From Ignavibacteriales bacterium (lineage in GTDB: Bacteria > Bacteroidota > Ignavibacteria > T3Sed10-11), in assembly GCA_003568415.1 (NCBI GenBank), contig PWXV01000336.1, forward strand, positions 1-64,000: a stretch of DNA of 64,000 nucleotides. Direction: 5' to 3'. Of the stretch, positions 1 through 64,000 are shown piece after piece (position 1 is the stretch's first letter; each line of letters starts with the position of its first letter). Both the position numbers and the translations under genes were made by a program. The notes under the pieces were generated by a model. That model had not been told where the DNA came from. It was given only the letters and a program-made list of their open reading frames with translations, and searched no databases.

Positions 1-1
1 G

Positions 2-127
2 AAAGGTTACCCCAACCATTTCAAAGCAAGATTTGGAGACTATCGCATTGGTTTTCGATTAGTTGGAAATACGATTGTATTTGAGCGGGCACTCCACCGA
101 AAAGAAATATACAGATATTTTACTTAA
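2..127 (+). CDS. RelE/ParE-family toxin, C-terminal fragment (5' end outside window)
   Basis: Frame starting at base 2 reads KGYPNHFKARFGDYRIGFRLVGNTIVFERALHRKEIYRYFT*, resembling the RelE/ParE core (GDYRIGFR...I.....HRKEIYR). Confidence 0.6.
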   Translation, partial: KGYPNHFKARFGDYRIGFRLVGNTIVFERALHRKEIYRYFT

Positions 128-182
128 AGTGACTTGTAATAGTTGATAATTCATTAAGGAATAACTAAAATGGAGCTACTAC

Positions 183-464
183 ATGCCGGAAATCAAAATA
201 GACCGTATCTCCGAAGACAATACAAAATCGGTTTTCAAAGTTGAGGTTGTTGACGAAAAAAGCAGCTCTTCTCACACCGTTGAAGTCGCAAACGATTACT
301 ATCAAAAACTAACGGGAGGGAAGATATCGCCCGAAGACCTCGTGATCCGGTCGTTCAAATTTCTGTTACAGCGCGAGCCGAAGGAGATGATCATGGGGAA
401 GTTCGACCTGCCGGTTATAAGCAGGTACTTCCCGGAGTATGAAAAGAAGATTATGGAGGAGTAA
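183..464 (+). CDS. hypothetical protein, 93 aa
   Basis: Complete ORF in a TA-gene neighbourhood; no recognised catalytic motif. Confidence 0.6.
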   Translation: MPEIKIDRISEDNTKSVFKVEVVDEKSSSSHTVEVANDYYQKLTGGKISPEDLVIRSFKFLLQREPKEMIMGKFDLPVISRYFPEYEKKIMEE

Positions 465-471
465 TATACTT

Positions 472-681
472 ATGGATAATACATTTGCAAACTTGGTCGA
501 AGAAATAAAGAAGTTGTCACCTGAAGAAAAGGAAGAATTACTCGATTTGCTTCACAAATTATTGATCGATGCCCGGCGAGATGAAATTCATGATAATTAC
601 CAGGATAGTTTGAAAGAAGTGAAAGAGGGCAAACTAAAATACTCAAGTAAAGTATCGGATCTAAAGAAAGATATTGAGTAA
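472..681 (+). CDS. putative type II antitoxin (addiction-module-like), start refined from 439 to ATG at 472
   Basis: MDNTFANLVEEIKKLSPEEKEELLDLLHKLL..., short acidic/helical protein directly upstream of a RelE-like toxin; stop codon abuts the toxin start. Confidence 0.6.
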   Translation: MDNTFANLVEEIKKLSPEEKEELLDLLHKLLIDARRDEIHDNYQDSLKEVKEGKLKYSSKVSDLKKDIE

Positions 682-951
682 ATGGTTCAAATCACCCAGA
701 GCTCATCTTTTAAAAGAGCGTATAAAAAACGAGTCAAGTACAATAAAGATCTCGAAGAATTATTCTGGAAAAAAGTCGAGGTCTTCATAAAAGATCCGTA
801 TGACAAAAGTTTAAGGACGCATAAGTTATCGGGAAAACTTGAAGGACTTTGGAGTTTTACCGTTCAATATGATTGCCGAGTAATATTTTTCTTCGAGGAT
901 TACGAGAAAGTAGTTTTCACGGATATCGGAAGCCATGAAGAAGTATACTAA
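682..951 (+). CDS. type II toxin, RelE/YafQ family mRNA interferase
   Basis: SSSFKRAYKKRVKYN...HKLSGKLEGLWSFTVQYDCRVIFFFEDYEKVVFTDIGSHEEVY matches the YafQ/RelE pattern (HxLxG...G.WS......RVIF....DIGSHDEVY). Confidence 0.8.
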   Translation: MVQITQSSSFKRAYKKRVKYNKDLEELFWKKVEVFIKDPYDKSLRTHKLSGKLEGLWSFTVQYDCRVIFFFEDYEKVVFTDIGSHEEVY

Positions 952-970
952 CTTTATAAGTGTTTCTAAC

Positions 971-1068
971 GGTTAATAACGGTTAAAAACAGTTATTAAC
1001 GGTTGCTCTATATTGCGGCTGCTTCATTAATTGCAACCGATATTAACAAATATTAACCGTTATTAACC
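971..1068. repeat. imperfect 36-bp inverted repeat made of ~10-bp phased TAACGGTTAA-like units
   Basis: Left arm 971-1006 GGTTAATAACGGTTAAAAACAGTTATTAACGGTTGC; reverse complement of right arm 1033-1068 GGTTAATAACGGTTAATATTTGTTAATATCGGTTGC. Confidence 0.8.
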
Positions 1069-1079
1069 CATTAGTCCCG

Positions 1080-2012
1080 TCAATCGCCCTCCTTCATAAA
1101 CTCACTCATCACCATCCCCAACGCTATCGATAACACCTTCGCATCGCTCTTGTCCGAACGGGACGGAATCAGGATCGGCACACGCGAACCGATGATCACG
1201 TGCGCGAGCCGGATGTTGCCGAAATAGGTGGTGCTCTTTGCGAGACTGTTTGCCGCTTCGATATTCGATGCGATGAGTATTTGCGCTTTCCCGGCAACGG
1301 GTGATTTGAGTCCTTTCTCCTGCGCGGCTTCTTCCGACAATGCGTTATCGAGAGCCAGGGGACCATCGACCGTGCAGCCGCTGATCTGCCCACGCTCATT
1401 CATCTTTGTGAGAGCCGCGGCATCGATTGTCGATTGCAGTTTCGGTGTTACGAACTCCGTGGCGGAGAGAACGGCCACTTTCGGGTTATCGTTGCCGAGC
1501 GCGTGTGCGACATCGACGGCGTTGCGTATCAATTCCACTTTATTCATAAGGTCCGGCGCGAGCGTCATCCCGCCGTCGGTGATCATGACGAATTTGTTAT
1601 CTTTATATTGCGGGTATTCAAGTAAAAAGATGTCGCTCAGCAAACGTCCGGTCTTCAATCCGCTGTCGTCTTTCAAAACTTCCTTCATCATCGTGGATGT
1701 ATCGACGCTTCCTTTTAAGAGGATGTCGATTTCACCTTTTCGTGCAAGGTCGATAGCCGCCCTCAGCGCTTCGACCGGTTGATCTGAATCAACAATGGTT
1801 ATTTTGTCGAGACTGCCGTTTTGTTCCGCGATGCCTTTTTCAATCGTTTCGCGATTGCCGCTTACGAGGCAGTGTATGTTGAGCTTCTCCTGCGCTTCGA
1901 CGATCGCTTTGAATGTTTCTGCATTGCTGGCAAAAATGAGGGCGACTTTCTTTTCGGGAAGCTCCGCCGCCGCAGTCATAAGTTGTTCGAATGTGTAAAT
2001 GGGAGTTTTCAT
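1080..2012 (-). CDS. ptb: phosphate butyryltransferase / phosphate acyltransferase family
   Basis: 310 aa phosphotransacylase-like ORF (ILLKGSVDTSTMMKEVL, FVMITDGGMTLAPDL, VGADNPKVAVLSA-like segment) directly downstream of butyrate kinase. Confidence 0.85.
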   Translation of the reverse strand: MKTPIYTFEQLMTAAAELPEKKVALIFASNAETFKAIVEAQEKLNIHCLVSGNRETIEKGIAEQNGSLDKITIVDSDQPVEALRAAIDLARKGEIDILLKGSVDTSTMMKEVLKDDSGLKTGRLLSDIFLLEYPQYKDNKFVMITDGGMTLAPDLMNKVELIRNAVDVAHALGNDNPKVAVLSATEFVTPKLQSTIDAAALTKMNERGQISGCTVDGPLALDNALSEEAAQEKGLKSPVAGKAQILIASNIEAANSLAKSTTYFGNIRLAHVIIGSRVPILIPSRSDKSDAKVLSIALGMVMSEFMKEGD

Positions 2013-2077
2013 GGTTGTGTGATTGTACTATAGTTACTTTGGTCTTGTGATGTATTGACGAAATTATTTTCACCATA

Positions 2078-2097
2078 GCGCCAAAATAATTTGGCGC
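2078..2097. repeat. short perfect hairpin between buk and ptb
   Basis: GCGCCAAA-ATAA-TTTGGCGC, directly adjacent to the buk stop codon. Confidence 0.75.
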
Positions 2098-3177
2098 TTA
2101 CATATATTCTTTAACCGTTTCGGTGCCGTTAAGAACTCTGGTAACCGCCGACGCCAGCGCATCCATCTCGTTTTCACCGGGATAAATCTTTACATCGGCG
2201 ATGAATTTAATGCGTTCGGTTATCCAGCCGGTCAGCATCTTTGAAGCAGCCAGACCACCGGTAAGAACGACAGCGTGAACTTTTCCATGCAGCACTGTCG
2301 CCATCGCACCTATTTCCTTTGCAATCTGATATGCCATCGCCTCGTATATTTCTTTTGCTTTGGTATCTCCTTCGGCAATTCTTTTCTCTATTTCCTCTGC
2401 CGATGCAGTATCAAGATAGGCAATTAATCCACCTTTTCCCATAACCATCGTGCGGATTTCGTGATCGGTGTATTTTCCCGAGTAACAGAGGGAAATGAAC
2501 GGCTGCAGCGGCAAACCACCCGTTCTGTTGGGTGAGAAAGGTCCGTCGCTCGATGCATCGTTGACGTCGATGATCTTACCACCTTTAACAGGTGCAATTG
2601 AAATACCTCCGCCAAGGTGTGCGATAATAAATGATGATGTATCCAGGGGAATGTTCAGTTCGTCTGCGATTCTTCGGGCTGTTGCATGAATATTAAGTGC
2701 GTGAGAAAGAGTCCGGCGCTCTATATGTGGATGACCTGAATACCGGGCAAGCGGTTCGAACTCGTCTACCGATACCGGATCGACAATGTACGCATCGCAT
2801 CTGAATTCTATTGCAAGTTCGTGAGAGAGTGCACAACCGAGGTTCGAGGGATGTTCACCCTGATAGTTGCTGCGTGCATCATTCAGCATCGTTTGATTCA
2901 CTTTATATATTCCGCCCGTAACAGGTTTTAATAAACCTCCCATAGCTGCGATTGCATCCGGTTGTATGGACTGCTCACGTATCCACGCACGTATTTCTTC
3001 CAGGCGAAAATCGAATTGATCCCAGATGTGTTTGTATTTTTTTAGTGTTTCGGAGGGATGTGTTATAGTATCCGCTGCAGTTTGTTTTGTGCCATTATAT
3101 ACAGCGAGTTTAGTCGAAGTTGAACCGGGATTGAGTACAAGTACGACATGCATGTCGTTGCCACTGGACGTTTTCAA
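2098..3177 (-). CDS. buk: butyrate kinase
   Basis: Acetokinase-family motifs: VLVLNPGSTSTKLAVY, HLGGGISI, VLTGGLAASKMLTGWI; partner of ptb. Confidence 0.9.
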   Translation of the reverse strand: MKTSSGNDMHVVLVLNPGSTSTKLAVYNGTKQTAADTITHPSETLKKYKHIWDQFDFRLEEIRAWIREQSIQPDAIAAMGGLLKPVTGGIYKVNQTMLNDARSNYQGEHPSNLGCALSHELAIEFRCDAYIVDPVSVDEFEPLARYSGHPHIERRTLSHALNIHATARRIADELNIPLDTSSFIIAHLGGGISIAPVKGGKIIDVNDASSDGPFSPNRTGGLPLQPFISLCYSGKYTDHEIRTMVMGKGGLIAYLDTASAEEIEKRIAEGDTKAKEIYEAMAYQIAKEIGAMATVLHGKVHAVVLTGGLAASKMLTGWITERIKFIADVKIYPGENEMDALASAVTRVLNGTETVKEYM

Positions 3178-3180
3178 TTG

Positions 3181-3519
3181 TTAAGCTGAGACCCGTCTTG
3201 GAGAAGTGTTACATACGTGACACAACTCTGCAAGAGGATTTTGTGCAAGAATTGCATGAGAAATTTGCTCTCCACATGCAATGCAATGACCATATGTCTC
3301 ACTCAATTGCTCTTTGTCGGCCTGCCGGAGAAGTTCGAGCTCCGTTCCTTCACGTATCATTGTTGCGCATTTTGTACCGGCATGAATTTCACAGGGTTTG
3401 CGTTCCATATCGCAGAGCGCACAAATATACGTTTCAGCTTCTTCCTGTAAAAAACCGATATCGGCTTTCCCGACTCGCCGAAGGATATCATTCATTTGTG
3501 ATTGAACTGTTCGTCTCAT
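3181..3519 (-). CDS. DksA/TraR-like C4 zinc-finger protein
   Basis: YGHCIACGEQISHAILAQNPLAELCHVC matches the DksA/TraR zinc-finger pattern (YGxCxxCGxxI...L.A.P.A..CxxC); extra upstream CALCDMERKPC segment. Confidence 0.75.
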   Translation of the reverse strand: MRRTVQSQMNDILRRVGKADIGFLQEEAETYICALCDMERKPCEIHAGTKCATMIREGTELELLRQADKEQLSETYGHCIACGEQISHAILAQNPLAELCHVCNTSPRRVSA

Positions 3520-3540
3520 AAGTAGTATCCCGTTAATTAC

Positions 3541-3568
3541 TTGCCTGCCATCGATTGATGGCAGGCAA
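3541..3568. repeat. perfect 12-bp-stem inverted repeat
   Basis: TTGCCTGCCATC-GATT-GATGGCAGGCAA between the DHOD-like and DksA-like genes. Confidence 0.85.
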
Positions 3569-3579
3569 ATAGAAGGATG

Positions 3580-4578
3580 TTATACATTAGGTCTATAGCT
3601 TTGTAGTGCTTTCTGATAATTCGCACGTTCAAACGATGAGGGGTCCGAAACATTTTTCTGACTCATACTTCCCTGCATCAAGTTAACCGAATCATATTCA
3701 TTTTCTTCCATCCACGCCTGCAATCCGTTCAACACAGTTGATATATGCGGTATCCCGTTACGAAGCAATGCCGAGCACATCATCGTGACGTTTGCACCGA
3801 CCATCAGCATCTTTATAACATCTGCAGCAGTGTGAATACCGCTTGTTCCTGCGAGATCGGCTTTGATCCTGCCATACAGAATAGCAATCCAGCGAAGCGG
3901 CAAGCGCATCGCTTGCGGTGTGCTGAGAATGACATTCGGTATCACTTCAAGTTCATCCAGATCGATATCCGGTTGATAGAAACGATTGAATAATACCAGA
4001 CCATCCACATTGTTTTCATCGAGCCGCCGTGTGAAATGAGAAAGCGAGCTGAAGAACGGACTCAGCTTCATAGCAACCGGAATTTTAACAGCTGCCTTAA
4101 CTGCCTTGAGAATATCAAGATACAGATTCTCAACCTCAACTCCCGAAAGTTTCGGGCTTGTAGGAATATAATAGATGTTTAATTCCAGTGCGTCGGCTCC
4201 GGCCTGTTCCATCTTTCTGGAATAATCAATCCAACCACCGACGGTGACACCGTTTAGGCTCGCTATGATGGGGATGTCGACTGCTTCTTTGGCCATTGAA
4301 ATATGTTCAAGATATTCCTCCGGACCGATCCGGTAATCGCTTGCCTGCGGAAAATATGTAATCGCTTCAGCAAAGCTCTCAGCACCAAATTGCAAATAGT
4401 GGTCAAGTTCTTTTGACTCATGTCTTATTTGTTCTTCAAACAATGACTCTAATACCACCGCTGCTGCCCCTGCATCTTCCATTTTTTTTATATTGGCAAT
4501 TTCATTTGCCAGCGGAGACGCCGATGGTACAATTGGATTTTTTAATGTAAGTCCGAGATACTTTGTTGTTAAGTCCAT
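3580..4578 (-). CDS. dihydroorotate dehydrogenase-like protein
   Basis: MDLTTKYLGLTLKNPIVPSASPL..., ADALELNIYYIP, IPVAMKLSPFFSS, GTSGIHTAADVIKMLMVGANVTMMCSALL: FMN TIM-barrel DHOD pattern; adjacent to PFOR. Confidence 0.85.
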   Translation of the reverse strand: MDLTTKYLGLTLKNPIVPSASPLANEIANIKKMEDAGAAAVVLESLFEEQIRHESKELDHYLQFGAESFAEAITYFPQASDYRIGPEEYLEHISMAKEAVDIPIIASLNGVTVGGWIDYSRKMEQAGADALELNIYYIPTSPKLSGVEVENLYLDILKAVKAAVKIPVAMKLSPFFSSLSHFTRRLDENNVDGLVLFNRFYQPDIDLDELEVIPNVILSTPQAMRLPLRWIAILYGRIKADLAGTSGIHTAADVIKMLMVGANVTMMCSALLRNGIPHISTVLNGLQAWMEENEYDSVNLMQGSMSQKNVSDPSSFERANYQKALQSYRPNV

Positions 4579-4610
4579 ATATTGCCTCGTTGTATTGAAA
4601 ATTCCGTTTG

Positions 4611-7600
4611 TTATTGATTACCGTTTTGTCCGTTCTTTTTACCGTCGAGTATATCGGCCATCTTTTCGATGAGATGGTAACCGTATTCAACATCCTCCTG
4701 GGCAAGCTTGATAAGTTTCTTTGCCGCTTCGGGATGGCTCTTGGTGAGCATCTTGAAACGAGTTTCCATATAGGCAAACTTTTCAAACGGTATTTTCGGC
4801 GGCTTCGAATCGACTGACAATGCTTTCTTGCCTTCCTTCCGGTTATCCGGATTATATCTGTACAACGGCCAGTGTCCTGAGTCTACTGCTGCTTTCTGAT
4901 TATCCATTCCTTTCGCCATGTTGATACCATGTGCAATGCAATGGCTGTATGCTATGATCACCGATGGGCCGTCGAATTTTTCTGCTTCTATGATTGCCTT
5001 CACGGTGTGAACATCGTTGCTTCCCATCGCGATCTTTGCAACATAGACATCACGATATGTCATTGCGATCAGTCCGAGGTCTTTCTTCGGTAGCGGTTTA
5101 CCGCTTGCAGCGAACTTAGCAACTGCGGCACGCGGTGTGGACTTCGACATCTGTCCTCCGGTATTGGAATATACCTCCGTATCAAGGATGAGAATGTTCA
5201 CATTCTTACCCGAAGCCAGCACGTGATCCAATCCGCCGTAACCGATATCGTATGCCCAGCCGTCGCCACCCATGATCCATACGCTCTTCTTGACAAGGTA
5301 ATTTGCAATGTTCAGTAATTGTTTCGCCTTCGGTTTATCGATCTTTTCAAGTTTCTTCTTGAGATCTTCAACTTTCTGACGTTGCTCGTAAATATCCGCT
5401 TCGTCTTTTTGCTCGTTATTGAGAATCGCATCTACAAGTTCGTCACCGATGTCGGATCGTAATGTTTCCAACAGCTCACGAGCAAACTCCTGGTTCTTGT
5501 CGATTGAGAGGCGCATACCGAGTCCAAACTCGGCATTATCCTCGAACAGGGAGTTAGACCATGTGGGGCCGAGCCCGTCTTTATTTTTTGTCCATGGGGT
5601 GGTCGGGAGGTTGCCGCCGTAAATCGACGAACATCCGGTAGCATTTGCAACGAGCATCCGGTCGCCGTACAACTGGCTTACCAGTTTCACATATGGTGTT
5701 TCACCGCATCCTGCGCAGGCGCCAGAGAATTCAAATAACGGCTCGAGGAACTGTGAACCTTTGATTGTATCGATCTTGACTTGCCTTCGATCGATTTCAG
5801 GTATCTTAAGGAAAAAGTCCCAGTTCTCACGTTCCTGCTCACGTAGCGGATATTGTGGCTGCATATTGATTGCTTTAAGTCGTGTTTCTTTCTTATTCTT
5901 TGCCGGACATACTTCAACACACAGTACACAACCGGTACAATCTTCAACTGCTACCTGAAGAGTATACTTCATATCGGGGAATTCCCGACCGCGGTAATCA
6001 GTCGATTTAAATGTCTCAGGTGCACCCTCAAGATGTTTCGGGTCGTACACTTTTTGTCTGATCGTAGCGTGCGGACACGCAATGACACATTTACCGCACT
6101 GGATACATACATCGGGATCCCAGACCGGTACCTCCGTTGCAATATTTCTCTTTTCCCATCGGGCCGTTGCAGTTGGGAACGTACCGTCGATAGGCATTTT
6201 GCTTACCGGTAATGTATCGCCTCTACCTTCAATTATTCTTGCCGTGAAATCTTTGACATAGTCCGGTGCATTTTCAGGTACAACGGGCGGTTTCTCGATG
6301 GTGCTGGTAACTTTATCGGGGATCTCGACTTCGTGTAAGTTTTCTACCGCTTTATCCACCGCATTAAAGTTCATCTGAACTACTTCATCGCCTTTACTGC
6401 CGTATGTTTTCTTGATTGCATCTTTTATCTTTGCAATCGCTTCATCTTTCGGAAGTACTCCCGAGATTGCAAAGAAGCAGGTTTGCATGATTGTATTAAC
6501 ACGGCCGCCCATACCGGTCTCACGAGCAACTTTATACCCGTCGATTACATACAACTTGATATTTTTTTCAATTATTTCTTCCTGCACCTGTCGTGGCAGT
6601 GTATCCCACACTTTATCTTGCGGGTGATGGGTGTTGACGAGGAATGTTGCACCCTTAACAGCGTACTTCAGCATATCAAGTTTCTCTAGGAAAACTTCCT
6701 GGTGACAGGCAATAAAGTTTGCTTTGCTGATAAGATATGTCGACTTGATTGGCTTTTTACCGAACCGAAGATGTGACGTCGTCATCGAACCAGATTTTTT
6801 CGAGTCGTAAACGAAATAACCCTGTGCGTAGTTATCTGTCTCCTCACCGATGATCTTAATCGAGTTCTTATTTGCTCCGACCGTTCCGTCTGCGCCAAGA
6901 CCGAAGAACATAGCACGAATTGTTTCTTCCGGTTCGATGTCGAACTCAGGGTCGAACTCGAGACTGGTCTTTGTTACGTCGTCGATAATACCGACAGTGA
7001 AATGATTTTTCGGACGGGATTTTTTCAGTTCATCAAATACTGCCTTGACCATAGCCGGTGTGAACTCTTTTGAAGATAATCCGTAACGTCCGCCTATGAT
7101 CGTAGGTAGTGATTTAAACTTGGCATCATCGCCATCGAGTGCCTCGGTAAATGCAGTCACGACATCCTGATAAAGCGGTTCGCCGATGCTGCCGGGTTCT
7201 TTCGTTCTGTCGAGCACTGCAATTGATTTAACTGTTTTCGGTATCGCATCCATGAAATGTTCAATTGAGAACGGCCGGAATAGTCTTACTTTAACAATCC
7301 CGACATCTTCATTCTGATTCTGCAAATATTCAACTGTCTCCTCAGCCGTATCCGAACCGGATCCCATAAGAACAATAATTCTCTCGGCTTCAGGGCTGCC
7401 AAAGTATTCGAACAACTTGTATTGTCTGCCGACAAGTTTAGCAAACCTGTCCATTGCGTTTTGAACGATCTTTGGTGTTTGCAGATAAAATGTATTGACT
7501 GTTTCTCTTCCCTGGAAATACACGTCAGGATTCTGTGCTGAACCACGAAGTACCGGATTATCGGGTGTAAGGGCACGTCGCCGGTGTTCAAAGACATGTT

Positions 7601-8207
7601 CATCATTAATCATTGCCCTGATATCGTCATCTGAAAGCTGTTCGATTTTTCGTACTTCGTGGGATGTTCTGAAACCGTCAAAGAAATGGAGAAACGGTAC
7701 ACGCGACTCAAGAGTGGCTGCCTGTGCAATGAGAGCCAGATCCATTACTTCCTGCGGGTTGTTTGAGGATATTTGTGCCCAACCGGTTTGCCGGGTTGAC
7801 ATAACGTCACTGTGATCCCCGAATATTGAAAGCGCCTGTGAGGCTAATGAACGGGCTGCAATGTGAAATACCGTCGGGGTAAGCTCGCCGGAGATTTTAT
7901 ACATATTCGGGATCATCAGGAGCAATCCCTGTGATGCGGTGAAAGTTGTTGCTAATGATCCGGATTGTAAGGCACCGTGTAATGCACCGGCGGCCCCACC
8001 TTCACTTTGCATCTCGATAACGGTGGGAATGGTATCCCAGATGTTCTTTTTTCCCTCTGCTGACCAATGGTCTGCCCATTCACCCATATCAGACGAAGGA
8101 GTAATGGGGTAGATGGCAATAACCTCGTTTGTTTTATGCGCAATATGTGCGGCAGCATTGTTTCCGTCTATAGTAACCTTGAGTCTTGACATGTATATAT
8201 TCTCCAA
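4611..8207 (-). CDS. nifJ: pyruvate:ferredoxin (flavodoxin) oxidoreductase
   Basis: 1198 aa; CIQCGKCVIACPHATI and CTGCVLCVEVCPAKN ferredoxin motifs; GACAGCGETPYVKL TPP domain; ILDTEVYSNTGGQMSKSTPRAAVAKFAASGK. Confidence 0.97.
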   Translation of the reverse strand: MENIYMSRLKVTIDGNNAAAHIAHKTNEVIAIYPITPSSDMGEWADHWSAEGKKNIWDTIPTVIEMQSEGGAAGALHGALQSGSLATTFTASQGLLLMIPNMYKISGELTPTVFHIAARSLASQALSIFGDHSDVMSTRQTGWAQISSNNPQEVMDLALIAQAATLESRVPFLHFFDGFRTSHEVRKIEQLSDDDIRAMINDEHVFEHRRRALTPDNPVLRGSAQNPDVYFQGRETVNTFYLQTPKIVQNAMDRFAKLVGRQYKLFEYFGSPEAERIIVLMGSGSDTAEETVEYLQNQNEDVGIVKVRLFRPFSIEHFMDAIPKTVKSIAVLDRTKEPGSIGEPLYQDVVTAFTEALDGDDAKFKSLPTIIGGRYGLSSKEFTPAMVKAVFDELKKSRPKNHFTVGIIDDVTKTSLEFDPEFDIEPEETIRAMFFGLGADGTVGANKNSIKIIGEETDNYAQGYFVYDSKKSGSMTTSHLRFGKKPIKSTYLISKANFIACHQEVFLEKLDMLKYAVKGATFLVNTHHPQDKVWDTLPRQVQEEIIEKNIKLYVIDGYKVARETGMGGRVNTIMQTCFFAISGVLPKDEAIAKIKDAIKKTYGSKGDEVVQMNFNAVDKAVENLHEVEIPDKVTSTIEKPPVVPENAPDYVKDFTARIIEGRGDTLPVSKMPIDGTFPTATARWEKRNIATEVPVWDPDVCIQCGKCVIACPHATIRQKVYDPKHLEGAPETFKSTDYRGREFPDMKYTLQVAVEDCTGCVLCVEVCPAKNKKETRLKAINMQPQYPLREQERENWDFFLKIPEIDRRQVKIDTIKGSQFLEPLFEFSGACAGCGETPYVKLVSQLYGDRMLVANATGCSSIYGGNLPTTPWTKNKDGLGPTWSNSLFEDNAEFGLGMRLSIDKNQEFARELLETLRSDIGDELVDAILNNEQKDEADIYEQRQKVEDLKKKLEKIDKPKAKQLLNIANYLVKKSVWIMGGDGWAYDIGYGGLDHVLASGKNVNILILDTEVYSNTGGQMSKSTPRAAVAKFAASGKPLPKKDLGLIAMTYRDVYVAKIAMGSNDVHTVKAIIEAEKFDGPSVIIAYSHCIAHGINMAKGMDNQKAAVDSGHWPLYRYNPDNRKEGKKALSVDSKPPKIPFEKFAYMETRFKMLTKSHPEAAKKLIKLAQEDVEYGYHLIEKMADILDGKKNGQNGNQ

Positions 8208-8423
8208 AAATTAAAAAAATGGAACTGTTTATAATCAATTTTAATAACAAATATGCATTACTGCGGATATTTCTCACATATCCCTTAAAATTACAAATAC
8301 TATGCCAAAGGAAAGTGGAGGTATGGTAATAGTTGATTTTCGTCTAAAATGTAGTTATATAGAGAAGTTAGCAGGAACTCTTAAAGCGATGTTTATACCT
8401 CGTACTGGAAGGAATTATTAAAA

Positions 8424-9437
8424 TTGAAAATAGCTTTATTATGCGGTGGTATTTCACCGGAGCGTGAAGTCTCTTTGGTATCCGGCAAAAATGTGACAAA
8501 TGCTTTACGGGCAACTAATTACGAGGTTGTTGTTGTCGACCCTGCATATGGTGCACATCAGCCGGATGAGAAAGAATTATTCTCGATCTCAATAAAAAGC
8601 GAACCACCGAAGTTGAATGGGTCGTTTGGTTTTTCGTCCCGAAATTATATAGAGGCGGTTAATAATGCTATTCCGGAAGATGCTGAGCTTGCATTTATTG
8701 CCTTACACGGAACGTGGGGCGAGGATGGTAAAATACAATCATTGCTTGAATTCAGAGGACTCCCCTATACAGGATCAGGTGTTCTCGCAAGTACACTGGC
8801 AATGGATAAACTGATTTCGAAGCGAATTTTCCGGGATGGAGGGATTCCGACTCCCCCCTGGGTTACACTTTACAAAAACTATGATCCGGATTATATAAAC
8901 AGGGAAATCGACCGACAATTCGGGTATCCTGTTGTGGTAAAGCCCGTCGATCAGGGATCAACAGTCGGATTGGCGATTATACAAGATCAGGAACATTTGT
9001 ATAATGCCATTAATGCAGCATTCCGCTATTCAGAGACCATATTACTTGAAATGTACGTGCCGGGTCGTGAACTTACCGTTTCAATTTTGGATGAACAACC
9101 GTTGCCGGTGATCGAAATTTGCCCGAAAGAAGGATATTACGATTATAAAAATAAATATTCTCCCGGTATGACCGAATATCTGGTACCGGCTCCGCTTGAT
9201 GATGAAGAATCCAAAAAAATACAGGATGTGGCAGAAAAAGCATTTACACTACTCGGGTGTAAAGGATTTGGACGGGTGGATTTCCGGTATAGCGATGCAG
9301 GTGAATTGTTTTGCCTGGAAGTAAATACTATTCCGGGAATGACCGATACAAGTCTCGTCCCGAAAGCCGCCAGAGCGGCCGGAATAGAGTACAAAGAACT
9401 TTGTTCACGAATAGTAAAAAATGCTTTGCCGAGTTAA
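8424..9437 (+). CDS. ddl: D-alanine--D-alanine ligase (TTG start)
   Basis: CGGISPEREVSLVSG, ALHGTWGEDGKIQSLLEFRGLPYTGSGVLASTLAMDK, VVVKPVDQGSTVGL, EVNTIPGMTDTSLVPKAARAAG. Confidence 0.95.
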   Translation: MKIALLCGGISPEREVSLVSGKNVTNALRATNYEVVVVDPAYGAHQPDEKELFSISIKSEPPKLNGSFGFSSRNYIEAVNNAIPEDAELAFIALHGTWGEDGKIQSLLEFRGLPYTGSGVLASTLAMDKLISKRIFRDGGIPTPPWVTLYKNYDPDYINREIDRQFGYPVVVKPVDQGSTVGLAIIQDQEHLYNAINAAFRYSETILLEMYVPGRELTVSILDEQPLPVIEICPKEGYYDYKNKYSPGMTEYLVPAPLDDEESKKIQDVAEKAFTLLGCKGFGRVDFRYSDAGELFCLEVNTIPGMTDTSLVPKAARAAGIEYKELCSRIVKNALPS

Positions 9438-9480
9438 GGTATTGCTTGCAAATAAAACCCTAAGTTAGTATTTTTCAATA

Positions 9481-9822
9481 ATGAGTGACGTTTACCTTCG
9501 AAAGAAAAAGCCCGGTGTGCGATTGTTGCGACAATCGCTTCCACGTTTGTTACGGCGTGGGGGATTATGGAAAGTTGGAATAGTTGCGGTTATACTCGGG
9601 TTTATTTTGTTCGGTAATCGAGGAGTAATTCAACGTGTCAACCTTGAAATTGAAAAGCAGCACATGACCGAACAAATAAAAGAGGCGGAAGCGGAAACCG
9701 AGCATCTGCGTGAAAAACTCGAACAGGTTGCACAGGATGACGCGTTCATTGAAAAAATTGCTCGTGAACGATATGGTATGATTCGAAGCGGCGAGACGGT
9801 GTATCGTATTGCAGAGGAATAA
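9481..9822 (+). CDS. FtsB/DivIC-family septum formation initiator-like protein
   Basis: Short protein with TM (GIVAVILGFILFGNRG), coiled coil and terminal FIEKIARERYGMIRSGETVYRI, typical of FtsB/DivIC. Confidence 0.85.
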   Translation: MSDVYLRKKKPGVRLLRQSLPRLLRRGGLWKVGIVAVILGFILFGNRGVIQRVNLEIEKQHMTEQIKEAEAETEHLREKLEQVAQDDAFIEKIARERYGMIRSGETVYRIAEE

Positions 9823-9862
9823 TTTCAAACTAAGCTATAGAATAAAAACATTGTAAAGAGTC

Positions 9863-9917
9863 AAACCAACATTCCCGGCGGCATCGACTCGTATAACGGG
9901 TTTGTTGGTTTTTTTAT
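9863..9917 (+). terminator. rho-independent-like terminator hairpin with U tract abutting the rarA start
   Basis: AAACCAACA(9863-9871) pairs with TGTTGGTTT(9903-9911), inner CCCG/CGGG pairing, followed by T-rich tract; ATG at 9920. Confidence 0.65.
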
Positions 9918-9919
9918 TT

Positions 9920-11251
9920 ATGGATCTTTTTCAAGAACAAAAAACATCGACCGGGAATAGACAAGCAGCCACGGCACCGCTTGCGGAACGGGTTCGCCCG
10001 AAAACAATTGATGAGTTTGTCGGTCAGCATCATATAATCGGTGAGGGTAAACCGCTCCGATTGATGCTCGAGCAAAAACAGCTTTGGTCAATCATTTTCT
10101 GGGGACCGCCGGGTGTGGGAAAAACAACGCTTGCCCGTTTGATTGCATTGCATTCCGATGCAGATTTTTATCAGTTGAATGCAGTATCATCGGGTGTTAA
10201 GGATGTACGCAATGTAATCACAAAAGCTGAGCGGAATCTGAAAACCATAAACCGGCAGTCACTCCTTTTTATCGATGAAATCCATCGCTTTAACAAAGCA
10301 CAACAGGATGCGTTATTACATTCGGTGGAAGAAGGAATCATAACATTGATCGGCGCGACAACCGAAAATCCATCATTCGAGGTGATCGGACCGTTACTTT
10401 CAAGAACGAGAGTGTATGTGCTTGAGTCATTAACCAAGGGCGACCTTGATACCATTCTCGAACATGCATTGGAAACCGACCCGTGGTTAAAATCTTACAC
10501 CATCACTATTGAAGACAGAGATCTTCTCATGCTGCATGCCGGCGGTGACGCCCGGTCTATGCTCAACGGACTTGAAACAGCCGTGCAACTTGCGGCAGCA
10601 AAAGATTCAACGGATGCTGTCTATATTTCCACTGAACATATTAGCGAAGCATTTCAACAGCGTTATGCAAAGCATGATAAAAGCGGTGAAGAGCACTTTA
10701 ACATAATCTCAGCATTTATAAAAAGTATGAGAGGCAGCGATCCGGATGCGGCGGTATATTGGCTGGCCCGTATGCTCGAGGGGGGTGAAGATCCTAAATT
10801 CATTGCAAGGAGAATGGTCATTCTCGCCTCGGAGGATATCGGTAATGCAGATCCGTTTGCCCTTGTGGTTGCGACAAACTGTTTCACCGCGACACATTAT
10901 ATAGGTATGCCGGAGGCGCGCATCATTTTATCACAGTGTGCCACCTATCTTGCATCAGCTCCGAAGAGTAATGCTGCTTATATGGCGATCGACCAAGCGA
11001 TGCGCGACGTGCGAACAAAACCTGCTGAACCGGTACCGCTTCATCTGCGAAATGCTCCGACAGCTTTGATGAAAGAACTTAATTACGGAAACGAATATAA
11101 ATACGCACACGATTTTAATGAGGGGTTTGTCGAGCAAGACTATCTGCCGGAATCACTCAAGCAAAGTATCTATTATAAACCTACGGATAACGGGCGCGAG
11201 GCAGCACTAAAAGAACGGCTCAATAATCTTTGGAAAAACAAAAAGCGATAA
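9920..11251 (+). CDS. rarA: replication-associated recombination protein RarA/MgsA AAA ATPase (start refined from 9902)
   Basis: LAERVRPKTIDEFVGQHHIIGEGKPL, WGPPGVGKTTLARLIA, LLFIDEIHRFNKAQQDALLHSVEEGIITLIGATTENPSFEV. Confidence 0.95.
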   Translation: MDLFQEQKTSTGNRQAATAPLAERVRPKTIDEFVGQHHIIGEGKPLRLMLEQKQLWSIIFWGPPGVGKTTLARLIALHSDADFYQLNAVSSGVKDVRNVITKAERNLKTINRQSLLFIDEIHRFNKAQQDALLHSVEEGIITLIGATTENPSFEVIGPLLSRTRVYVLESLTKGDLDTILEHALETDPWLKSYTITIEDRDLLMLHAGGDARSMLNGLETAVQLAAAKDSTDAVYISTEHISEAFQQRYAKHDKSGEEHFNIISAFIKSMRGSDPDAAVYWLARMLEGGEDPKFIARRMVILASEDIGNADPFALVVATNCFTATHYIGMPEARIILSQCATYLASAPKSNAAYMAIDQAMRDVRTKPAEPVPLHLRNAPTALMKELNYGNEYKYAHDFNEGFVEQDYLPESLKQSIYYKPTDNGREAALKERLNNLWKNKKR

Positions 11252-11257
11252 TACTAC

Positions 11258-12211
11258 ATGAATAAATATGTAATCGGAGTAGATCTCGGAGGAACTACCG
11301 TCAAAGCCGGAATCGTATCATTTGACGGAAAAATTATCAATACAGTAACCACTCCTACCGATGCTGAAAAAGGTCCTGAAGCAGTTTCCCGGCAGATTGC
11401 GAAAGTAATACGTGAACTTAAAAAAGCGGAAAAAGATAAAGAAATAATCGGAATTGGTGTTGCCAGTCCCGGTATGGTAAGTCTTGACGGTAATACCGTA
11501 GAGGCGCCGCCGAATTTTAAAAACTGGGGCTCGTTTCCACTTCGTGATGCTATTGTTGCAGAACTTGGAAACAGGTTACCATTATTTATTGAAAATGATG
11601 CGAATGCTGCTGCGCTGGCCGAATCGAAATTCGGGGCCGGTAAAGATGAGGATAATTTTTTGTTTGTGATATGGGGAACCGGCATAGGAGGAGGTATCAT
11701 TATGGATAGTACGATTTACCATGGCCCGCATGGCGGTGCGGGTGAATTTGGCCATAGCTCAATCGATTATAACGGACCTGTTTGTAACTGCGGCAACATT
11801 GGCTGCATTGAAAGTTTTATCGGCCAACGGTATCTCTCTGCACGGGCAACCGAATACCTGGAAAGCAGAAAGGATTCGTTGGTCTGGAAGTTGGTTGATC
11901 ATGATGCATCAAAAATTGAACCGCGCATATTGTATGATGCTGCGATGCAGGACGATGAACCGGCAAAAAATATTATGACCGAAGCAGGAGAATTATTGGG
12001 TGTTGCAATATCATCGTTTATGAATACAATGAATTTCAACGTAGCGATTGTCGGTGGTGGAATATCGGCGGCAGGCGATCTCGTTTTTCAGCCAATGAAT
12101 AAACGTGTCAGGGAAAGTGTGATGGCACCGCTTCGTCCGATAGCAAAAGTACTGCCGGCAAAACTCGGAAATCAAGCAGGTATATTGGGTGCTGCGGGAT
12201 TAGTGATGTAA
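11258..12211 (+). CDS. ROK family sugar kinase / glucokinase-like
   Basis: IGVDLGGTTVKAGIV, FIENDANAAALAE, GTGIGGGIIMD, CNCGNIGCIESFIG (ROK Zn-binding motif). Confidence 0.9.
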   Translation: MNKYVIGVDLGGTTVKAGIVSFDGKIINTVTTPTDAEKGPEAVSRQIAKVIRELKKAEKDKEIIGIGVASPGMVSLDGNTVEAPPNFKNWGSFPLRDAIVAELGNRLPLFIENDANAAALAESKFGAGKDEDNFLFVIWGTGIGGGIIMDSTIYHGPHGGAGEFGHSSIDYNGPVCNCGNIGCIESFIGQRYLSARATEYLESRKDSLVWKLVDHDASKIEPRILYDAAMQDDEPAKNIMTEAGELLGVAISSFMNTMNFNVAIVGGGISAAGDLVFQPMNKRVRESVMAPLRPIAKVLPAKLGNQAGILGAAGLVM

Positions 12212-12221
12212 GGAAAAGGGT

Positions 12222-14894
12222 ATGATCCAACGATATATTTTTATTCTTCTTTTTTTACTCGTGGTTACTGCGCTGAATCTTTCTGCGTCGGCATTTATTT
12301 TCCTTGACCAGGACACGCTTGCTGTTGAGAATGGTAACGATACACTCGATGTGGAAACAGGGATAATCGACACCCTTGTAACCGAAGAAGGCGATACTCT
12401 TATCGTTGACAGAGATGATTATGTGAGAACGGGCGTGGATACTACCGTAACCTATACCGCCCGGGACTCGGTAGTGTATTCGGTACCCGAACGTAAAATG
12501 CGATTATATAACGAAGGTGATATCCGTTATAAAAAAATGCAACTTCGTGCAGCCCGTATAACATTTGATTGGGATACCTCTGAGTTGTTTGCCGAAGGTG
12601 TGCGAAAGGATACTGTTATTGATGAGCCACTCTCGTCTTCAAAAGGAATAAAAAGTTTGTATGAGGGCTTACCAATAATGCGCGACGGACCGGAAGAGTA
12701 TGACGGCTATACAATTGCATACAATTTTGAGACGGACCGCGGCAGAATGACACTCACCGATACCGAGATAGAACAGGGATTTTATCACGGTAAAACGGCT
12801 AAGAAGATGGAGAATGATGTACTCTTTTTAGCCGACGGATGGTACACAACGTGTGACAATCCGGAGCACCCTCATTTTCATTTCTTCAGTCCGCGAATGC
12901 GGGTTGTACCGGGAAGCAGTGTCGCGGCAGCACCGATTTATCTCTATATAATGGATGTTCCTATCTTTGCTATACCGTTTGGAGTTTTTCCGGCACAGAG
13001 CGGACGGCGGTCAGGATTCATCACGCCAACCTTCGGTGAATCAGCCCAGCGCGGACGGTTCCTGACAAATATCGGCTATTACTGGGCAATTAATGATTAT
13101 ATGGATTTAGCAACAACTGCTGACTGGTACTCGCAGGGCGGGTGGAAACTCGATGCGGATTTCAGATACAGGTTACGGTATCATTTCGATGGATCTATTA
13201 ATGCATCGACAAGCTATACATACCAGGGAGAACCCGGGGATCCCCAGCGAACTGAACAGCGGGATTATCAATTGTTCGTAAGGCACAGTCAGGAGATCGA
13301 TCCTACCTCAAGAATTGATGTTAACTTCAATTATATGACCGGTCAGTATTATCAGGCAACCAGTCTTGATTTCGATCAATTGTTAACACAGAACATCATA
13401 TCGAATGCTACTTACTCCAAGCGCTGGGAAGGAACAAATAACAGTATGACAGTAAATGTGAACCGTGATCATAATATCCAGACGGATGAGGTAACCTGGA
13501 TATTGCCGAATCTATCGTTTAACCGTACAACGTCATATCCATTCCGGCGGGATGCGCGTGATCGTCGGCCCGGTGAAGCGTATCGCTGGTATGAACTAAT
13601 TGGCTATACCTACTCCAGTAATCTGCGTAATTATATTGTAACGGAAGAGGAAGTACAAGAGATTGACAATATGCTTGATACTACGCTTGTAACCGATTAC
13701 AGCGCAGGTGCTAATCATAATATTAATATATCAGCATCACAGCGGGAAGGATTCATAACCTATACACCGAATTTACGGTATACCGAAACGTGGTTTACCG
13801 AACGCCAGGAACTTTATTGGGATGATGTTGACAGTGTGCAAGCAACGCGAACGGAACGCGGGTTTTTCCCGGTACGGCATTTCAATACCGGTATATCAAT
13901 GCAAACAACCATTTATGGAATCTTTCAACCACAAATCGGTAACATAACAGGTTTCCGGCATACGGTAACACCCAGTATATCCTATAACTTTCGGCCTGAT
14001 TTTTCATCTACGTGGTGGGGGTACTACGATTATTTTGAAAATCCTGAAACCGGTGAAGTAAGAAAATTTAATCGGTATGGCGGTCAACCATTCGCTGGAG
14101 CTCCGTCGGGTGAACAGCAGATGATCTCCATGTCTGTCGGTAATGTGTTCGAGATGAAGACAGTTCCATCGGACACTGCAAACAATAATGGTGAAGAGCG
14201 TATCCATCAGTTATTGAATTTGAATGTTTCCACCGGTTATAACTTTGCAGCAGATAGTTTACACTTTAGTAATATAACATCAAACTTTAGAACGTCGGTC
14301 GGCAACTTTTCTATAAGCGGTGGGGCATCATTTTCGGTCTATGCATTTGATCGGAATCTCGGGCGGGTCGTCGATCGGTTCCAATTTAACGAGACGGGAT
14401 CGCTCATACGATTACTGAATTTCAGGATCAGTATGAGTACATCGCTGCGCGGCGGCTCATCGAATGCAACATTACCGTATGATTTCAGCGATATGCGTTA
14501 CCCGATGAATCCATACGGAAATAATATCCGGTATTATGATTATCACCACAGACCGGCGGTAGGGGTACCGTGGGATATCTCGTTATCATGGGATTTTAAT
14601 TATGATGAAAGTAATCCACTCAATATAAGAAGGCGTTCAAACATCAGGGCAAGTGCGAATGTGAATTTGACCGATAAGTGGCACATAAGAGCCTCCGGTG
14701 GGTATGATATCTTTCAAGGTGAATTTACTCAGCCACAGATCACAATAACACGCGATCTCCACTGCTGGGAGCTCTTTTTTAGCTGGGTACCCACAGGATT
14801 TAACCAGCATTATCGTCTGGAAGTACGCGTTCGTGCACCGCATTTAAGGGATCTAAAGGTAACAAAACGTGGAAGTGTGCGCGGTATTTATTGA
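12222..14894 (+). CDS. LPS-assembly protein LptD-like (OstA-like + barrel)
   Basis: 890 aa with N-terminal signal segment; DGWYTTCDNPEHPHFHFFSPRMRVVPG, PIFAIPFGVFPAQSGRRSGFITPTFGES, long beta-rich C-terminal region. Confidence 0.85.
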   Translation: MIQRYIFILLFLLVVTALNLSASAFIFLDQDTLAVENGNDTLDVETGIIDTLVTEEGDTLIVDRDDYVRTGVDTTVTYTARDSVVYSVPERKMRLYNEGDIRYKKMQLRAARITFDWDTSELFAEGVRKDTVIDEPLSSSKGIKSLYEGLPIMRDGPEEYDGYTIAYNFETDRGRMTLTDTEIEQGFYHGKTAKKMENDVLFLADGWYTTCDNPEHPHFHFFSPRMRVVPGSSVAAAPIYLYIMDVPIFAIPFGVFPAQSGRRSGFITPTFGESAQRGRFLTNIGYYWAINDYMDLATTADWYSQGGWKLDADFRYRLRYHFDGSINASTSYTYQGEPGDPQRTEQRDYQLFVRHSQEIDPTSRIDVNFNYMTGQYYQATSLDFDQLLTQNIISNATYSKRWEGTNNSMTVNVNRDHNIQTDEVTWILPNLSFNRTTSYPFRRDARDRRPGEAYRWYELIGYTYSSNLRNYIVTEEEVQEIDNMLDTTLVTDYSAGANHNINISASQREGFITYTPNLRYTETWFTERQELYWDDVDSVQATRTERGFFPVRHFNTGISMQTTIYGIFQPQIGNITGFRHTVTPSISYNFRPDFSSTWWGYYDYFENPETGEVRKFNRYGGQPFAGAPSGEQQMISMSVGNVFEMKTVPSDTANNNGEERIHQLLNLNVSTGYNFAADSLHFSNITSNFRTSVGNFSISGGASFSVYAFDRNLGRVVDRFQFNETGSLIRLLNFRISMSTSLRGGSSNATLPYDFSDMRYPMNPYGNNIRYYDYHHRPAVGVPWDISLSWDFNYDESNPLNIRRRSNIRASANVNLTDKWHIRASGGYDIFQGEFTQPQITITRDLHCWELFFSWVPTGFNQHYRLEVRVRAPHLRDLKVTKRGSVRGIY

Positions 14895-14970
14895 TTACAA
14901 ATCGAAAATACATTATAATTAAAATATTCATATTCTTGAAATAATCCTTGAGTAATAGTAGGTCGGTACA

Positions 14971-15564
14971 TTGAAACCTGAAAAATTGTCTATACGGCAA
15001 GATGAAGACCGTATAATTAATCGCATTAATGATGGTGATCGTGATGCGTTTAAAGAGATGGTACACCTTTACACCAGGCGATTATATTTTTACGCGTGGC
15101 AGTATCTGGGTGACCGTCATATGGCAGAGGACATTGTACAAGACCTCTTTCTGGAAATCTGGAATAAGCGGAAAACCTGGCATCCCAATGAGACATTACA
15201 GGGATACCTGCTTAAATCAATAAAAAATCGTTGCTTACGCTACATCCAAAAACAGAGGCCGATGACAAGCAGTAGTATGAGCTCATATGCCAGGGAGCAA
15301 TTTGAAGACACGGTCGCCACAACCGTCGATGTGCAGTCAAAATCCCGTATCGAAAATGCACTATTGCAACAGGATATAATGGATGCATTGCAAGCATTAC
15401 CGGAAAGATGTGGCCTCATTTTCCGTATGCACCGATTTGAAGGTATCAGTCAGAAGAAGATAGCTAAAGAGTTAAATATATCGGTGAAGACTGTCGGTAA
15501 TCAAATTCAACGTGCAGTAAGCATTTTATCTGAAAAATTAAAACATCATCTTGAAAATGAATAG
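14971..15564 (+). CDS. ECF RNA polymerase sigma-70 factor (TTG start)
   Basis: Region 2 YAWQYLGDRHMAEDIVQDLFLEIWNKR; region 4 LPERCGLIFRMHRFEGISQKKIAKELNISVKTVGNQIQRA. Confidence 0.92.
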   Translation: MKPEKLSIRQDEDRIINRINDGDRDAFKEMVHLYTRRLYFYAWQYLGDRHMAEDIVQDLFLEIWNKRKTWHPNETLQGYLLKSIKNRCLRYIQKQRPMTSSSMSSYAREQFEDTVATTVDVQSKSRIENALLQQDIMDALQALPERCGLIFRMHRFEGISQKKIAKELNISVKTVGNQIQRAVSILSEKLKHHLENE

Positions 15565-15627
15565 GGAATTTAGTGCTCTCAGTGTATCTATCTATGTAAC
15601 AATCTTTGTTTCTTTTTAATAAAAACT

Positions 15628-16554
15628 ATGCCAAATAAGGGTAAAAATAGCGATTCCAAAAAAGACTTCCAAAACCATTCGGATAAGGTATGGAACATCC
15701 TTGATGCTGTGCCCGAGTGCTCGGAGGATTTTGAGGAAAAAATACTTGCCAGCTCCACGGAAAGAGAGATGCAGAGTAGTGGCCGAAGTGGTTCATTTTC
15801 TTGGGTTTACAGAGCCGCCGCAGCTATTTTTCTGTTATTTGGGATAGGTTTATTGTATTTTATTACACAGGATGATGTGACAGATATCACATTCATCGAG
15901 TATGAAAGTGTGCTTTACAACACCGAACGTGGAGAACGAAAAGAATTACATATCTCAGATCATATCTATGTCCAACTCAATGCGGAGACCGATCTAAAAA
16001 TAATGCCCCACAAAGATAAGATGGCTCCAAGACTTGTATATTTGCGCGGAGAAGCTTATTTTAATGTATCCGATACACCTGCTGGATTTGAGGTGAAAAC
16101 CGATGCCGGTGTTGTACAGGTGATCGGAACGGCATTTAACATACGGGCTCGTGAGGATGAGGTCGATGTGGTGGTTGAATCAGGGCTTGTTTCAATACGA
16201 GGTCTTTCGTATGAGGATATTGATACCGCTGTTCAAGTGCCGGCAGGACACAGAAGTGTGAAACATAAAAATAGTCCTGCTCTCGAACCGGTTCCGATTG
16301 ATATCAAAAAGTTTTTATCCTGGAGAACCGGAGAGTTTGTATTTGAACAAACACCGCTCAGTGATGTTATTGTTAATCTTGAGCGTGCGTACAATGTCCG
16401 TATCGATTTGCAAGATCGCAATCTCGATGACATTCGGGTAACCGGAGAGTTCGGCCAAGAGCCCCTTATGCAGATCCTCAATGAAATTTGCTGGTCGGCA
16501 AATCTTCGCTACCGTCAGGAAGAGGATGTTTATATATTGTATAAACCTGACTGA
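15628..16554 (+). CDS. FecR-family anti-sigma/transmembrane sensor
   Basis: Single TM (WVYRAAAAIFLLFGIGLLYFI); EYESVLYNTERGERKELHISDHIYVQLNAETDLKI; LRGEAYFNV; VIGTAFNIRAREDEVDVVVESGLV; DUF4974/STN-like C-terminus. Confidence 0.92.
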   Translation: MPNKGKNSDSKKDFQNHSDKVWNILDAVPECSEDFEEKILASSTEREMQSSGRSGSFSWVYRAAAAIFLLFGIGLLYFITQDDVTDITFIEYESVLYNTERGERKELHISDHIYVQLNAETDLKIMPHKDKMAPRLVYLRGEAYFNVSDTPAGFEVKTDAGVVQVIGTAFNIRAREDEVDVVVESGLVSIRGLSYEDIDTAVQVPAGHRSVKHKNSPALEPVPIDIKKFLSWRTGEFVFEQTPLSDVIVNLERAYNVRIDLQDRNLDDIRVTGEFGQEPLMQILNEICWSANLRYRQEEDVYILYKPD

Positions 16555-16638
16555 TAGCAAAATATAGCACTTCACCGAATATTTTTTTGTTTATTACGGT
16601 ATAGAAACCGTGCTAAACATCGTCGAGGAGGACTTACG

Positions 16639-19272
16639 GTGAATTTTGCGGTTCGTGTTAATTATTTACAATTTTTTCTTGCCATCATAGTGTTCATCAC
16701 TGTGCCGGCCAATAGTTACGCGCAGAACGTATTATATTCCCACACCTACAAACAAGATTCCGGTCAACTCGAATCACTTAACAACGTAGCATTTGCATTT
16801 AATAACACCCCGCTTCGTGAGGCACTGGCCGCTTTTACTGAACGAACTGGTATTGTTCTGGTCTATAGTATGGATCAGGAAAAATTAAATCGGCCAGTTA
16901 CTGCAACGATTTTTTTAGAACCTCCGATAGCTGCATTACAAAAAATCATATCGGGAACCGGCCTTGAGATAATGCTTTCATCATCCGGACGAATTGTACT
17001 TGTTCCACGAATCGGTGAATACGAAGAAACCAACGGTGGTGTTGCAGGTAAAGTAGTTGACTACCACACCGGAAATCCAATATCCCGTGCCAATATCTAT
17101 GTTGAGGAACTTCAACTCGGTACTGTGACAAACGATGAGGGAGTTTTTACACTCCGTGATGTTCCGACCGGAAAGTATACAGTACGGGCAAGTCACGTTG
17201 CATACGAAACTGCAAAGCAAGATGTAACGGTTCACCCCGATGATCCGATATTTGAAAGCTTTCTATTAAATCCCGCAACCTTTAATCTTGGTGAGATTTA
17301 TGTAGACGACTACAATCAACTCCTTCATTCGGGAGGAATCAGTATATCTGGTACGACAATCGAACAAAACGAAATCACAGAACCGGGAAGATCAGGTGTT
17401 GGTCAGGTTCTCAGAACCCGGGTTGCAGGTATTACTTTTTTTGAATACGGAGCAGGTTCGGGTTCCGGTCATCTCCAATTTCGTGGTGTTGGTTCATTTT
17501 ATAATCCTACAGATTATGTACGCATCAATGTCGATGGAATACCGGTCGATGGTATATTTTGGGAAACTTTTATTACTGATAATTTATCACGTATAGAGAT
17601 TTTGCGTGGACCCCAGGCCAGCGGTCAATATGGTGCAAATGCAATGTCAGGGGTTATAAACTTATATACCGATACCGGAAAAGAGGGGACATTGGATGCC
17701 AGGGTTTCTGCTGCAGGCGGATTGGCAAAAAGTGCGGCAAGTGATTTCGACCCCCTATGGCAGGAATACTTTGGTAGTGTGGGTGGTGGAAGTGATATTA
17801 TTACCTCGGGAATAAGTATCCGGCATACACGTGATGAAGGAGTGCTCGTAAATCGTGATAGCCGGATGTCGGCCGTTACGGCAGGTACAAAGATAAATCC
17901 ATCTGATAAATTTTCTGTTCGAGGTGCATTCCGCTTCAGTGAACTAAACAGCGGTTGGCCGTACTCACAAAATATTCAATCCCTAACCGACATAACATTG
18001 ATGAAGCCCGATGTATCATCGCGGCAACAACGCGGGATCGGTAGCGTGAATATAGACGTAAACTTGTTCAGGTGGTGGAAGCAAAAATTTACGGTTGGGT
18101 CTGAATATATGCACGGTGTAATGGAATATGAAACAAGCGAACTGGTCCCCGTTGCCGGGGAAAATAGAACAACACAGAAAACAGTTTCAATGCGTGAACG
18201 CGATATGCATATTCGTCCGACGATTCATTATAATACAAAGTTGATCATCCCGATGGGAGATACCGAACATGCAAGCTTCTCGGGTGGGATTGAGATACAA
18301 CGCGAAGATAGAGAGCGGGATGTACAAAGAGAGATTGAAAGCGATGTTTTTGAACAGATATCAGGCGGCAGTTCAGAGCAGACTATTATTGGAAAATATT
18401 TAAGCTGGTCGTTCCATTCCCATGAGAATCTTGATGTGACGGTCGGTTTTCGAATGGATCAAATTCGGGCAGAGGGGAAAACGTTTAATTATCCAATGAG
18501 TCCGTCTCTTAATGTAGGATATCGATTCCAGGTTGCAGATTACTGGCTGGGAATTGCACGAGGCAGTGTCGGACGCGGCATACGACACCCGCATTATTCA
18601 ATGATTTTTGGCCGGCTACCGGTTGAAGAACCAAATCCGGAATTAGGTGCTGAGATTATGGATGGCTGGGAAGCAGGGGTCAGTAATTATTTTGCAGACG
18701 GTAGACTGATGCTATCAACAACTTTCTTTTCACAAGAAACACATGATGCATTTCAGGCAGTAGCCGTTCAGAGTAATGCCAATACATACCGATGGGTAAA
18801 TGGCGGAAGAGTAACCAATCGTGGACTTGAACTCGAAGCACACATAACTCCGGTACATTGGCTGCAACTTGGTATTACACATATCTTTCATTGGAATCGG
18901 GCTATTGACCTTCGACAGGAAGATCCTCACGAATTTACGTTATTGCGGATTCCTGACATAGCGGGATCATTCTTTTTCGCTATTCAACCAGTATCGAATC
19001 TGAATATGAATTTCGACATTTACTATGTTGGTGAAAGGCTTGATGTCGATATTGAGGCATGGCATAATGAGGGGCGCTCTCTTCGATTTAGTGATTATGA
19101 GAAAATGTTCTCACCATACTTGAAAGTAGATTTCTTCGGCAGATATCAAATACTCAACGAGCATGAACTTTTCCTCAACATATATAATTTATTAAACGAT
19201 ATGACCCGTGAATATGGTGGTATGCCTTCTTCCGGCAGAATGATCATATTTGGCCTACGCTATAATTTCTAG
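16639..19272 (+). CDS. TonB-dependent receptor with STN and carboxypeptidase-regulatory-like N-terminal domains (GTG start)
   Basis: NTPLREALAAFTERTGIVLVY (STN); GVAGKVVDYHTGNPISRANIYVEELQLGTVTNDEGVFTLRDVPTGKYTVRASHVAYE; plug IEILRGPQASGQYGANAMSGVINLYT; C-terminal GLRYNF. Confidence 0.93.
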   Translation: MNFAVRVNYLQFFLAIIVFITVPANSYAQNVLYSHTYKQDSGQLESLNNVAFAFNNTPLREALAAFTERTGIVLVYSMDQEKLNRPVTATIFLEPPIAALQKIISGTGLEIMLSSSGRIVLVPRIGEYEETNGGVAGKVVDYHTGNPISRANIYVEELQLGTVTNDEGVFTLRDVPTGKYTVRASHVAYETAKQDVTVHPDDPIFESFLLNPATFNLGEIYVDDYNQLLHSGGISISGTTIEQNEITEPGRSGVGQVLRTRVAGITFFEYGAGSGSGHLQFRGVGSFYNPTDYVRINVDGIPVDGIFWETFITDNLSRIEILRGPQASGQYGANAMSGVINLYTDTGKEGTLDARVSAAGGLAKSAASDFDPLWQEYFGSVGGGSDIITSGISIRHTRDEGVLVNRDSRMSAVTAGTKINPSDKFSVRGAFRFSELNSGWPYSQNIQSLTDITLMKPDVSSRQQRGIGSVNIDVNLFRWWKQKFTVGSEYMHGVMEYETSELVPVAGENRTTQKTVSMRERDMHIRPTIHYNTKLIIPMGDTEHASFSGGIEIQREDRERDVQREIESDVFEQISGGSSEQTIIGKYLSWSFHSHENLDVTVGFRMDQIRAEGKTFNYPMSPSLNVGYRFQVADYWLGIARGSVGRGIRHPHYSMIFGRLPVEEPNPELGAEIMDGWEAGVSNYFADGRLMLSTTFFSQETHDAFQAVAVQSNANTYRWVNGGRVTNRGLELEAHITPVHWLQLGITHIFHWNRAIDLRQEDPHEFTLLRIPDIAGSFFFAIQPVSNLNMNFDIYYVGERLDVDIEAWHNEGRSLRFSDYEKMFSPYLKVDFFGRYQILNEHELFLNIYNLLNDMTREYGGMPSSGRMIIFGLRYNF

Positions 19273-19361
19273 CAATTTCCCCTCATCTTATTAAGGTAGT
19301 AATTACCTGCAGTATATAATTCCATCAAAACTTTGCACTCTCCTTTGTAGAATTTACACAA

Positions 19362-19390
19362 ACTGAATTGTAATACTTCAGTCTTTTTTT
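19362..19390 (+). terminator. candidate rho-independent terminator downstream of the receptor
   Basis: ACTGAA-TTGTAATAC-TTCAGT then C and T7. Confidence 0.45.
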
Positions 19391-19529
19391 GTGTTTTTTG
19401 CCCAAACTGCACATTATTCGACAATATTGGTTGCAGACCGTAATGGCACACAATATGAGTCATTATTTCTTAGAAATAATAACCATATTAATACTATAAG
19501 TTTTTCAAATTACGTGGAGTGAAGAAATC

Positions 19530-22157
19530 ATGCTGCAGACCAGAAACCAAAATCAGCCGAAAGTAGATCAACTGCAGGAAGTTGCGGTCTACTTACGCCG
19601 TGCAGATAAATTGGTAAAAAACGGCAATTACAGCGATGCGCTTGAGGAAATTCAAAAAGCCCGGACTTATAATCCCAAAAACCTTTATGCGCTGGCGTAT
19701 GAAGAGAGGGTGCGTTCTATTATTTCTGCCCAGAAAAATAAAGGAGAGTCTTCGTCTGCAGCGTCCTCTGAGGATCTCGAGAAAATTTCCGATCGTGCTA
19801 TAGCTGAAGCGCAGAGAAGTGCCGATGTTGCAGCAAAACGTCAACAACGAATTGATAAAATTAAGCAAGAAGAAGAGGCGGCAAAAAAACTGGAAGAACA
19901 GCAACGGACTGCAATACGAAAGAAAGTGTACGATCTGTTGCTTAAAGCCCGTGAATACCATTCTAACCGGGAGTACAACCGCGCTCTTGATGAAATCGCC
20001 AGGATACATATGATAGATCCGTCGAATTCAAATGCAACTGAATTGGAAGAACGGATTCGAGCTGATCAGGATGCTTCGATTCGTGAAGCTGAAGCAGAAA
20101 GAAAACGTAAACAGCAAGAGGAAGAAAACAGGCGTAAAGAGTATTTGAAATCGGAACTCGAGCGGATTAAACGGGAAGATGAGGAGAAAAAACGCAAGGA
20201 AGAAGAAGCCCGACAAAAAGCACAAAAACAAAAAGTACAGCAACATCTAAAGCGTGCCCGAAAATTATGTGATGACGGCTATCTTGATGATGCTCTTGCA
20301 GAGCTTGCATTTGTCGTGGTTATCGATCCGCTGCATGAGGAGGTTCTTGATCTTGAACAACGGATACGGGAGATGGAGGAGGAGCAACAGGCAACTGAAA
20401 TAGAACGATTAGAACGAGAAAAGCATACACATAACCGGAGTAGAGAAGAAACCCAATCTCAAATACAAAAGCATATACGGAATGCGAAAACATTTATGCA
20501 AAAGAATGAATTTTCAGACGCACTCCGTGTTATATCCTCTGCATACGTTATAGATCCGTTAAATGAAGAATTACAGGAGTGTGAGGCTGAAATAATCAAA
20601 GCGCGTGATGCGTATCTGCAAGCTGAGGAGGAGAAAAAACGCAAGCAGGAGGAAGCACAACTCCGTAAACAAGAAGAGGAAATGCGCGAGCTTATCAAGA
20701 ATGCACAAGAGCGTGCACGTTCTGGTGAGGGGGTTCAGCAGGAAGAAAAAAGACGAGAAGCCAAAGAACGAATTGCAAGTTATCTTGCACACGCCCGTTC
20801 TTATCTCAAGAATGAACAATATGAAAGTGCACTCGGGGAAGTTGCTCTTGCCTTTGTTATTGATCCGTTTGATGAAGATATTAGCAAGCTTGAACAAGAG
20901 ATTATCGATGCACAGAATAAACGCCGTACCAGAGATAATATCGAGGAAGCAAAACAAAAATCTGTACCGGAGCAGACAACAACAAAAAGAGACAAAGAAG
21001 ATATTGAAGACAGAAAAGAACAGGAGGTTACTCCACAACAAAGTTCAGACGATGATACCACCAAACGTGCACAACGGGCTGCACGACATATTGCTGAAGC
21101 ACGGCGACTCAAGAAGCAAAAAGAATACCATAAAGCCCGCAACGAGTTAACCAAGGCGTTTATGCTCGATCCTCTTAATGACGAACTCTCTGATTTCGAG
21201 CAGGAATTGCAGCAAGAGTATGCAAAACAACAGGAAGAGGCTAAACGACTCAAAGCAACGCGGGCTTACGCGAACAGGGCCAAGCAATACCTCGCACAGG
21301 AAAATTTTGCAAAAGCACTGGAAGAGCTTGAAACCGGTTTGAAATCAAATCCCGGCGATCAAGAGTTGATCGAATTAAAGAAACGGATACAGGAAGCAGA
21401 AAAAAGATGGCGTGAAGTCGAGGAACTATGGGAGAAGGTGTCGACATCCGACCATCGAAGTATGCGTTCAGGTAATCCAAACTCGAAGAACCAGTACAAA
21501 GAAGCGCTCACGAATTATTATGCAAAGCTTGAAGAGACCGGTGTCAAGAGTGAACGTCGAAGGGAAGAAAAATCCACAAACGGTAAAGTCAAAACCAAAA
21601 AGGAAAAGAATGATTCCGAAGTTGTCGATATAGAAGAAGAAATCCGGAAAGTGTACGAATCGTGGCGACAGGAACAACAGGAAATCGAGCGGGGTGAACG
21701 TGAAGCAAAAATACAGGGACATATAAAACGGTCAAGAGAATTGCTGAAAAAGGAAGTATTCGATGAGGCACTTGCCGAAATTGCATATGCTAAAATGATC
21801 GATGATAAACGGAAAGACCTTGAAAAGCTTGAAAAAGATATTTGGAACACATGGAATGAGAAATCAAATAACAGTAAGGATAGCGTAAACAATACACCAT
21901 CTCACGGAAGTGATGTTGAGTCACAGGAGGAACGCAACATATCACTGCGGATTCATGTACGCGCTGCGGAAGAATTTGCCGAAAAAAAAGAATATACAAA
22001 AGCACTTGATGAAATAACAAAAGCGTATCTGATCGATCCACTCAATGAGGAAGTTGCAAGACTTGATAAACGGATTCGACATCTCCAGGGTAAAGGTACA
22101 GAAATGAAACAGCTCAAACTGGTATATCCCTCTGCAAAAGTAGTCGGTGGATATTGA
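19530..22157 (+). CDS. large charged coiled-coil / TPR-like repeat protein, 875 aa
   Basis: About nine copies of a ~42-aa helical repeat (e.g. HLKRARKLCDDGYLDDALAELAFVVVIDPLHEEVLDLEQRI, HIRNAKTFMQKNEFSDALRVISSAYVIDPLNEELQECEAEI) separated by K/E/Q/R-rich segments; no signal peptide. Confidence 0.85.
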   Translation: MLQTRNQNQPKVDQLQEVAVYLRRADKLVKNGNYSDALEEIQKARTYNPKNLYALAYEERVRSIISAQKNKGESSSAASSEDLEKISDRAIAEAQRSADVAAKRQQRIDKIKQEEEAAKKLEEQQRTAIRKKVYDLLLKAREYHSNREYNRALDEIARIHMIDPSNSNATELEERIRADQDASIREAEAERKRKQQEEENRRKEYLKSELERIKREDEEKKRKEEEARQKAQKQKVQQHLKRARKLCDDGYLDDALAELAFVVVIDPLHEEVLDLEQRIREMEEEQQATEIERLEREKHTHNRSREETQSQIQKHIRNAKTFMQKNEFSDALRVISSAYVIDPLNEELQECEAEIIKARDAYLQAEEEKKRKQEEAQLRKQEEEMRELIKNAQERARSGEGVQQEEKRREAKERIASYLAHARSYLKNEQYESALGEVALAFVIDPFDEDISKLEQEIIDAQNKRRTRDNIEEAKQKSVPEQTTTKRDKEDIEDRKEQEVTPQQSSDDDTTKRAQRAARHIAEARRLKKQKEYHKARNELTKAFMLDPLNDELSDFEQELQQEYAKQQEEAKRLKATRAYANRAKQYLAQENFAKALEELETGLKSNPGDQELIELKKRIQEAEKRWREVEELWEKVSTSDHRSMRSGNPNSKNQYKEALTNYYAKLEETGVKSERRREEKSTNGKVKTKKEKNDSEVVDIEEEIRKVYESWRQEQQEIERGEREAKIQGHIKRSRELLKKEVFDEALAEIAYAKMIDDKRKDLEKLEKDIWNTWNEKSNNSKDSVNNTPSHGSDVESQEERNISLRIHVRAAEEFAEKKEYTKALDEITKAYLIDPLNEEVARLDKRIRHLQGKGTEMKQLKLVYPSAKVVGGY

Positions 22158-22173
22158 AAAAGGAGTTGTGTAG

Positions 22174-23430
22174 ATGAAAAAAAATGAGCAAGCATTACAC
22201 GAAGTAATTTCGGCACATCTCAGCGAATGCAAAAAATATATAGAAGCTGAGGTGTATTACAAAGCGTTGGCGGCTATTAAGAATGCTAAGTATGCTGACC
22301 CTCGTAATATATATATTATAGCGCTCGAGAAGCAGGTCGAATTGTTATCAGACCTGAGTAAAAAGCGGCCGGCATCAGATGCAAATAAGAAAGAAGTCCG
22401 TGAGACTATACCTGAGATAATCCGCCGTGCAATTGATGACACGAGCAAACGTGAGGCGATGAAATCGAAGAAGAATCAGAATGATAATGAGAACGAAACT
22501 TCGAGTGATCCAATGGAACTCGAACGTAATCTCGCTATGAAGAAACTTAAAAATCAGTTTGTGAAGCTGGCCGAAGAATTTATTGACAAGGGAGATTACC
22601 AAAGTGCACTCGAAGAAATCCGGCGAATCTTTATTGTCGATCCGGATAATAAAACCGCCAAAGAACTCGAAAAGAAAATACAAACACTTGTCAGTTACCA
22701 TTCAACCGATGACTTAGAAGAGCCACCGGAATCAAAGAAAAAGAAGAAAAAGAGATTTTCAATCGGTAGAGTTGCACCGTGGGCTATTGTACTACTAATT
22801 CTGGGAAATATAATTGTTTTTTATCAAACATCTATGATATCTGGCCGCGATACGGAGGGTGATGGATTTGCGTACTCATCTTATTCCGAGAATATGGTTA
22901 CCGATTCCCAAACCCGTGCTTCGGAAGAATATCAGGAGATGTCGGACACAGAATCATACTCATCACAGTCTTCAACCACGCTGCCTGATGCCGTAACTGA
23001 CTATCGGGAGGTAGTTCCCGTAGCTGACGATACATCAGAGGAGGATGATGAGTATGAATACACGAATGATACCACCACGTTAGACGAGTCTGCCATAGCT
23101 GATCTCACGGTTGAAGAGAGCGAAGCAGAAGCGGGCTCCCTAACCCCGCGTGTTACCGTTGATAAACCTGATATAACAGTACAAATTCAGGAGCCCGAGT
23201 ATCCGGCTGAAGCGCTTGATCTCGGGATTGAGGGTGAGGTAATCATTCGTGTAAGATATAATGCCTCTGGGACTGTCAATGCATCTTTCGTAGAAAGCAC
23301 CGATCATCCATTATTATCCGACTCCGCACTAGAATCGGCACGTCAATCGATTTTCTCACCTGCAGATACGATTATTTTAGAAGAGGGAGAATGGGTGAGT
23401 ATTCCGTACCGTTTTCATCTTGGGCGTTAG
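22174..23430 (+). CDS. TonB-family protein with cytoplasmic N-terminal repeat domain
   Basis: Two N-terminal repeats (AHLSECKKYIEAEVYYKALAAIKNAKYADPRN; KLAEEFIDKGDYQSALEEIRRIFIVDPDN), K-rich stretch, one TM (PWAIVLLILGNIIVFYQTSMI), acidic linker, TonB C-terminal domain (PEYPAEALDLGIEGEVIIRVRYNASGTVNASFVESTDHPLLSDSALESARQSIFSPA). Confidence 0.88.
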   Translation: MKKNEQALHEVISAHLSECKKYIEAEVYYKALAAIKNAKYADPRNIYIIALEKQVELLSDLSKKRPASDANKKEVRETIPEIIRRAIDDTSKREAMKSKKNQNDNENETSSDPMELERNLAMKKLKNQFVKLAEEFIDKGDYQSALEEIRRIFIVDPDNKTAKELEKKIQTLVSYHSTDDLEEPPESKKKKKKRFSIGRVAPWAIVLLILGNIIVFYQTSMISGRDTEGDGFAYSSYSENMVTDSQTRASEEYQEMSDTESYSSQSSTTLPDAVTDYREVVPVADDTSEEDDEYEYTNDTTTLDESAIADLTVEESEAEAGSLTPRVTVDKPDITVQIQEPEYPAEALDLGIEGEVIIRVRYNASGTVNASFVESTDHPLLSDSALESARQSIFSPADTIILEEGEWVSIPYRFHLGR

Positions 23431-23433
23431 TAG

Positions 23434-23491
23434 ATTGCTATTTGCGGATTATTTTATTATCTTTTACCAATTATAACAAATAGCAATTTTT
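23434..23491 (+). terminator. candidate terminator after the TonB-like gene
   Basis: ATTGCTATTTG (23434-23444) / CAAATAGCAAT (23477-23487), followed by T run. Confidence 0.45.
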
Positions 23492-23516
23492 AACCTATTT
23501 TGAGGTATTGACGCTT

Positions 23517-23759
23517 ATGAAGGCAGGTATTCACCCTGAATATACTCCAACTGTAGTGACGTGTGTATGTGGCAATACATTTACAACACGATCGACACAT
23601 AGCAATTTAAAATTGGAGATTTGCTCAGCATGCCACCCATTTTTTACTGGTAAACAGAAACTTGTCGATTCGGCAGGGCGTGTTGAAAAATTCCGCAGGA
23701 AATATGGGAAAAAGACCGAATCAAAAACAGAGACTGCGGATACATCCGCGTCTTCATAA
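23517..23759 (+). CDS. rpmE: 50S ribosomal protein L31
   Basis: [65 protein letters not shown]+ type bL31. ATG at 23517 preferred to TTG at 23508. Confidence 0.95.
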
Positions 23760-23770
23760 TTTTGTTGGAG

Positions 23771-23807
23771 AAAAAACGGAATGTATTTGTATGCATTCCG
23801 TTTTTTT
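23771..23807 (+). terminator. rho-independent terminator of rpmE
   Basis: AAAAACGGAATG-TATTTGTATG-CATTCCGTTTTTTT. Confidence 0.9.
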
Positions 23808-23862
23808 GTTTTATTAATACCTGTAGATTCCCCGACCAAACCATCACATCAGGATTTTACCC

Positions 23863-25101
23863 TTGCAACTTGTCATTGTTGAAGATACAGGATATCGTAA
23901 TTTCTTACCTTTAACCGCAACCCGGCCGGTGTTCAATCTTATATGCGGTTCACTTTCATTAGCCGACCGGATAAAACGATATATAACACATAAAAGTACA
24001 TTTTATATTATTCGTGATGAACTTCAGGACGTTTTTCTGGAACAGTATCCGGGGGTATCGGTTAATAAAAAAGCAAACGGCGGGGTATTGTATGTCAATG
24101 GCAGAGTGTTATGGGATGGCGAGCTGACAAAAACCGTTAAAAAAGCCATTCGGTCACAGAATAAGAAATTTATTTTTCGATCAGGTGATGATTGGGTTGC
24201 ACTATATACCGATGATTCTGAGAATTTATCATATGAGATTTTTAATACACAGCCAGTACCGTCGCAGGATGAATTTGAAGAGCAGCAGGTACAGGCGCGT
24301 ATTATAACATATCCATGGGATATCATTGATGAAAATGGTGGATGTATACAGGAAGATTTTGCATTCCGATCAAAGAGAATCAAAAAGAAAATACAGGGAA
24401 AGATTCATACCGGCTCCGTTCTCACAAAAAAGAAAGATATAGTAATTGGAAAAAACACTGTTGTGAGTCCGTTTGTTGTCATTGATGCAACAAAAGGTCC
24501 GGTTATTATTGAACAAGATGTGACCATAGAGCCTCACACATATCTGCAGGGTCCATTATGGATTAATAATGAAACGATTGTGAAATCAGGAGCAAGAATA
24601 TACGGGGGAACATCAATTGGATTTAACTGCAGGGCGGCCGGTGAAATTGTATCTTCGATAATGCATAGTTTTAGCAATAAAGCACATGAAGGATTTCTCG
24701 GGCATTCTTATATTGGACAATGGATAAATATTGGAGCTGATACCAACAACAGCAATCTGAAAAATGATTACGGTTCGATACGTGTTATGATCAACGGCAC
24801 TCCAGTTGAATCCGGCAAACAATTTTTTGGTATGGTTATGGGTGATCATAGTCGTACGGCTATTAACACAATGATCAATACCGGAACATTTATCGGTGTA
24901 GCGTGTAATATATTCGGAGCAAATTTCCCGCAGAAATATATACCTGATTTTTCGTGGGGCGGTGCGGATTTTATCCGCAGGTATCAGTTTGATAAATTTC
25001 TCACAAATGCTCAAGCTATGACAGCGCGGCGGGGTGTTATACTCTCGGATTCTGAAATCACATTACTGCGAAAAATATATGAGTCAAGAAAAACAGAATA
25101 A
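23863..25101 (+). CDS. putative sugar nucleotidyltransferase (GlmU-like, left-handed beta-helix C-terminus; TTG start)
   Basis: LTATRPVFNLICGSLSLADRIKRY...; hexapeptide-like region VVSPFVVIDATKGPVIIEQDVTIEPHTYLQGPLWI; SIMHSFSNKAHEGFLGHSYIGQWINIGADTNNSNLKNDYGSI. Confidence 0.85.
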   Translation: MQLVIVEDTGYRNFLPLTATRPVFNLICGSLSLADRIKRYITHKSTFYIIRDELQDVFLEQYPGVSVNKKANGGVLYVNGRVLWDGELTKTVKKAIRSQNKKFIFRSGDDWVALYTDDSENLSYEIFNTQPVPSQDEFEEQQVQARIITYPWDIIDENGGCIQEDFAFRSKRIKKKIQGKIHTGSVLTKKKDIVIGKNTVVSPFVVIDATKGPVIIEQDVTIEPHTYLQGPLWINNETIVKSGARIYGGTSIGFNCRAAGEIVSSIMHSFSNKAHEGFLGHSYIGQWINIGADTNNSNLKNDYGSIRVMINGTPVESGKQFFGMVMGDHSRTAINTMINTGTFIGVACNIFGANFPQKYIPDFSWGGADFIRRYQFDKFLTNAQAMTARRGVILSDSEITLLRKIYESRKTE

Positions 25102-26470
25102 AACAAAAGAGACCGGTGAAAGTAAATCAGCAGGACAACTTTTTCATGGGGCGCGCGGTCTGGCGGTAAAGATATTGAACCGTGTCGAGCGAACCGACGC
25201 ATATCTCGATAAACTTGTAAATAATGAGCTTCGTTCACACGAATTATCCGATCAGGATAAGGGGTTGCTCAATGAGCTTGTTACCGGTGTTGTACGGTGG
25301 CAAATAAAGCTCGATTGGGTCTTGAATGGATTTTACCGCGGCAATTTTCCCAAAGCGGACGTCAATGTGAAGAATGCGATGCGTGTCGCATTGTATCAGC
25401 TTATGTTTCTTGACCGGATTCCGCATCACGCAGCGGTGAATGAAGCCGTAGAATTTGTAAAACGATTACGAAATGAACGATACGCCGGTATTGTTAACGG
25501 TGTATTACGGAATATCGAACGGCACCTGCACGAGATCCGGTATCCTGATAGAAATGAAACGCTTGAACATTATCTCTCTGTATTTCATGCGCATCCGATA
25601 TGGATGGTAAAACGGTGGCTGGAACGTTACGGTGAAGAGCAAACCGAAAAATTACTTATAGCAAACAATCAAAAGCCGCCGTTGACAATCAGGATAAATA
25701 AAATTAAAATTCAACCCGCAGAATTTATATCATTACTTGATAAAGAAGGGTTCGACTATACACCATCCTCATATCTTGATTATTATGTCCACCTCCAGGG
25801 TGCGAGTGGTATGGCTCAGCTTGATTTATTCAGGAAAGGTTATTTTTCAATTCAGGATGAGAGTGCCGGATTAGCCGGTAAACTTCTGGACCCAAAACCA
25901 CACGAACGAATTATCGATCTGTGTTCTGCGCCCGGTGGTAAAGCTATGCATCTCGCAGAAATGATGAACAATACCGGAGAGGTTATCGCTGTTGAGAAAT
26001 ATCCGGCGCGGGCCGATTTAATAAAAAGTGCAGCTGAACGGCTTGGAGTAACAAATATAAAAATTGTTGCTGAGGATGCTAATTCATTTGATGCGGCGAT
26101 TGCAGACCGTGTCATAGTCGATGTACCGTGCACGGGTCTGGGGGTGGTACGTAAGAAGCCGGACATTAAATTGAAGCGGGATGTATCCGACATTCCAAAA
26201 CTGACAAAATTGCAATATATTTTGCTGGTTAAAGCTGCTTCATTAACCAAACCCGGCGGCATTCTCGTATACAGTACCTGTACCATCGAACCCGATGAAA
26301 ATGAAGCAATTGTGCAACGATTTCTCGAAAATAATAAGAATTTTGCGATCGACGATCCAACATCATTCGTTAATAAAGATTTTATAACCGGGCGAAAAAC
26401 AGTAGAAACCTATCCACATATGCATACTATGGATGGTTCTTTTGCTGCCCGTCTCAAGCGACTCTATTAG
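25079..26470 (+). CDS. rsmB: 16S rRNA (cytosine-C5)-methyltransferase RsmB (start refined from 25034)
   Basis: NusB-like N-terminus; IIDLCSAPGGKAMHLAEMM, VDVPCTGLGVVRKKPDIK, LVYSTCTIEPDENEAIV. Confidence 0.92.
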   Translation: MSQEKQNKTKETGESKSAGQLFHGARGLAVKILNRVERTDAYLDKLVNNELRSHELSDQDKGLLNELVTGVVRWQIKLDWVLNGFYRGNFPKADVNVKNAMRVALYQLMFLDRIPHHAAVNEAVEFVKRLRNERYAGIVNGVLRNIERHLHEIRYPDRNETLEHYLSVFHAHPIWMVKRWLERYGEEQTEKLLIANNQKPPLTIRINKIKIQPAEFISLLDKEGFDYTPSSYLDYYVHLQGASGMAQLDLFRKGYFSIQDESAGLAGKLLDPKPHERIIDLCSAPGGKAMHLAEMMNNTGEVIAVEKYPARADLIKSAAERLGVTNIKIVAEDANSFDAAIADRVIVDVPCTGLGVVRKKPDIKLKRDVSDIPKLTKLQYILLVKAASLTKPGGILVYSTCTIEPDENEAIVQRFLENNKNFAIDDPTSFVNKDFITGRKTVETYPHMHTMDGSFAARLKRLY

Positions 26471-26491
26471 GAAAACGAAACGGAGTAAATT

Positions 26492-27733
26492 ATGAGTACA
26501 ATGAAAGCAGTTATAAAACCACGACCTAATCCGGGAAAGGAATGGAAGAAAGGATTCGATTTGATCGACCGCCCTGTCCCGGAAATTACCAATCAAACAG
26601 ATGTAAAATTCAAAGTTACGGCTGCTGCAGTGTGTGGCACCGATGTCGGTATATATAATTCTAAAGACTCTTTGCGTGATTCGATGCAAGGAATAGAATA
26701 TGATAAAGTAACTGTCGGTCATGAGTTTTGCGGAAAAATTGTTGAAGCCGGGAAAGAAGCATGTGATTTACTTGCCCATAAAGTTGTTAATACATTCAAG
26801 AACGGTGGAGAAAAATATGTGCCGGAAGTTTTCAGAGGCAAATCGGTTTCAGAATTAAATTCAATGACGAATTTCATCGATCTGATTAATGAGCATTTAA
26901 ATGCTACTGCAGAGATGCACGTTACGTGCGGTACCTGCGTGCAATGCCGGCAAAATGACAAACATGTTTGTAAAAATACTATTATCAAGGGAATCCATGA
27001 AGATGGGAGTTTTACATCATATCTTACCGTCCCGGCAGAGAACGTTCTCCTCTTCGGGCAGCATGAGATCCCGCCCGATATAATTGCATTCATGGATGCA
27101 ATCGGTAATGCAACGCATACCGTTGAGGCTGCCGATGTGAAAGGAAAGCGTGTTGCTGTTCTGGGATGTGGGGTGCAGGGATTGATGGCGGTTGCAGTTG
27201 CAAAATATGCCGGCGCGGAGAAAATATATGCGACCGACGTTTCACACGGAATGTTCACCGCCGAGAAACTTGAGCAATCACGGTTTAAACTTGCACGGGA
27301 TTTCGGTGCTGATTATACCTTTAATGTTGCGATTGACGATGAAAAGGAACGTTTCTATCAGACCGTGCTGGATGAATCTGAAGGTGCGGGTGTCGATGCA
27401 GTTCTTGAAATGTCCGGAAATTACAAAGCATATGAAGATGCGTTCAAGGTTGTCAGGATGGGAGGGATGTTGGCACTGTTGGGAATTCCCGGTGGTAAAA
27501 TGGTGGTTGATTTCTCAAAGGATATCATATTCCGCGGTGTAACAGTGCACGGTGTGATTGGCCGGCGGGTGTTTGAAACCTGGGATATGATGCGGGTTAT
27601 TTTACGCGAAGGATTAGCACAAAAATTTATCGATTCCGGATTTATAACCCATGACATTCCGCTTGAGGAAGTAGATAAGGGTATTAATGCACTTGCAAAC
27701 GGTGAGGCATTAAAAGTATTATTACGACCATAG
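26492..27733 (+). CDS. tdh: zinc-dependent MDR dehydrogenase, probable L-threonine 3-dehydrogenase
   Basis: [62 protein letters not shown]; next to kbl. Carries an unusual insertion. Confidence 0.8.
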
Positions 27734-27758
27734 AATAACTATTGGAGGAACAATTATC

Positions 27759-28976
27759 GTGGAAGCATATACCAAAATTATAACTGATGAACTTCAACGA
27801 CTGGAGGAAACAAAGACTTTTAAATATGAAACTCCGTTAAGCAGCCCGCAAAAAGGAGTTGTCAGGGTAAATGGCCGGGAAGTTGTTATGCTCGCATCAA
27901 ATAATTACCTGGGATTATCTGACCATCCCGTTGTAAAAGAAGCAGCTATTGAAGGAATTAAAAAATATGGCTACGGTGTGGCGAGTGTTCGTTTTATATG
28001 CGGTACACAGGATATTCATCTTGAGCTCGAAAAGAAAATATCCAAATTTGTCGGCTGTGAGGATACCATATTATTCTCATCTTGTTTTGCTGCGAACGAG
28101 GGATTTTTCCCATCATTAACGAATGAAAAACTGGGGTATGAATCGTATCAGGACGTGTTCTATAGTGATAGATTAAATCACGCCAGTATTATCGATGGAC
28201 AGCGATTGTGTAAATCGAGTACTACCGTAAAGCGGATTTATGAACACGCCGATACCGATCATCTGCAAACACTCCTTGAAGAAGATAAGAATAATGATTA
28301 TCGCTTTAAAATCATCGCAACCGATGGTGTGTTCAGTATGGAAGGTGATCTCGCCCCACTCCCACGGCTTGTTGAATTAGCTCGAGAATATAATGCACTA
28401 TTATTCGTTGACGATTCACACGCAATCGGCGTGTTGGGAGAAAACGGGCGTGGAACACCGGAAGCAACAGGTACACTGGGGAAGATTGATGTCCTGACCG
28501 GTACCCTGGGAAAAGGTATCGGAGGTGCTGCGGGCGGATACATTAGCGGTAGTAATGCAATGATAGAATATTTACGACAAAAATCGCGTCCCTATACGTT
28601 TTCGAATTCACTACCACCCGCGATTATTTTCGGCGCAATGGCTGCCTTTGATTTGTTATCAGAAGATAGCTCACTTGTTGCCAAGTTACACCAAAACACA
28701 TCATATTTCAGAGAAGAAATAAAAAACCTTGGTTATACGATCATCGAAGGTACTCATCCTATTGTTGCTATAATGCTCGGTGAGGCACCGCTGGCAATGG
28801 ATATGAGTAAAGAACTGCTGAATGAAGGTGTTTATATAAAAGGATTGTGGTTCCCGGTTGTGCCGCGTGGAGAAGCCCGTTTGCGGGCACAAATATCTGC
28901 TGCATTATCGCGTGAAGATATTGATCGTGCTCTTGAAGCATTTGAGCGGACTGGCAAAAAACTCGGGGTACTTTAA
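27759..28976 (+). CDS. kbl: glycine C-acetyltransferase (2-amino-3-ketobutyrate CoA ligase)
   Basis: [85 protein letters not shown]; alpha-oxoamine synthase family. Confidence 0.92.
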
Positions 28977-29059
28977 ATAATCTGTAACGGAACGATAGCA
29001 TTTTTTTAATCGTTATTCCAATACATATTTTTATTTGTTTCATTTGATTCTAATTACTT

Positions 29060-29911
29060 ATGACACCACAAGCACAACAACAACCACAGCAACAAGCATT
29101 ATTACCCGGAGTAAAGAATACAATAGCAGTCGCTAGCGGTAAGGGGGGAGTCGGTAAATCAACTATTGCAGTCAATCTTGCCGTGGCACTTGCAAAAGTA
29201 GGACACTCGGTAGGATTGGTCGATGCTGATGTTTACGGTCCGAGTGCACCATTAATGCTCGGGCTTAACGAAAGACCGGCTGTCGATAACAATAAACTCC
29301 TTCCCCTTGAAGCACATGGTATAAAGGTGATGTCAATCGGTTTTCTGGTTGAAGAGGATCAGGCCATCATCTGGCGCGGCCCGATGGCGAGCGGTGCAGT
29401 ACGACAGTTTATGTCGGATGTTGAGTGGGGTGAATTGGATTACCTGATATTCGATCTTCCGCCCGGGACAGGAGATATTCAGTTAACCCTTGTTCAAACT
29501 ATTCCATTAACCGGTGCTGTAATCGTCACCACACCGCAGGATATAGCACTTGCTGATGCGCGAAAAGGAATGAAGATGTTCGAGCGCGTAAATGTGCCGA
29601 CGTATGGTATAATCGAAAACATGAGCTACTATATTTGTACGGAATGCGGTCACCGGGAAGAAATATTTAGTTATGGCGGCGGAAAGAAATCGGCTGAAAA
29701 ACTCGGAACCGAATTTCTTGGTGAGATCCCACTGTATACAAAAATTCGTGAGGGGGGAGATACCGGTAAACCGATTGTTGTACTTGAACCTGATTCGGAA
29801 CACACGAAAAAATTTATCGAAATAGCACAGAATCTACATAAGGAAGTGGAAAAATTCAGAGCTACCCGCCCCGAAGGAGGTGGCGGCGGGGATATTGTGA
29901 TTGATGTATAA
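29060..29911 (+). CDS. Mrp/NBP35 family P-loop ATPase (Fe-S carrier)
   Basis: VASGKGGVGKSTIAVNLAVALAKVGHSVGLVDADVYGPSAPLMLG, IFDLPPGTGDIQLTLVQ, NMSYYICTECGHREEIFSYGGG. Confidence 0.95.
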   Translation: MTPQAQQQPQQQALLPGVKNTIAVASGKGGVGKSTIAVNLAVALAKVGHSVGLVDADVYGPSAPLMLGLNERPAVDNNKLLPLEAHGIKVMSIGFLVEEDQAIIWRGPMASGAVRQFMSDVEWGELDYLIFDLPPGTGDIQLTLVQTIPLTGAVIVTTPQDIALADARKGMKMFERVNVPTYGIIENMSYYICTECGHREEIFSYGGGKKSAEKLGTEFLGEIPLYTKIREGGDTGKPIVVLEPDSEHTKKFIEIAQNLHKEVEKFRATRPEGGGGGDIVIDV

Positions 29912-29913
29912 AA

Positions 29914-30585
29914 TCATATCTTGCGCATTTCAACATCAACCAACTGCCGGTCGCGTATCTGTAATATGCGGGCGGCAGGTGTTTTTCTCACCAAGTCGTA
30001 ATTATGCGTTGCCATCAGAATTGCTGTACCGCGATTGTTGATCTTAATTAAAAGCTCAAGGATATCGCCGGAAGTTGACGGATCAAGATTACCTGTTGGT
30101 TCATCGGCTACCAGTAGCCAGGGTTCGTTAACCAGTGCCCGGGCAATGCCAACGCGTTGCTGCTCACCTCCGGATAATTCATGAGGCATACTGCTTCGCT
30201 TGTGGCTGAGCCCTACATCGGCAAGTGCACGCAATACCCGTTGTTTAATATTTTTACGTTTTGCACCGGTGACATGAAGGGTGAACGCAACATTATCGTA
30301 TACATTGCGGTCTTCGAGTAATTTCATATCCTGAAAAATAATGCCGACTGTTCTTCGAAGGTAGGGGACATCTCTGTTCCTTATAGTATCGGATGAATAT
30401 TCACCGATTGTAATAGTACCGGATGCAGGAGGAACATCCATATAGAGCAATTTTAACAGCGAACTTTTACCTGCACCGGTTCTGCCCACCAGAAAGACAA
30501 ACTCTCCGGGATGTACTGTTAAATTAACATTCTCAAGTATGCGGCTTTTTTCATAAGAAACCGATACGTCTGACAGGCTCACCAT
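29914..30585 (-). CDS. ftsE: cell division ATP-binding protein FtsE-like
   Basis: GRTGAGKSSLLKLLYMDVPPASGTI, GIIFQDMKLLEDRNVYDNVAF, ELSGGEQQRVGIARALVNEPWLLVADEPTGNLDP. Confidence 0.88.
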   Translation of the reverse strand: MVSLSDVSVSYEKSRILENVNLTVHPGEFVFLVGRTGAGKSSLLKLLYMDVPPASGTITIGEYSSDTIRNRDVPYLRRTVGIIFQDMKLLEDRNVYDNVAFTLHVTGAKRKNIKQRVLRALADVGLSHKRSSMPHELSGGEQQRVGIARALVNEPWLLVADEPTGNLDPSTSGDILELLIKINNRGTAILMATHNYDLVRKTPAARILQIRDRQLVDVEMRKI

Positions 30586-30588
30586 AGT

Positions 30589-31611
30589 TTATTTTGTTTT
30601 ATTTACCTTTGTTTTTGCCGCTCTGTTATGAACAACCGAAACCGCTAACTTGATTGCTTCGGTTATACTTGATAAATTTGCTATCCCGCGGCCGACAATA
30701 TTATACGCGGTACCGTGATCAGGCGAAGTTCGGATAACGGGCAGACCAGCCGAGTAATTCACTCCAAATTCAAATCCCTCGAGTTTGAGAGGAATTAATC
30801 CTTGATCGTGATACATTGCCATAACAAGGTCGAAATTATGATGTAATTTTGCACCGAAGAAACCATCTGCAGGAAATGGCCCTTCTACTATATATCCTTC
30901 CTTGCCGAGTCTTTTTATAGTCGGGGTGATTACTTCTTTCTCTTCATCACCGAGTAAACCGCTTTCACCCGCGTGCGGGTTCAGTCCTAAAATCGCTACG
31001 CGGGGATCGACAATATTGAAATCATTTCTCAGACTATTAATAGCAGTTTTTGTCTTGAGCATAAATTCACGTTCGGTGATAGTATCGGCAACCGATTTAA
31101 TCGGAACATGCACGGTTACCAGTCCGACGCGGAAACTCCCGGCAACCATCAACATCGTTACGGCCTCGGTATTCGTCAAGTCCATTAACATATCGGTATG
31201 TCCGACGTATGAATGTCCGGCAAGATTTATTGATTCTTTCGATACCGGTGAGGTAACCATTGCGTGTGCGTATTCCTGCTGGCAAATCTCCAGCGACTTT
31301 TTTACCGCTTCAACTGCCGCTAACCCTCCCTTCCTTGAAGGGCGGCCGGGGCTAAGATCTTTTGTTGTGTAACCGTCAAAATGGATTACCGGTATTCCCG
31401 AATAATCATCACCGAGTGATTTCGGGTTGTCAATTTGTACAAGGTTTGCTGCGGGTATATATGAATTAGCAGCTTCCTGCCAGATTTCTATCGGACCTAC
31501 AAGAACTGGTTTACAAATTGCATTAATGTCCGGTTCAGCTATCGCTCTCAGCACAACTTCAGGACCGACACCGTTAAAATCACCGATCGTAAGTGCTATT
31601 AATGGTTTCAT
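30589..31611 (-). CDS. pdxA: 4-hydroxythreonine-4-phosphate dehydrogenase
   Basis: IALTIGDFNGVGPEVVLRA, GHTDMLMDLTNTEAVTMLMV, GLNPHAGESGLLGDEE, YHDQGLIPLKLEGFEFGVNYSAGLPVIRTSPDHGTAYNI. Confidence 0.95.
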   Translation of the reverse strand: MKPLIALTIGDFNGVGPEVVLRAIAEPDINAICKPVLVGPIEIWQEAANSYIPAANLVQIDNPKSLGDDYSGIPVIHFDGYTTKDLSPGRPSRKGGLAAVEAVKKSLEICQQEYAHAMVTSPVSKESINLAGHSYVGHTDMLMDLTNTEAVTMLMVAGSFRVGLVTVHVPIKSVADTITEREFMLKTKTAINSLRNDFNIVDPRVAILGLNPHAGESGLLGDEEKEVITPTIKRLGKEGYIVEGPFPADGFFGAKLHHNFDLVMAMYHDQGLIPLKLEGFEFGVNYSAGLPVIRTSPDHGTAYNIVGRGIANLSSITEAIKLAVSVVHNRAAKTKVNKTK

Positions 31612-32981
31612 AAATCCTCTCTTGCTACCAGTTGATAATTACCCTGTCGGGACTGGTCTGCAAAAATAAATTTCTTGTTGAGATGCTTATATTTCCATGT
31701 TTCCCGTGGTGCTTGACCGGGGATAAGAGAACGGTCTTTTTCCGTGGGAGGACCGTAAATAATATATATTTTACCACGGTCGGTTCGGGCACCGTTTTGT
31801 TCACGTATTGTTGTAAATTCTCGTGCAGCATAATCGACGCGCCGGTAAAATTCCGTCATTACAGGATTAAATGCGGTATCAGGATTTGGATCTTTTCTCT
31901 TCCAGTACTCATGAAACTTTCTGTTGCGAACATCAGAAGAACCTCGACGCAATTCCCGATATTCACTTTCGGACATTATTAGTTCAAGCATCTCGATTGC
32001 AAAATCCAGATTACGCAATGAGGCCGGTTTATCTATCCAGATCACCCGGAACCCTTTTTCTTTTGTTGCAGGTTGGTTTTCTTCTTCAATAGAAAGTGAA
32101 AACCGGTATTGTCCCTCCTCAAATGTTTTCCCATTCATTGGTAACAGGGCGGTATGGATATATAAATCTTCAGTTTCGTATATTCCGTATTGTACTTTAT
32201 CGTTCGTATGATTAGATTGCACGGTTGTATTAGGAAATATTTGTTCGGCGGCTATTTCTTGTGTGAAAATTTCTTCGGTAGCTTCTCGCCTGCCTTCCTC
32301 ACGCCGATATACTGTTGCACTGATTGTCGATAGATCATCAGCAGGTGATGTTGTTGAAAAAACTAATAATGCACGAGAATCCTGACCGAAAAATAAGTTA
32401 CCGCCGAGATTGACCGGTTGAACATAGTCAAGCTCATCAAACCTATCGACCGGTTCAATGAACACTATATCGAAAATGCCGGGTTTTGATCTATCCGGTT
32501 TCTCTATGCGTACACGCCGGTCCCGGTCGATATGACGACGCTGGGAATTTTGATCGTTAAGCCGGATCAGAAATCGGTATTCACCTTCATGTAAGTCAAA
32601 AGAAAATCCCCCCTGAATATAATCGATTTCGGGAAATTCTTGCCGGGGTGTGTCGCTGAATATTTTCTGTCGTTTGATTCCCCGGTCAATTGCGCTTCCG
32701 TTTTGATCGAAAATTTCAATGCTGAGTTCATACGCTCCTTCGAATTTATTATCGGCATCGTCGGCACGGGTGAGTATAAAAAAGTTTTTCATAATTCTAT
32801 AGTTCAAATCAAGTCGAATTTTGTCATCCACCGTAGACGGAAGCGTTAACGTTTCAAAGAAAACGACACCCTGCTGTGCCTGTTGAGGGGGCGCCTGTCC
32901 GTTACTGGTAACGGTCAGAACAATGCATAGTAAAATCAATTTCAGGATATAATTCAATTTCATATATTCACTCTCCTTCAC
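31608..32981 (-). CDS. GWxTD domain-containing protein (exported)
   Basis: Signal peptide; C-terminal ...RKFHEYWKRKDPNPDTAFNPVMTEFYRRVDYAAREF...DRGKIYIIYGPPTE....ETWKY; overlaps pdxA by 4 nt. Confidence 0.82.
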   Translation of the reverse strand: MKESEYMKLNYILKLILLCIVLTVTSNGQAPPQQAQQGVVFFETLTLPSTVDDKIRLDLNYRIMKNFFILTRADDADNKFEGAYELSIEIFDQNGSAIDRGIKRQKIFSDTPRQEFPEIDYIQGGFSFDLHEGEYRFLIRLNDQNSQRRHIDRDRRVRIEKPDRSKPGIFDIVFIEPVDRFDELDYVQPVNLGGNLFFGQDSRALLVFSTTSPADDLSTISATVYRREEGRREATEEIFTQEIAAEQIFPNTTVQSNHTNDKVQYGIYETEDLYIHTALLPMNGKTFEEGQYRFSLSIEEENQPATKEKGFRVIWIDKPASLRNLDFAIEMLELIMSESEYRELRRGSSDVRNRKFHEYWKRKDPNPDTAFNPVMTEFYRRVDYAAREFTTIREQNGARTDRGKIYIIYGPPTEKDRSLIPGQAPRETWKYKHLNKKFIFADQSRQGNYQLVAREDL

Positions 32982-32997
32982 CTCTTTCCTAACAACC

Positions 32998-33816
32998 TCA
33001 AGTATGTTTTACGTTGAGATTATGCCGTTCAAGCATGTGCATATGATTAAGCGGATTTGCTCCTTCACCAACCACATAGCCGTTCTTCATCCCCTCTGAA
33101 ACATATTGTATACCGAGTTCCACGGCTTGATCGAGCGGTTTGTTCTGGCCGAGATATGTTGCAATTGCTGATGATAAGGTGCATCCTGTTCCGTGTGTGT
33201 ACGTATTTTTAAGTCTCGTTGTTGTGAATCTATGAAATTCATTTCCATCGTAGAGTGTATTCATAATGTTCGCTCGTTTCAAATGTCCACCTTTTATGAG
33301 ACTTGCCCGCACACCTTGTTCTTTTAATTTAATTGCTGCATTTTGGATTTCTTCGTCGGTTGATACAGGTGAACCAACCAGTTTTTCCACCTCTGGTATA
33401 TTTGGCGTTAGTAATGTACAGAGCGGCAAAAGTTTCCTTTTAAGGGCTTCAATAGCATCATCCTTCAATAATTGTGCACCGCTTTTTGATATCATAACTG
33501 GATCGATCACAATATGCGGAGCAGGATATTTTTTCAACAAATCTGCGACGATTCCAATGATCGATGCACTGCTCAACATACCGATTTTTATTGCATCAGC
33601 CCCGATATCTTCCATAATCGCTTCGTACTGTGCTCTGATCATATCGACCGGTACTTCATGAATTTGAGTGACCGTATGCGTGTTTTGTGCCGTTAGGGCA
33701 GTTATAACCGATGTTCCATAACCGCCAAGAGATGCAATGGTTTTCAGATCTGCCTGAATACCAGCTCCACCGCCGCTATCGGAGCCGGCAATTGTCATAA
33801 TTTTTGCAACGGACAT
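32998..33816 (-). CDS. thiD: hydroxymethylpyrimidine/phosphomethylpyrimidine kinase
   Basis: MTIAGSDSGGGAGIQADLKTIASLGGYGTSVITALTAQNTHTV, VIDPVMISKSG, LTPNIPEVEKL, TYTHGTGCTLSSAIATYL. Confidence 0.95.
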   Translation of the reverse strand: MSVAKIMTIAGSDSGGGAGIQADLKTIASLGGYGTSVITALTAQNTHTVTQIHEVPVDMIRAQYEAIMEDIGADAIKIGMLSSASIIGIVADLLKKYPAPHIVIDPVMISKSGAQLLKDDAIEALKRKLLPLCTLLTPNIPEVEKLVGSPVSTDEEIQNAAIKLKEQGVRASLIKGGHLKRANIMNTLYDGNEFHRFTTTRLKNTYTHGTGCTLSSAIATYLGQNKPLDQAVELGIQYVSEGMKNGYVVGEGANPLNHMHMLERHNLNVKHT

Positions 33817-33898
33817 TAATTATTTCCGCATTAAGATACAAAATTTGTTGAACTTACATAGTACGAATAGATGTCTAAAAAAGCAACGGGATAATGAA

Positions 33899-34690
33899 TT
33901 ATGACCAAATCCGTTCACCAATCGCCAATCCAGCGGCGAGTTTTCTGAGTAGAGGCGAAGGACGATATCGTTCTTCACCGGTATCATGCTGTAGCGCATC
34001 CATTACTGCAAGAACCTGGTCAAATCCTATTTTCTCTCCCCATTCAACCGGGCCATTCGGATAATTAACTCCGTATTTCATTGCGGTATCAATATCTTCC
34101 ATCGATGCTACTTCTTCCTGCAGAGCAAATGTAGCCTCGTTAACAAGACAACATACAATACGCGGAATAACCATCCCGACCCGGTCATCAACGAGTGATA
34201 CTTCTTTTTTGAGATCAAAGAAAATTTCGCCGGTTGTTTTAATTGCATCATTATGTGTTAGCGGGGACCGGGTTAATTCAACCAGTTCATTCTGTAATAA
34301 GGTGGGCAGGGCTGCGATACCGACGAGTCTTTGAGGAGTGATAAGCCTGGCAGCTAACCCGGTGGCGGTATGACATACCGTCGATGATATAATAAGAGAT
34401 TCTTTTGCGCAATGGTTCTCAATTTTTGAAAGGCGCTCGAGTTTTTTTTCGAATGAGATATTCGTAAGTTCAAAAACAGCGATAAGTTTTTTCGGTACCC
34501 GTGTTAAGGCACGATTGTATAGTATATTTTTAAGATTTGGAAGATCCGGTTTACGTTCGTGCCAGACAAATACGTCCGCATCGGAGTATGCAAGTAGTTC
34601 TGTATATTCCTGAATGAGGTGTTCGTCACCGCAAACTAAGAATGCTTTTCCCGATGTTCGGGTACTGCGTTTTTTTGAAGACATTCCCAT
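33899..34690 (-). CDS. 3-hydroxyacyl-CoA dehydrogenase-related protein (C-terminal domain intact, N-terminal Rossmann region divergent)
   Basis: C-terminus RIVCCLVNEATFALQEEVASMEDIDTAMKYGVNYPNGPVEWGEKIGFDQVLAVMDAL matches 3HCDH; N-terminus lacks a clear GxGxxG. Confidence 0.75.
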   Translation of the reverse strand: MGMSSKKRSTRTSGKAFLVCGDEHLIQEYTELLAYSDADVFVWHERKPDLPNLKNILYNRALTRVPKKLIAVFELTNISFEKKLERLSKIENHCAKESLIISSTVCHTATGLAARLITPQRLVGIAALPTLLQNELVELTRSPLTHNDAIKTTGEIFFDLKKEVSLVDDRVGMVIPRIVCCLVNEATFALQEEVASMEDIDTAMKYGVNYPNGPVEWGEKIGFDQVLAVMDALQHDTGEERYRPSPLLRKLAAGLAIGERIWS

Positions 34691-34717
34691 AATAGTATTT
34701 CCTGTTTTTAATATACA

Positions 34718-35566
34718 TCAATATTCATAAAATCCTTTACCTGTTTTTCTGCCGAGCAGATTACCGTCTACCATTTGCTGCTGAATCGGATGAGGGCGGT
34801 AGCGGGATTCATGAAAATATTGCTCATATACCGATCGTGATACCGATAAATTAACATCGATACCGATTAAGTCCATTAGTTCAAACGGCCCCATTTTAAA
34901 GCCACCGGATTTTTTTACTATGCGATCGATTTCCTCAACGCTTGCAACTCCTTCACCGAGAAGGCGAAGCGCCTCTCCGTAGAAAGGACGGGCTACACGA
35001 TTTACGATAAATCCGGGTGTATCTGAGGCGAGTACCGGTAATTTCCCGAATTCCTTAGTAAGTGACGTAATCCTGCTGATTGTAGTATGAGATGTTTCTT
35101 TTCCTTTTACAATTTCTACCAGTTTCATAATATGCGCGGGATTGAAAAAGTGCATACCGATTACACGATCCGGTCGTTCTGTCGATGCACCGAGCGCTGT
35201 AATAGAAAGCGATGATGTGTTGCTCGCAATGATCGATTCGTGCGGAAGGATGTCGTCGAGGCGTTGTAATAGTGCTTGTTTGATATCAAGTCGTTCAACT
35301 ACCGCTTCGATCACGGTGGTTGCATCCTTTAATCTCAACAGATCGTTTGTTGTGGAGATTTGTTCCCTGGCAATTTCAGAATCTTTCTCTGTCAGTTTTT
35401 TCTTTTCAACACCTTTTGCCAGATTATTGTAGATTGTATTTATACCTTTCTCAATTGCAGATTGCTCGATATCGTAAAGAATGACCGTATAACCGGCAAG
35501 TGCGGCGACCTGTGCGATGCCGCTGCCCATAGTTCCCGCTCCGACTATACCAATTGTATTCGCCAT
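34718..35566 (-). CDS. 3-hydroxybutyryl-CoA dehydrogenase family protein
   Basis: IGIVGAGTMGSGIAQVAALAGYTVILYDIE, VIEAVVERLDIKQALLQRLDDILPHESIIASNTSSLSIT, RVIGMHFFNPAHIMKLVEIV, GRKTGKGFYEY. Confidence 0.95.
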   Translation of the reverse strand: MANTIGIVGAGTMGSGIAQVAALAGYTVILYDIEQSAIEKGINTIYNNLAKGVEKKKLTEKDSEIAREQISTTNDLLRLKDATTVIEAVVERLDIKQALLQRLDDILPHESIIASNTSSLSITALGASTERPDRVIGMHFFNPAHIMKLVEIVKGKETSHTTISRITSLTKEFGKLPVLASDTPGFIVNRVARPFYGEALRLLGEGVASVEEIDRIVKKSGGFKMGPFELMDLIGIDVNLSVSRSVYEQYFHESRYRPHPIQQQMVDGNLLGRKTGKGFYEY

Positions 35567-35568
35567 AG

Positions 35569-36354
35569 TTACTTTCCTTTATATTCGGGTTTACGTTTTT
35601 CTATAAAAGCCTGTACTCCTTCACGGTGGTCTTCAGTAAAGGATGCAATTTCCTGCATGTAAGATTCGTATTCCAGTATTGATTCAAGATCTGAGTGTAC
35701 GGCTTTATTGAGTGCACGCTTAATTAACCCAATCGCTTTAGTGGGTGATTGTGCCAGGCGGTCTGCCAGTGCTTCAGTTTCTTTTTGCAATAAATCATCA
35801 GGTGTGATGTTATTCACCAATCCTAAATCAAGTGCCTGTTGTGCATCAATTTTATCGCCGAGTGCAGCAAGCTCAAAAGCTTTTGCCAGCCCGACGTGTC
35901 TGACTAGGAACCAGTGAGAACCGGAGTCCGGGACAAGCCCGATACGGATAAACACCTCTACCATGCTGGCGCTCTCTGCCATAACACGCATATCACAGGC
36001 AAGTGCAAGACTGCAGCCTGCACCCGCGGCAACACCATTTATCATAGCAATTACCGGTTTTTCCATTTTTCGTATGCGTCTGATTATTGGGTTATAACGC
36101 CGGATAAGCGAGTCTTTCAATGAACGTCGTTCTTCACCCGAATGACTTTTCAGATCCTGCCCCGAGCAGAAGCCGCGTCCGGCACCGGTTATAACGATGC
36201 AGCGAATTGCGTCGTCTTTTTCTGCCGCTTTCAGTCCATTCTGTAAATCTGTCGTAAGTTCTTCGTTGAAGGCATTCAAAACATCAGGACGGTTCAATGT
36301 TATCCAGCAGGTGTTATTTTTAACTTCATAAAGAATCGATGAAAAATCAGCCAT
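35569..36354 (-). CDS. enoyl-CoA hydratase/isomerase family protein (PaaG-like)
   Basis: ITLNRPDVLNAFNEEL, CIVITGAGRGFCSGQDLK, KPVIAMINGVAAGAGCSLALACDMRVMAESA, HREGVQAFIEKRKPEYKGK. Confidence 0.9.
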   Translation of the reverse strand: MADFSSILYEVKNNTCWITLNRPDVLNAFNEELTTDLQNGLKAAEKDDAIRCIVITGAGRGFCSGQDLKSHSGEERRSLKDSLIRRYNPIIRRIRKMEKPVIAMINGVAAGAGCSLALACDMRVMAESASMVEVFIRIGLVPDSGSHWFLVRHVGLAKAFELAALGDKIDAQQALDLGLVNNITPDDLLQKETEALADRLAQSPTKAIGLIKRALNKAVHSDLESILEYESYMQEIASFTEDHREGVQAFIEKRKPEYKGK

Positions 36355-36516
36355 ACTATCCTCGCAGCAGAATTATGAATAGATGTATTTTGAAGCGATT
36401 ATGATTTGTTGAAACTCGTAGTAAGATACGAATTGCATTTATATCTCGCAAACTTGTATATTATAGGGTATAGAGAATCCTATATATCTGTTCCATTATT
36501 CAATGCCTATTAATCA

Positions 36517-37665
36517 GTGAAATCTCGGCCCACCATTATTGCCGATGATAAAATTCCTTTTGTATGGGAAGCATTCCAGCCGCTCGGAGACCTTCTCGTC
36601 TTACCCGGACGTGAGATGAATGCAATTACCATCAGGGATGCCGATATACTTATCGTTCGTTCAATCACGCGTGTTGATGAATTGTTGCTCGGGAAGAGTA
36701 AGGTGAAATATGTGGCAACGGCCAGTACCGGCTATGATCATGTAGATACCGATTATTTAACAGAACGGGGAATTCATTTTTTTTCGGCACTGGGGTGTAA
36801 TGCTAATGCTGTTTCTGAATACATTATTGTTACAATTGCTGTGTTGTGCCGCCGTTATAATTTGAATTTTGAAGATTTGACGATCGGCATTGTCGGTGCC
36901 GGTCAAATAGGTTCACGCGTAAATAAAAAAGCTGCATCCCTGGGGATGAATACGCTATTGAATGACCCGCCATTAAAAGATGAAACGGAAGACGATGTTT
37001 ACCGGCCATTGAATGAGGTGCTTTCACAGTCGGATATTGTTACGTTGCACGTTCCGCTTACGGATCAAAAACCATACCTCACAAGAAAAATGGTAAACAG
37101 TGATTTCCTTAAAATGATGAAGCATGAATCTTTTTTGATAAACACTTCAAGAGGCGCCATTGTTGATGAAGCTGTTCTGCAAGACAAACTATCGAATAAA
37201 CAGATTGCGGGAGCAGTGCTCGATGTTTGGTATAATGAGCCGGCTATCAATACGGATCTTCTTAAGAAAGTAGATATTGGTACCCCGCACATTGCCGGTC
37301 ATTCGGTTGACGGAAAGGTGAATGCAACGGTTATGGTGTACCGGGATGTATGTAAATATCTTGCTGTTGAGAGTACGTGGGAACCAGCAGGGTTACCGGA
37401 ACCCGGCAATCCGGAAATTTCAATTCATAATTCGGATATACTTCAGGATGCTATTATAGATGCTTTGCTTTATGCATTCCCTGTCGAAAATGATGATGCC
37501 CGCCTGCGCCAGATAGTAAATATCAAACAGGATGAAAAACCGGTGTTTTTCGATATGGTTCGCAATGAACATCTTAAAAGGAGGGAATTTGATAGTTACT
37601 ACGTACGCGGCGGCGACGATAAAGTTATAGAAATACTAACTAAACTCGGGTTCAATAAAAAATGA
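36517..37665 (+). CDS. pdxB: 4-phosphoerythronate dehydrogenase (GTG start)
   Basis: IIADDKIPFVWEAFQPLG, VKYVATASTGYDHVDTDYL, TIGIVGAGQIGSRVNKKAASLGMNTLLNDPP, TPHIAGHSVDGKVNAT. Confidence 0.92.
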   Translation: MKSRPTIIADDKIPFVWEAFQPLGDLLVLPGREMNAITIRDADILIVRSITRVDELLLGKSKVKYVATASTGYDHVDTDYLTERGIHFFSALGCNANAVSEYIIVTIAVLCRRYNLNFEDLTIGIVGAGQIGSRVNKKAASLGMNTLLNDPPLKDETEDDVYRPLNEVLSQSDIVTLHVPLTDQKPYLTRKMVNSDFLKMMKHESFLINTSRGAIVDEAVLQDKLSNKQIAGAVLDVWYNEPAINTDLLKKVDIGTPHIAGHSVDGKVNATVMVYRDVCKYLAVESTWEPAGLPEPGNPEISIHNSDILQDAIIDALLYAFPVENDDARLRQIVNIKQDEKPVFFDMVRNEHLKRREFDSYYVRGGDDKVIEILTKLGFNKK

Positions 37666-38681
37666 AAATTATATTACTGCCTGTTCTTCTCATCTCCTTA
37701 GTTATTACAAATACGCAATCCCAGTCATTAGAATATTTCGATCTCGGTGATATTACACTTGAGAGCGGTGAAGTGCTATTCGATACCAGACTCGGATACC
37801 GGACGTTCGGAGAAATGAATCACGATTCTTCCAACGTAATCATATTTCCTACGTGGTTTGGCGGCACCAGCGCTATGTTGTCAAACCTTATCGGCCCCGA
37901 CAAACTTGTTGACGATACGGCATTCTTCGTTATTGCAATCGATGCTTTTGGAAATGGAATTTCAACATCACCATCAAATAGCGAGCTCCAACCGGAGCAG
38001 GACTTTCCCGGTATAACGATCGGTGATATGGTACATGCACAGTATCGTTTATTAACCGAGAAGTTTGATCTTAATAGAATACACGGTGCAATCGGTGGAT
38101 CTATGGGTGGTATGCAGGTCTTTGAATGGCTCATCCAATATCCCGGATTTATTCAAAGGGCTGTACCATATGTTTCAACGCCAAAGTTGAGTTCATATGA
38201 TTTGATAGTGTGGCATTCTTTACGCGAGCTAATTGAGTCCGGTGTACGTTATAATCTCCCCGACCGCGAAATAATGAAACTTGTTACTATACAATCCGAA
38301 TTACTGAACCGAACGCCGGATTATTTCCATGAAAATTATTCGCCTGGTGAGATTGGAGCGTATTTTGCATCATTTGAAAGAGAATACGAGTCGCATTTTA
38401 CGCTGAATAATTATCTGCTGCAATTACATGCTATACTCAATCATGATATAAGCCGGCAGTTTGATAATCAGCTTGCTCGTGCTGTAGAAATTATCGACAC
38501 AAATTTACTGATAATTGTTGCAGAAATGGACCTTCTCGTTCATCCTGCACCGGCCATAGAAATGGCAGAGATCATACAAGCAGGTTTAACTATTCTTGAA
38601 AACGATTGCGGACACCTGGCAGTTAGCTGTGAGCGTGATTATGTCGGTCAACTAACACGTGCATTTTTTGCCATAGACTGA
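37662..38681 (+). CDS. exported alpha/beta hydrolase, homoserine O-acetyltransferase (MetX)-like
   Basis: Signal peptide; GGSMGGMQVFEWLIQYP nucleophile elbow; late AEMDLLVHPAP (Asp) and NDCGHLAV (His); 4-nt overlap with pdxB. Confidence 0.82.
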   Translation: MKIILLPVLLISLVITNTQSQSLEYFDLGDITLESGEVLFDTRLGYRTFGEMNHDSSNVIIFPTWFGGTSAMLSNLIGPDKLVDDTAFFVIAIDAFGNGISTSPSNSELQPEQDFPGITIGDMVHAQYRLLTEKFDLNRIHGAIGGSMGGMQVFEWLIQYPGFIQRAVPYVSTPKLSSYDLIVWHSLRELIESGVRYNLPDREIMKLVTIQSELLNRTPDYFHENYSPGEIGAYFASFEREYESHFTLNNYLLQLHAILNHDISRQFDNQLARAVEIIDTNLLIIVAEMDLLVHPAPAIEMAEIIQAGLTILENDCGHLAVSCERDYVGQLTRAFFAID

Positions 38682-38709
38682 AAACTACTTTACAATACAG
38701 GAGGTATTC

Positions 38710-41016
38710 ATGCATTATAGAGCATTACTCTTCATACTCTTCTTATCATTATTTCTCTGTGTAAATGCAGAAGAAAAAGAAAGATTAACCTCGGCAGATT
38801 ATATGAAGGCAGAGCGTTTCCTTTCGTGGAATCTCACCGATAAAATATTTAACGGAAGTGTTTCACCTCATTGGATCGACGATAATCGGTTCTGGTACCG
38901 CAACAGGTTTGATAAAGGACACGAGTTCAAGTATGTAGACCCCGGTGCTGGTACACGACAACGTGCATTTGATCATGAGCGTCTTGCATCAGCATTATCG
39001 GAAGTCGCTGATGATACATATGAACCATATAAACTTCCATTTACTCAGTTTGAATATATTGATGAAGGTCGTTCAATACAATTCCGTGTACGTGGCGATG
39101 AATGGAGGTGCGATATTCAGAATTACACATGTAACGGGCCGTACGAACCCGGGCCCGCTGTTCCGAACTCGGTGCTATCTCCCGATGGCCGGTATGCCGC
39201 ATATATACAGGAGTATAATCTCTGGGTGCGTGATCATGAATCCGGTGAGGATATCCAATTAACAACCGACGGTGAAAAATATTACGGCTATGGTACAGAT
39301 TCGCAGGGATGGACGCGTAGCGACCGGCCGATCCTGCTCTGGTCGCCCGACTCACGAAAGATTGCGACATACCAACTTGATGAGCGCGATGTCGGGAAGA
39401 TGCCGCTTATAGAAATGCACGAGGGGAGACCGGAATTACATTACTGGCCGTATGCTTTGCCCGGTGATACCGTCGTGCCGTTGCACGAACGTGTGGTTAT
39501 TCATATAGACGAGCCGCGTGTTCAACGCCTTGATATGGAACCTGATCAACAGCGTACTTCAAATTGCTGCGGCTTAACCCGGAACGGTGATTGGGGAGAT
39601 ATCGAGTGGAGTGAAGATTCGAATAACCTGGCGTTTGTCTCTACATCACGAGATTACAAGGAAGTAAAACTCCGCGTGGCCAACCCGAATACCGGCGAAG
39701 TCCGTACGGTATATGAAGAGCGTGCCAAAACGTTCTTTGAATCGAATTTGACTTCCCGCGGGAAACCGAACTGGCGTGTGTTTCACGAACGTAATGAATT
39801 TATCTGGTTTACCCGCCGTGATGGCTGGGGACATCTGTATCTGCATGACCTGAATACAGGTGAAAAGAAGAACCGCATTACCTCCGGTGCGTGGAATGTA
39901 GTGGATGTTCTGCATATTGATGAAGGAAATCGAATGTTATATTTTACTGCCGTTGGAAAAGAGGACGACCGTGATCCCTATTACCGTCATTTATATAGAA
40001 TTCGTTTTGACGGCAGCAGATTAACAAAACTATCTCAGGAAGATGCCGATCATACCATATCAGTTTCACCATCCGGTACATACTTTGTTGATTCATACTC
40101 GACATTTGATGAGCCGCCGATCAGTGTTGTTCGAAGACAGGATGGTCGTGTTGTTGTCGGATTGGAAGAAGCGGATATTACACCTTTAGAAGAGATCAAA
40201 TGGCAGGCGCCTGTTCCCTTTACAGCAAAAGCACGTGACGGCGTGAGGGATGTATATGGTGTTATTTTTAAACCATCAGATTTTAATCCCGAAAAAAAAT
40301 ATCCGATTATTAATTCAATCTATCCCGGTCCGCAGGTGGGAAGTGTGGGAACGAGAAGTTTTTCGGTAACCGGTCGCGGGCAAGCTCAGGCACTGGCCGA
40401 GCTCGGGTTTATTGTGGTGCAGATTGATGCAACCGGTACACCGCTGCGATCAAAATCGTTTCATACTGATTGGTATGGCAACATGGGTGACAATGGACTC
40501 GAGGATCAGGTTGCTGCTATGCGGCAGCTTGCTGATCGTTATTCATGGATTGATCTCGACCGCGTAGGAATATACGGTCATTCGGGCGGCGGATATGCAA
40601 CGGCCGGTGCCATGCTGCATTTTCCGGAGTTCTTTAACGTCGGTGTATCAAGTGCGGGAAATCATGATAATCGGGGCTATACATTTTACTGGGGTGAAAA
40701 ATATCAGGGATTGCTCGAGCAAAAACCTGACGGATCAGATAATTATGAGAATCAGGCAAATCACTTGCTTGCAGAAAACCTCAAAGGAAAACTACTGATT
40801 ACTTATGGAACAATGGACTCAAATGTCCATCCCAATATGACACATCTGTTGATTAACGAATTGATCAAGCATAACAAGGATTTTGATGTGATGGTTTTTC
40901 CGAACAGAGGACACGGGTATTTCAACGAACCGTATAACATCCGGATTACATGGGATTATTTTGTCCGTCATTTGCTCGGCAAAGAATCGCCTGCGGGTCA
41001 CAAGATATCGAGGTGA
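38710..41016 (+). CDS. S9 family peptidase (dipeptidyl peptidase IV-like), exported
   Basis: Signal peptide; beta-propeller N-terminus; DLDRVGIYGHSGGGYATAGAMLHFPEFFNVGVSSAG; GTMDSNVHPNMTHLLINELIKHNKDFDVMVFPNRGHGY. Confidence 0.93.
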   Translation: MHYRALLFILFLSLFLCVNAEEKERLTSADYMKAERFLSWNLTDKIFNGSVSPHWIDDNRFWYRNRFDKGHEFKYVDPGAGTRQRAFDHERLASALSEVADDTYEPYKLPFTQFEYIDEGRSIQFRVRGDEWRCDIQNYTCNGPYEPGPAVPNSVLSPDGRYAAYIQEYNLWVRDHESGEDIQLTTDGEKYYGYGTDSQGWTRSDRPILLWSPDSRKIATYQLDERDVGKMPLIEMHEGRPELHYWPYALPGDTVVPLHERVVIHIDEPRVQRLDMEPDQQRTSNCCGLTRNGDWGDIEWSEDSNNLAFVSTSRDYKEVKLRVANPNTGEVRTVYEERAKTFFESNLTSRGKPNWRVFHERNEFIWFTRRDGWGHLYLHDLNTGEKKNRITSGAWNVVDVLHIDEGNRMLYFTAVGKEDDRDPYYRHLYRIRFDGSRLTKLSQEDADHTISVSPSGTYFVDSYSTFDEPPISVVRRQDGRVVVGLEEADITPLEEIKWQAPVPFTAKARDGVRDVYGVIFKPSDFNPEKKYPIINSIYPGPQVGSVGTRSFSVTGRGQAQALAELGFIVVQIDATGTPLRSKSFHTDWYGNMGDNGLEDQVAAMRQLADRYSWIDLDRVGIYGHSGGGYATAGAMLHFPEFFNVGVSSAGNHDNRGYTFYWGEKYQGLLEQKPDGSDNYENQANHLLAENLKGKLLITYGTMDSNVHPNMTHLLINELIKHNKDFDVMVFPNRGHGYFNEPYNIRITWDYFVRHLLGKESPAGHKISR

Positions 41017-41020
41017 AATT

Positions 41021-41051
41021 ATGCGGGGTGGATAAGCATTCTACCCCGCAT
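41021..41051. repeat. hairpin downstream of S9 peptidase gene
   Basis: ATGCGGGGT / ACCCCGCAT, 9-bp stem, 13-nt loop; no clear U tract. Confidence 0.5.
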
Positions 41052-41184
41052 TACAATTCTGTGCGCTAGATCACACACGTACATAACTTTTGGTGCTTCC
41101 CGTCCTTTTGTGATTAAGTTCATATGTTATGAACGGGATTTTATATATTTATTATATGGAATTATTAAGGATGGAGAGGCACCA

Positions 41185-41385
41185 ATGGTACAGATAATGA
41201 AAGAGCATTTTGTGACACAAGCAGCGCGATTAATATACCTTCAAAAATCCGACTATGTAAACGCAATGGTGCGGGCCGGAGTAATAAAGGAACAAAATAA
41301 AGAAAATGAATTGGCTCGTATTCTGGAACGAAGTTTTAAGCTGCAGGGTTTGCAAGTGCCCGAAGAAGTGAAGGCGAAGTTGTAA
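41185..41385 (+). CDS. hypothetical small protein (66 aa; start refined from 41110)
   Basis: ATG at 41185 gives MVQIMKEHFVTQAARLIYLQKSDYVNAMVRAGV...; plausible but no known domain recognised. Confidence 0.4.
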   Translation: MVQIMKEHFVTQAARLIYLQKSDYVNAMVRAGVIKEQNKENELARILERSFKLQGLQVPEEVKAKL

Positions 41386-41581
41386 TGCCACGCTTACTAT
41401 AGAAGTTCTGAGAACGTAATTTTAGCAGATTTTTCCCGAATTCCTTCCAATACGGTGTAAACCACATACCAGATATCATTTCAACTATTATCTTCCTGCA
41501 ATCTGACCCCGGGGAAAATTAGTTGACAATTTTCCGGTTGCAATTAAGGTGATTTATAGCGTATTTTGTGTTTAAAAAACT

Positions 41582-42625
41582 ATGCTCACAACGAAAACAA
41601 TGTACAAAGCCCTCATTAATAAAGATACTTCCTATGATGGGATTTTTTATGCAGCAATAAAAACGACCGGCATATTTTGCAGACCCTCCTGCCGGGCAAA
41701 GAAACCGAAAATAGATAACGTTGAATTTTATAAAACAGCTAAAGAAGCGTTGGAAAGCGGTTATCGACCATGTAAGGTATGTCATCCCCTCGCGAATCCG
41801 AACCAAACTCCAGAGTATATACGTAAGATCCTATATGAGATAGAGAGTAAACCGGGTCTTAAAGTAAAAGACGGCGATTTACGTGCACGAGGTATCGAAC
41901 CGAGCAGAATCAGAAGGTGGTTCCTTAAACATCACCGAATGACGTTCCATGCATACCAGCGATTATATCGCATCAATTCGGCATTCAAGAAAATCCAAAA
42001 CGGTGAATCGGTAACAGGTACTGCCTATGATGCAGGGTACGAATCGTTAAGCGGGTTTGCAGATTCGTTTAAATCAGTTTTCGGTGTATCGCCAAAAAAC
42101 AGCATGGGAAAAAGAATAATCGCCGTGGCGCGAATTGAAACACCTCTTGGCACGATGTTCGCCTGTGCCGTTGAAGAAGGTTTGTGTCTGCTTGAATTCA
42201 CCGACCGGAGGATGCTCGAAAGTGAACTGAAACAGCTTGCGGCAAGGTTAAATGCAGAAATACTTCAGGGATTCAATAACCATCTCGAAACGGTGAGAAA
42301 ACAACTTGATGAATATTTTCAAGGAAATAGAAAGGAGTTTACCGTTCCGCTATTTACTCCGGGGACACCGTTTCAGCAATCGGTATGGGATGCATTAAGA
42401 TCGATTCCCTACGCGCAGACAGTTTCGTATCAACAACAAGCAGAGATGATCGGCAAACCGTCAGCGGTCCGTGCAGTTGCCAACGCGAACGGAATGAATC
42501 GAATAGCAATCATTATTCCGTGCCATAGGGTGATCGGCGCCGACGGTACCCTCACCGGTTACGGCGGCGGGGTATGGAGAAAGAAGTGGCTGCTTGATCA
42601 TGAACGATCGAATCTGGACAAATAA
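41582..42625 (+). CDS. ada: Ada: methylphosphotriester-DNA / O6-methylguanine-DNA methyltransferase and AraC-type regulator
   Basis: FYAAIKTTGIFCRPSCRAKKPKIDNVEFYKTAKEALESGYRPCKVCHP (Cys4 Ada domain), AraC HTH, IIPCHRVIGADGTLTGYGGGVWRKKWLL (MGMT active site). Confidence 0.95.
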   Translation: MLTTKTMYKALINKDTSYDGIFYAAIKTTGIFCRPSCRAKKPKIDNVEFYKTAKEALESGYRPCKVCHPLANPNQTPEYIRKILYEIESKPGLKVKDGDLRARGIEPSRIRRWFLKHHRMTFHAYQRLYRINSAFKKIQNGESVTGTAYDAGYESLSGFADSFKSVFGVSPKNSMGKRIIAVARIETPLGTMFACAVEEGLCLLEFTDRRMLESELKQLAARLNAEILQGFNNHLETVRKQLDEYFQGNRKEFTVPLFTPGTPFQQSVWDALRSIPYAQTVSYQQQAEMIGKPSAVRAVANANGMNRIAIIIPCHRVIGADGTLTGYGGGVWRKKWLLDHERSNLDK

Positions 42626-42650
42626 TTTCTGAAAGGATTTTTAATCTGTC

Positions 42651-43082
42651 ATGAAATATCTATTATTTGCTATTTGTATGAATATTGTATTGAGTTTATT
42701 TCCGTATTCCGAAATAAATGCACAGACAATCTACAATGATCAGGGAAATCTGACAAATATGGAAAAATCAAACAGTCCACCTCATGGGAGGTTCGGTAAA
42801 TTAACGGCACAATCCGGTAGAGCCGACGAGCTTTTAGATATCATTTTGAAAGCTGCGGAAGCGGTATCCCAAGCCGAAGGATGCATGAAATATATAATCG
42901 GGAGAGATGAACAAAACGAAAATATTATCTGGATTTATGAAGTTTGGACATCAAAAGAGCATCATCGAAATTCGCTGAAACTTGAAAACGTCAGGGAGTT
43001 AATAACGCAGGCAATACCGATGCTGGAAGGGCAACCGGAAGCGGGAGTTACATTCGAAGTAATAGGAGGAATCGGAATTTAA
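42651..43082 (+). CDS. antibiotic biosynthesis monooxygenase (ABM)-like protein with N-terminal signal peptide
   Basis: MKYLLFAICMNIVLSLFPYSEINAQ signal; RFGKLTAQSGRADELLDIILKAAEAVSQAEGCMKYIIGRDEQNENIIWIYEVWTSKEHHRNSL. Confidence 0.82.
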   Translation: MKYLLFAICMNIVLSLFPYSEINAQTIYNDQGNLTNMEKSNSPPHGRFGKLTAQSGRADELLDIILKAAEAVSQAEGCMKYIIGRDEQNENIIWIYEVWTSKEHHRNSLKLENVRELITQAIPMLEGQPEAGVTFEVIGGIGI

Positions 43083-44038
43083 TGAGAGACGGAGCAGCAA
43101 CGGGGACGGCAGAAATCGAGTATGCCAGTCAGTCTATGAGGATCGTTTCAGCATTCGCAGCGATTTATTTGATCTGGGGATCGACATACCTCGCAATCCG
43201 TTATGCGGTCGAAACGATCCCTCCGTTTTTTATGATCGGAACGCGGTCGATTTTTGCGGGAGCTCTATTATTGCTCTGGAGTTATTTACGCCGTGATGCA
43301 CGCATCCGGATCGCGCATATTCCGTCTTTGATAGTCACAGGCGGGTTGTTCTTTTTGATGGGGCACGGAGCGCTTGCATGGGCGGAAGAACGTATCCCCT
43401 CCGGGATTGCGGCATTGATCGTTGCTTCGCTTCCGTTCTGGATGGTATTTTTGGATAGAGTGTCAAGCTCAAGTTCTCGTATCGGGTTGAGTACGGTGAC
43501 GGGTTTGATACTCGGAATCTGTGCAATGGTTCTTTTATTTTCTCCCCGTATCTCGGTTACGGAAGGAGAACTCGATCTAATCCGCACAGGCGCTCTTCTG
43601 GCCGGCGTATGTGCATGGGCGGTGGCTTCGGTTTATTCACGCTCTGCAAATTTGCCGGAATCACCGATTGCAACAGCCGGCGGTTCATTATTGACCGGCG
43701 GAATATTATTAATGATATTCGGCTTTATTGTCGGCGAACCTGCACGGCTGGTCATTGCGGACGTCACGGTTCGATCATTTTTGTCGCTCGGCTATCTTAT
43801 CGTCTTTGGCTCGGTGATCGCATTTACCGCATATATCTGGCTCCTCTCGAAGACATCTGCGGCAAGGGTATCGACATACGCATTCGTAAATCCGGTCATT
43901 GCGGTTGTGATCGGGTGGTCGGTTGGAGGTGAGAGATTTACGGCGAATATAATTCTTGTAACGATTATGATTGTCCTTGCAATTTACTTTATTTTATCAG
44001 ATAAATTTCACTCCACAGACGCTAAACGTGATTTATAA
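43082..44038 (+). CDS. EamA/DMT family transporter
   Basis: About 10 hydrophobic segments; YLIWGSTYLAIRYAVETIPPFFMIGTRSIFAGALLLLWSY; second half LGYLIVFGSVIAFTAYIWLL...YAFVNPVIAVVIGW. Confidence 0.92.
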   Translation: MRDGAATGTAEIEYASQSMRIVSAFAAIYLIWGSTYLAIRYAVETIPPFFMIGTRSIFAGALLLLWSYLRRDARIRIAHIPSLIVTGGLFFLMGHGALAWAEERIPSGIAALIVASLPFWMVFLDRVSSSSSRIGLSTVTGLILGICAMVLLFSPRISVTEGELDLIRTGALLAGVCAWAVASVYSRSANLPESPIATAGGSLLTGGILLMIFGFIVGEPARLVIADVTVRSFLSLGYLIVFGSVIAFTAYIWLLSKTSAARVSTYAFVNPVIAVVIGWSVGGERFTANIILVTIMIVLAIYFILSDKFHSTDAKRDL

Positions 44039-44089
44039 ATAATACAATACCTCTATAACCGGTGAAAGAAATTTTAAAGGTCAGAATCA

Positions 44090-44908
44090 ATGAAGACAAA
44101 AAGAGAAAAGGCAAAATTTTTCCGTGATTTACACAATCGGGAAAGAGCGTTTATCGTTCCGAATCCCTGGGATATCGGATCCGCACGCGTGATGGCTGCA
44201 CTCGGTTTTGAGGCATTGGCAACAACCAGTTCGGGATTTGCCTACTCGTTAGGCCGGATAGACGGGACTGTTGGTTTCGATGAGATTACCGATCATTGTC
44301 GTACGATCAGTAATGCCGTTCCCCTCCCGGTAAGTGCCGATCTTGAGAATTGTTACGCCGATGCCCCTGAAGAAGTCCCGCGCGCGATCGTGATGGCTGC
44401 TGAGGCAGGTGTTGTTGGCGGCTCGATCGAAGACTATACCGGTGATGATGGGAAACCTATCTATGATTTTGATCTGGCTGTCGAGCGGGTTCATGCGGCT
44501 GTCGAAGCTGCACGATCGCTTGATTTTCCGTTTACATTGACGGCGCGATCCGAAAATCTGTTTCGGGGAATTAATGATCTCGAAGATACGATTTGCCGCC
44601 TTCAGGCATATGAGAAAGCAGGTGCGGACGTACTTTATGCTCCCGGTCTGAAAACACTCAATGAGGTAAAACTTGTTATCGATTCTGTGAACAAGCCATT
44701 GAATGTTCTCGCAACTCAAATTCCCGGAATTACTATAAATGAATTGAGCGATGTCGGTGTTAAGCGCGTAAGTATAGGAGGGACACTGGCATGGTCTGCT
44801 GTTTCTGCCATCGTACTTGCCGGAAAAGAAATGTTGGAGAATGGATCTTTTAAGTGGACTGCTGAAGCATTATCAAGCAATGAAATAAAAAAATTGTTGA
44901 ATTCGTAG
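44090..44908 (+). CDS. isocitrate lyase/phosphoenolpyruvate mutase family protein
   Basis: FIVPNPWDIGSARVMAALGFEALATTSSGFAYSLGR, PLPVSADLENCYADAPEEV, GGSIEDYTGDDGKPIYD, LTARSENLFRG. Confidence 0.92.
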   Translation: MKTKREKAKFFRDLHNRERAFIVPNPWDIGSARVMAALGFEALATTSSGFAYSLGRIDGTVGFDEITDHCRTISNAVPLPVSADLENCYADAPEEVPRAIVMAAEAGVVGGSIEDYTGDDGKPIYDFDLAVERVHAAVEAARSLDFPFTLTARSENLFRGINDLEDTICRLQAYEKAGADVLYAPGLKTLNEVKLVIDSVNKPLNVLATQIPGITINELSDVGVKRVSIGGTLAWSAVSAIVLAGKEMLENGSFKWTAEALSSNEIKKLLNS

Positions 44909-44937
44909 TTTCAACATTCACAAAGGGAGGATAAACT

Positions 44938-45321
44938 ATGCACGGAACATTCGTATGGAACGAACTTGCCGCAACCGATGTAGATAAAGCAAAGGCATTT
45001 TATGCTGAAACCTTCGGTTGGGAATATGAAGAATTCCAGCTTCCGAACGGAATTTACTGGGTTGCAAGATCAAATGGAGAATTGGTCGGCGGAATAGGAG
45101 ATATAAACACCGTTGCCGGTTATGGAACGAACACCTCGACATGGTTCAGTTTTATAGAAGTCGATAATGTCGATGCACGTCTTGAAAAAGCGCTTTCTCT
45201 TGGAGCGGAAATTATACAACCGGCTGAGAATGTGCCGAATGTAGGAAGAGTTGCTATCCTGCGTGACCCGGCGAGAGCCACCATTGGATTGATGACATCG
45301 ATAAAAGATGCATCGGAGTGA
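44938..45321 (+). CDS. VOC (glyoxalase/bleomycin resistance) family protein
   Basis: GTFVWNELAATDVDKAKAFYAETFGWEYEE...; second half VDNVDARLEKALSLGAEIIQPAENVPNVGRVAILRDPARATIGLM. Confidence 0.9.
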   Translation: MHGTFVWNELAATDVDKAKAFYAETFGWEYEEFQLPNGIYWVARSNGELVGGIGDINTVAGYGTNTSTWFSFIEVDNVDARLEKALSLGAEIIQPAENVPNVGRVAILRDPARATIGLMTSIKDASE

Positions 45322-45322
45322 T

Positions 45323-45703
45323 ATGTACTATGTAGTAAAATCTGCAAGGATTATTCTCGGGTTAATATTTTTAATCTTTGGATTGAACGGTTTCTATACT
45401 TTCATCCCCGTGCCGGAATTTCATCCGTTTATGAAAATCCTTGTTGATAGCGGATATATATATTTGATAAAAGCGGTAGAAGTAACTGCGGGAATTCTCT
45501 TGCTGATTAACCGGTTCGTCCTGCTGGCATTGCTGCTGCTCGCTATGGATATTGTCAATATAACCGCATATCATCTCCTGCTCGATCCGCGAAACTGGAT
45601 CGTTGTTCCCGTTATTATTACCTTGTGGATTATTTTGTTTGTCAATTACAAAGATTCATTTAAACCGTTATTAAGTGTAAAAGCGCTGGGAAAATATAGT
45701 TGA
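45323..45703 (+). CDS. DoxX-like membrane protein (start refined from 45308)
   Basis: Four TM segments; SARIILGLIFLIFGLNGFYTFIPVPEFHP...; KAVEVTAGILLLINRFVLLALLLLAMDIVNI. Confidence 0.75.
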   Translation: MYYVVKSARIILGLIFLIFGLNGFYTFIPVPEFHPFMKILVDSGYIYLIKAVEVTAGILLLINRFVLLALLLLAMDIVNITAYHLLLDPRNWIVVPVIITLWIILFVNYKDSFKPLLSVKALGKYS

Positions 45704-45716
45704 ATTATTTTGTTCT

Positions 45717-46127
45717 ATGGAAAAATCAAGTTTGCAAGATATTATTAAATCAAGTCCGGTTTTAGTTCATAAAGAGCGGTATGCGTATCTTCGCACTAAT
45801 CAAGTACCGGCAGGTGAACATTTTGTTATTGCAAAGGATGCAGACGAGGTAACGGTCGTTACACCTGAACAGCAGGTTGCGAAAGTTCAATATACTGCAA
45901 TTGAAAAATGGTTTACGCTGATAGAGATTAGGGTAACAAAGCCGTTTTCTGGTCCCAGGTTTATTGCCGGAATTACGAACGCAATAGCAGAAAAAGATAT
46001 CGATGTGCTCATCGTTTCAACATTTTCGAAAGATTATGTACTTGTACGGCAGGACGATACCGCGATAACGGTTGAGGCATTACGAAAACTTGGATTTCTT
46101 GTAGAATATAGTACTTCACAAAATTAA
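45717..46127 (+). CDS. ACT domain-containing protein
   Basis: EKWFTLIEIRVTKPFSGPRFIAGITNAIAEKDIDVLIVSTFSKDYVLVRQDDTAITVEALRKLGF, ACT_7/CASTOR-like. Confidence 0.8.
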   Translation: MEKSSLQDIIKSSPVLVHKERYAYLRTNQVPAGEHFVIAKDADEVTVVTPEQQVAKVQYTAIEKWFTLIEIRVTKPFSGPRFIAGITNAIAEKDIDVLIVSTFSKDYVLVRQDDTAITVEALRKLGFLVEYSTSQN

Positions 46128-46173
46128 TTGTAGGCTCATAAGAATTGTGCTGCTAATTCCTGAATGAATATAA

Positions 46174-46671
46174 TTGTGGATTGATTTTATGGGTACGTCT
46201 ATTGAACCAATCAGAAAAACAGTAACTGTACAGGTACCGGTAAAAGAAGCGTTTTCTTTCTTTATCGATAAACTATCCGAATGGTGGCCTGCGGAGTATA
46301 CCTGGTCACAAAACGTGCTCGAACATATCGCCATTACACCTCGCAAAAACGGTCGATGTTACGAAAGTGGACCCCATGGTTTTGAGTGTGATTGGGGAAG
46401 AGTACTTGAATATGATCCGCCTGACCGTGTTGTCTTTACCTGGCAGATAAGTCCCCGTCGTGAACCGGAGCCGAATCCCGATAAGGCGAGTGAAGTTGAA
46501 GTGCAGTTCAAGGCTTCGGGCGAAGCCGGAACGCTTGTTGAGCTGGAACACCGTAATATCGAACGACATGGTGACGGTGCCGAAGAGTATTTCAAAGGTT
46601 TGAATTCACCGATGGGATGGGAGTATATGCTCGATAAATATGTAACGCGACTCGCTGAGTCGCGGAATTAA
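46174..46671 (+). CDS. SRPBCC / AHSA1 family protein
   Basis: IRKTVTVQVPVKEAFSFFIDKLSEWWP, GRVLEYDPPDRVVFTWQISP, GTLVELEHRNIERHGDG. Alternative start MGTSIEP at 46189. Confidence 0.88.
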   Translation: MWIDFMGTSIEPIRKTVTVQVPVKEAFSFFIDKLSEWWPAEYTWSQNVLEHIAITPRKNGRCYESGPHGFECDWGRVLEYDPPDRVVFTWQISPRREPEPNPDKASEVEVQFKASGEAGTLVELEHRNIERHGDGAEEYFKGLNSPMGWEYMLDKYVTRLAESRN

Positions 46672-46698
46672 TAACGAACAAATCTTAAGGAACGAGTA

Positions 46699-47157
46699 AT
46701 GAATTTAGATCATTTGTACTATCAATTTCACCTCACCTCAAAAGCCCTTGAATACAATCTCGAAGGAATCAGTGATGAAGAAGCACTTGACCAACCGGGT
46801 AATGGAGGAAATTGCATCAATTGGTTGGTCGGGCATATCATAGCATCTCGTGACACATACTATATGCAGCTCGGACGTGATGCTCTGTTGCCGGAATCAA
46901 AACGTGAAAGATATGACCGGGGAAGCCAACCCGTATCAGCCGGTGATGAGATATATCGGCTCTCTGAGTTGTTTCAATATTTCGAAAAATCGAATAAAAC
47001 ATTCCAGGATTTATTTGAAAATTTTAGTGAGAAGCGTATTACCTTATCAAGCGAACAAGTTAATGAACTTGCCGGTATCTTATTCCACGAGGCGTACCAT
47101 GTCGGTCAGGTTGCAATTGTCAGACGAACACTCGGTAAAGAAGGAGTTATTAAATGA
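46699..47157 (+). CDS. DinB family protein
   Basis: NCINWLVGHIIASRDTYYMQLG and C-terminal FHEAYHVGQVAIVRRTLGKEG: DinB four-helix metal site pattern (His...HxxxH). Confidence 0.85.
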   Translation: MNLDHLYYQFHLTSKALEYNLEGISDEEALDQPGNGGNCINWLVGHIIASRDTYYMQLGRDALLPESKRERYDRGSQPVSAGDEIYRLSELFQYFEKSNKTFQDLFENFSEKRITLSSEQVNELAGILFHEAYHVGQVAIVRRTLGKEGVIK

Positions 47158-47735
47158 AACGAATAGTGGTTTATTGCGCATCGAGTTCAAGAGTTAATGA
47201 GCAGTACTTTATGTATACCGGATTATTAAGTGAATTTCTCGTGAAAAATAATTATGAGGTGGTCTACGGAGGCGGCGCCGTCGGTCTGATGGGAAAACTG
47301 GCAGATACCGTACTCGAGCACGGGGGAACAATAACCGGTGTTATTCCATATTTTATGAGCGACCGCGAATGGGCGCATACCGGACTGAGCAAGTTACTGT
47401 ATGTGAATACTATGCATGAACGAAAACATAAAATGCTGGAAAACACCGACGGTTTGATTGCATTGCCGGGAGGTACCGGAACACTTGAAGAATTGCTGGA
47501 AGCCATAACATTGAAGCGATTGGGCCTGTATACCAAACCTATCGTCATTCTCAATACGAACAATTATTATGATCCCTTAAAAAAGATGTTTGAGAAATGT
47601 ATGCACGAAAACTTTATGAACGATAAACACCGGTTAATGTGGAAGTTTGTCGATACACCGGAAGAGGTGGTTACCGCACTCAATGAAGTACCATCGTGGG
47701 ACAGTAATGCTATTGATTATGCTGTTGTGAAATAG
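47154..47735 (+). CDS. LOG family / TIGR00730 Rossmann-fold protein
   Basis: YGGGAVGLMGKLADTVLEHGGTITGVIP, MHERKHKMLENTDGLIALPGGTGTLEELLEAITLKRLGLYTKPIVILN. Confidence 0.95.
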   Translation: MKRIVVYCASSSRVNEQYFMYTGLLSEFLVKNNYEVVYGGGAVGLMGKLADTVLEHGGTITGVIPYFMSDREWAHTGLSKLLYVNTMHERKHKMLENTDGLIALPGGTGTLEELLEAITLKRLGLYTKPIVILNTNNYYDPLKKMFEKCMHENFMNDKHRLMWKFVDTPEEVVTALNEVPSWDSNAIDYAVVK

Positions 47736-48128
47736 GTGTGTTCATTAATAAGAAGACATTACCGTGATGCCGTCAAAGCCGGATATGCAAACAAAAGGAA
47801 ATTATTACAAGATCTGGCTCAATACCGCAGCGGAGAATTATATAAAATCGAGATTGTGTACCTCGGAAAAGATGAACGAGATACTCTCCGACAGAAGCGT
47901 TCAGTTACGAGAAAAGAACTAACTGAAATCCGCAGAAAACTCGACCGGTATGATTCTGCAAGTAAAAGGAGAGAATGGACTATAAAAATATTGCAGCTTC
48001 TCGATGCATATCCCGGACTGCGGGCAGCTGAACTTGCCGGACATATTGATGCTCCGGTAGATTGGTTCAAAAGAAATGTCAGCAAACTAAAAGAACTTGG
48101 CTTAACTGAAAGTCTTAAACAGGGATAA
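47736..48128 (+). CDS. hypothetical protein, possible C-terminal winged helix (GTG start)
   Basis: 130 aa basic ORF directly abutting the LOG gene stop; LLDAYPGLRAAELAGHIDAPVDWFKRNVSKLKELGLTES resembles a wHTH. Confidence 0.6.
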   Translation: MCSLIRRHYRDAVKAGYANKRKLLQDLAQYRSGELYKIEIVYLGKDERDTLRQKRSVTRKELTEIRRKLDRYDSASKRREWTIKILQLLDAYPGLRAAELAGHIDAPVDWFKRNVSKLKELGLTESLKQG

Positions 48129-48200
48129 CGATTATCGGCCCGGGGCAAAACAGTGTTAAAGAAATTACTTGCAAACGCAAAATAAAATTGGGAGGATGTA

Positions 48201-48713
48201 ATGTCGATTCAAACTAACAATATTTTCTTTGCAGACCTTGAACAAGAACTTAATACAACTCGAGCACTTCTCGAAGCGGTACCGGAAGAACATTTCGAAT
48301 GGAAACCCCATCAGAAGTCGTTTTCACTCGGAGAACTCGCAGTCCATATCGCTAATTTACTATACTGGCAGAAAAACATTCTCGAAGACGATTCATACGA
48401 TCTCCAATCACCAGAAGCACAGGAAGCGGCACGTCTGACAAATCCTTCATCCAATAAAGAATTGCTTGAGAGATTCGATAAAAATTTAGAGCATTTACAA
48501 ATTGCATTGCAAAGTTTTGATGAAACTGCAATGCAAAAACCGTGGTCGTTAAAATATGGAAATCATACGGTTTTAACCCAACCGAAAGGTATCGTGTTTA
48601 GAAATATCGGTATCAGTCATATGATTCATCATCGCGGACAGTTGAGTGTGTATCTCCGGCTGCTGGATGTACCGCTTCCAAAATTATACGGCCCTACTGC
48701 TGATACACAGTGA
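48201..48713 (+). CDS. DinB family protein (second copy)
   Basis: FEWKPHQKSFSLGELAVHIANLLYW ... NIGISHMIHHRGQLSVYLRLLDVPLPKLYGPTAD. Confidence 0.9.
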   Translation: MSIQTNNIFFADLEQELNTTRALLEAVPEEHFEWKPHQKSFSLGELAVHIANLLYWQKNILEDDSYDLQSPEAQEAARLTNPSSNKELLERFDKNLEHLQIALQSFDETAMQKPWSLKYGNHTVLTQPKGIVFRNIGISHMIHHRGQLSVYLRLLDVPLPKLYGPTADTQ

Positions 48714-48814
48714 TTTCCGGTAATTGTGACTAATCGTATAAGTACGGTTTAAATATATGGAGACTTTAACGACTCAGTTGCATATTTTTTTGAAATTGTG
48801 TATGATATTTTTAA

Positions 48815-51346
48815 GTGAAATATCACACAATATTCAAAATGCATCGTTTTTGGTCTTTTGTAGTTTTACAATTCCTTATTACGGGAATTCTCACCGGACA
48901 GGAAAATCACAGCAAATCTTTACCTATCCCCGCATTTTCACATAGTGGTGCTCAATATACTGAACCGTTTGAGCTCTCATTTGAAAACGATGAAAATGTC
49001 ACAGTGTACTACACAACTGATGGCAGTATACCGGATGCTATTTCGGGCAATGAATACACCGAACCGGTTACCATTAGTGGTACGATCGTTGTAAGGGCAC
49101 GGGTGTATAACGAAAATGGTCAGCCGGGTGAGGTCGTCTCAAACGTCTTCACAAGGTTGGATGATGAGGTGGCAAATTTTAACTCCGATCTGCCGCTTGT
49201 TATTATGCATCAATTCGATGTTCCGATAGTTCCTTCCGACCGTACCCCTGCATACATTACGATTATCGACCATAATCAAGGGGAACGAACGTGGCTTGCG
49301 GGGGATGTGGATCTGCAGAGCCGTATTCAAACCAATATTCGCGGATCGAGTTCACAGCAGTTTCCGAAAAAACAATATGCGGTACGCTTGGTTGATGGCG
49401 ACGATGAAAACCGCAATGAGGAGGTACTGGGAATGCCTTCCGAGAATAACTGGATCCTGCATGCACCGTACGATGATAAGACCCTTATGCGGAATGCAGT
49501 CGCTTACCGGTTAAGCCGGGATATGGGATGGTATGCCCCGCGCACAAGGTTTGTCGAAGTTTTTCTCCATGAAGGCAGCGGCCCGGTAACCGAAGAGCAT
49601 TACCACGGTGTCTATATGATGGTCGAACGTATCAAGTGGGATAATAACCGGGTTGATATAGAAAAAGTAACACCCGAAGATAATGCCGAACCTGAAATAA
49701 CCGGCGGTTATATTATACAGAACGACCGGGATGTTCATTTAACTACTGCACGGGGATCGGAGTTTGCGTGCGTACGTCCGCAGGATTGGGATATTACCGA
49801 TGAACAACGGCAATGGCTTATAGGATATCTCGATGATTTTGAGGAAACACTGTTTGGATCCGGCTTTAAGGATCCTGAAACCGGATATCGATCTTTTATA
49901 AATACCGATTCATTTATCGATCATCATCTCATAACGGAACTAAGCAAAGAGATCGATGGTTACCGTCTGAGCACGTTTATGTATAAAGATCGTGAAGGGA
50001 AGCTCACTATTGGTCCTTTATGGGATTTCAATCTTAGTTTTGGTAATGCAAATTATCTCACGGGAGATGACCCCGAGGGGTGGTATTATGAACGTATTTC
50101 TAATCAAGATTATTTATATGGTTGGTACACCCGTCTCTTTCAAGACCCTGATTTCGGGCAACGGTATAATGATCGATGGTATACCTTACGGCAAACTATT
50201 TTTTCAAATGAATACATACTGGAAATTATTGAACAGTATGCCGAGCTATTGGATGAAGCTCAGGAACGCAACTTCGAACGCTGGCCGATTTTAGGTACCT
50301 ATGTATGGCCTAACCCTGACGGATATAGTGAACGGGATACCTATCGTAAAGAAATCGATTGGATGATCCGTTGGGTGGAAGCCCGGCTGGAGTGGCTCGA
50401 TCAACAGTTTGGTGAACCGGCAATCGAAACATTACTTCATTACTGGTATTTTTCAAATGAGCTTGCCAACAACACACCGTTTGAATATGTCGAATCAACT
50501 TTTAGTATTGCTGACGATGCCGCGATTGAATATCGCTCAGCACTGCAGGGATATCCGTTTTATCCCGATCATGAGAACTGGCGTAAGGCATCGATGGAGC
50601 GCCGGAACAGACCAACATCGTTAAATTATCAACCTGCCGGTAACAATGGTGCCTTGTACGATGAAACCAATACGCGCGGATTGCAGGTACGTCAGCCATT
50701 TACCGGTGATGCGGGTGAGAACACGATGATTTTTCATGTTTCGACAAAAGGATATGAAAATATTTCTTTCAGTTTTGCTGCAAAAGATGAGGGAGCAGCG
50801 AATAGCTTGATCGTCGACTATTCGGTTGAACCGAACAGTGATCAGTGGGATACGACAGGAATGACCGCGTCAGTCTTGGAGCTTCAGGATAGCTATCAAC
50901 TATACGAGATTAATTTTTCAGATGCGGAATCGGTTGATAATAATCCGGATTTCAGAGTACGTATCCGTTTTGATGGTGACGATATGACTGCCGATGAAGG
51001 TGAGAGGGTCACTTTTAATAATATTGCTCTCACCGGAGAAACACCCGTAGTCAGTGTACCACAGCAGGAAAAGACAACTGCCGCTGCATATCGCCTCGAG
51101 CAAAATTTTCCCAATCCCTTCAATCCCGAGACGACCATTCGATTTTCAATTCCGGAACAACAGAACGTCCGGCTGACGATCTATAATACACTCGGACAGC
51201 AAGTCGAGCAATTGCTGGATACCGAACTGAATCCGGGAAACCATGCTATCCCGTTCGATGCATCCCATCTTCCGAGTGGTGTGTACATATATCGAATAGA
51301 GGCAGGAGAATTTGTTCAGAGTAGAAAGCTCATGGTATTAAAGTAA
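48815..51346 (+). CDS. exported CotH kinase family protein with chitobiase-type beta-sandwich and T9SS type A sorting domain
   Basis: N-terminal signal; VTVYYTTDGSIPDAISGNEYTEPVTISGTIVVRARVYNENG; CotH core (RGSSSQQFPKKQYAVRL, NNWILHAPYDDKTLMRNAVAY, GVYMMVERIK, GPLWDFNLSFGNAN); C-terminus NFPNPFNPETTIRFSIPEQQNVRLTIYNTLGQQVEQL...SGVYIYRIEAGEFVQSRKLMVLK. Confidence 0.92.
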   Translation: MKYHTIFKMHRFWSFVVLQFLITGILTGQENHSKSLPIPAFSHSGAQYTEPFELSFENDENVTVYYTTDGSIPDAISGNEYTEPVTISGTIVVRARVYNENGQPGEVVSNVFTRLDDEVANFNSDLPLVIMHQFDVPIVPSDRTPAYITIIDHNQGERTWLAGDVDLQSRIQTNIRGSSSQQFPKKQYAVRLVDGDDENRNEEVLGMPSENNWILHAPYDDKTLMRNAVAYRLSRDMGWYAPRTRFVEVFLHEGSGPVTEEHYHGVYMMVERIKWDNNRVDIEKVTPEDNAEPEITGGYIIQNDRDVHLTTARGSEFACVRPQDWDITDEQRQWLIGYLDDFEETLFGSGFKDPETGYRSFINTDSFIDHHLITELSKEIDGYRLSTFMYKDREGKLTIGPLWDFNLSFGNANYLTGDDPEGWYYERISNQDYLYGWYTRLFQDPDFGQRYNDRWYTLRQTIFSNEYILEIIEQYAELLDEAQERNFERWPILGTYVWPNPDGYSERDTYRKEIDWMIRWVEARLEWLDQQFGEPAIETLLHYWYFSNELANNTPFEYVESTFSIADDAAIEYRSALQGYPFYPDHENWRKASMERRNRPTSLNYQPAGNNGALYDETNTRGLQVRQPFTGDAGENTMIFHVSTKGYENISFSFAAKDEGAANSLIVDYSVEPNSDQWDTTGMTASVLELQDSYQLYEINFSDAESVDNNPDFRVRIRFDGDDMTADEGERVTFNNIALTGETPVVSVPQQEKTTAAAYRLEQNFPNPFNPETTIRFSIPEQQNVRLTIYNTLGQQVEQLLDTELNPGNHAIPFDASHLPSGVYIYRIEAGEFVQSRKLMVLK

Positions 51347-51412
51347 AATCTATATAAGAAGTAAAATTAATTTATTACCGACCACCACACCCTTCAGCAA
51401 ACAGGAGGTTCC

Positions 51413-52258
51413 ATGGCTACAAAGCAGGAGAATAATGATTTAAGAATATATATTTCCGTGGATATGGAAGGAATAACCGGCATTGTCGACCGGGATCAGG
51501 TGATGCGGGGAGAAGGAGATTACGAACGTTGCCGCCGGTTAATGACTGAGGAGGCAAACGCAGCAGTACAGGGTGCACTGGATGCAGGGGCGACATATGT
51601 GTTGGTAAATGACTCGCACGGCAGCATGCTTAATATCCTCATCGAAGAGCTTCACCCTGAAGCACATCTTATTACCGGATATCCGAAAGATTATGCGATG
51701 ATGGAGGGAATCGAGGAGTCGTTTCATGCAGCGATGTTTATAGGTTATCATGCACGGCCGGGCACTATCAGCGGGATCCTCGACCACACTTATTCGAGCT
51801 TGACGGTATTTTCCATAAAGATCAACGGTATCGATATGCCCGAGCTCGGGTTGAATGCCTGGCTTGCAGGACATTTTAATGTGCCCGTTGTCTTCCTTTC
51901 GGGTGATAAAGGCGCATGCGATCAAACAGCAGAAATTCTCGGTGATAACGTCGAAACTGTTGCGGTAATGGAAGGTGTTGCACGTTCCGCTGCCAGAGCG
52001 ATGCCGCGCGAAAAAGCTCACAACCTGATACGAAAGAAGGTAAAGCAAGCAATCGAAAAACGCAATGAAATCAAACCATATGTGCTTGATAAACCATATG
52101 AGTTTGAGATTACATTTCTGAAAAGTAACAACGCAGACAATCCGTCTTTAGTCCCGGGTGTTAAACGCATTGACGGAAGAACGGTATGCTTTACAAGTAA
52201 TGATGTCCCCGAAGGATTTAAACTGATGCGTGCACTTATTGCTCTTGCGGGGACATGA
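51413..52258 (+). CDS. M55 family metallopeptidase (D-aminopeptidase DppA-like)
   Basis: ISVDMEGITGIVDRDQV, YVLVNDSHGSMLNILIEELHPEAHLITG, AMFIGYHARPGT, GILDHTYSS. Confidence 0.93.
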   Translation: MATKQENNDLRIYISVDMEGITGIVDRDQVMRGEGDYERCRRLMTEEANAAVQGALDAGATYVLVNDSHGSMLNILIEELHPEAHLITGYPKDYAMMEGIEESFHAAMFIGYHARPGTISGILDHTYSSLTVFSIKINGIDMPELGLNAWLAGHFNVPVVFLSGDKGACDQTAEILGDNVETVAVMEGVARSAARAMPREKAHNLIRKKVKQAIEKRNEIKPYVLDKPYEFEITFLKSNNADNPSLVPGVKRIDGRTVCFTSNDVPEGFKLMRALIALAGT

Positions 52259-52295
52259 TAATAAACTATTTTGTCTTAAGAATTAAAATACTCCA

Positions 52296-53981
52296 ATGAT
52301 TAGGCAACTATTCAAACTAAATATAATAGTATTGCTGCTTGTCGGTTGTGAGATCGAACGTGAACCGATCCAGGAAGCATACGAACGTATCGATACGTAT
52401 GCAGAGCAATTGATGGCACAGTACAATACACCGGGTATGACACTCATAATTACCGATCCTGAAGGCACGATCCATACTGCATCGTATGGCTTTGAGGATG
52501 TTAAAACCCGCAGCCCCGTAACCTCATCATCGCTTTTTCAAATCGGCTCTATATCGAAATCATTTACTTCAATCGCTTTGCTGCAATTACACGAAAGGGG
52601 AAAGGTTGATGTTCACGAACCGTTGACAGCGTATCTTCCCTGGTTTTCTGTGCGTTCAGAGTATGATCCCATAACACCCCATCACCTCGCAACCCATACG
52701 GCTGGAATACCCCGCGACCGTGACGATATACCCCCGTCGTGGTACTCCGCGTATGCTCTTCGCGACCGCGACGTTGCGGCACCTCCGGGTGAACGATACT
52801 CATATTCGAATATCGGTTATCAAACTCTCGGTGTTTTCCTTGAATCGGTTACGGAGAAACCTTATTCTGAAATCATACAATCTTCGATACTCGGACCGCT
52901 CGGGATGGATAATACCGCACCGGTTATCATCAACGAAATACGTCCCCGCCTCGCAACAGGATATACGTATCTGTATGACGATCGTCCGTCCCATCCCGAT
53001 CATCCGGTTGTCGAAACGACCTTCTTTGAATATCTCGCTGCCGACGGTTCAATCTCCTCAACCGCTGAGGATATGGCAAAGTATATGCGTATGATAATGA
53101 ACCGTGGTGAGATAGAAAACGGTCGGATACTTTCCGGGGATAGTTTTGATAAGTTCATTCAACGTGCAATTCAACTGGATGAGGATGGCCAGGAATTTTA
53201 CGGCTACGGTCTCAATATTAGTGAACGCGAAGACGATAGAATCATCATTAGCCACGGCGGCGGTATGGTAGGATACCGTACTATGATGATAGTCGATATC
53301 ACCACGGGTATAGGAGTTTTTGCTGCAGTCAACGGACCGGGGAGTCCGGGAAGTATCGGTCAGTTTGCCCTTGATGCACTGTATGCCACATTACATGAAC
53401 ACGATCTTCCGGAATTACCCGAAATGCGGGATCGCATGATCGTCGAAAATGCGGATGAGTATGAAGGTACCTATCTGACACCCGAAGGAGAGCAAATAAC
53501 ATTTGAAGCATCTGATAAGTCGCTTTTTCTAAGAGAAAACGATGAGAAAATTTTTCTCGAATACAGAGGCGGCGATCGTTTTTATGCCAACCATCCGGAT
53601 CATAATATTTTTTTCTTTACCTTTAAACGAAACGAAGAGGAGGTTCGTGAAGTAACGTATGGATCGAAGTGGTATGTCAGCGATCAATATGACGGTTCAC
53701 TGACCTTTGATTATCCCGAACGCTGGCAGGCATATCCCGGACACTACCGGACGCAAAATCCATGGTTCAATAATTTCAGAATTATTCTCAGAAAAGGAAG
53801 ATTGTTCCTTGTACTTACATCCGGTATTGAAATCGAATTATCTGAAATAGAACCCGGCATGTTTCGTGTCGGTGAAGAGCCAACAGCTGATCGATTACGA
53901 TTTGATACAGTTGTGGATGACAGGACATTGCGAACAAATTTCTCGGGAGTTGATTTTTATCGTGTGATGAAAAAACGGTAG
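52296..53981 (+). CDS. serine hydrolase, beta-lactamase/PBP4-like family, putative lipoprotein
   Basis: Lipobox LLVGC; SSLFQIGSISKSFTSIALLQL (SxxK), YSNIGYQTLG (YxN), ISHGGGMVGYRTMM (HxG). Confidence 0.93.
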   Translation: MIRQLFKLNIIVLLLVGCEIEREPIQEAYERIDTYAEQLMAQYNTPGMTLIITDPEGTIHTASYGFEDVKTRSPVTSSSLFQIGSISKSFTSIALLQLHERGKVDVHEPLTAYLPWFSVRSEYDPITPHHLATHTAGIPRDRDDIPPSWYSAYALRDRDVAAPPGERYSYSNIGYQTLGVFLESVTEKPYSEIIQSSILGPLGMDNTAPVIINEIRPRLATGYTYLYDDRPSHPDHPVVETTFFEYLAADGSISSTAEDMAKYMRMIMNRGEIENGRILSGDSFDKFIQRAIQLDEDGQEFYGYGLNISEREDDRIIISHGGGMVGYRTMMIVDITTGIGVFAAVNGPGSPGSIGQFALDALYATLHEHDLPELPEMRDRMIVENADEYEGTYLTPEGEQITFEASDKSLFLRENDEKIFLEYRGGDRFYANHPDHNIFFFTFKRNEEEVREVTYGSKWYVSDQYDGSLTFDYPERWQAYPGHYRTQNPWFNNFRIILRKGRLFLVLTSGIEIELSEIEPGMFRVGEEPTADRLRFDTVVDDRTLRTNFSGVDFYRVMKKR

Positions 53982-54027
53982 AAGAAAATCTTCTATTGAT
54001 TTATAGTGATGAATTACCTATAATAAA

Positions 54028-54050
54028 TTTACCGGTGTTGTTTACCGGTG
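54028..54050. repeat. 10-bp direct repeat TTTACCGGTG x2 upstream of the YtxH gene
   Basis: TTTACCGGTG at 54028-54037 and 54041-54050. Confidence 0.6.
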
Positions 54051-54090
54051 AGTAAATATTTTTAACTACATAAGCAGAAAGGATGGAGCT

Positions 54091-54330
54091 ATGGATTCAA
54101 CAACCAAAGTGCTACTTGGTTTTGTCGCAGGTCTCTCGATCGGCACTGCCCTGGGTATCATGTATGCACCTCAAAAGGGATCGACCACCAGGAGAAAAAT
54201 CGCACGAAGAGGTACCGATATTGTGGATGATTTCAGGGATAAGTTAGACGACTCCGTAGATGAGATCAAAGAAAGGTACGAAGCGACTAAAAAAGATGCG
54301 ATAGATTGGGTAAGTAAAGTAAAAAAGTAA
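54091..54330 (+). CDS. YtxH-like domain protein
   Basis: VLLGFVAGLSIGTALGIMYAPQKGSTTRRKIARRGTDIVDDFRDKLDD. Confidence 0.85.
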   Translation: MDSTTKVLLGFVAGLSIGTALGIMYAPQKGSTTRRKIARRGTDIVDDFRDKLDDSVDEIKERYEATKKDAIDWVSKVKK

Positions 54331-54356
54331 GGAGTGATTGAGAGTCCATCGATAAG

Positions 54357-54425
54357 AACGCGAATGACACAGATCGACAGAGGGTAAACAATATATATGT
54401 TTATCTGTATCATTCGCGTTTTTTT
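54357..54425 (+). terminator. long-stem rho-independent terminator
   Basis: AACGCGAATGACACAGAT...ATCTGTATCATTCGCGTTTTTTT (17/18 bp), with inner TAAACA/TGTTTA stem. Confidence 0.9.
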
Positions 54426-54472
54426 GTTCACAAACCAATAATCCTCCATTGATACGGAAAAGGAAAACAAAT

Positions 54473-55120
54473 ATGGGAAAAAAAATAGTACTCGGATGTT
54501 TAGGGGTCGGTGTTTTGGTGTTGGTTGTGGGCGGATATTTTGTATATACCCTCCTTATAAAACCGGTCACGGCCGGTATGAATGTTTTGAAAGATATTCA
54601 CGAAGCGAATGAACGCGTTGTAGATCAATCTTCTTATCAACCGCCTGCAAGCGGTGAAATGACCGAAGACCAGGTGGAACGGTTTGTCGCAGTGCAATCA
54701 TCAATTCGTCAGGGACTCGAGGGTCGCTTTACCGAATTTCAGGAAAAATATGAAGAAATTGGCAAGGAATGGGAGGATAGGGATCCGTCGATTCGTGAGA
54801 TAATGGGGGTTTGGGGAGATATAGTCAAGTTATATTCCGATGCAAAACGTATTCAGGTCGATGCGTTGAACAGCGAAGGATTCTCGCTTGAAGAATATCG
54901 GTTTGTGCAGCGCTCGTTTTATAAAGCACTGGGCCACGAGATATTCTCGTATAATCTGGATATGATAGCGAGATCGGCAAGCGAAGGTGATTTTGATTTC
55001 GATTTTGATCAGTATGAAGAACGGCGGATTGAAGAGGTCCCTGAAAAGAATCGTGAGTTGGTTGAACCCTATAGAGAATCGGCCGATGTATGGATAACTT
55101 TTGCCTGGTGGGGATTGTAG
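54473..55120 (+). CDS. hypothetical membrane-anchored protein (start refined from 54449)
   Basis: MGKKIVLGCLGVGVLVLVVGGYFVYTLLI N-terminal TM, then a soluble helical domain. Confidence 0.7.
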   Translation: MGKKIVLGCLGVGVLVLVVGGYFVYTLLIKPVTAGMNVLKDIHEANERVVDQSSYQPPASGEMTEDQVERFVAVQSSIRQGLEGRFTEFQEKYEEIGKEWEDRDPSIREIMGVWGDIVKLYSDAKRIQVDALNSEGFSLEEYRFVQRSFYKALGHEIFSYNLDMIARSASEGDFDFDFDQYEERRIEEVPEKNRELVEPYRESADVWITFAWWGL

Positions 55121-55170
55121 TGTGTTAGTTAATTACAATTTTTAATTGCATGCTCTCTTCGTTGGGTTAA

Positions 55171-55204
55171 ATTGGGCGAACAGATTGTTCGCCCAATTTT
55201 TTTA
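55171..55204 (+). terminator. rho-independent terminator
   Basis: ATTGGGCGAACA-GAT-TGTTCGCCCAATTTTTTT. Confidence 0.92.
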
Positions 55205-55252
55205 CATATCAATTTTAATGTTTAAACGTGTCTGCATCCCTTTATTATTATA

Positions 55253-56932
55253 TTAATCTCTCTCAAATACTACTCTTCCATCAATAATAGTATACACTAC
55301 CTCCGCATCGAGTATCTCTTCATCAGGAACTGTCATAATATCTTTCGACAGCACAACGATATCTGCAAGCTTACCAGGTGTTATGGATCCTTTGATATCC
55401 TCTTCAAACGCACCATACGCTGCATCAATTGTATATGAACGGAGAGCTTCTTCCCGCGTCATTGCTTGTTCGGGGAAAAATGCATTGCCGTCATCCATCA
55501 TCCTGGCGACCGATGCGTAAAAGCTCGTAATCGGATCGACATCTTCAACCGGTGCATCGGTACCGTTAACAATCACAGCGCCGCTGTCAAGTAAGTTTCT
55601 CCACGCATAAGCTCCTGTTCGGGCACGCTCTTCTCCAACCCTTGTTACAACCCACGGACCGTCCGAGGTACAATGAATTCCCTGCATCGATGCGATTACA
55701 CCGAGTTCTGCAAATCTCGGTATATCGGCGGGATGAAGATGCTGGGCGTGTTCGATCCTCCAGCGAAGATCACCATCATGGCTATATTGTTCAAAGGTAC
55801 GTTCATAAATATCCAGTGTTTCTCTATTACCCCTGTCACCGATCGCGTGCACACAAAGTTGATATTCGTGATCAATTGCAAGGCGTGCAGTTTCTTCAAT
55901 GTATTCAATAGCAGTGGTGTTGAACCCTTTCGTTTCAGGCCTGTCGGTGTACGGTTCGATAAGCCAGGCGCCGTGAGTACCGAGTGCACCATCGATTGCG
56001 CGTTTTATACCGCGAACAGTAAGAAAATTATCGCCGTATCCGATTGTCCGGTACGCTGCAAGTTTTTCCTCCAATCGTTCGTTCGGTTCACGTATCATTA
56101 CCCATAAACGAACGCCTAATTCTCCGTTTCCGGCCAGCTCTTTAAACGCATCGATTTCACGGAACGATGACCCGGCATCCTGAAAACTCGTGACGCCTTT
56201 GGATACTACTTCCCGTGTTGCATATTCGATCTGTTCATAGACATCGGGATCCCAGAGTTCGTTAACCGGTGATAGTAGGCCTTGCGCAGTTTGCCTTAAA
56301 ACTCCTGTTGGATTCCCGTCGGCATCGCGAACGATCTCGCCTCCCGCCGGATTGTCGGTTTCAAGTGTAATGCCGGCAATCTCCATCGCCCGGGCGTTTG
56401 CGAATGACATATGTCCGCTTGCGTGAGTTAGAACTACGGGATTCTCCGGAGAAATCTCGCTTAACGAATGATGCACCGGCAATCCCTGCACACCAGGTTC
56501 GGGGCGGGTGTCCCAATCCTCCTGATGCCAGCCGCGGCCGCGAATGAGATCACCCGGCCCGGCATCGTCAACGGCGTCGGCTACCATCCGGACTATCTCA
56601 TCCCAATTACGTGTGTCTCCGAGCCGGAGCTGCATCATTGCATTGCCGATTCCCGTGAAGTGTCCATGTCCTTCTATAAAACCCGGTATTGCAAGTTTAC
56701 CGGCAAGATCGATCACCTCGGTTTCTGTTCCTCTATGTATCTCAATTTCTTCATTGGTACCCGCGGCGATAATTGTGTTTCCTCTAATTGCAACCGCTTC
56801 CGCTTCCGGAAATTCATTATCTACAGTAACGATCTTGCCGTTATGAAGTATAAGATCGGCGGTTTCATCAGGTGCGCAAGAGAGAATGATAAAGCCAATG
56901 CTTAGAATAAAAAATGGTAATACGGTTTTCAT
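55253..56932 (-). CDS. amidohydrolase family protein (YtcJ/amidohydrolase_3-like), putative lipoprotein; start refined from 57013
   Basis: MKTVLPFFILSIGFIILSCAPDE (lipobox); ADLILHNGKIVTVDNEFPEAEAVAIRGNTIIAAG; IPGFIEGHGHF; IEHAQHLHPADIPRFAELGVIASMQGIHCTSD. Confidence 0.92.
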   Translation of the reverse strand: MKTVLPFFILSIGFIILSCAPDETADLILHNGKIVTVDNEFPEAEAVAIRGNTIIAAGTNEEIEIHRGTETEVIDLAGKLAIPGFIEGHGHFTGIGNAMMQLRLGDTRNWDEIVRMVADAVDDAGPGDLIRGRGWHQEDWDTRPEPGVQGLPVHHSLSEISPENPVVLTHASGHMSFANARAMEIAGITLETDNPAGGEIVRDADGNPTGVLRQTAQGLLSPVNELWDPDVYEQIEYATREVVSKGVTSFQDAGSSFREIDAFKELAGNGELGVRLWVMIREPNERLEEKLAAYRTIGYGDNFLTVRGIKRAIDGALGTHGAWLIEPYTDRPETKGFNTTAIEYIEETARLAIDHEYQLCVHAIGDRGNRETLDIYERTFEQYSHDGDLRWRIEHAQHLHPADIPRFAELGVIASMQGIHCTSDGPWVVTRVGEERARTGAYAWRNLLDSGAVIVNGTDAPVEDVDPITSFYASVARMMDDGNAFFPEQAMTREEALRSYTIDAAYGAFEEDIKGSITPGKLADIVVLSKDIMTVPDEEILDAEVVYTIIDGRVVFERD

Positions 56933-56946
56933 TATGTCCTCGTTTA

Positions 56947-58158
56947 TTAAATAAATATTCTTGGTAATGTTGCGCTTAAATGCATCGTAAGATCGTAGGT
57001 TGACGTGCCGCATGCTTTGTTTATGTCATCGGGACGCGAACCCTCGCGCCAGTCAAATACAGTCGCAATGTCCCCGATGTTGACTTCCTTTTCCGGTCCT
57101 ATTTTTATTATACTGTGACTTGCAGAAACAGATGCCACAACCGGGTATAGTTTATTATTGATGCGTATCTTTGCGCATCCGGCCGCCGATCGCTGCCAGC
57201 CGTCGGCGTGTCCGATGGGGATGGTTGCCACATAAACATCTTCTTCGGCTGTAAATGCTCTGCCGTAACCTGCTGTCTCACCTTTTTGTATTTTCTTCAC
57301 ATAAATCACATGGCACTTCAGGCTTAATGCGGGACGGAGATCCATCATATTGAGATCCCGTTGTTCCGGCTGAGGATAAATTCCGAATATTGCCATTCCC
57401 GGACGCACCATATCGAAATATGCTTCGGGATGCCAGAAGATCGGTGTAGTTGAGGCAGCGTGCATTCTTCCTACAGGAAGTCCTTGTTTTTTCAGTGAAT
57501 CGCATAATGCTGTGAATCTTCGTATCTGCTCTTTATCAAACTCCCTATCTTCGGTGAACGTCATCATCGTACCCTGGATCTTTATACCGTTTCGGCCGGA
57601 AAGATCGCGGTACAGGGATTCCGCCTCTGTATGCGGAACACCAACTCTGCCGAGGCCTGTATCGACGCACAATTCCACCGGAATTCTTTTTTGTAATTTT
57701 CTGCTGATACGCTCGAGCACATCTCCTATCGGCGTGTAAACCATCGGTGTTATGTTGTTTCGTATTGCTTCTCCCAGTTCTTCATCGGTGAACGGCCCCA
57801 TAAGCAATACCGGTTTCGTTATACCGTTCGCCCGTAAGGCAAGCGCTTCACTTAGCTTGACAACTGCAAATCCTTCAATGGCATTCAGCTGTTCTATAGA
57901 TTCGGCCACGTTCAGCAGTCCAGCGCCGTATCCGTTATTTTTAATAACCGCCATAATCGGTCTTCCATCGACGGCTGTATGAATTTGCTGAACATTGTGA
58001 ATGAGATGATCTTTTTGAATTTCGATCCAAGGATCGAACTCAGAATGACGAACGGATATGTTTTTATGTTTTTTATTGGTCTCGCCCGCAAACGACTCAA
58101 GGCGTATGAATGGTACTATTGAAAGCAGTTTGAAAAACGAACGACGAGTCGGTTTCAT
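56947..58158 (-). CDS. alr: alanine racemase with N-terminal twin-arginine-like signal
   Basis: MKPTRRSFFKLLSIVPFIRLESFAG (Tat-like); PIMAVIKNNGYGAGLLNVAE (PLP Lys region); ELCVDTGLGRVGV; FDMVRPGMAIFGIYP; IPIGHADGW. Confidence 0.9.
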   Translation of the reverse strand: MKPTRRSFFKLLSIVPFIRLESFAGETNKKHKNISVRHSEFDPWIEIQKDHLIHNVQQIHTAVDGRPIMAVIKNNGYGAGLLNVAESIEQLNAIEGFAVVKLSEALALRANGITKPVLLMGPFTDEELGEAIRNNITPMVYTPIGDVLERISRKLQKRIPVELCVDTGLGRVGVPHTEAESLYRDLSGRNGIKIQGTMMTFTEDREFDKEQIRRFTALCDSLKKQGLPVGRMHAASTTPIFWHPEAYFDMVRPGMAIFGIYPQPEQRDLNMMDLRPALSLKCHVIYVKKIQKGETAGYGRAFTAEEDVYVATIPIGHADGWQRSAAGCAKIRINNKLYPVVASVSASHSIIKIGPEKEVNIGDIATVFDWREGSRPDDINKACGTSTYDLTMHLSATLPRIFI

Positions 58159-58321
58159 AATGGAATAATATACAGAGCACCCGTAATGAATGCAAGATTT
58201 TCTATACTAATATCAAAATATAAGACAGCTTAGCTAACTTTGGAAAGTGTACCTAAAATCGATATATTTTATCCTGCTCACTTTATATTGATGTAAACAA
58301 AAATGGAGGAAAATTTTTGCA

Positions 58322-60352
58322 ATGAATCGAACTATTATAGCGTTTACTTTGCTTTTGTGTGTTATTCCCTTTTTTCTGACAGCCAGTGAATTCGACCGGT
58401 GGACGCCGGAATATATGATACAATTTAAACGGGTGGGTTCATCCGAAATTTCACCCGACGGTGAATGGATTGCTTACACCGTCTCCGAACCGCTGACCGA
58501 AGGAGAAAAGAGCGAATATCTTACTCACATTCATATTGTGCGAGCCGATGGTACGGAACAATTTCAGCTCACACGTGGTGATAACTCGGCAACGAATCCC
58601 AAATGGTCGCCCGACGGTGAATATATAGCTTTCTCATCGGCACGTGACGGAAATCGGTCACAGTTGTTTAAAATCCGCCTGCGGGGCGGTGAAGCCGAAC
58701 GGCTGACTGATGTGGATGGCGGTATTCGTAGTTTTGAGTGGTCACCGGATGGAAACTATATCGCTTTCACGATGACCGATCCTCTGACCGAAGAGCAGGA
58801 AAGGGCCAGACGGGAACGGCGTGATGTACACGTTGTTGATAAAGAATTTCAGTTTTCACATCTCTATACAATTCCTGTTTTAAAAGATGAAAACGGTGAG
58901 CGGGAAGTGCAACGTTTAACTAAAGGTGAATTTCATATCGGCAGTTTCGACTGGTCGCCTGACGGAAACTGGCTTGCCTTTGATCATCAACCGACACCCA
59001 GGGCAAACGATTGGGTCGAAACCGATATATCATTCGTTCCGGCGGATAGCGGTGAAGTCCGGCTCTTGATCGATCAGGGCGGGATGGATTCGACTCCCCG
59101 GTTTTCACCCGACGGAAATACCATTGCGTTTGTTTCGGACAATGGCTTGCGCCGGTGGCCGAGGGCGTTTGATCTTTACATCATGCCGTTTGAAGAGGAA
59201 GCATCTCCCACACAGCTTGCCGAAACGTTCGACCGTCAACCGGCATTGCTCGGATGGTCGTCAGATACCAATAATTTATATTACGCTGAAACCCACCGCA
59301 CCTCAAGACGAATGTTCTCGATACCGGTTGACGGAGGTGAATTCAATGCCGTTACAACCGGCGGCGGCGTTTTCGGCGGATTCTCGATAAGTGATGACGG
59401 TTCGGTTTTAGCCGCCGTTCATCAGAACTTCGATACGCCGCCCGATGTGATTGTATCGGATATTGATAACTTTTCACCCAATCGTCTGACGGAAGTCAAT
59501 GAAGGATATGCTAAATTTCCCAAAGGCAAGGCAGAAGTTATAACCTATCCTTCGACCGATGGATTTGAAATCGAATCGCCGCTTATATATCCTGTTGATT
59601 ATGCACCCGCCCGCAGCTATCCGTTGATCCTTATGGTCCATGGCGGACCGGCCGGCGTTTATCTTGAAACCTATACCGCCGCATCGGGAGCATATCCGCT
59701 GCAGGCATTTGCCCAGGAAGGATATTTCGTCCTTCGTCCGAATTTCCGCGGGTCGAGCGGGTACGGAAAGGATTTCCGGTTTGCGAATATCGCTGATTGG
59801 GGATTCGGTGACTTCGAAGATCTGATGGCAGGTATCGATCATTTGATCGACCGTGACATGGTGCACCCCGATAGTCTTGCAATTATGGGATGGAGTTACG
59901 GCGGATATATGTCTTCGTTTGCCATAACACGCACCGACCGTTTTCAGGCATCGGTAGTAGGAGCGGGAGTCACTAATCTTGTGAGTATGACCGGAACATC
60001 GGATATTCCTGGTTTTCTCCCCGATTACTTTGAAGCGGAGTTTTGGGAGGATTACGATATATATAAAAAGCACTCCGCGATATTTAATGTAGAGAACATT
60101 ACCACGCCGACATTAATACTACACCCGGAAGAAGATGTGCGCGTCCCCCCGACACAGGGATGGGAGCTGTACCACTCATTAAACCGCCGCGGTGTGGATA
60201 CACAGCTTGTATTGTATCCCCGGCAGCCACACGGTTTGCGTGAACCCAAGTTCATTGTCGACGCCGGACAACGGCATATTGACTGGCTGCAGAAATATGT
60301 GCGCGGTAAAGATGACATTGAAATAGATACGCAAGAACCTGTTAGCAATTAG
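58322..60352 (+). CDS. S9 family peptidase (acylaminoacyl-peptidase-like), exported
   Basis: Signal peptide; SPDGEWIAYTVSEPLTEGEKSEYLTHIHIV propeller repeats; SLAIMGWSYGGYMSSFAITRTDRFQASVVGAGVTN; LILHPEEDVRVPPTQGWELYHSLNRRGVDTQLVLYPRQPHGLREP. Confidence 0.94.
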   Translation: MNRTIIAFTLLLCVIPFFLTASEFDRWTPEYMIQFKRVGSSEISPDGEWIAYTVSEPLTEGEKSEYLTHIHIVRADGTEQFQLTRGDNSATNPKWSPDGEYIAFSSARDGNRSQLFKIRLRGGEAERLTDVDGGIRSFEWSPDGNYIAFTMTDPLTEEQERARRERRDVHVVDKEFQFSHLYTIPVLKDENGEREVQRLTKGEFHIGSFDWSPDGNWLAFDHQPTPRANDWVETDISFVPADSGEVRLLIDQGGMDSTPRFSPDGNTIAFVSDNGLRRWPRAFDLYIMPFEEEASPTQLAETFDRQPALLGWSSDTNNLYYAETHRTSRRMFSIPVDGGEFNAVTTGGGVFGGFSISDDGSVLAAVHQNFDTPPDVIVSDIDNFSPNRLTEVNEGYAKFPKGKAEVITYPSTDGFEIESPLIYPVDYAPARSYPLILMVHGGPAGVYLETYTAASGAYPLQAFAQEGYFVLRPNFRGSSGYGKDFRFANIADWGFGDFEDLMAGIDHLIDRDMVHPDSLAIMGWSYGGYMSSFAITRTDRFQASVVGAGVTNLVSMTGTSDIPGFLPDYFEAEFWEDYDIYKKHSAIFNVENITTPTLILHPEEDVRVPPTQGWELYHSLNRRGVDTQLVLYPRQPHGLREPKFIVDAGQRHIDWLQKYVRGKDDIEIDTQEPVSN

Positions 60353-60368
60353 TGGCTTTATATTTTAG

Positions 60369-60397
60369 ACCTGACAGGTTTTCAAAACCTGTCAGGT
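60369..60397. repeat. perfect palindrome, 14-bp arms with 1-nt centre
   Basis: ACCTGACAGGTTTT-C-AAAACCTGTCAGGT. Confidence 0.9.
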
Positions 60398-60468
60398 ATT
60401 ATTGCTGAGTCGAAGTCTGACTTTAGTTTCAAACTTCAAGTTGAGGAAATTACTATAAGGTGGAGTAA

Positions 60469-62187
60469 ATGCTTAGTTTGTTCAGGATAATTATAATTGT
60501 TGTATTGTTACTTTTCTCACTGATAGCATTAGCTGAAAAACCAACTATAACATTCCGTACACATCTCACTGAGGAAGCCGCAGAAAAGATGAAGCGTCTG
60601 GGACACGATTTGCCTGTTACGGGAAGAGCATTTGTGATCATTTCCGATCACGATATCAGAGAACCCCGGTTACAAGTACGTGTTACGGGGCCGCAGCTTT
60701 TCGGTAAAAACGTAAGAGCTATTGAACCCTATCAAGCTATTGTTATACAAGATGGTGATGAAAATATAATTGGATATCCGAACAACCAAATAGCTGAACT
60801 CGAAGCCGGCTACTACTATGTTCAAGCATTCCTCACCGTCTATACTACATTCGAACGACAGGACGGACACACCGTTGAATTATTCCACGATACCGGTGCC
60901 GGTGGTCCGCAGCGAATGTTTGCGGCTCCGGGTAATGTATACAGCGACGTACAGCAGTTATACATCGATCCGTCCAAAGATGAAGAATTTGAAATCGCAT
61001 TGAACAACGTCATCCCGCCGCTTCAACCTCTTGAGGAAGGTGACGTGCTGCAACAGGGCAATCCTCCCGACACCGATTGGGTGAAATATGTCAAGATTAA
61101 GAGCGAACTTCTCACCAAGTTCTGGGGGAGTCCGATGTACATCGGTGCAAATGTATTGCTTCCCAAAGGATATGTTGAAAATCCCGGTAAAACATATCCG
61201 GTGATTTATCATATGGGACATTTCCCCGGTGATCGTGCACCACTTGGTTTCCGTGAAGAGTATGAGGGAAGCGGGAGAGCGAAAGGTTTTTATGATTTCT
61301 GGATTTCCGGCGATGCGCCGCCGTTCATCGCTGTGTCTATCCGCGATGCGAATCCGTATTTCGGAACATCGTATTCGGTTAACTCAGAAAACGTCGGACC
61401 CTCTGGTGATGTTATAACGGAGGAACTTATCCCTTACCTTGAAGATAACTTCCGCATGATCGGAAAACCGGAAGGACGTTTTCTGACCGGCGGTTCCACC
61501 GGCGGATGGGAAGCTCTTGCATTGCAGGTCTGGTATCCCGATTTCTTCGGCGGTACGTGGTCGTGGTGTCCCGATCCGGTGGATTTCAACCATTATCAAC
61601 TGCTGAATATTTATGAGGATGATAATGCATATTATAATGAGAACAACTGGATAAAAACCGAACGCCCGAGTAACCGGAGCATTGACGGAAATGTAAATTA
61701 TACCGTGAAACAGGAAATGAGATGGGAACGGGCGCTCGGGACAAAAAGCCGTTCGGGAAGACAATGGGCAATATGGGAGGCGGCTTACAGTCCGGTAGGC
61801 GATGACGGATACCCGCAGCCGATTTGGGATCCGGTAACAGGTGATATCGATTCAACTGTTGCTGAACACTGGCGTGAACAGTATGATATTCATCAGTATC
61901 TCAAAAACAACTGGGAGGTAGTCGGTGAGCATTTACAGGGGAAACTCCATATAGCGATCGGTGATATGGATAATTATTATCTTGAGCTGGCGGTGTATCT
62001 TCTTGAAGAATTTTTAGAAGAGACAGATAATCCGGCGGCCGATGCCGTTATTCAGTATGGAAGAAGGCAGACTCATTGCTGGATCGGCGAGAGTCCGGAC
62101 CGTCCCGGTGAAGAACTCACCTATGCGGAATTTATAACATTGGTGGGGGAATATTTCGATGCTCAAACGACGGAAGATGTAAGATAA
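60469..62187 (+). CDS. exported alpha/beta-hydrolase fold esterase
   Basis: Signal peptide MLSLFRIIIIVVLLLFSLIALA; NVLLPKGYVENPGKTYPVIYHMGHFPG; EELIPYLEDNFRMIGKPEGRFLTGGSTGGWEALALQVWYPDFFGGTWSWCPDPVDF. Confidence 0.85.
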   Translation: MLSLFRIIIIVVLLLFSLIALAEKPTITFRTHLTEEAAEKMKRLGHDLPVTGRAFVIISDHDIREPRLQVRVTGPQLFGKNVRAIEPYQAIVIQDGDENIIGYPNNQIAELEAGYYYVQAFLTVYTTFERQDGHTVELFHDTGAGGPQRMFAAPGNVYSDVQQLYIDPSKDEEFEIALNNVIPPLQPLEEGDVLQQGNPPDTDWVKYVKIKSELLTKFWGSPMYIGANVLLPKGYVENPGKTYPVIYHMGHFPGDRAPLGFREEYEGSGRAKGFYDFWISGDAPPFIAVSIRDANPYFGTSYSVNSENVGPSGDVITEELIPYLEDNFRMIGKPEGRFLTGGSTGGWEALALQVWYPDFFGGTWSWCPDPVDFNHYQLLNIYEDDNAYYNENNWIKTERPSNRSIDGNVNYTVKQEMRWERALGTKSRSGRQWAIWEAAYSPVGDDGYPQPIWDPVTGDIDSTVAEHWREQYDIHQYLKNNWEVVGEHLQGKLHIAIGDMDNYYLELAVYLLEEFLEETDNPAADAVIQYGRRQTHCWIGESPDRPGEELTYAEFITLVGEYFDAQTTEDVR

Positions 62188-62207
62188 ATAAGTCGGGGTT
62201 AGTATCT

Positions 62208-62972
62208 ATGAATAAGCGGTCAAAGTCGACAAAAGGAAATATACAATACCAAAAATGGGAAACCCTCGGCTGGATGCAGATGCTTTTCTTTCTTATCGGC
62301 AAACCGGTCAAGGTGAAGGAGAGTATTATTCATACGACTCCCACCCTTACGTATACGCTCATCGGTACGATTGCCTTCATCAGCATACTTGCATGGTATA
62401 CGGAGTTGAGTTCGTTTCTTGTAGGTACCCTTGCTTTCCAACCTGACGCGACGGGATGGAACTGGTTTATCGGACTGTTCGGTTGTGCTTTCTTACACGG
62501 AAGCTGGATGCATTTGATTGGAAATTTATATTTCCTGTATCTCTTCGGCAGGAATGTTGAGTGCCGGTTTGGTCGCCGGCGTATGATATGGTTGTTTTTC
62601 ATCTCGACCGCACTTGGTTCGTATGTTCACGGACTCCTCTCCGATGTTGGACTCATCGGTGCAAGCGGCGGTGTATTCGGCATCCTTGCCTTTTACGCGT
62701 TACTCTTTCCCAAATCCCGGATTATGTGGCTTCCGTTGATTGGTTTCTTTTTGCGATTCTTTGCACTGTATTATGAGAAGGCATCGGGAAGGCAATTCCT
62801 GCGAAAAGGTATGTCCGTAAGAGTATTTCTTGTCATCTATTTGGTTTTTCAGGTATTTCTTCTCTATGAGCAGCTTTTTGCCGAAGGGAATATATCGGCA
62901 TTAGGCCACCTGGGAGGTGGATTTGCGGGAGTGGTTATTTACTTCACATGGAAAAAGGGGTGGATTCCGTAA
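62208..62972 (+). CDS. rhomboid family intramembrane serine protease
   Basis: FLHGSWMHLIGNLYFLYLFGRNVECRFG; LIGASGGVFGILAFYALLFP (GxSGG); ALGHLGGGFAGVVIYF (catalytic His region). Confidence 0.92.
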   Translation: MNKRSKSTKGNIQYQKWETLGWMQMLFFLIGKPVKVKESIIHTTPTLTYTLIGTIAFISILAWYTELSSFLVGTLAFQPDATGWNWFIGLFGCAFLHGSWMHLIGNLYFLYLFGRNVECRFGRRRMIWLFFISTALGSYVHGLLSDVGLIGASGGVFGILAFYALLFPKSRIMWLPLIGFFLRFFALYYEKASGRQFLRKGMSVRVFLVIYLVFQVFLLYEQLFAEGNISALGHLGGGFAGVVIYFTWKKGWIP

Positions 62973-62973
62973 A

Positions 62974-63423
62974 TCAGGTATCCGTTTTGCCTGACGCTAC
63001 CGGTTTCAGTCCGTGCAATATTTTCTCTATCAAATTATGTGGCAACTCTGAGGGAATCAGGCGTTCAGTTATTTTCTTGGGAATTGAACACGTTGTTATC
63101 AGATCGCTGTCGATAACAATCGCGAAGAAATTTTGTTCAGCTTCAAGAATATAATTATCAGGATTATACAATAAGGTACAATTCGTTTTATAAGCCCATT
63201 GTTTTAATAGCCGGTACAATTTCTCATTTCTGGTATAAACAATCAAAATAGCTTCATTCGCCGGGATATTATCTCCATTATCCGGCATTGTCGCTGTATC
63301 TCTCCCCTCGAATAATATTGAACCAGTTAGTTTTGTACTCCACTTATTTTCGAGAGACATAGCCTGTTCTCCGGTTGGTAGTCGTTGGTATTGGTGAACG
63401 TGCTTTAAGTCACATTTCAACAC
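62974..63423 (-). CDS. hypothetical protein, 149 aa
   Basis: ORF convergent with the rhomboid gene; no family recognised. Confidence 0.45.
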   Translation of the reverse strand: MLKCDLKHVHQYQRLPTGEQAMSLENKWSTKLTGSILFEGRDTATMPDNGDNIPANEAILIVYTRNEKLYRLLKQWAYKTNCTLLYNPDNYILEAEQNFFAIVIDSDLITTCSIPKKITERLIPSELPHNLIEKILHGLKPVASGKTDT

Positions 63424-63645
63424 TGATAATATACTATTTACAGACGTAAATACAGTGAGCTATGTCACAAATGGTCGATAACGGTGTGTAATCCGGTTAG
63501 TCGCTTACTCCTGTGTTACCTATACCTGAAATTATTTGCCGGAATGTTTATTTTTCTGTGTTTTATGCAGGTTTTTCATATCCTTAGCTCATAGTAAAAT
63601 TTTTTTCCCCGATCTATTACTTTTAAAAAACTACATATTATATTA

Positions 63646-63681
63646 ACGCTCATAACGCTCATAACGTCTAAAACGCTCGAA
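63646..63681. repeat. 9-bp tandem repeat block
   Basis: ACGCTCATA ACGCTCATA ACGTCTAAA ACGCTCGAA. Confidence 0.75.
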
Positions 63682-63831
63682 AGGTCTTGTGAGTTAATAG
63701 AATTCAAAACAGGCGGTATTTGCAGCCCTGACCACAGTGATATATAACTGGATTACGAAATAAGCAGCTTCACTAATAAATACCGCATGATGCGGTTAAT
63801 TTCAATCTATAATTAACAAAAGGAGTTAATT

Positions 63832-64000
63832 ATGTTTACAAACAAGATGTTTTTCGGATTAATCGGCATAGTACTGTTGTTCGGACTGTTTGCCGGTTGT
63901 GACAGCGATAATGCAATTACCGGTCCCGCCGATACAAGAATGGCGGAAATGGCTCGCGGTGCAGGGAATTCAAGTGCCCCGGCTCCGGGTGATGCATCCA
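63832..64000 (+). CDS. putative lipoprotein, N-terminal part (runs off window)
   Basis: MFTNKMFFGLIGIVLLFGLFAGCDSDNAITGPADTRMAEMARGAGNSSAPAPGDAS...; lipobox LFAGC; AGGAG-like RBS upstream. Confidence 0.7.
   Translation, partial: MFTNKMFFGLIGIVLLFGLFAGCDSDNAITGPADTRMAEMARGAGNSSAPAPGDAS

Follow-up and report, generated by a model that had tools for sequence, protein, structure and literature searches.

A conserved pair of a putative TPR-like scaffold and a TonB-like membrane protein in Ignavibacteria, located behind a FecIR-type signalling trio in one genus

Do a large scaffold protein and a TonB-like membrane protein, encoded directly behind a sigma factor/FecR/receptor locus, belong to that signalling system or are they a module of their own? 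The question is raised by five consecutive plus-strand genes in a 64,000-nucleotide stretch of DNA (the window) from an Ignavibacteriales bacterium. An initial annotation made from the sequence had read these genes as a single signalling and transport system, in which the scaffold (here A) and the TonB-like protein (here B) would link energy transduction to the receptor. Our open reading frame calls agree with its five genes and their coordinates (Table 1). What it observed held up; its interpretation was supported in part.

Table 1. Features of the locus and of its counterparts in the same genus (positions refer to the window unless a locus is named).
Feature	Position	Strand	Remarks
ECF sigma factor, TIGR02985 group	14971..15564	+	197 aa; profile match
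FecR-type anti-sigma regulator (FecR + FecR_C)	15628..16554	+	308 aa; PF04773 + PF16344
TonB-dependent receptor	16639..19272	+	877 aa; CarbopepD_reg, plug, barrel; probable STN at about residues 45-125
Spacer between trio and A, 257 bp	19273..19529	+	weakly conserved; no convincing terminator or promoter
A, TPR-like scaffold	19530..22157	+	875 aa
A part found behind the trio in 6/6 genomes of the genus	21252..21695	+	A residues about 575-722; free-standing in G001 and G003
B, TonB-like membrane protein	22174..23430	+	418 aa
Free-standing short A gene, no B, directly after the receptor	L148:6046-6456, L149:6061-6465	minus	one TPR-like unit + genus-specific A segment

The first three genes are an ordinary cell-surface-signalling trio, as had been proposed. 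The sigma factor matched TIGR02985 with 157.9 bits (cut-off 126.4), the FecR protein exceeded the cut-offs of both of its Pfam families, and the receptor exceeded those of CarbopepD_reg_2, Plug and TonB_dep_Rec. The sigma factor and FecR genes are adjacent and in the same orientation, together with a TonB-dependent receptor gene, as in FecI/FecR/FecA systems. The STN signalling domain previously assigned to the receptor is less firm: in the window its match is under the Pfam threshold (E 0.033), but three of four congeners have a match at the identical position (best E 0.0005). This recurrence, together with a weak alignment of the region to the FemA signalling domain, makes an STN domain likely. 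In its genes and their order (sigma factor, FecR protein, probable STN-type receptor) the locus resembles classical FecI-FecR-FecA signalling. It differs in A and B, which classical systems lack, which are attached to the trio only in the window's genus, and which are partly or wholly lost there in half of the genomes.

Successive genes are separated by 63, 84, 257 and 16 bp, and these sizes make A and B look like a unit apart from the trio. A hairpin at 19362-19390, within the longest spacer, had been suggested as a candidate terminator. Its stem is 6 bp long with two G-C pairs, conservation does not extend to the nearest relative and it is not among the terminators listed by the terminator scan, so a strong terminator at this place is unsupported. 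Between B and a sugar nucleotidyltransferase gene there is a small plus-strand gene resembling ribosomal protein L31 (23508-23759), with a strong terminator-like hairpin 3' of it (23770-23807).

About nine repeats had been noticed in A, and nine TPR-like units were found (residues 22-61, 137-177, 240-280, 316-356, 419-459, 521-561, 582-621, 732-771 and about 810-850). Each scored 11-53 bits with a model built from the A proteins of other species, compared to a best score of 6.2 bits among 400 shuffled sequences. A also exceeded the Pfam cut-offs of TPR_2 (39.1 bits) and TPR_14 (37.4 bits), it carries the 34-residue helix-turn-helix motif with the consensus residues of the TPR family, and the closest solved relatives of the units are designed TPR proteins. 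The units of A and B are divergent TPR motifs; a new type of repeat or fold was ruled out by the Pfam matches and the likeness to designed TPRs. The structure predicted for A (mean pLDDT 75) shows helical hairpins connected by single charged helices, the longest of about 80 residues, while the overall shape and the angles between units are unreliable (pTM 0.26). A shares the unit consensus and the helix-turn-helix fold with TPR scaffold proteins, whose consensus units form superhelices. However, the units of the modelled A are spaced by charged helices instead of standing in tandem, and would be arranged as beads on a rod.

B is predicted to consist of a TPR-like unit (residues 8-64), a long helix, a second unit (113-181), a membrane helix (about 200-223), a disordered linker (226-332) and a TonB C-terminal domain (334-414). 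This last domain scored 37.8 bits against TonB_C (cut-off 24.6), and its predicted structure matches solved TonB domains. Two copies of the A-type repeat had been ascribed to B. The model from other species' A repeats recovered unit 2 with 28.8 bits; unit 1 scored only 1.4 bits and, despite this, was predicted as the same three-helix unit. Both are under the TPR cut-offs, yet are predicted to fold like TPR units. All 42 B homologues bearing a membrane helix (two are duplicate records) have one strong hydrophobic helix, mostly preceded by basic residues. Basic residues mark the cytoplasmic side of a membrane helix (positive-inside rule), which places the repeats of B in the cytoplasm. The predicted topology, with TPR-like units inside and the TonB fold outside, agrees with the one originally described. 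A defence system was rejected as no PADLOC match was found, and plasmid carriage was rejected as B had no plasmid match.

The suggestion that A and B belong together was supported: their pairing is conserved and the coupling tight. Among 393 genomes of the class Ignavibacteria, A (counted at E<=1e-40) is present in 36, full-length B in 38 and both in 31 (co-occurrence was tallied by hand from the result tables). Wherever the two genes are on one contig, B comes directly after A: the distance ranges from -26 to +73 bp, an overlap of 4 bp is frequent, and the arrangement was seen across four families. A first contig scan with B alone gave no match; a scan with an alignment of A gave matches. In a phylum-wide sample, full-length B was confined to the same class. 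There are exceptions: some genomes of family f12 (genera g94 and g117) retain B with TonB_C and have no adjacent A, so A is not always the partner of B, and a few genomes of family f17 carry an A-like protein without B. A and B may contact each other directly. A literature search on Ignavibacteria and these protein features found no paper.

The surroundings of the pair vary between families, and it is mostly found away from sigma factor, FecR and receptor genes, an outcome that the initial annotation had itself named as refuting its reading. It stands beside FecR only in the window and in one congener (G002). A class-wide conserved five-gene system was rejected because FecR adjoins the pair only within the window's genus, to which the five-gene order is confined. 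In family f3 the pair is 3' of genes for a TPR protein, a DUF4292-like lipoprotein and an EnvC-like protein, and in f12 it lies between GH31/MalK genes and a DUF4139 gene, at a locus where a LacI regulator and a receptor are encoded as well (the names EnvC, DUF4292 and MalK are readings of the sequences, not library matches). In f17 the pair is found amid histidine kinase, receiver and SpoIIE genes. One f3 genome (G081) has the pair instead in front of an ABC transporter set: at L106 (G081:C2, 686-8113, minus strand), genes for an ABC ATPase, an ABC2 permease and an ABC_transp_aux protein lie 3' of A and B on the same strand, and resemble GldA/F/G-type gliding ABC genes. The f12 sugar locus (LacI, TonB-dependent receptor, MalK-like, GH31) is conserved, with the pair or B alone, at L043, L044, L114-L117, L119 and L134. 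Proteins with an N-terminal A-type repeat and a C-terminal receiver-like domain are encoded at L049:8567-9721, L065:9953-11065 and L066:9911-11470, indicating that the A-type unit also serves two-component proteins.

The TonB half of B is variable. At the f12 sugar locus of genus g20, B lacks this half, and in f17 B has 155-160 residues, with neither membrane helix nor TonB domain. For most TonB-bearing B genes of f3, the surrounding region of about 8 kb contains no receptor. The genomes contain roughly 13-33 plug matches each, and the receptors at the f12 sites were apparently inherited from one ancestral locus. An enrichment of receptors near TonB-bearing B was judged not significant, with about two independent linkages (a hand estimate, with no formal test). 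Still, at the f12 sugar locus a TonB-bearing B is for a second time associated with a receptor, and this fits energising as well as tethering.

The window's genus offers a natural deletion series. All six genomes, which are drafts of 68-95% completeness, have the FecR orthologue. All five genes occur in this order in the window and in G002, where the contig ends within B, ahead of the TonB part; two contigs of G004 fit the order too. In G005, A has shrunk to approximately the unit-7 region and B, with 197 residues, stops before the membrane helix. In G001 and G003, B is absent and A is reduced to a gene of 134-136 aa whose product corresponds to A residues about 575-721. That these two genomes lack B is concluded from the intact synteny (trio, short gene, L31-like gene, nucleotidyltransferase gene), not from completeness. 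Genomes in which B is missing or stops at the membrane helix still have an intact receptor and FecR. The trio persists without B and consequently does not need it; the pair, in turn, is found without the trio in f3, f12 and f17. The pair is independent of the trio, and the single five-gene system initially proposed is not sustained.

Two results leave room for a weaker link to the trio: the A segment kept directly behind it in every genome of the genus, and the TonB-bearing B beside the f12 receptor locus. A dN/dS of 0.125 between G001 and G003 indicates purifying selection on the short A gene. Relatives of it were found in none of the 290 other genomes of the class searched, at the sensitivity used, and A residues 622-722 had no match outside the genus. 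This genus-specific segment may act locally together with the trio. The sigma factor gene of G003 (L149, G003:C323, about 10387-11010, minus strand) has an in-frame TAG in place of the lysine codon of its relatives (LLKSI*NRC vs LLKSIKNRC), reflecting decay or an assembly error.

Energy transduction, the role first suggested for B, is not favoured on sequence grounds. In E. coli TonB, Ser16 and His20 contact ExbB (PMC12215075). B does not have this canonical Ser/His pair, and a histidine was found in the predicted membrane helix of none of the 42 membrane-helix-bearing B homologues. ExbB and ExbD are not encoded within the 64-kb window, as already noted in the initial annotation; the same genome encodes a canonical TonB-ExbB-ExbD set on contig C111, whose TonB has a histidine in its membrane helix, and an ExbB-ExbD-ExbD set on C83. 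The lack of the helix histidine in B homologues and the presence of a canonical set elsewhere disfavour energising. The argument is not conclusive, because the genome encodes another TonB-type protein without a helix histidine (221 aa, C73), and the histidine criterion is hence not absolute. Two more TonB_C proteins of the same genome, of 542 aa (two TonB_C matches) and 143 aa, are encoded at L140 (G000:C30, 7787-12303). Their N-termini are lipoprotein- or signal-like, and their genes are preceded, at the contig end, by one sigma-like and one anti-sigma-like gene.

B is like canonical TonB in its single membrane helix, periplasmic linker and TonB_C fold. TonB proteins in general have no cytoplasmic domain (PMC8262864), whereas B has approximately 195 TPR-like cytoplasmic residues, no helix histidine and no ExbBD nearby. 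The nearest functional parallel is GltG/GltJ. GltG of the Myxococcus xanthus gliding machine has a protein-interaction (FHA) domain together with a membrane helix and a TonB-like domain and takes part in trans-envelope coupling, and the machine includes TPR proteins (PMC3169522). The resemblance is one of layout, not of membership: GltG has an FHA domain and works with the AglRQS motor, while the cytoplasmic domain of B is of a different type and gave no FHA match.

The explanation that we put forward, with an even chance of being right, is that A and B together form a scaffold or tether across the cell envelope, carried by part of the Ignavibacteria and inherited apart from the trio. A would be a cytoplasmic string of TPR-like units spaced by long charged helices, and B would probably be its membrane partner, with two like units in the cytoplasm and a flexible periplasmic linker. 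The TonB domain of B could touch the TonB box of a receptor, or another outer-membrane or wall partner. B would probably act as a tether, or as a reporter of position or state, uncoupled from ExbBD, rather than as a proton-driven energiser. Different lineages would have placed the pair in different signalling or uptake loci, here behind a FecIR-type trio, with which the genus-specific A segment may have acquired a role. It is somewhat unlikely that the locus consists of two unrelated units, namely a complete FecIR-type trio and an A-B module unconnected with the receptor and serving, for instance, envelope organisation or two-component signalling. The 257-bp spacer, the varying contexts in other families and the two-component setting in f17 agree with such a separation. 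However, an A part retained directly behind the trio in all six genomes, under purifying selection, exceeds a chance neighbourhood, although shared descent of a single locus could still explain it.

We consider it unlikely that B is a specialised TonB that borrows the ExbBD of the genome for the receptors of the locus, with A positioning or clustering it. The genuine TonB_C fold, the receptors beside the pair in family f1 and at the f12 locus, and ExbBD proteins that could act in trans would all suit a dedicated energiser. Against it, the trio persists without B (G001, G003) or with a B lacking TonB (G005), the membrane helix has no histidine, most TonB-bearing B genes of f3 have no receptor nearby, and the B versions of f17 and g20 have no TonB domain. 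That the pair is decaying baggage, partly kept in the window's genus, is very improbable. The truncations in G001, G003 and G005 would be expected from decay, but A and B are open reading frames with low dN/dS between the window and G002 (0.07 for A and 0.15 for B, with synonymous sites nearly saturated), and the short form of A is itself under purifying selection.

The scaffold or tether reading can be extended, doubtfully, to an undescribed ExbBD-independent trans-envelope relay, in which the TonB domain of B would read or hold the state of outer-membrane receptors, the TPR-like units of B would transmit it to the rod of A, and this rod would gather regulators, with coupling to sigma/FecR, LacI or two-component proteins according to lineage. 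If true, one relay would be coupled to different control systems in different lineages. With its six genomes, the deletion series, which keeps the trio but loses B and most of A, opens the dependence to direct tests. The usual view of TonB-domain proteins is that they transduce energy and have no cytoplasmic part; the A-B pair suggests that TonB domains may also link cytoplasmic assemblies to the outer membrane.
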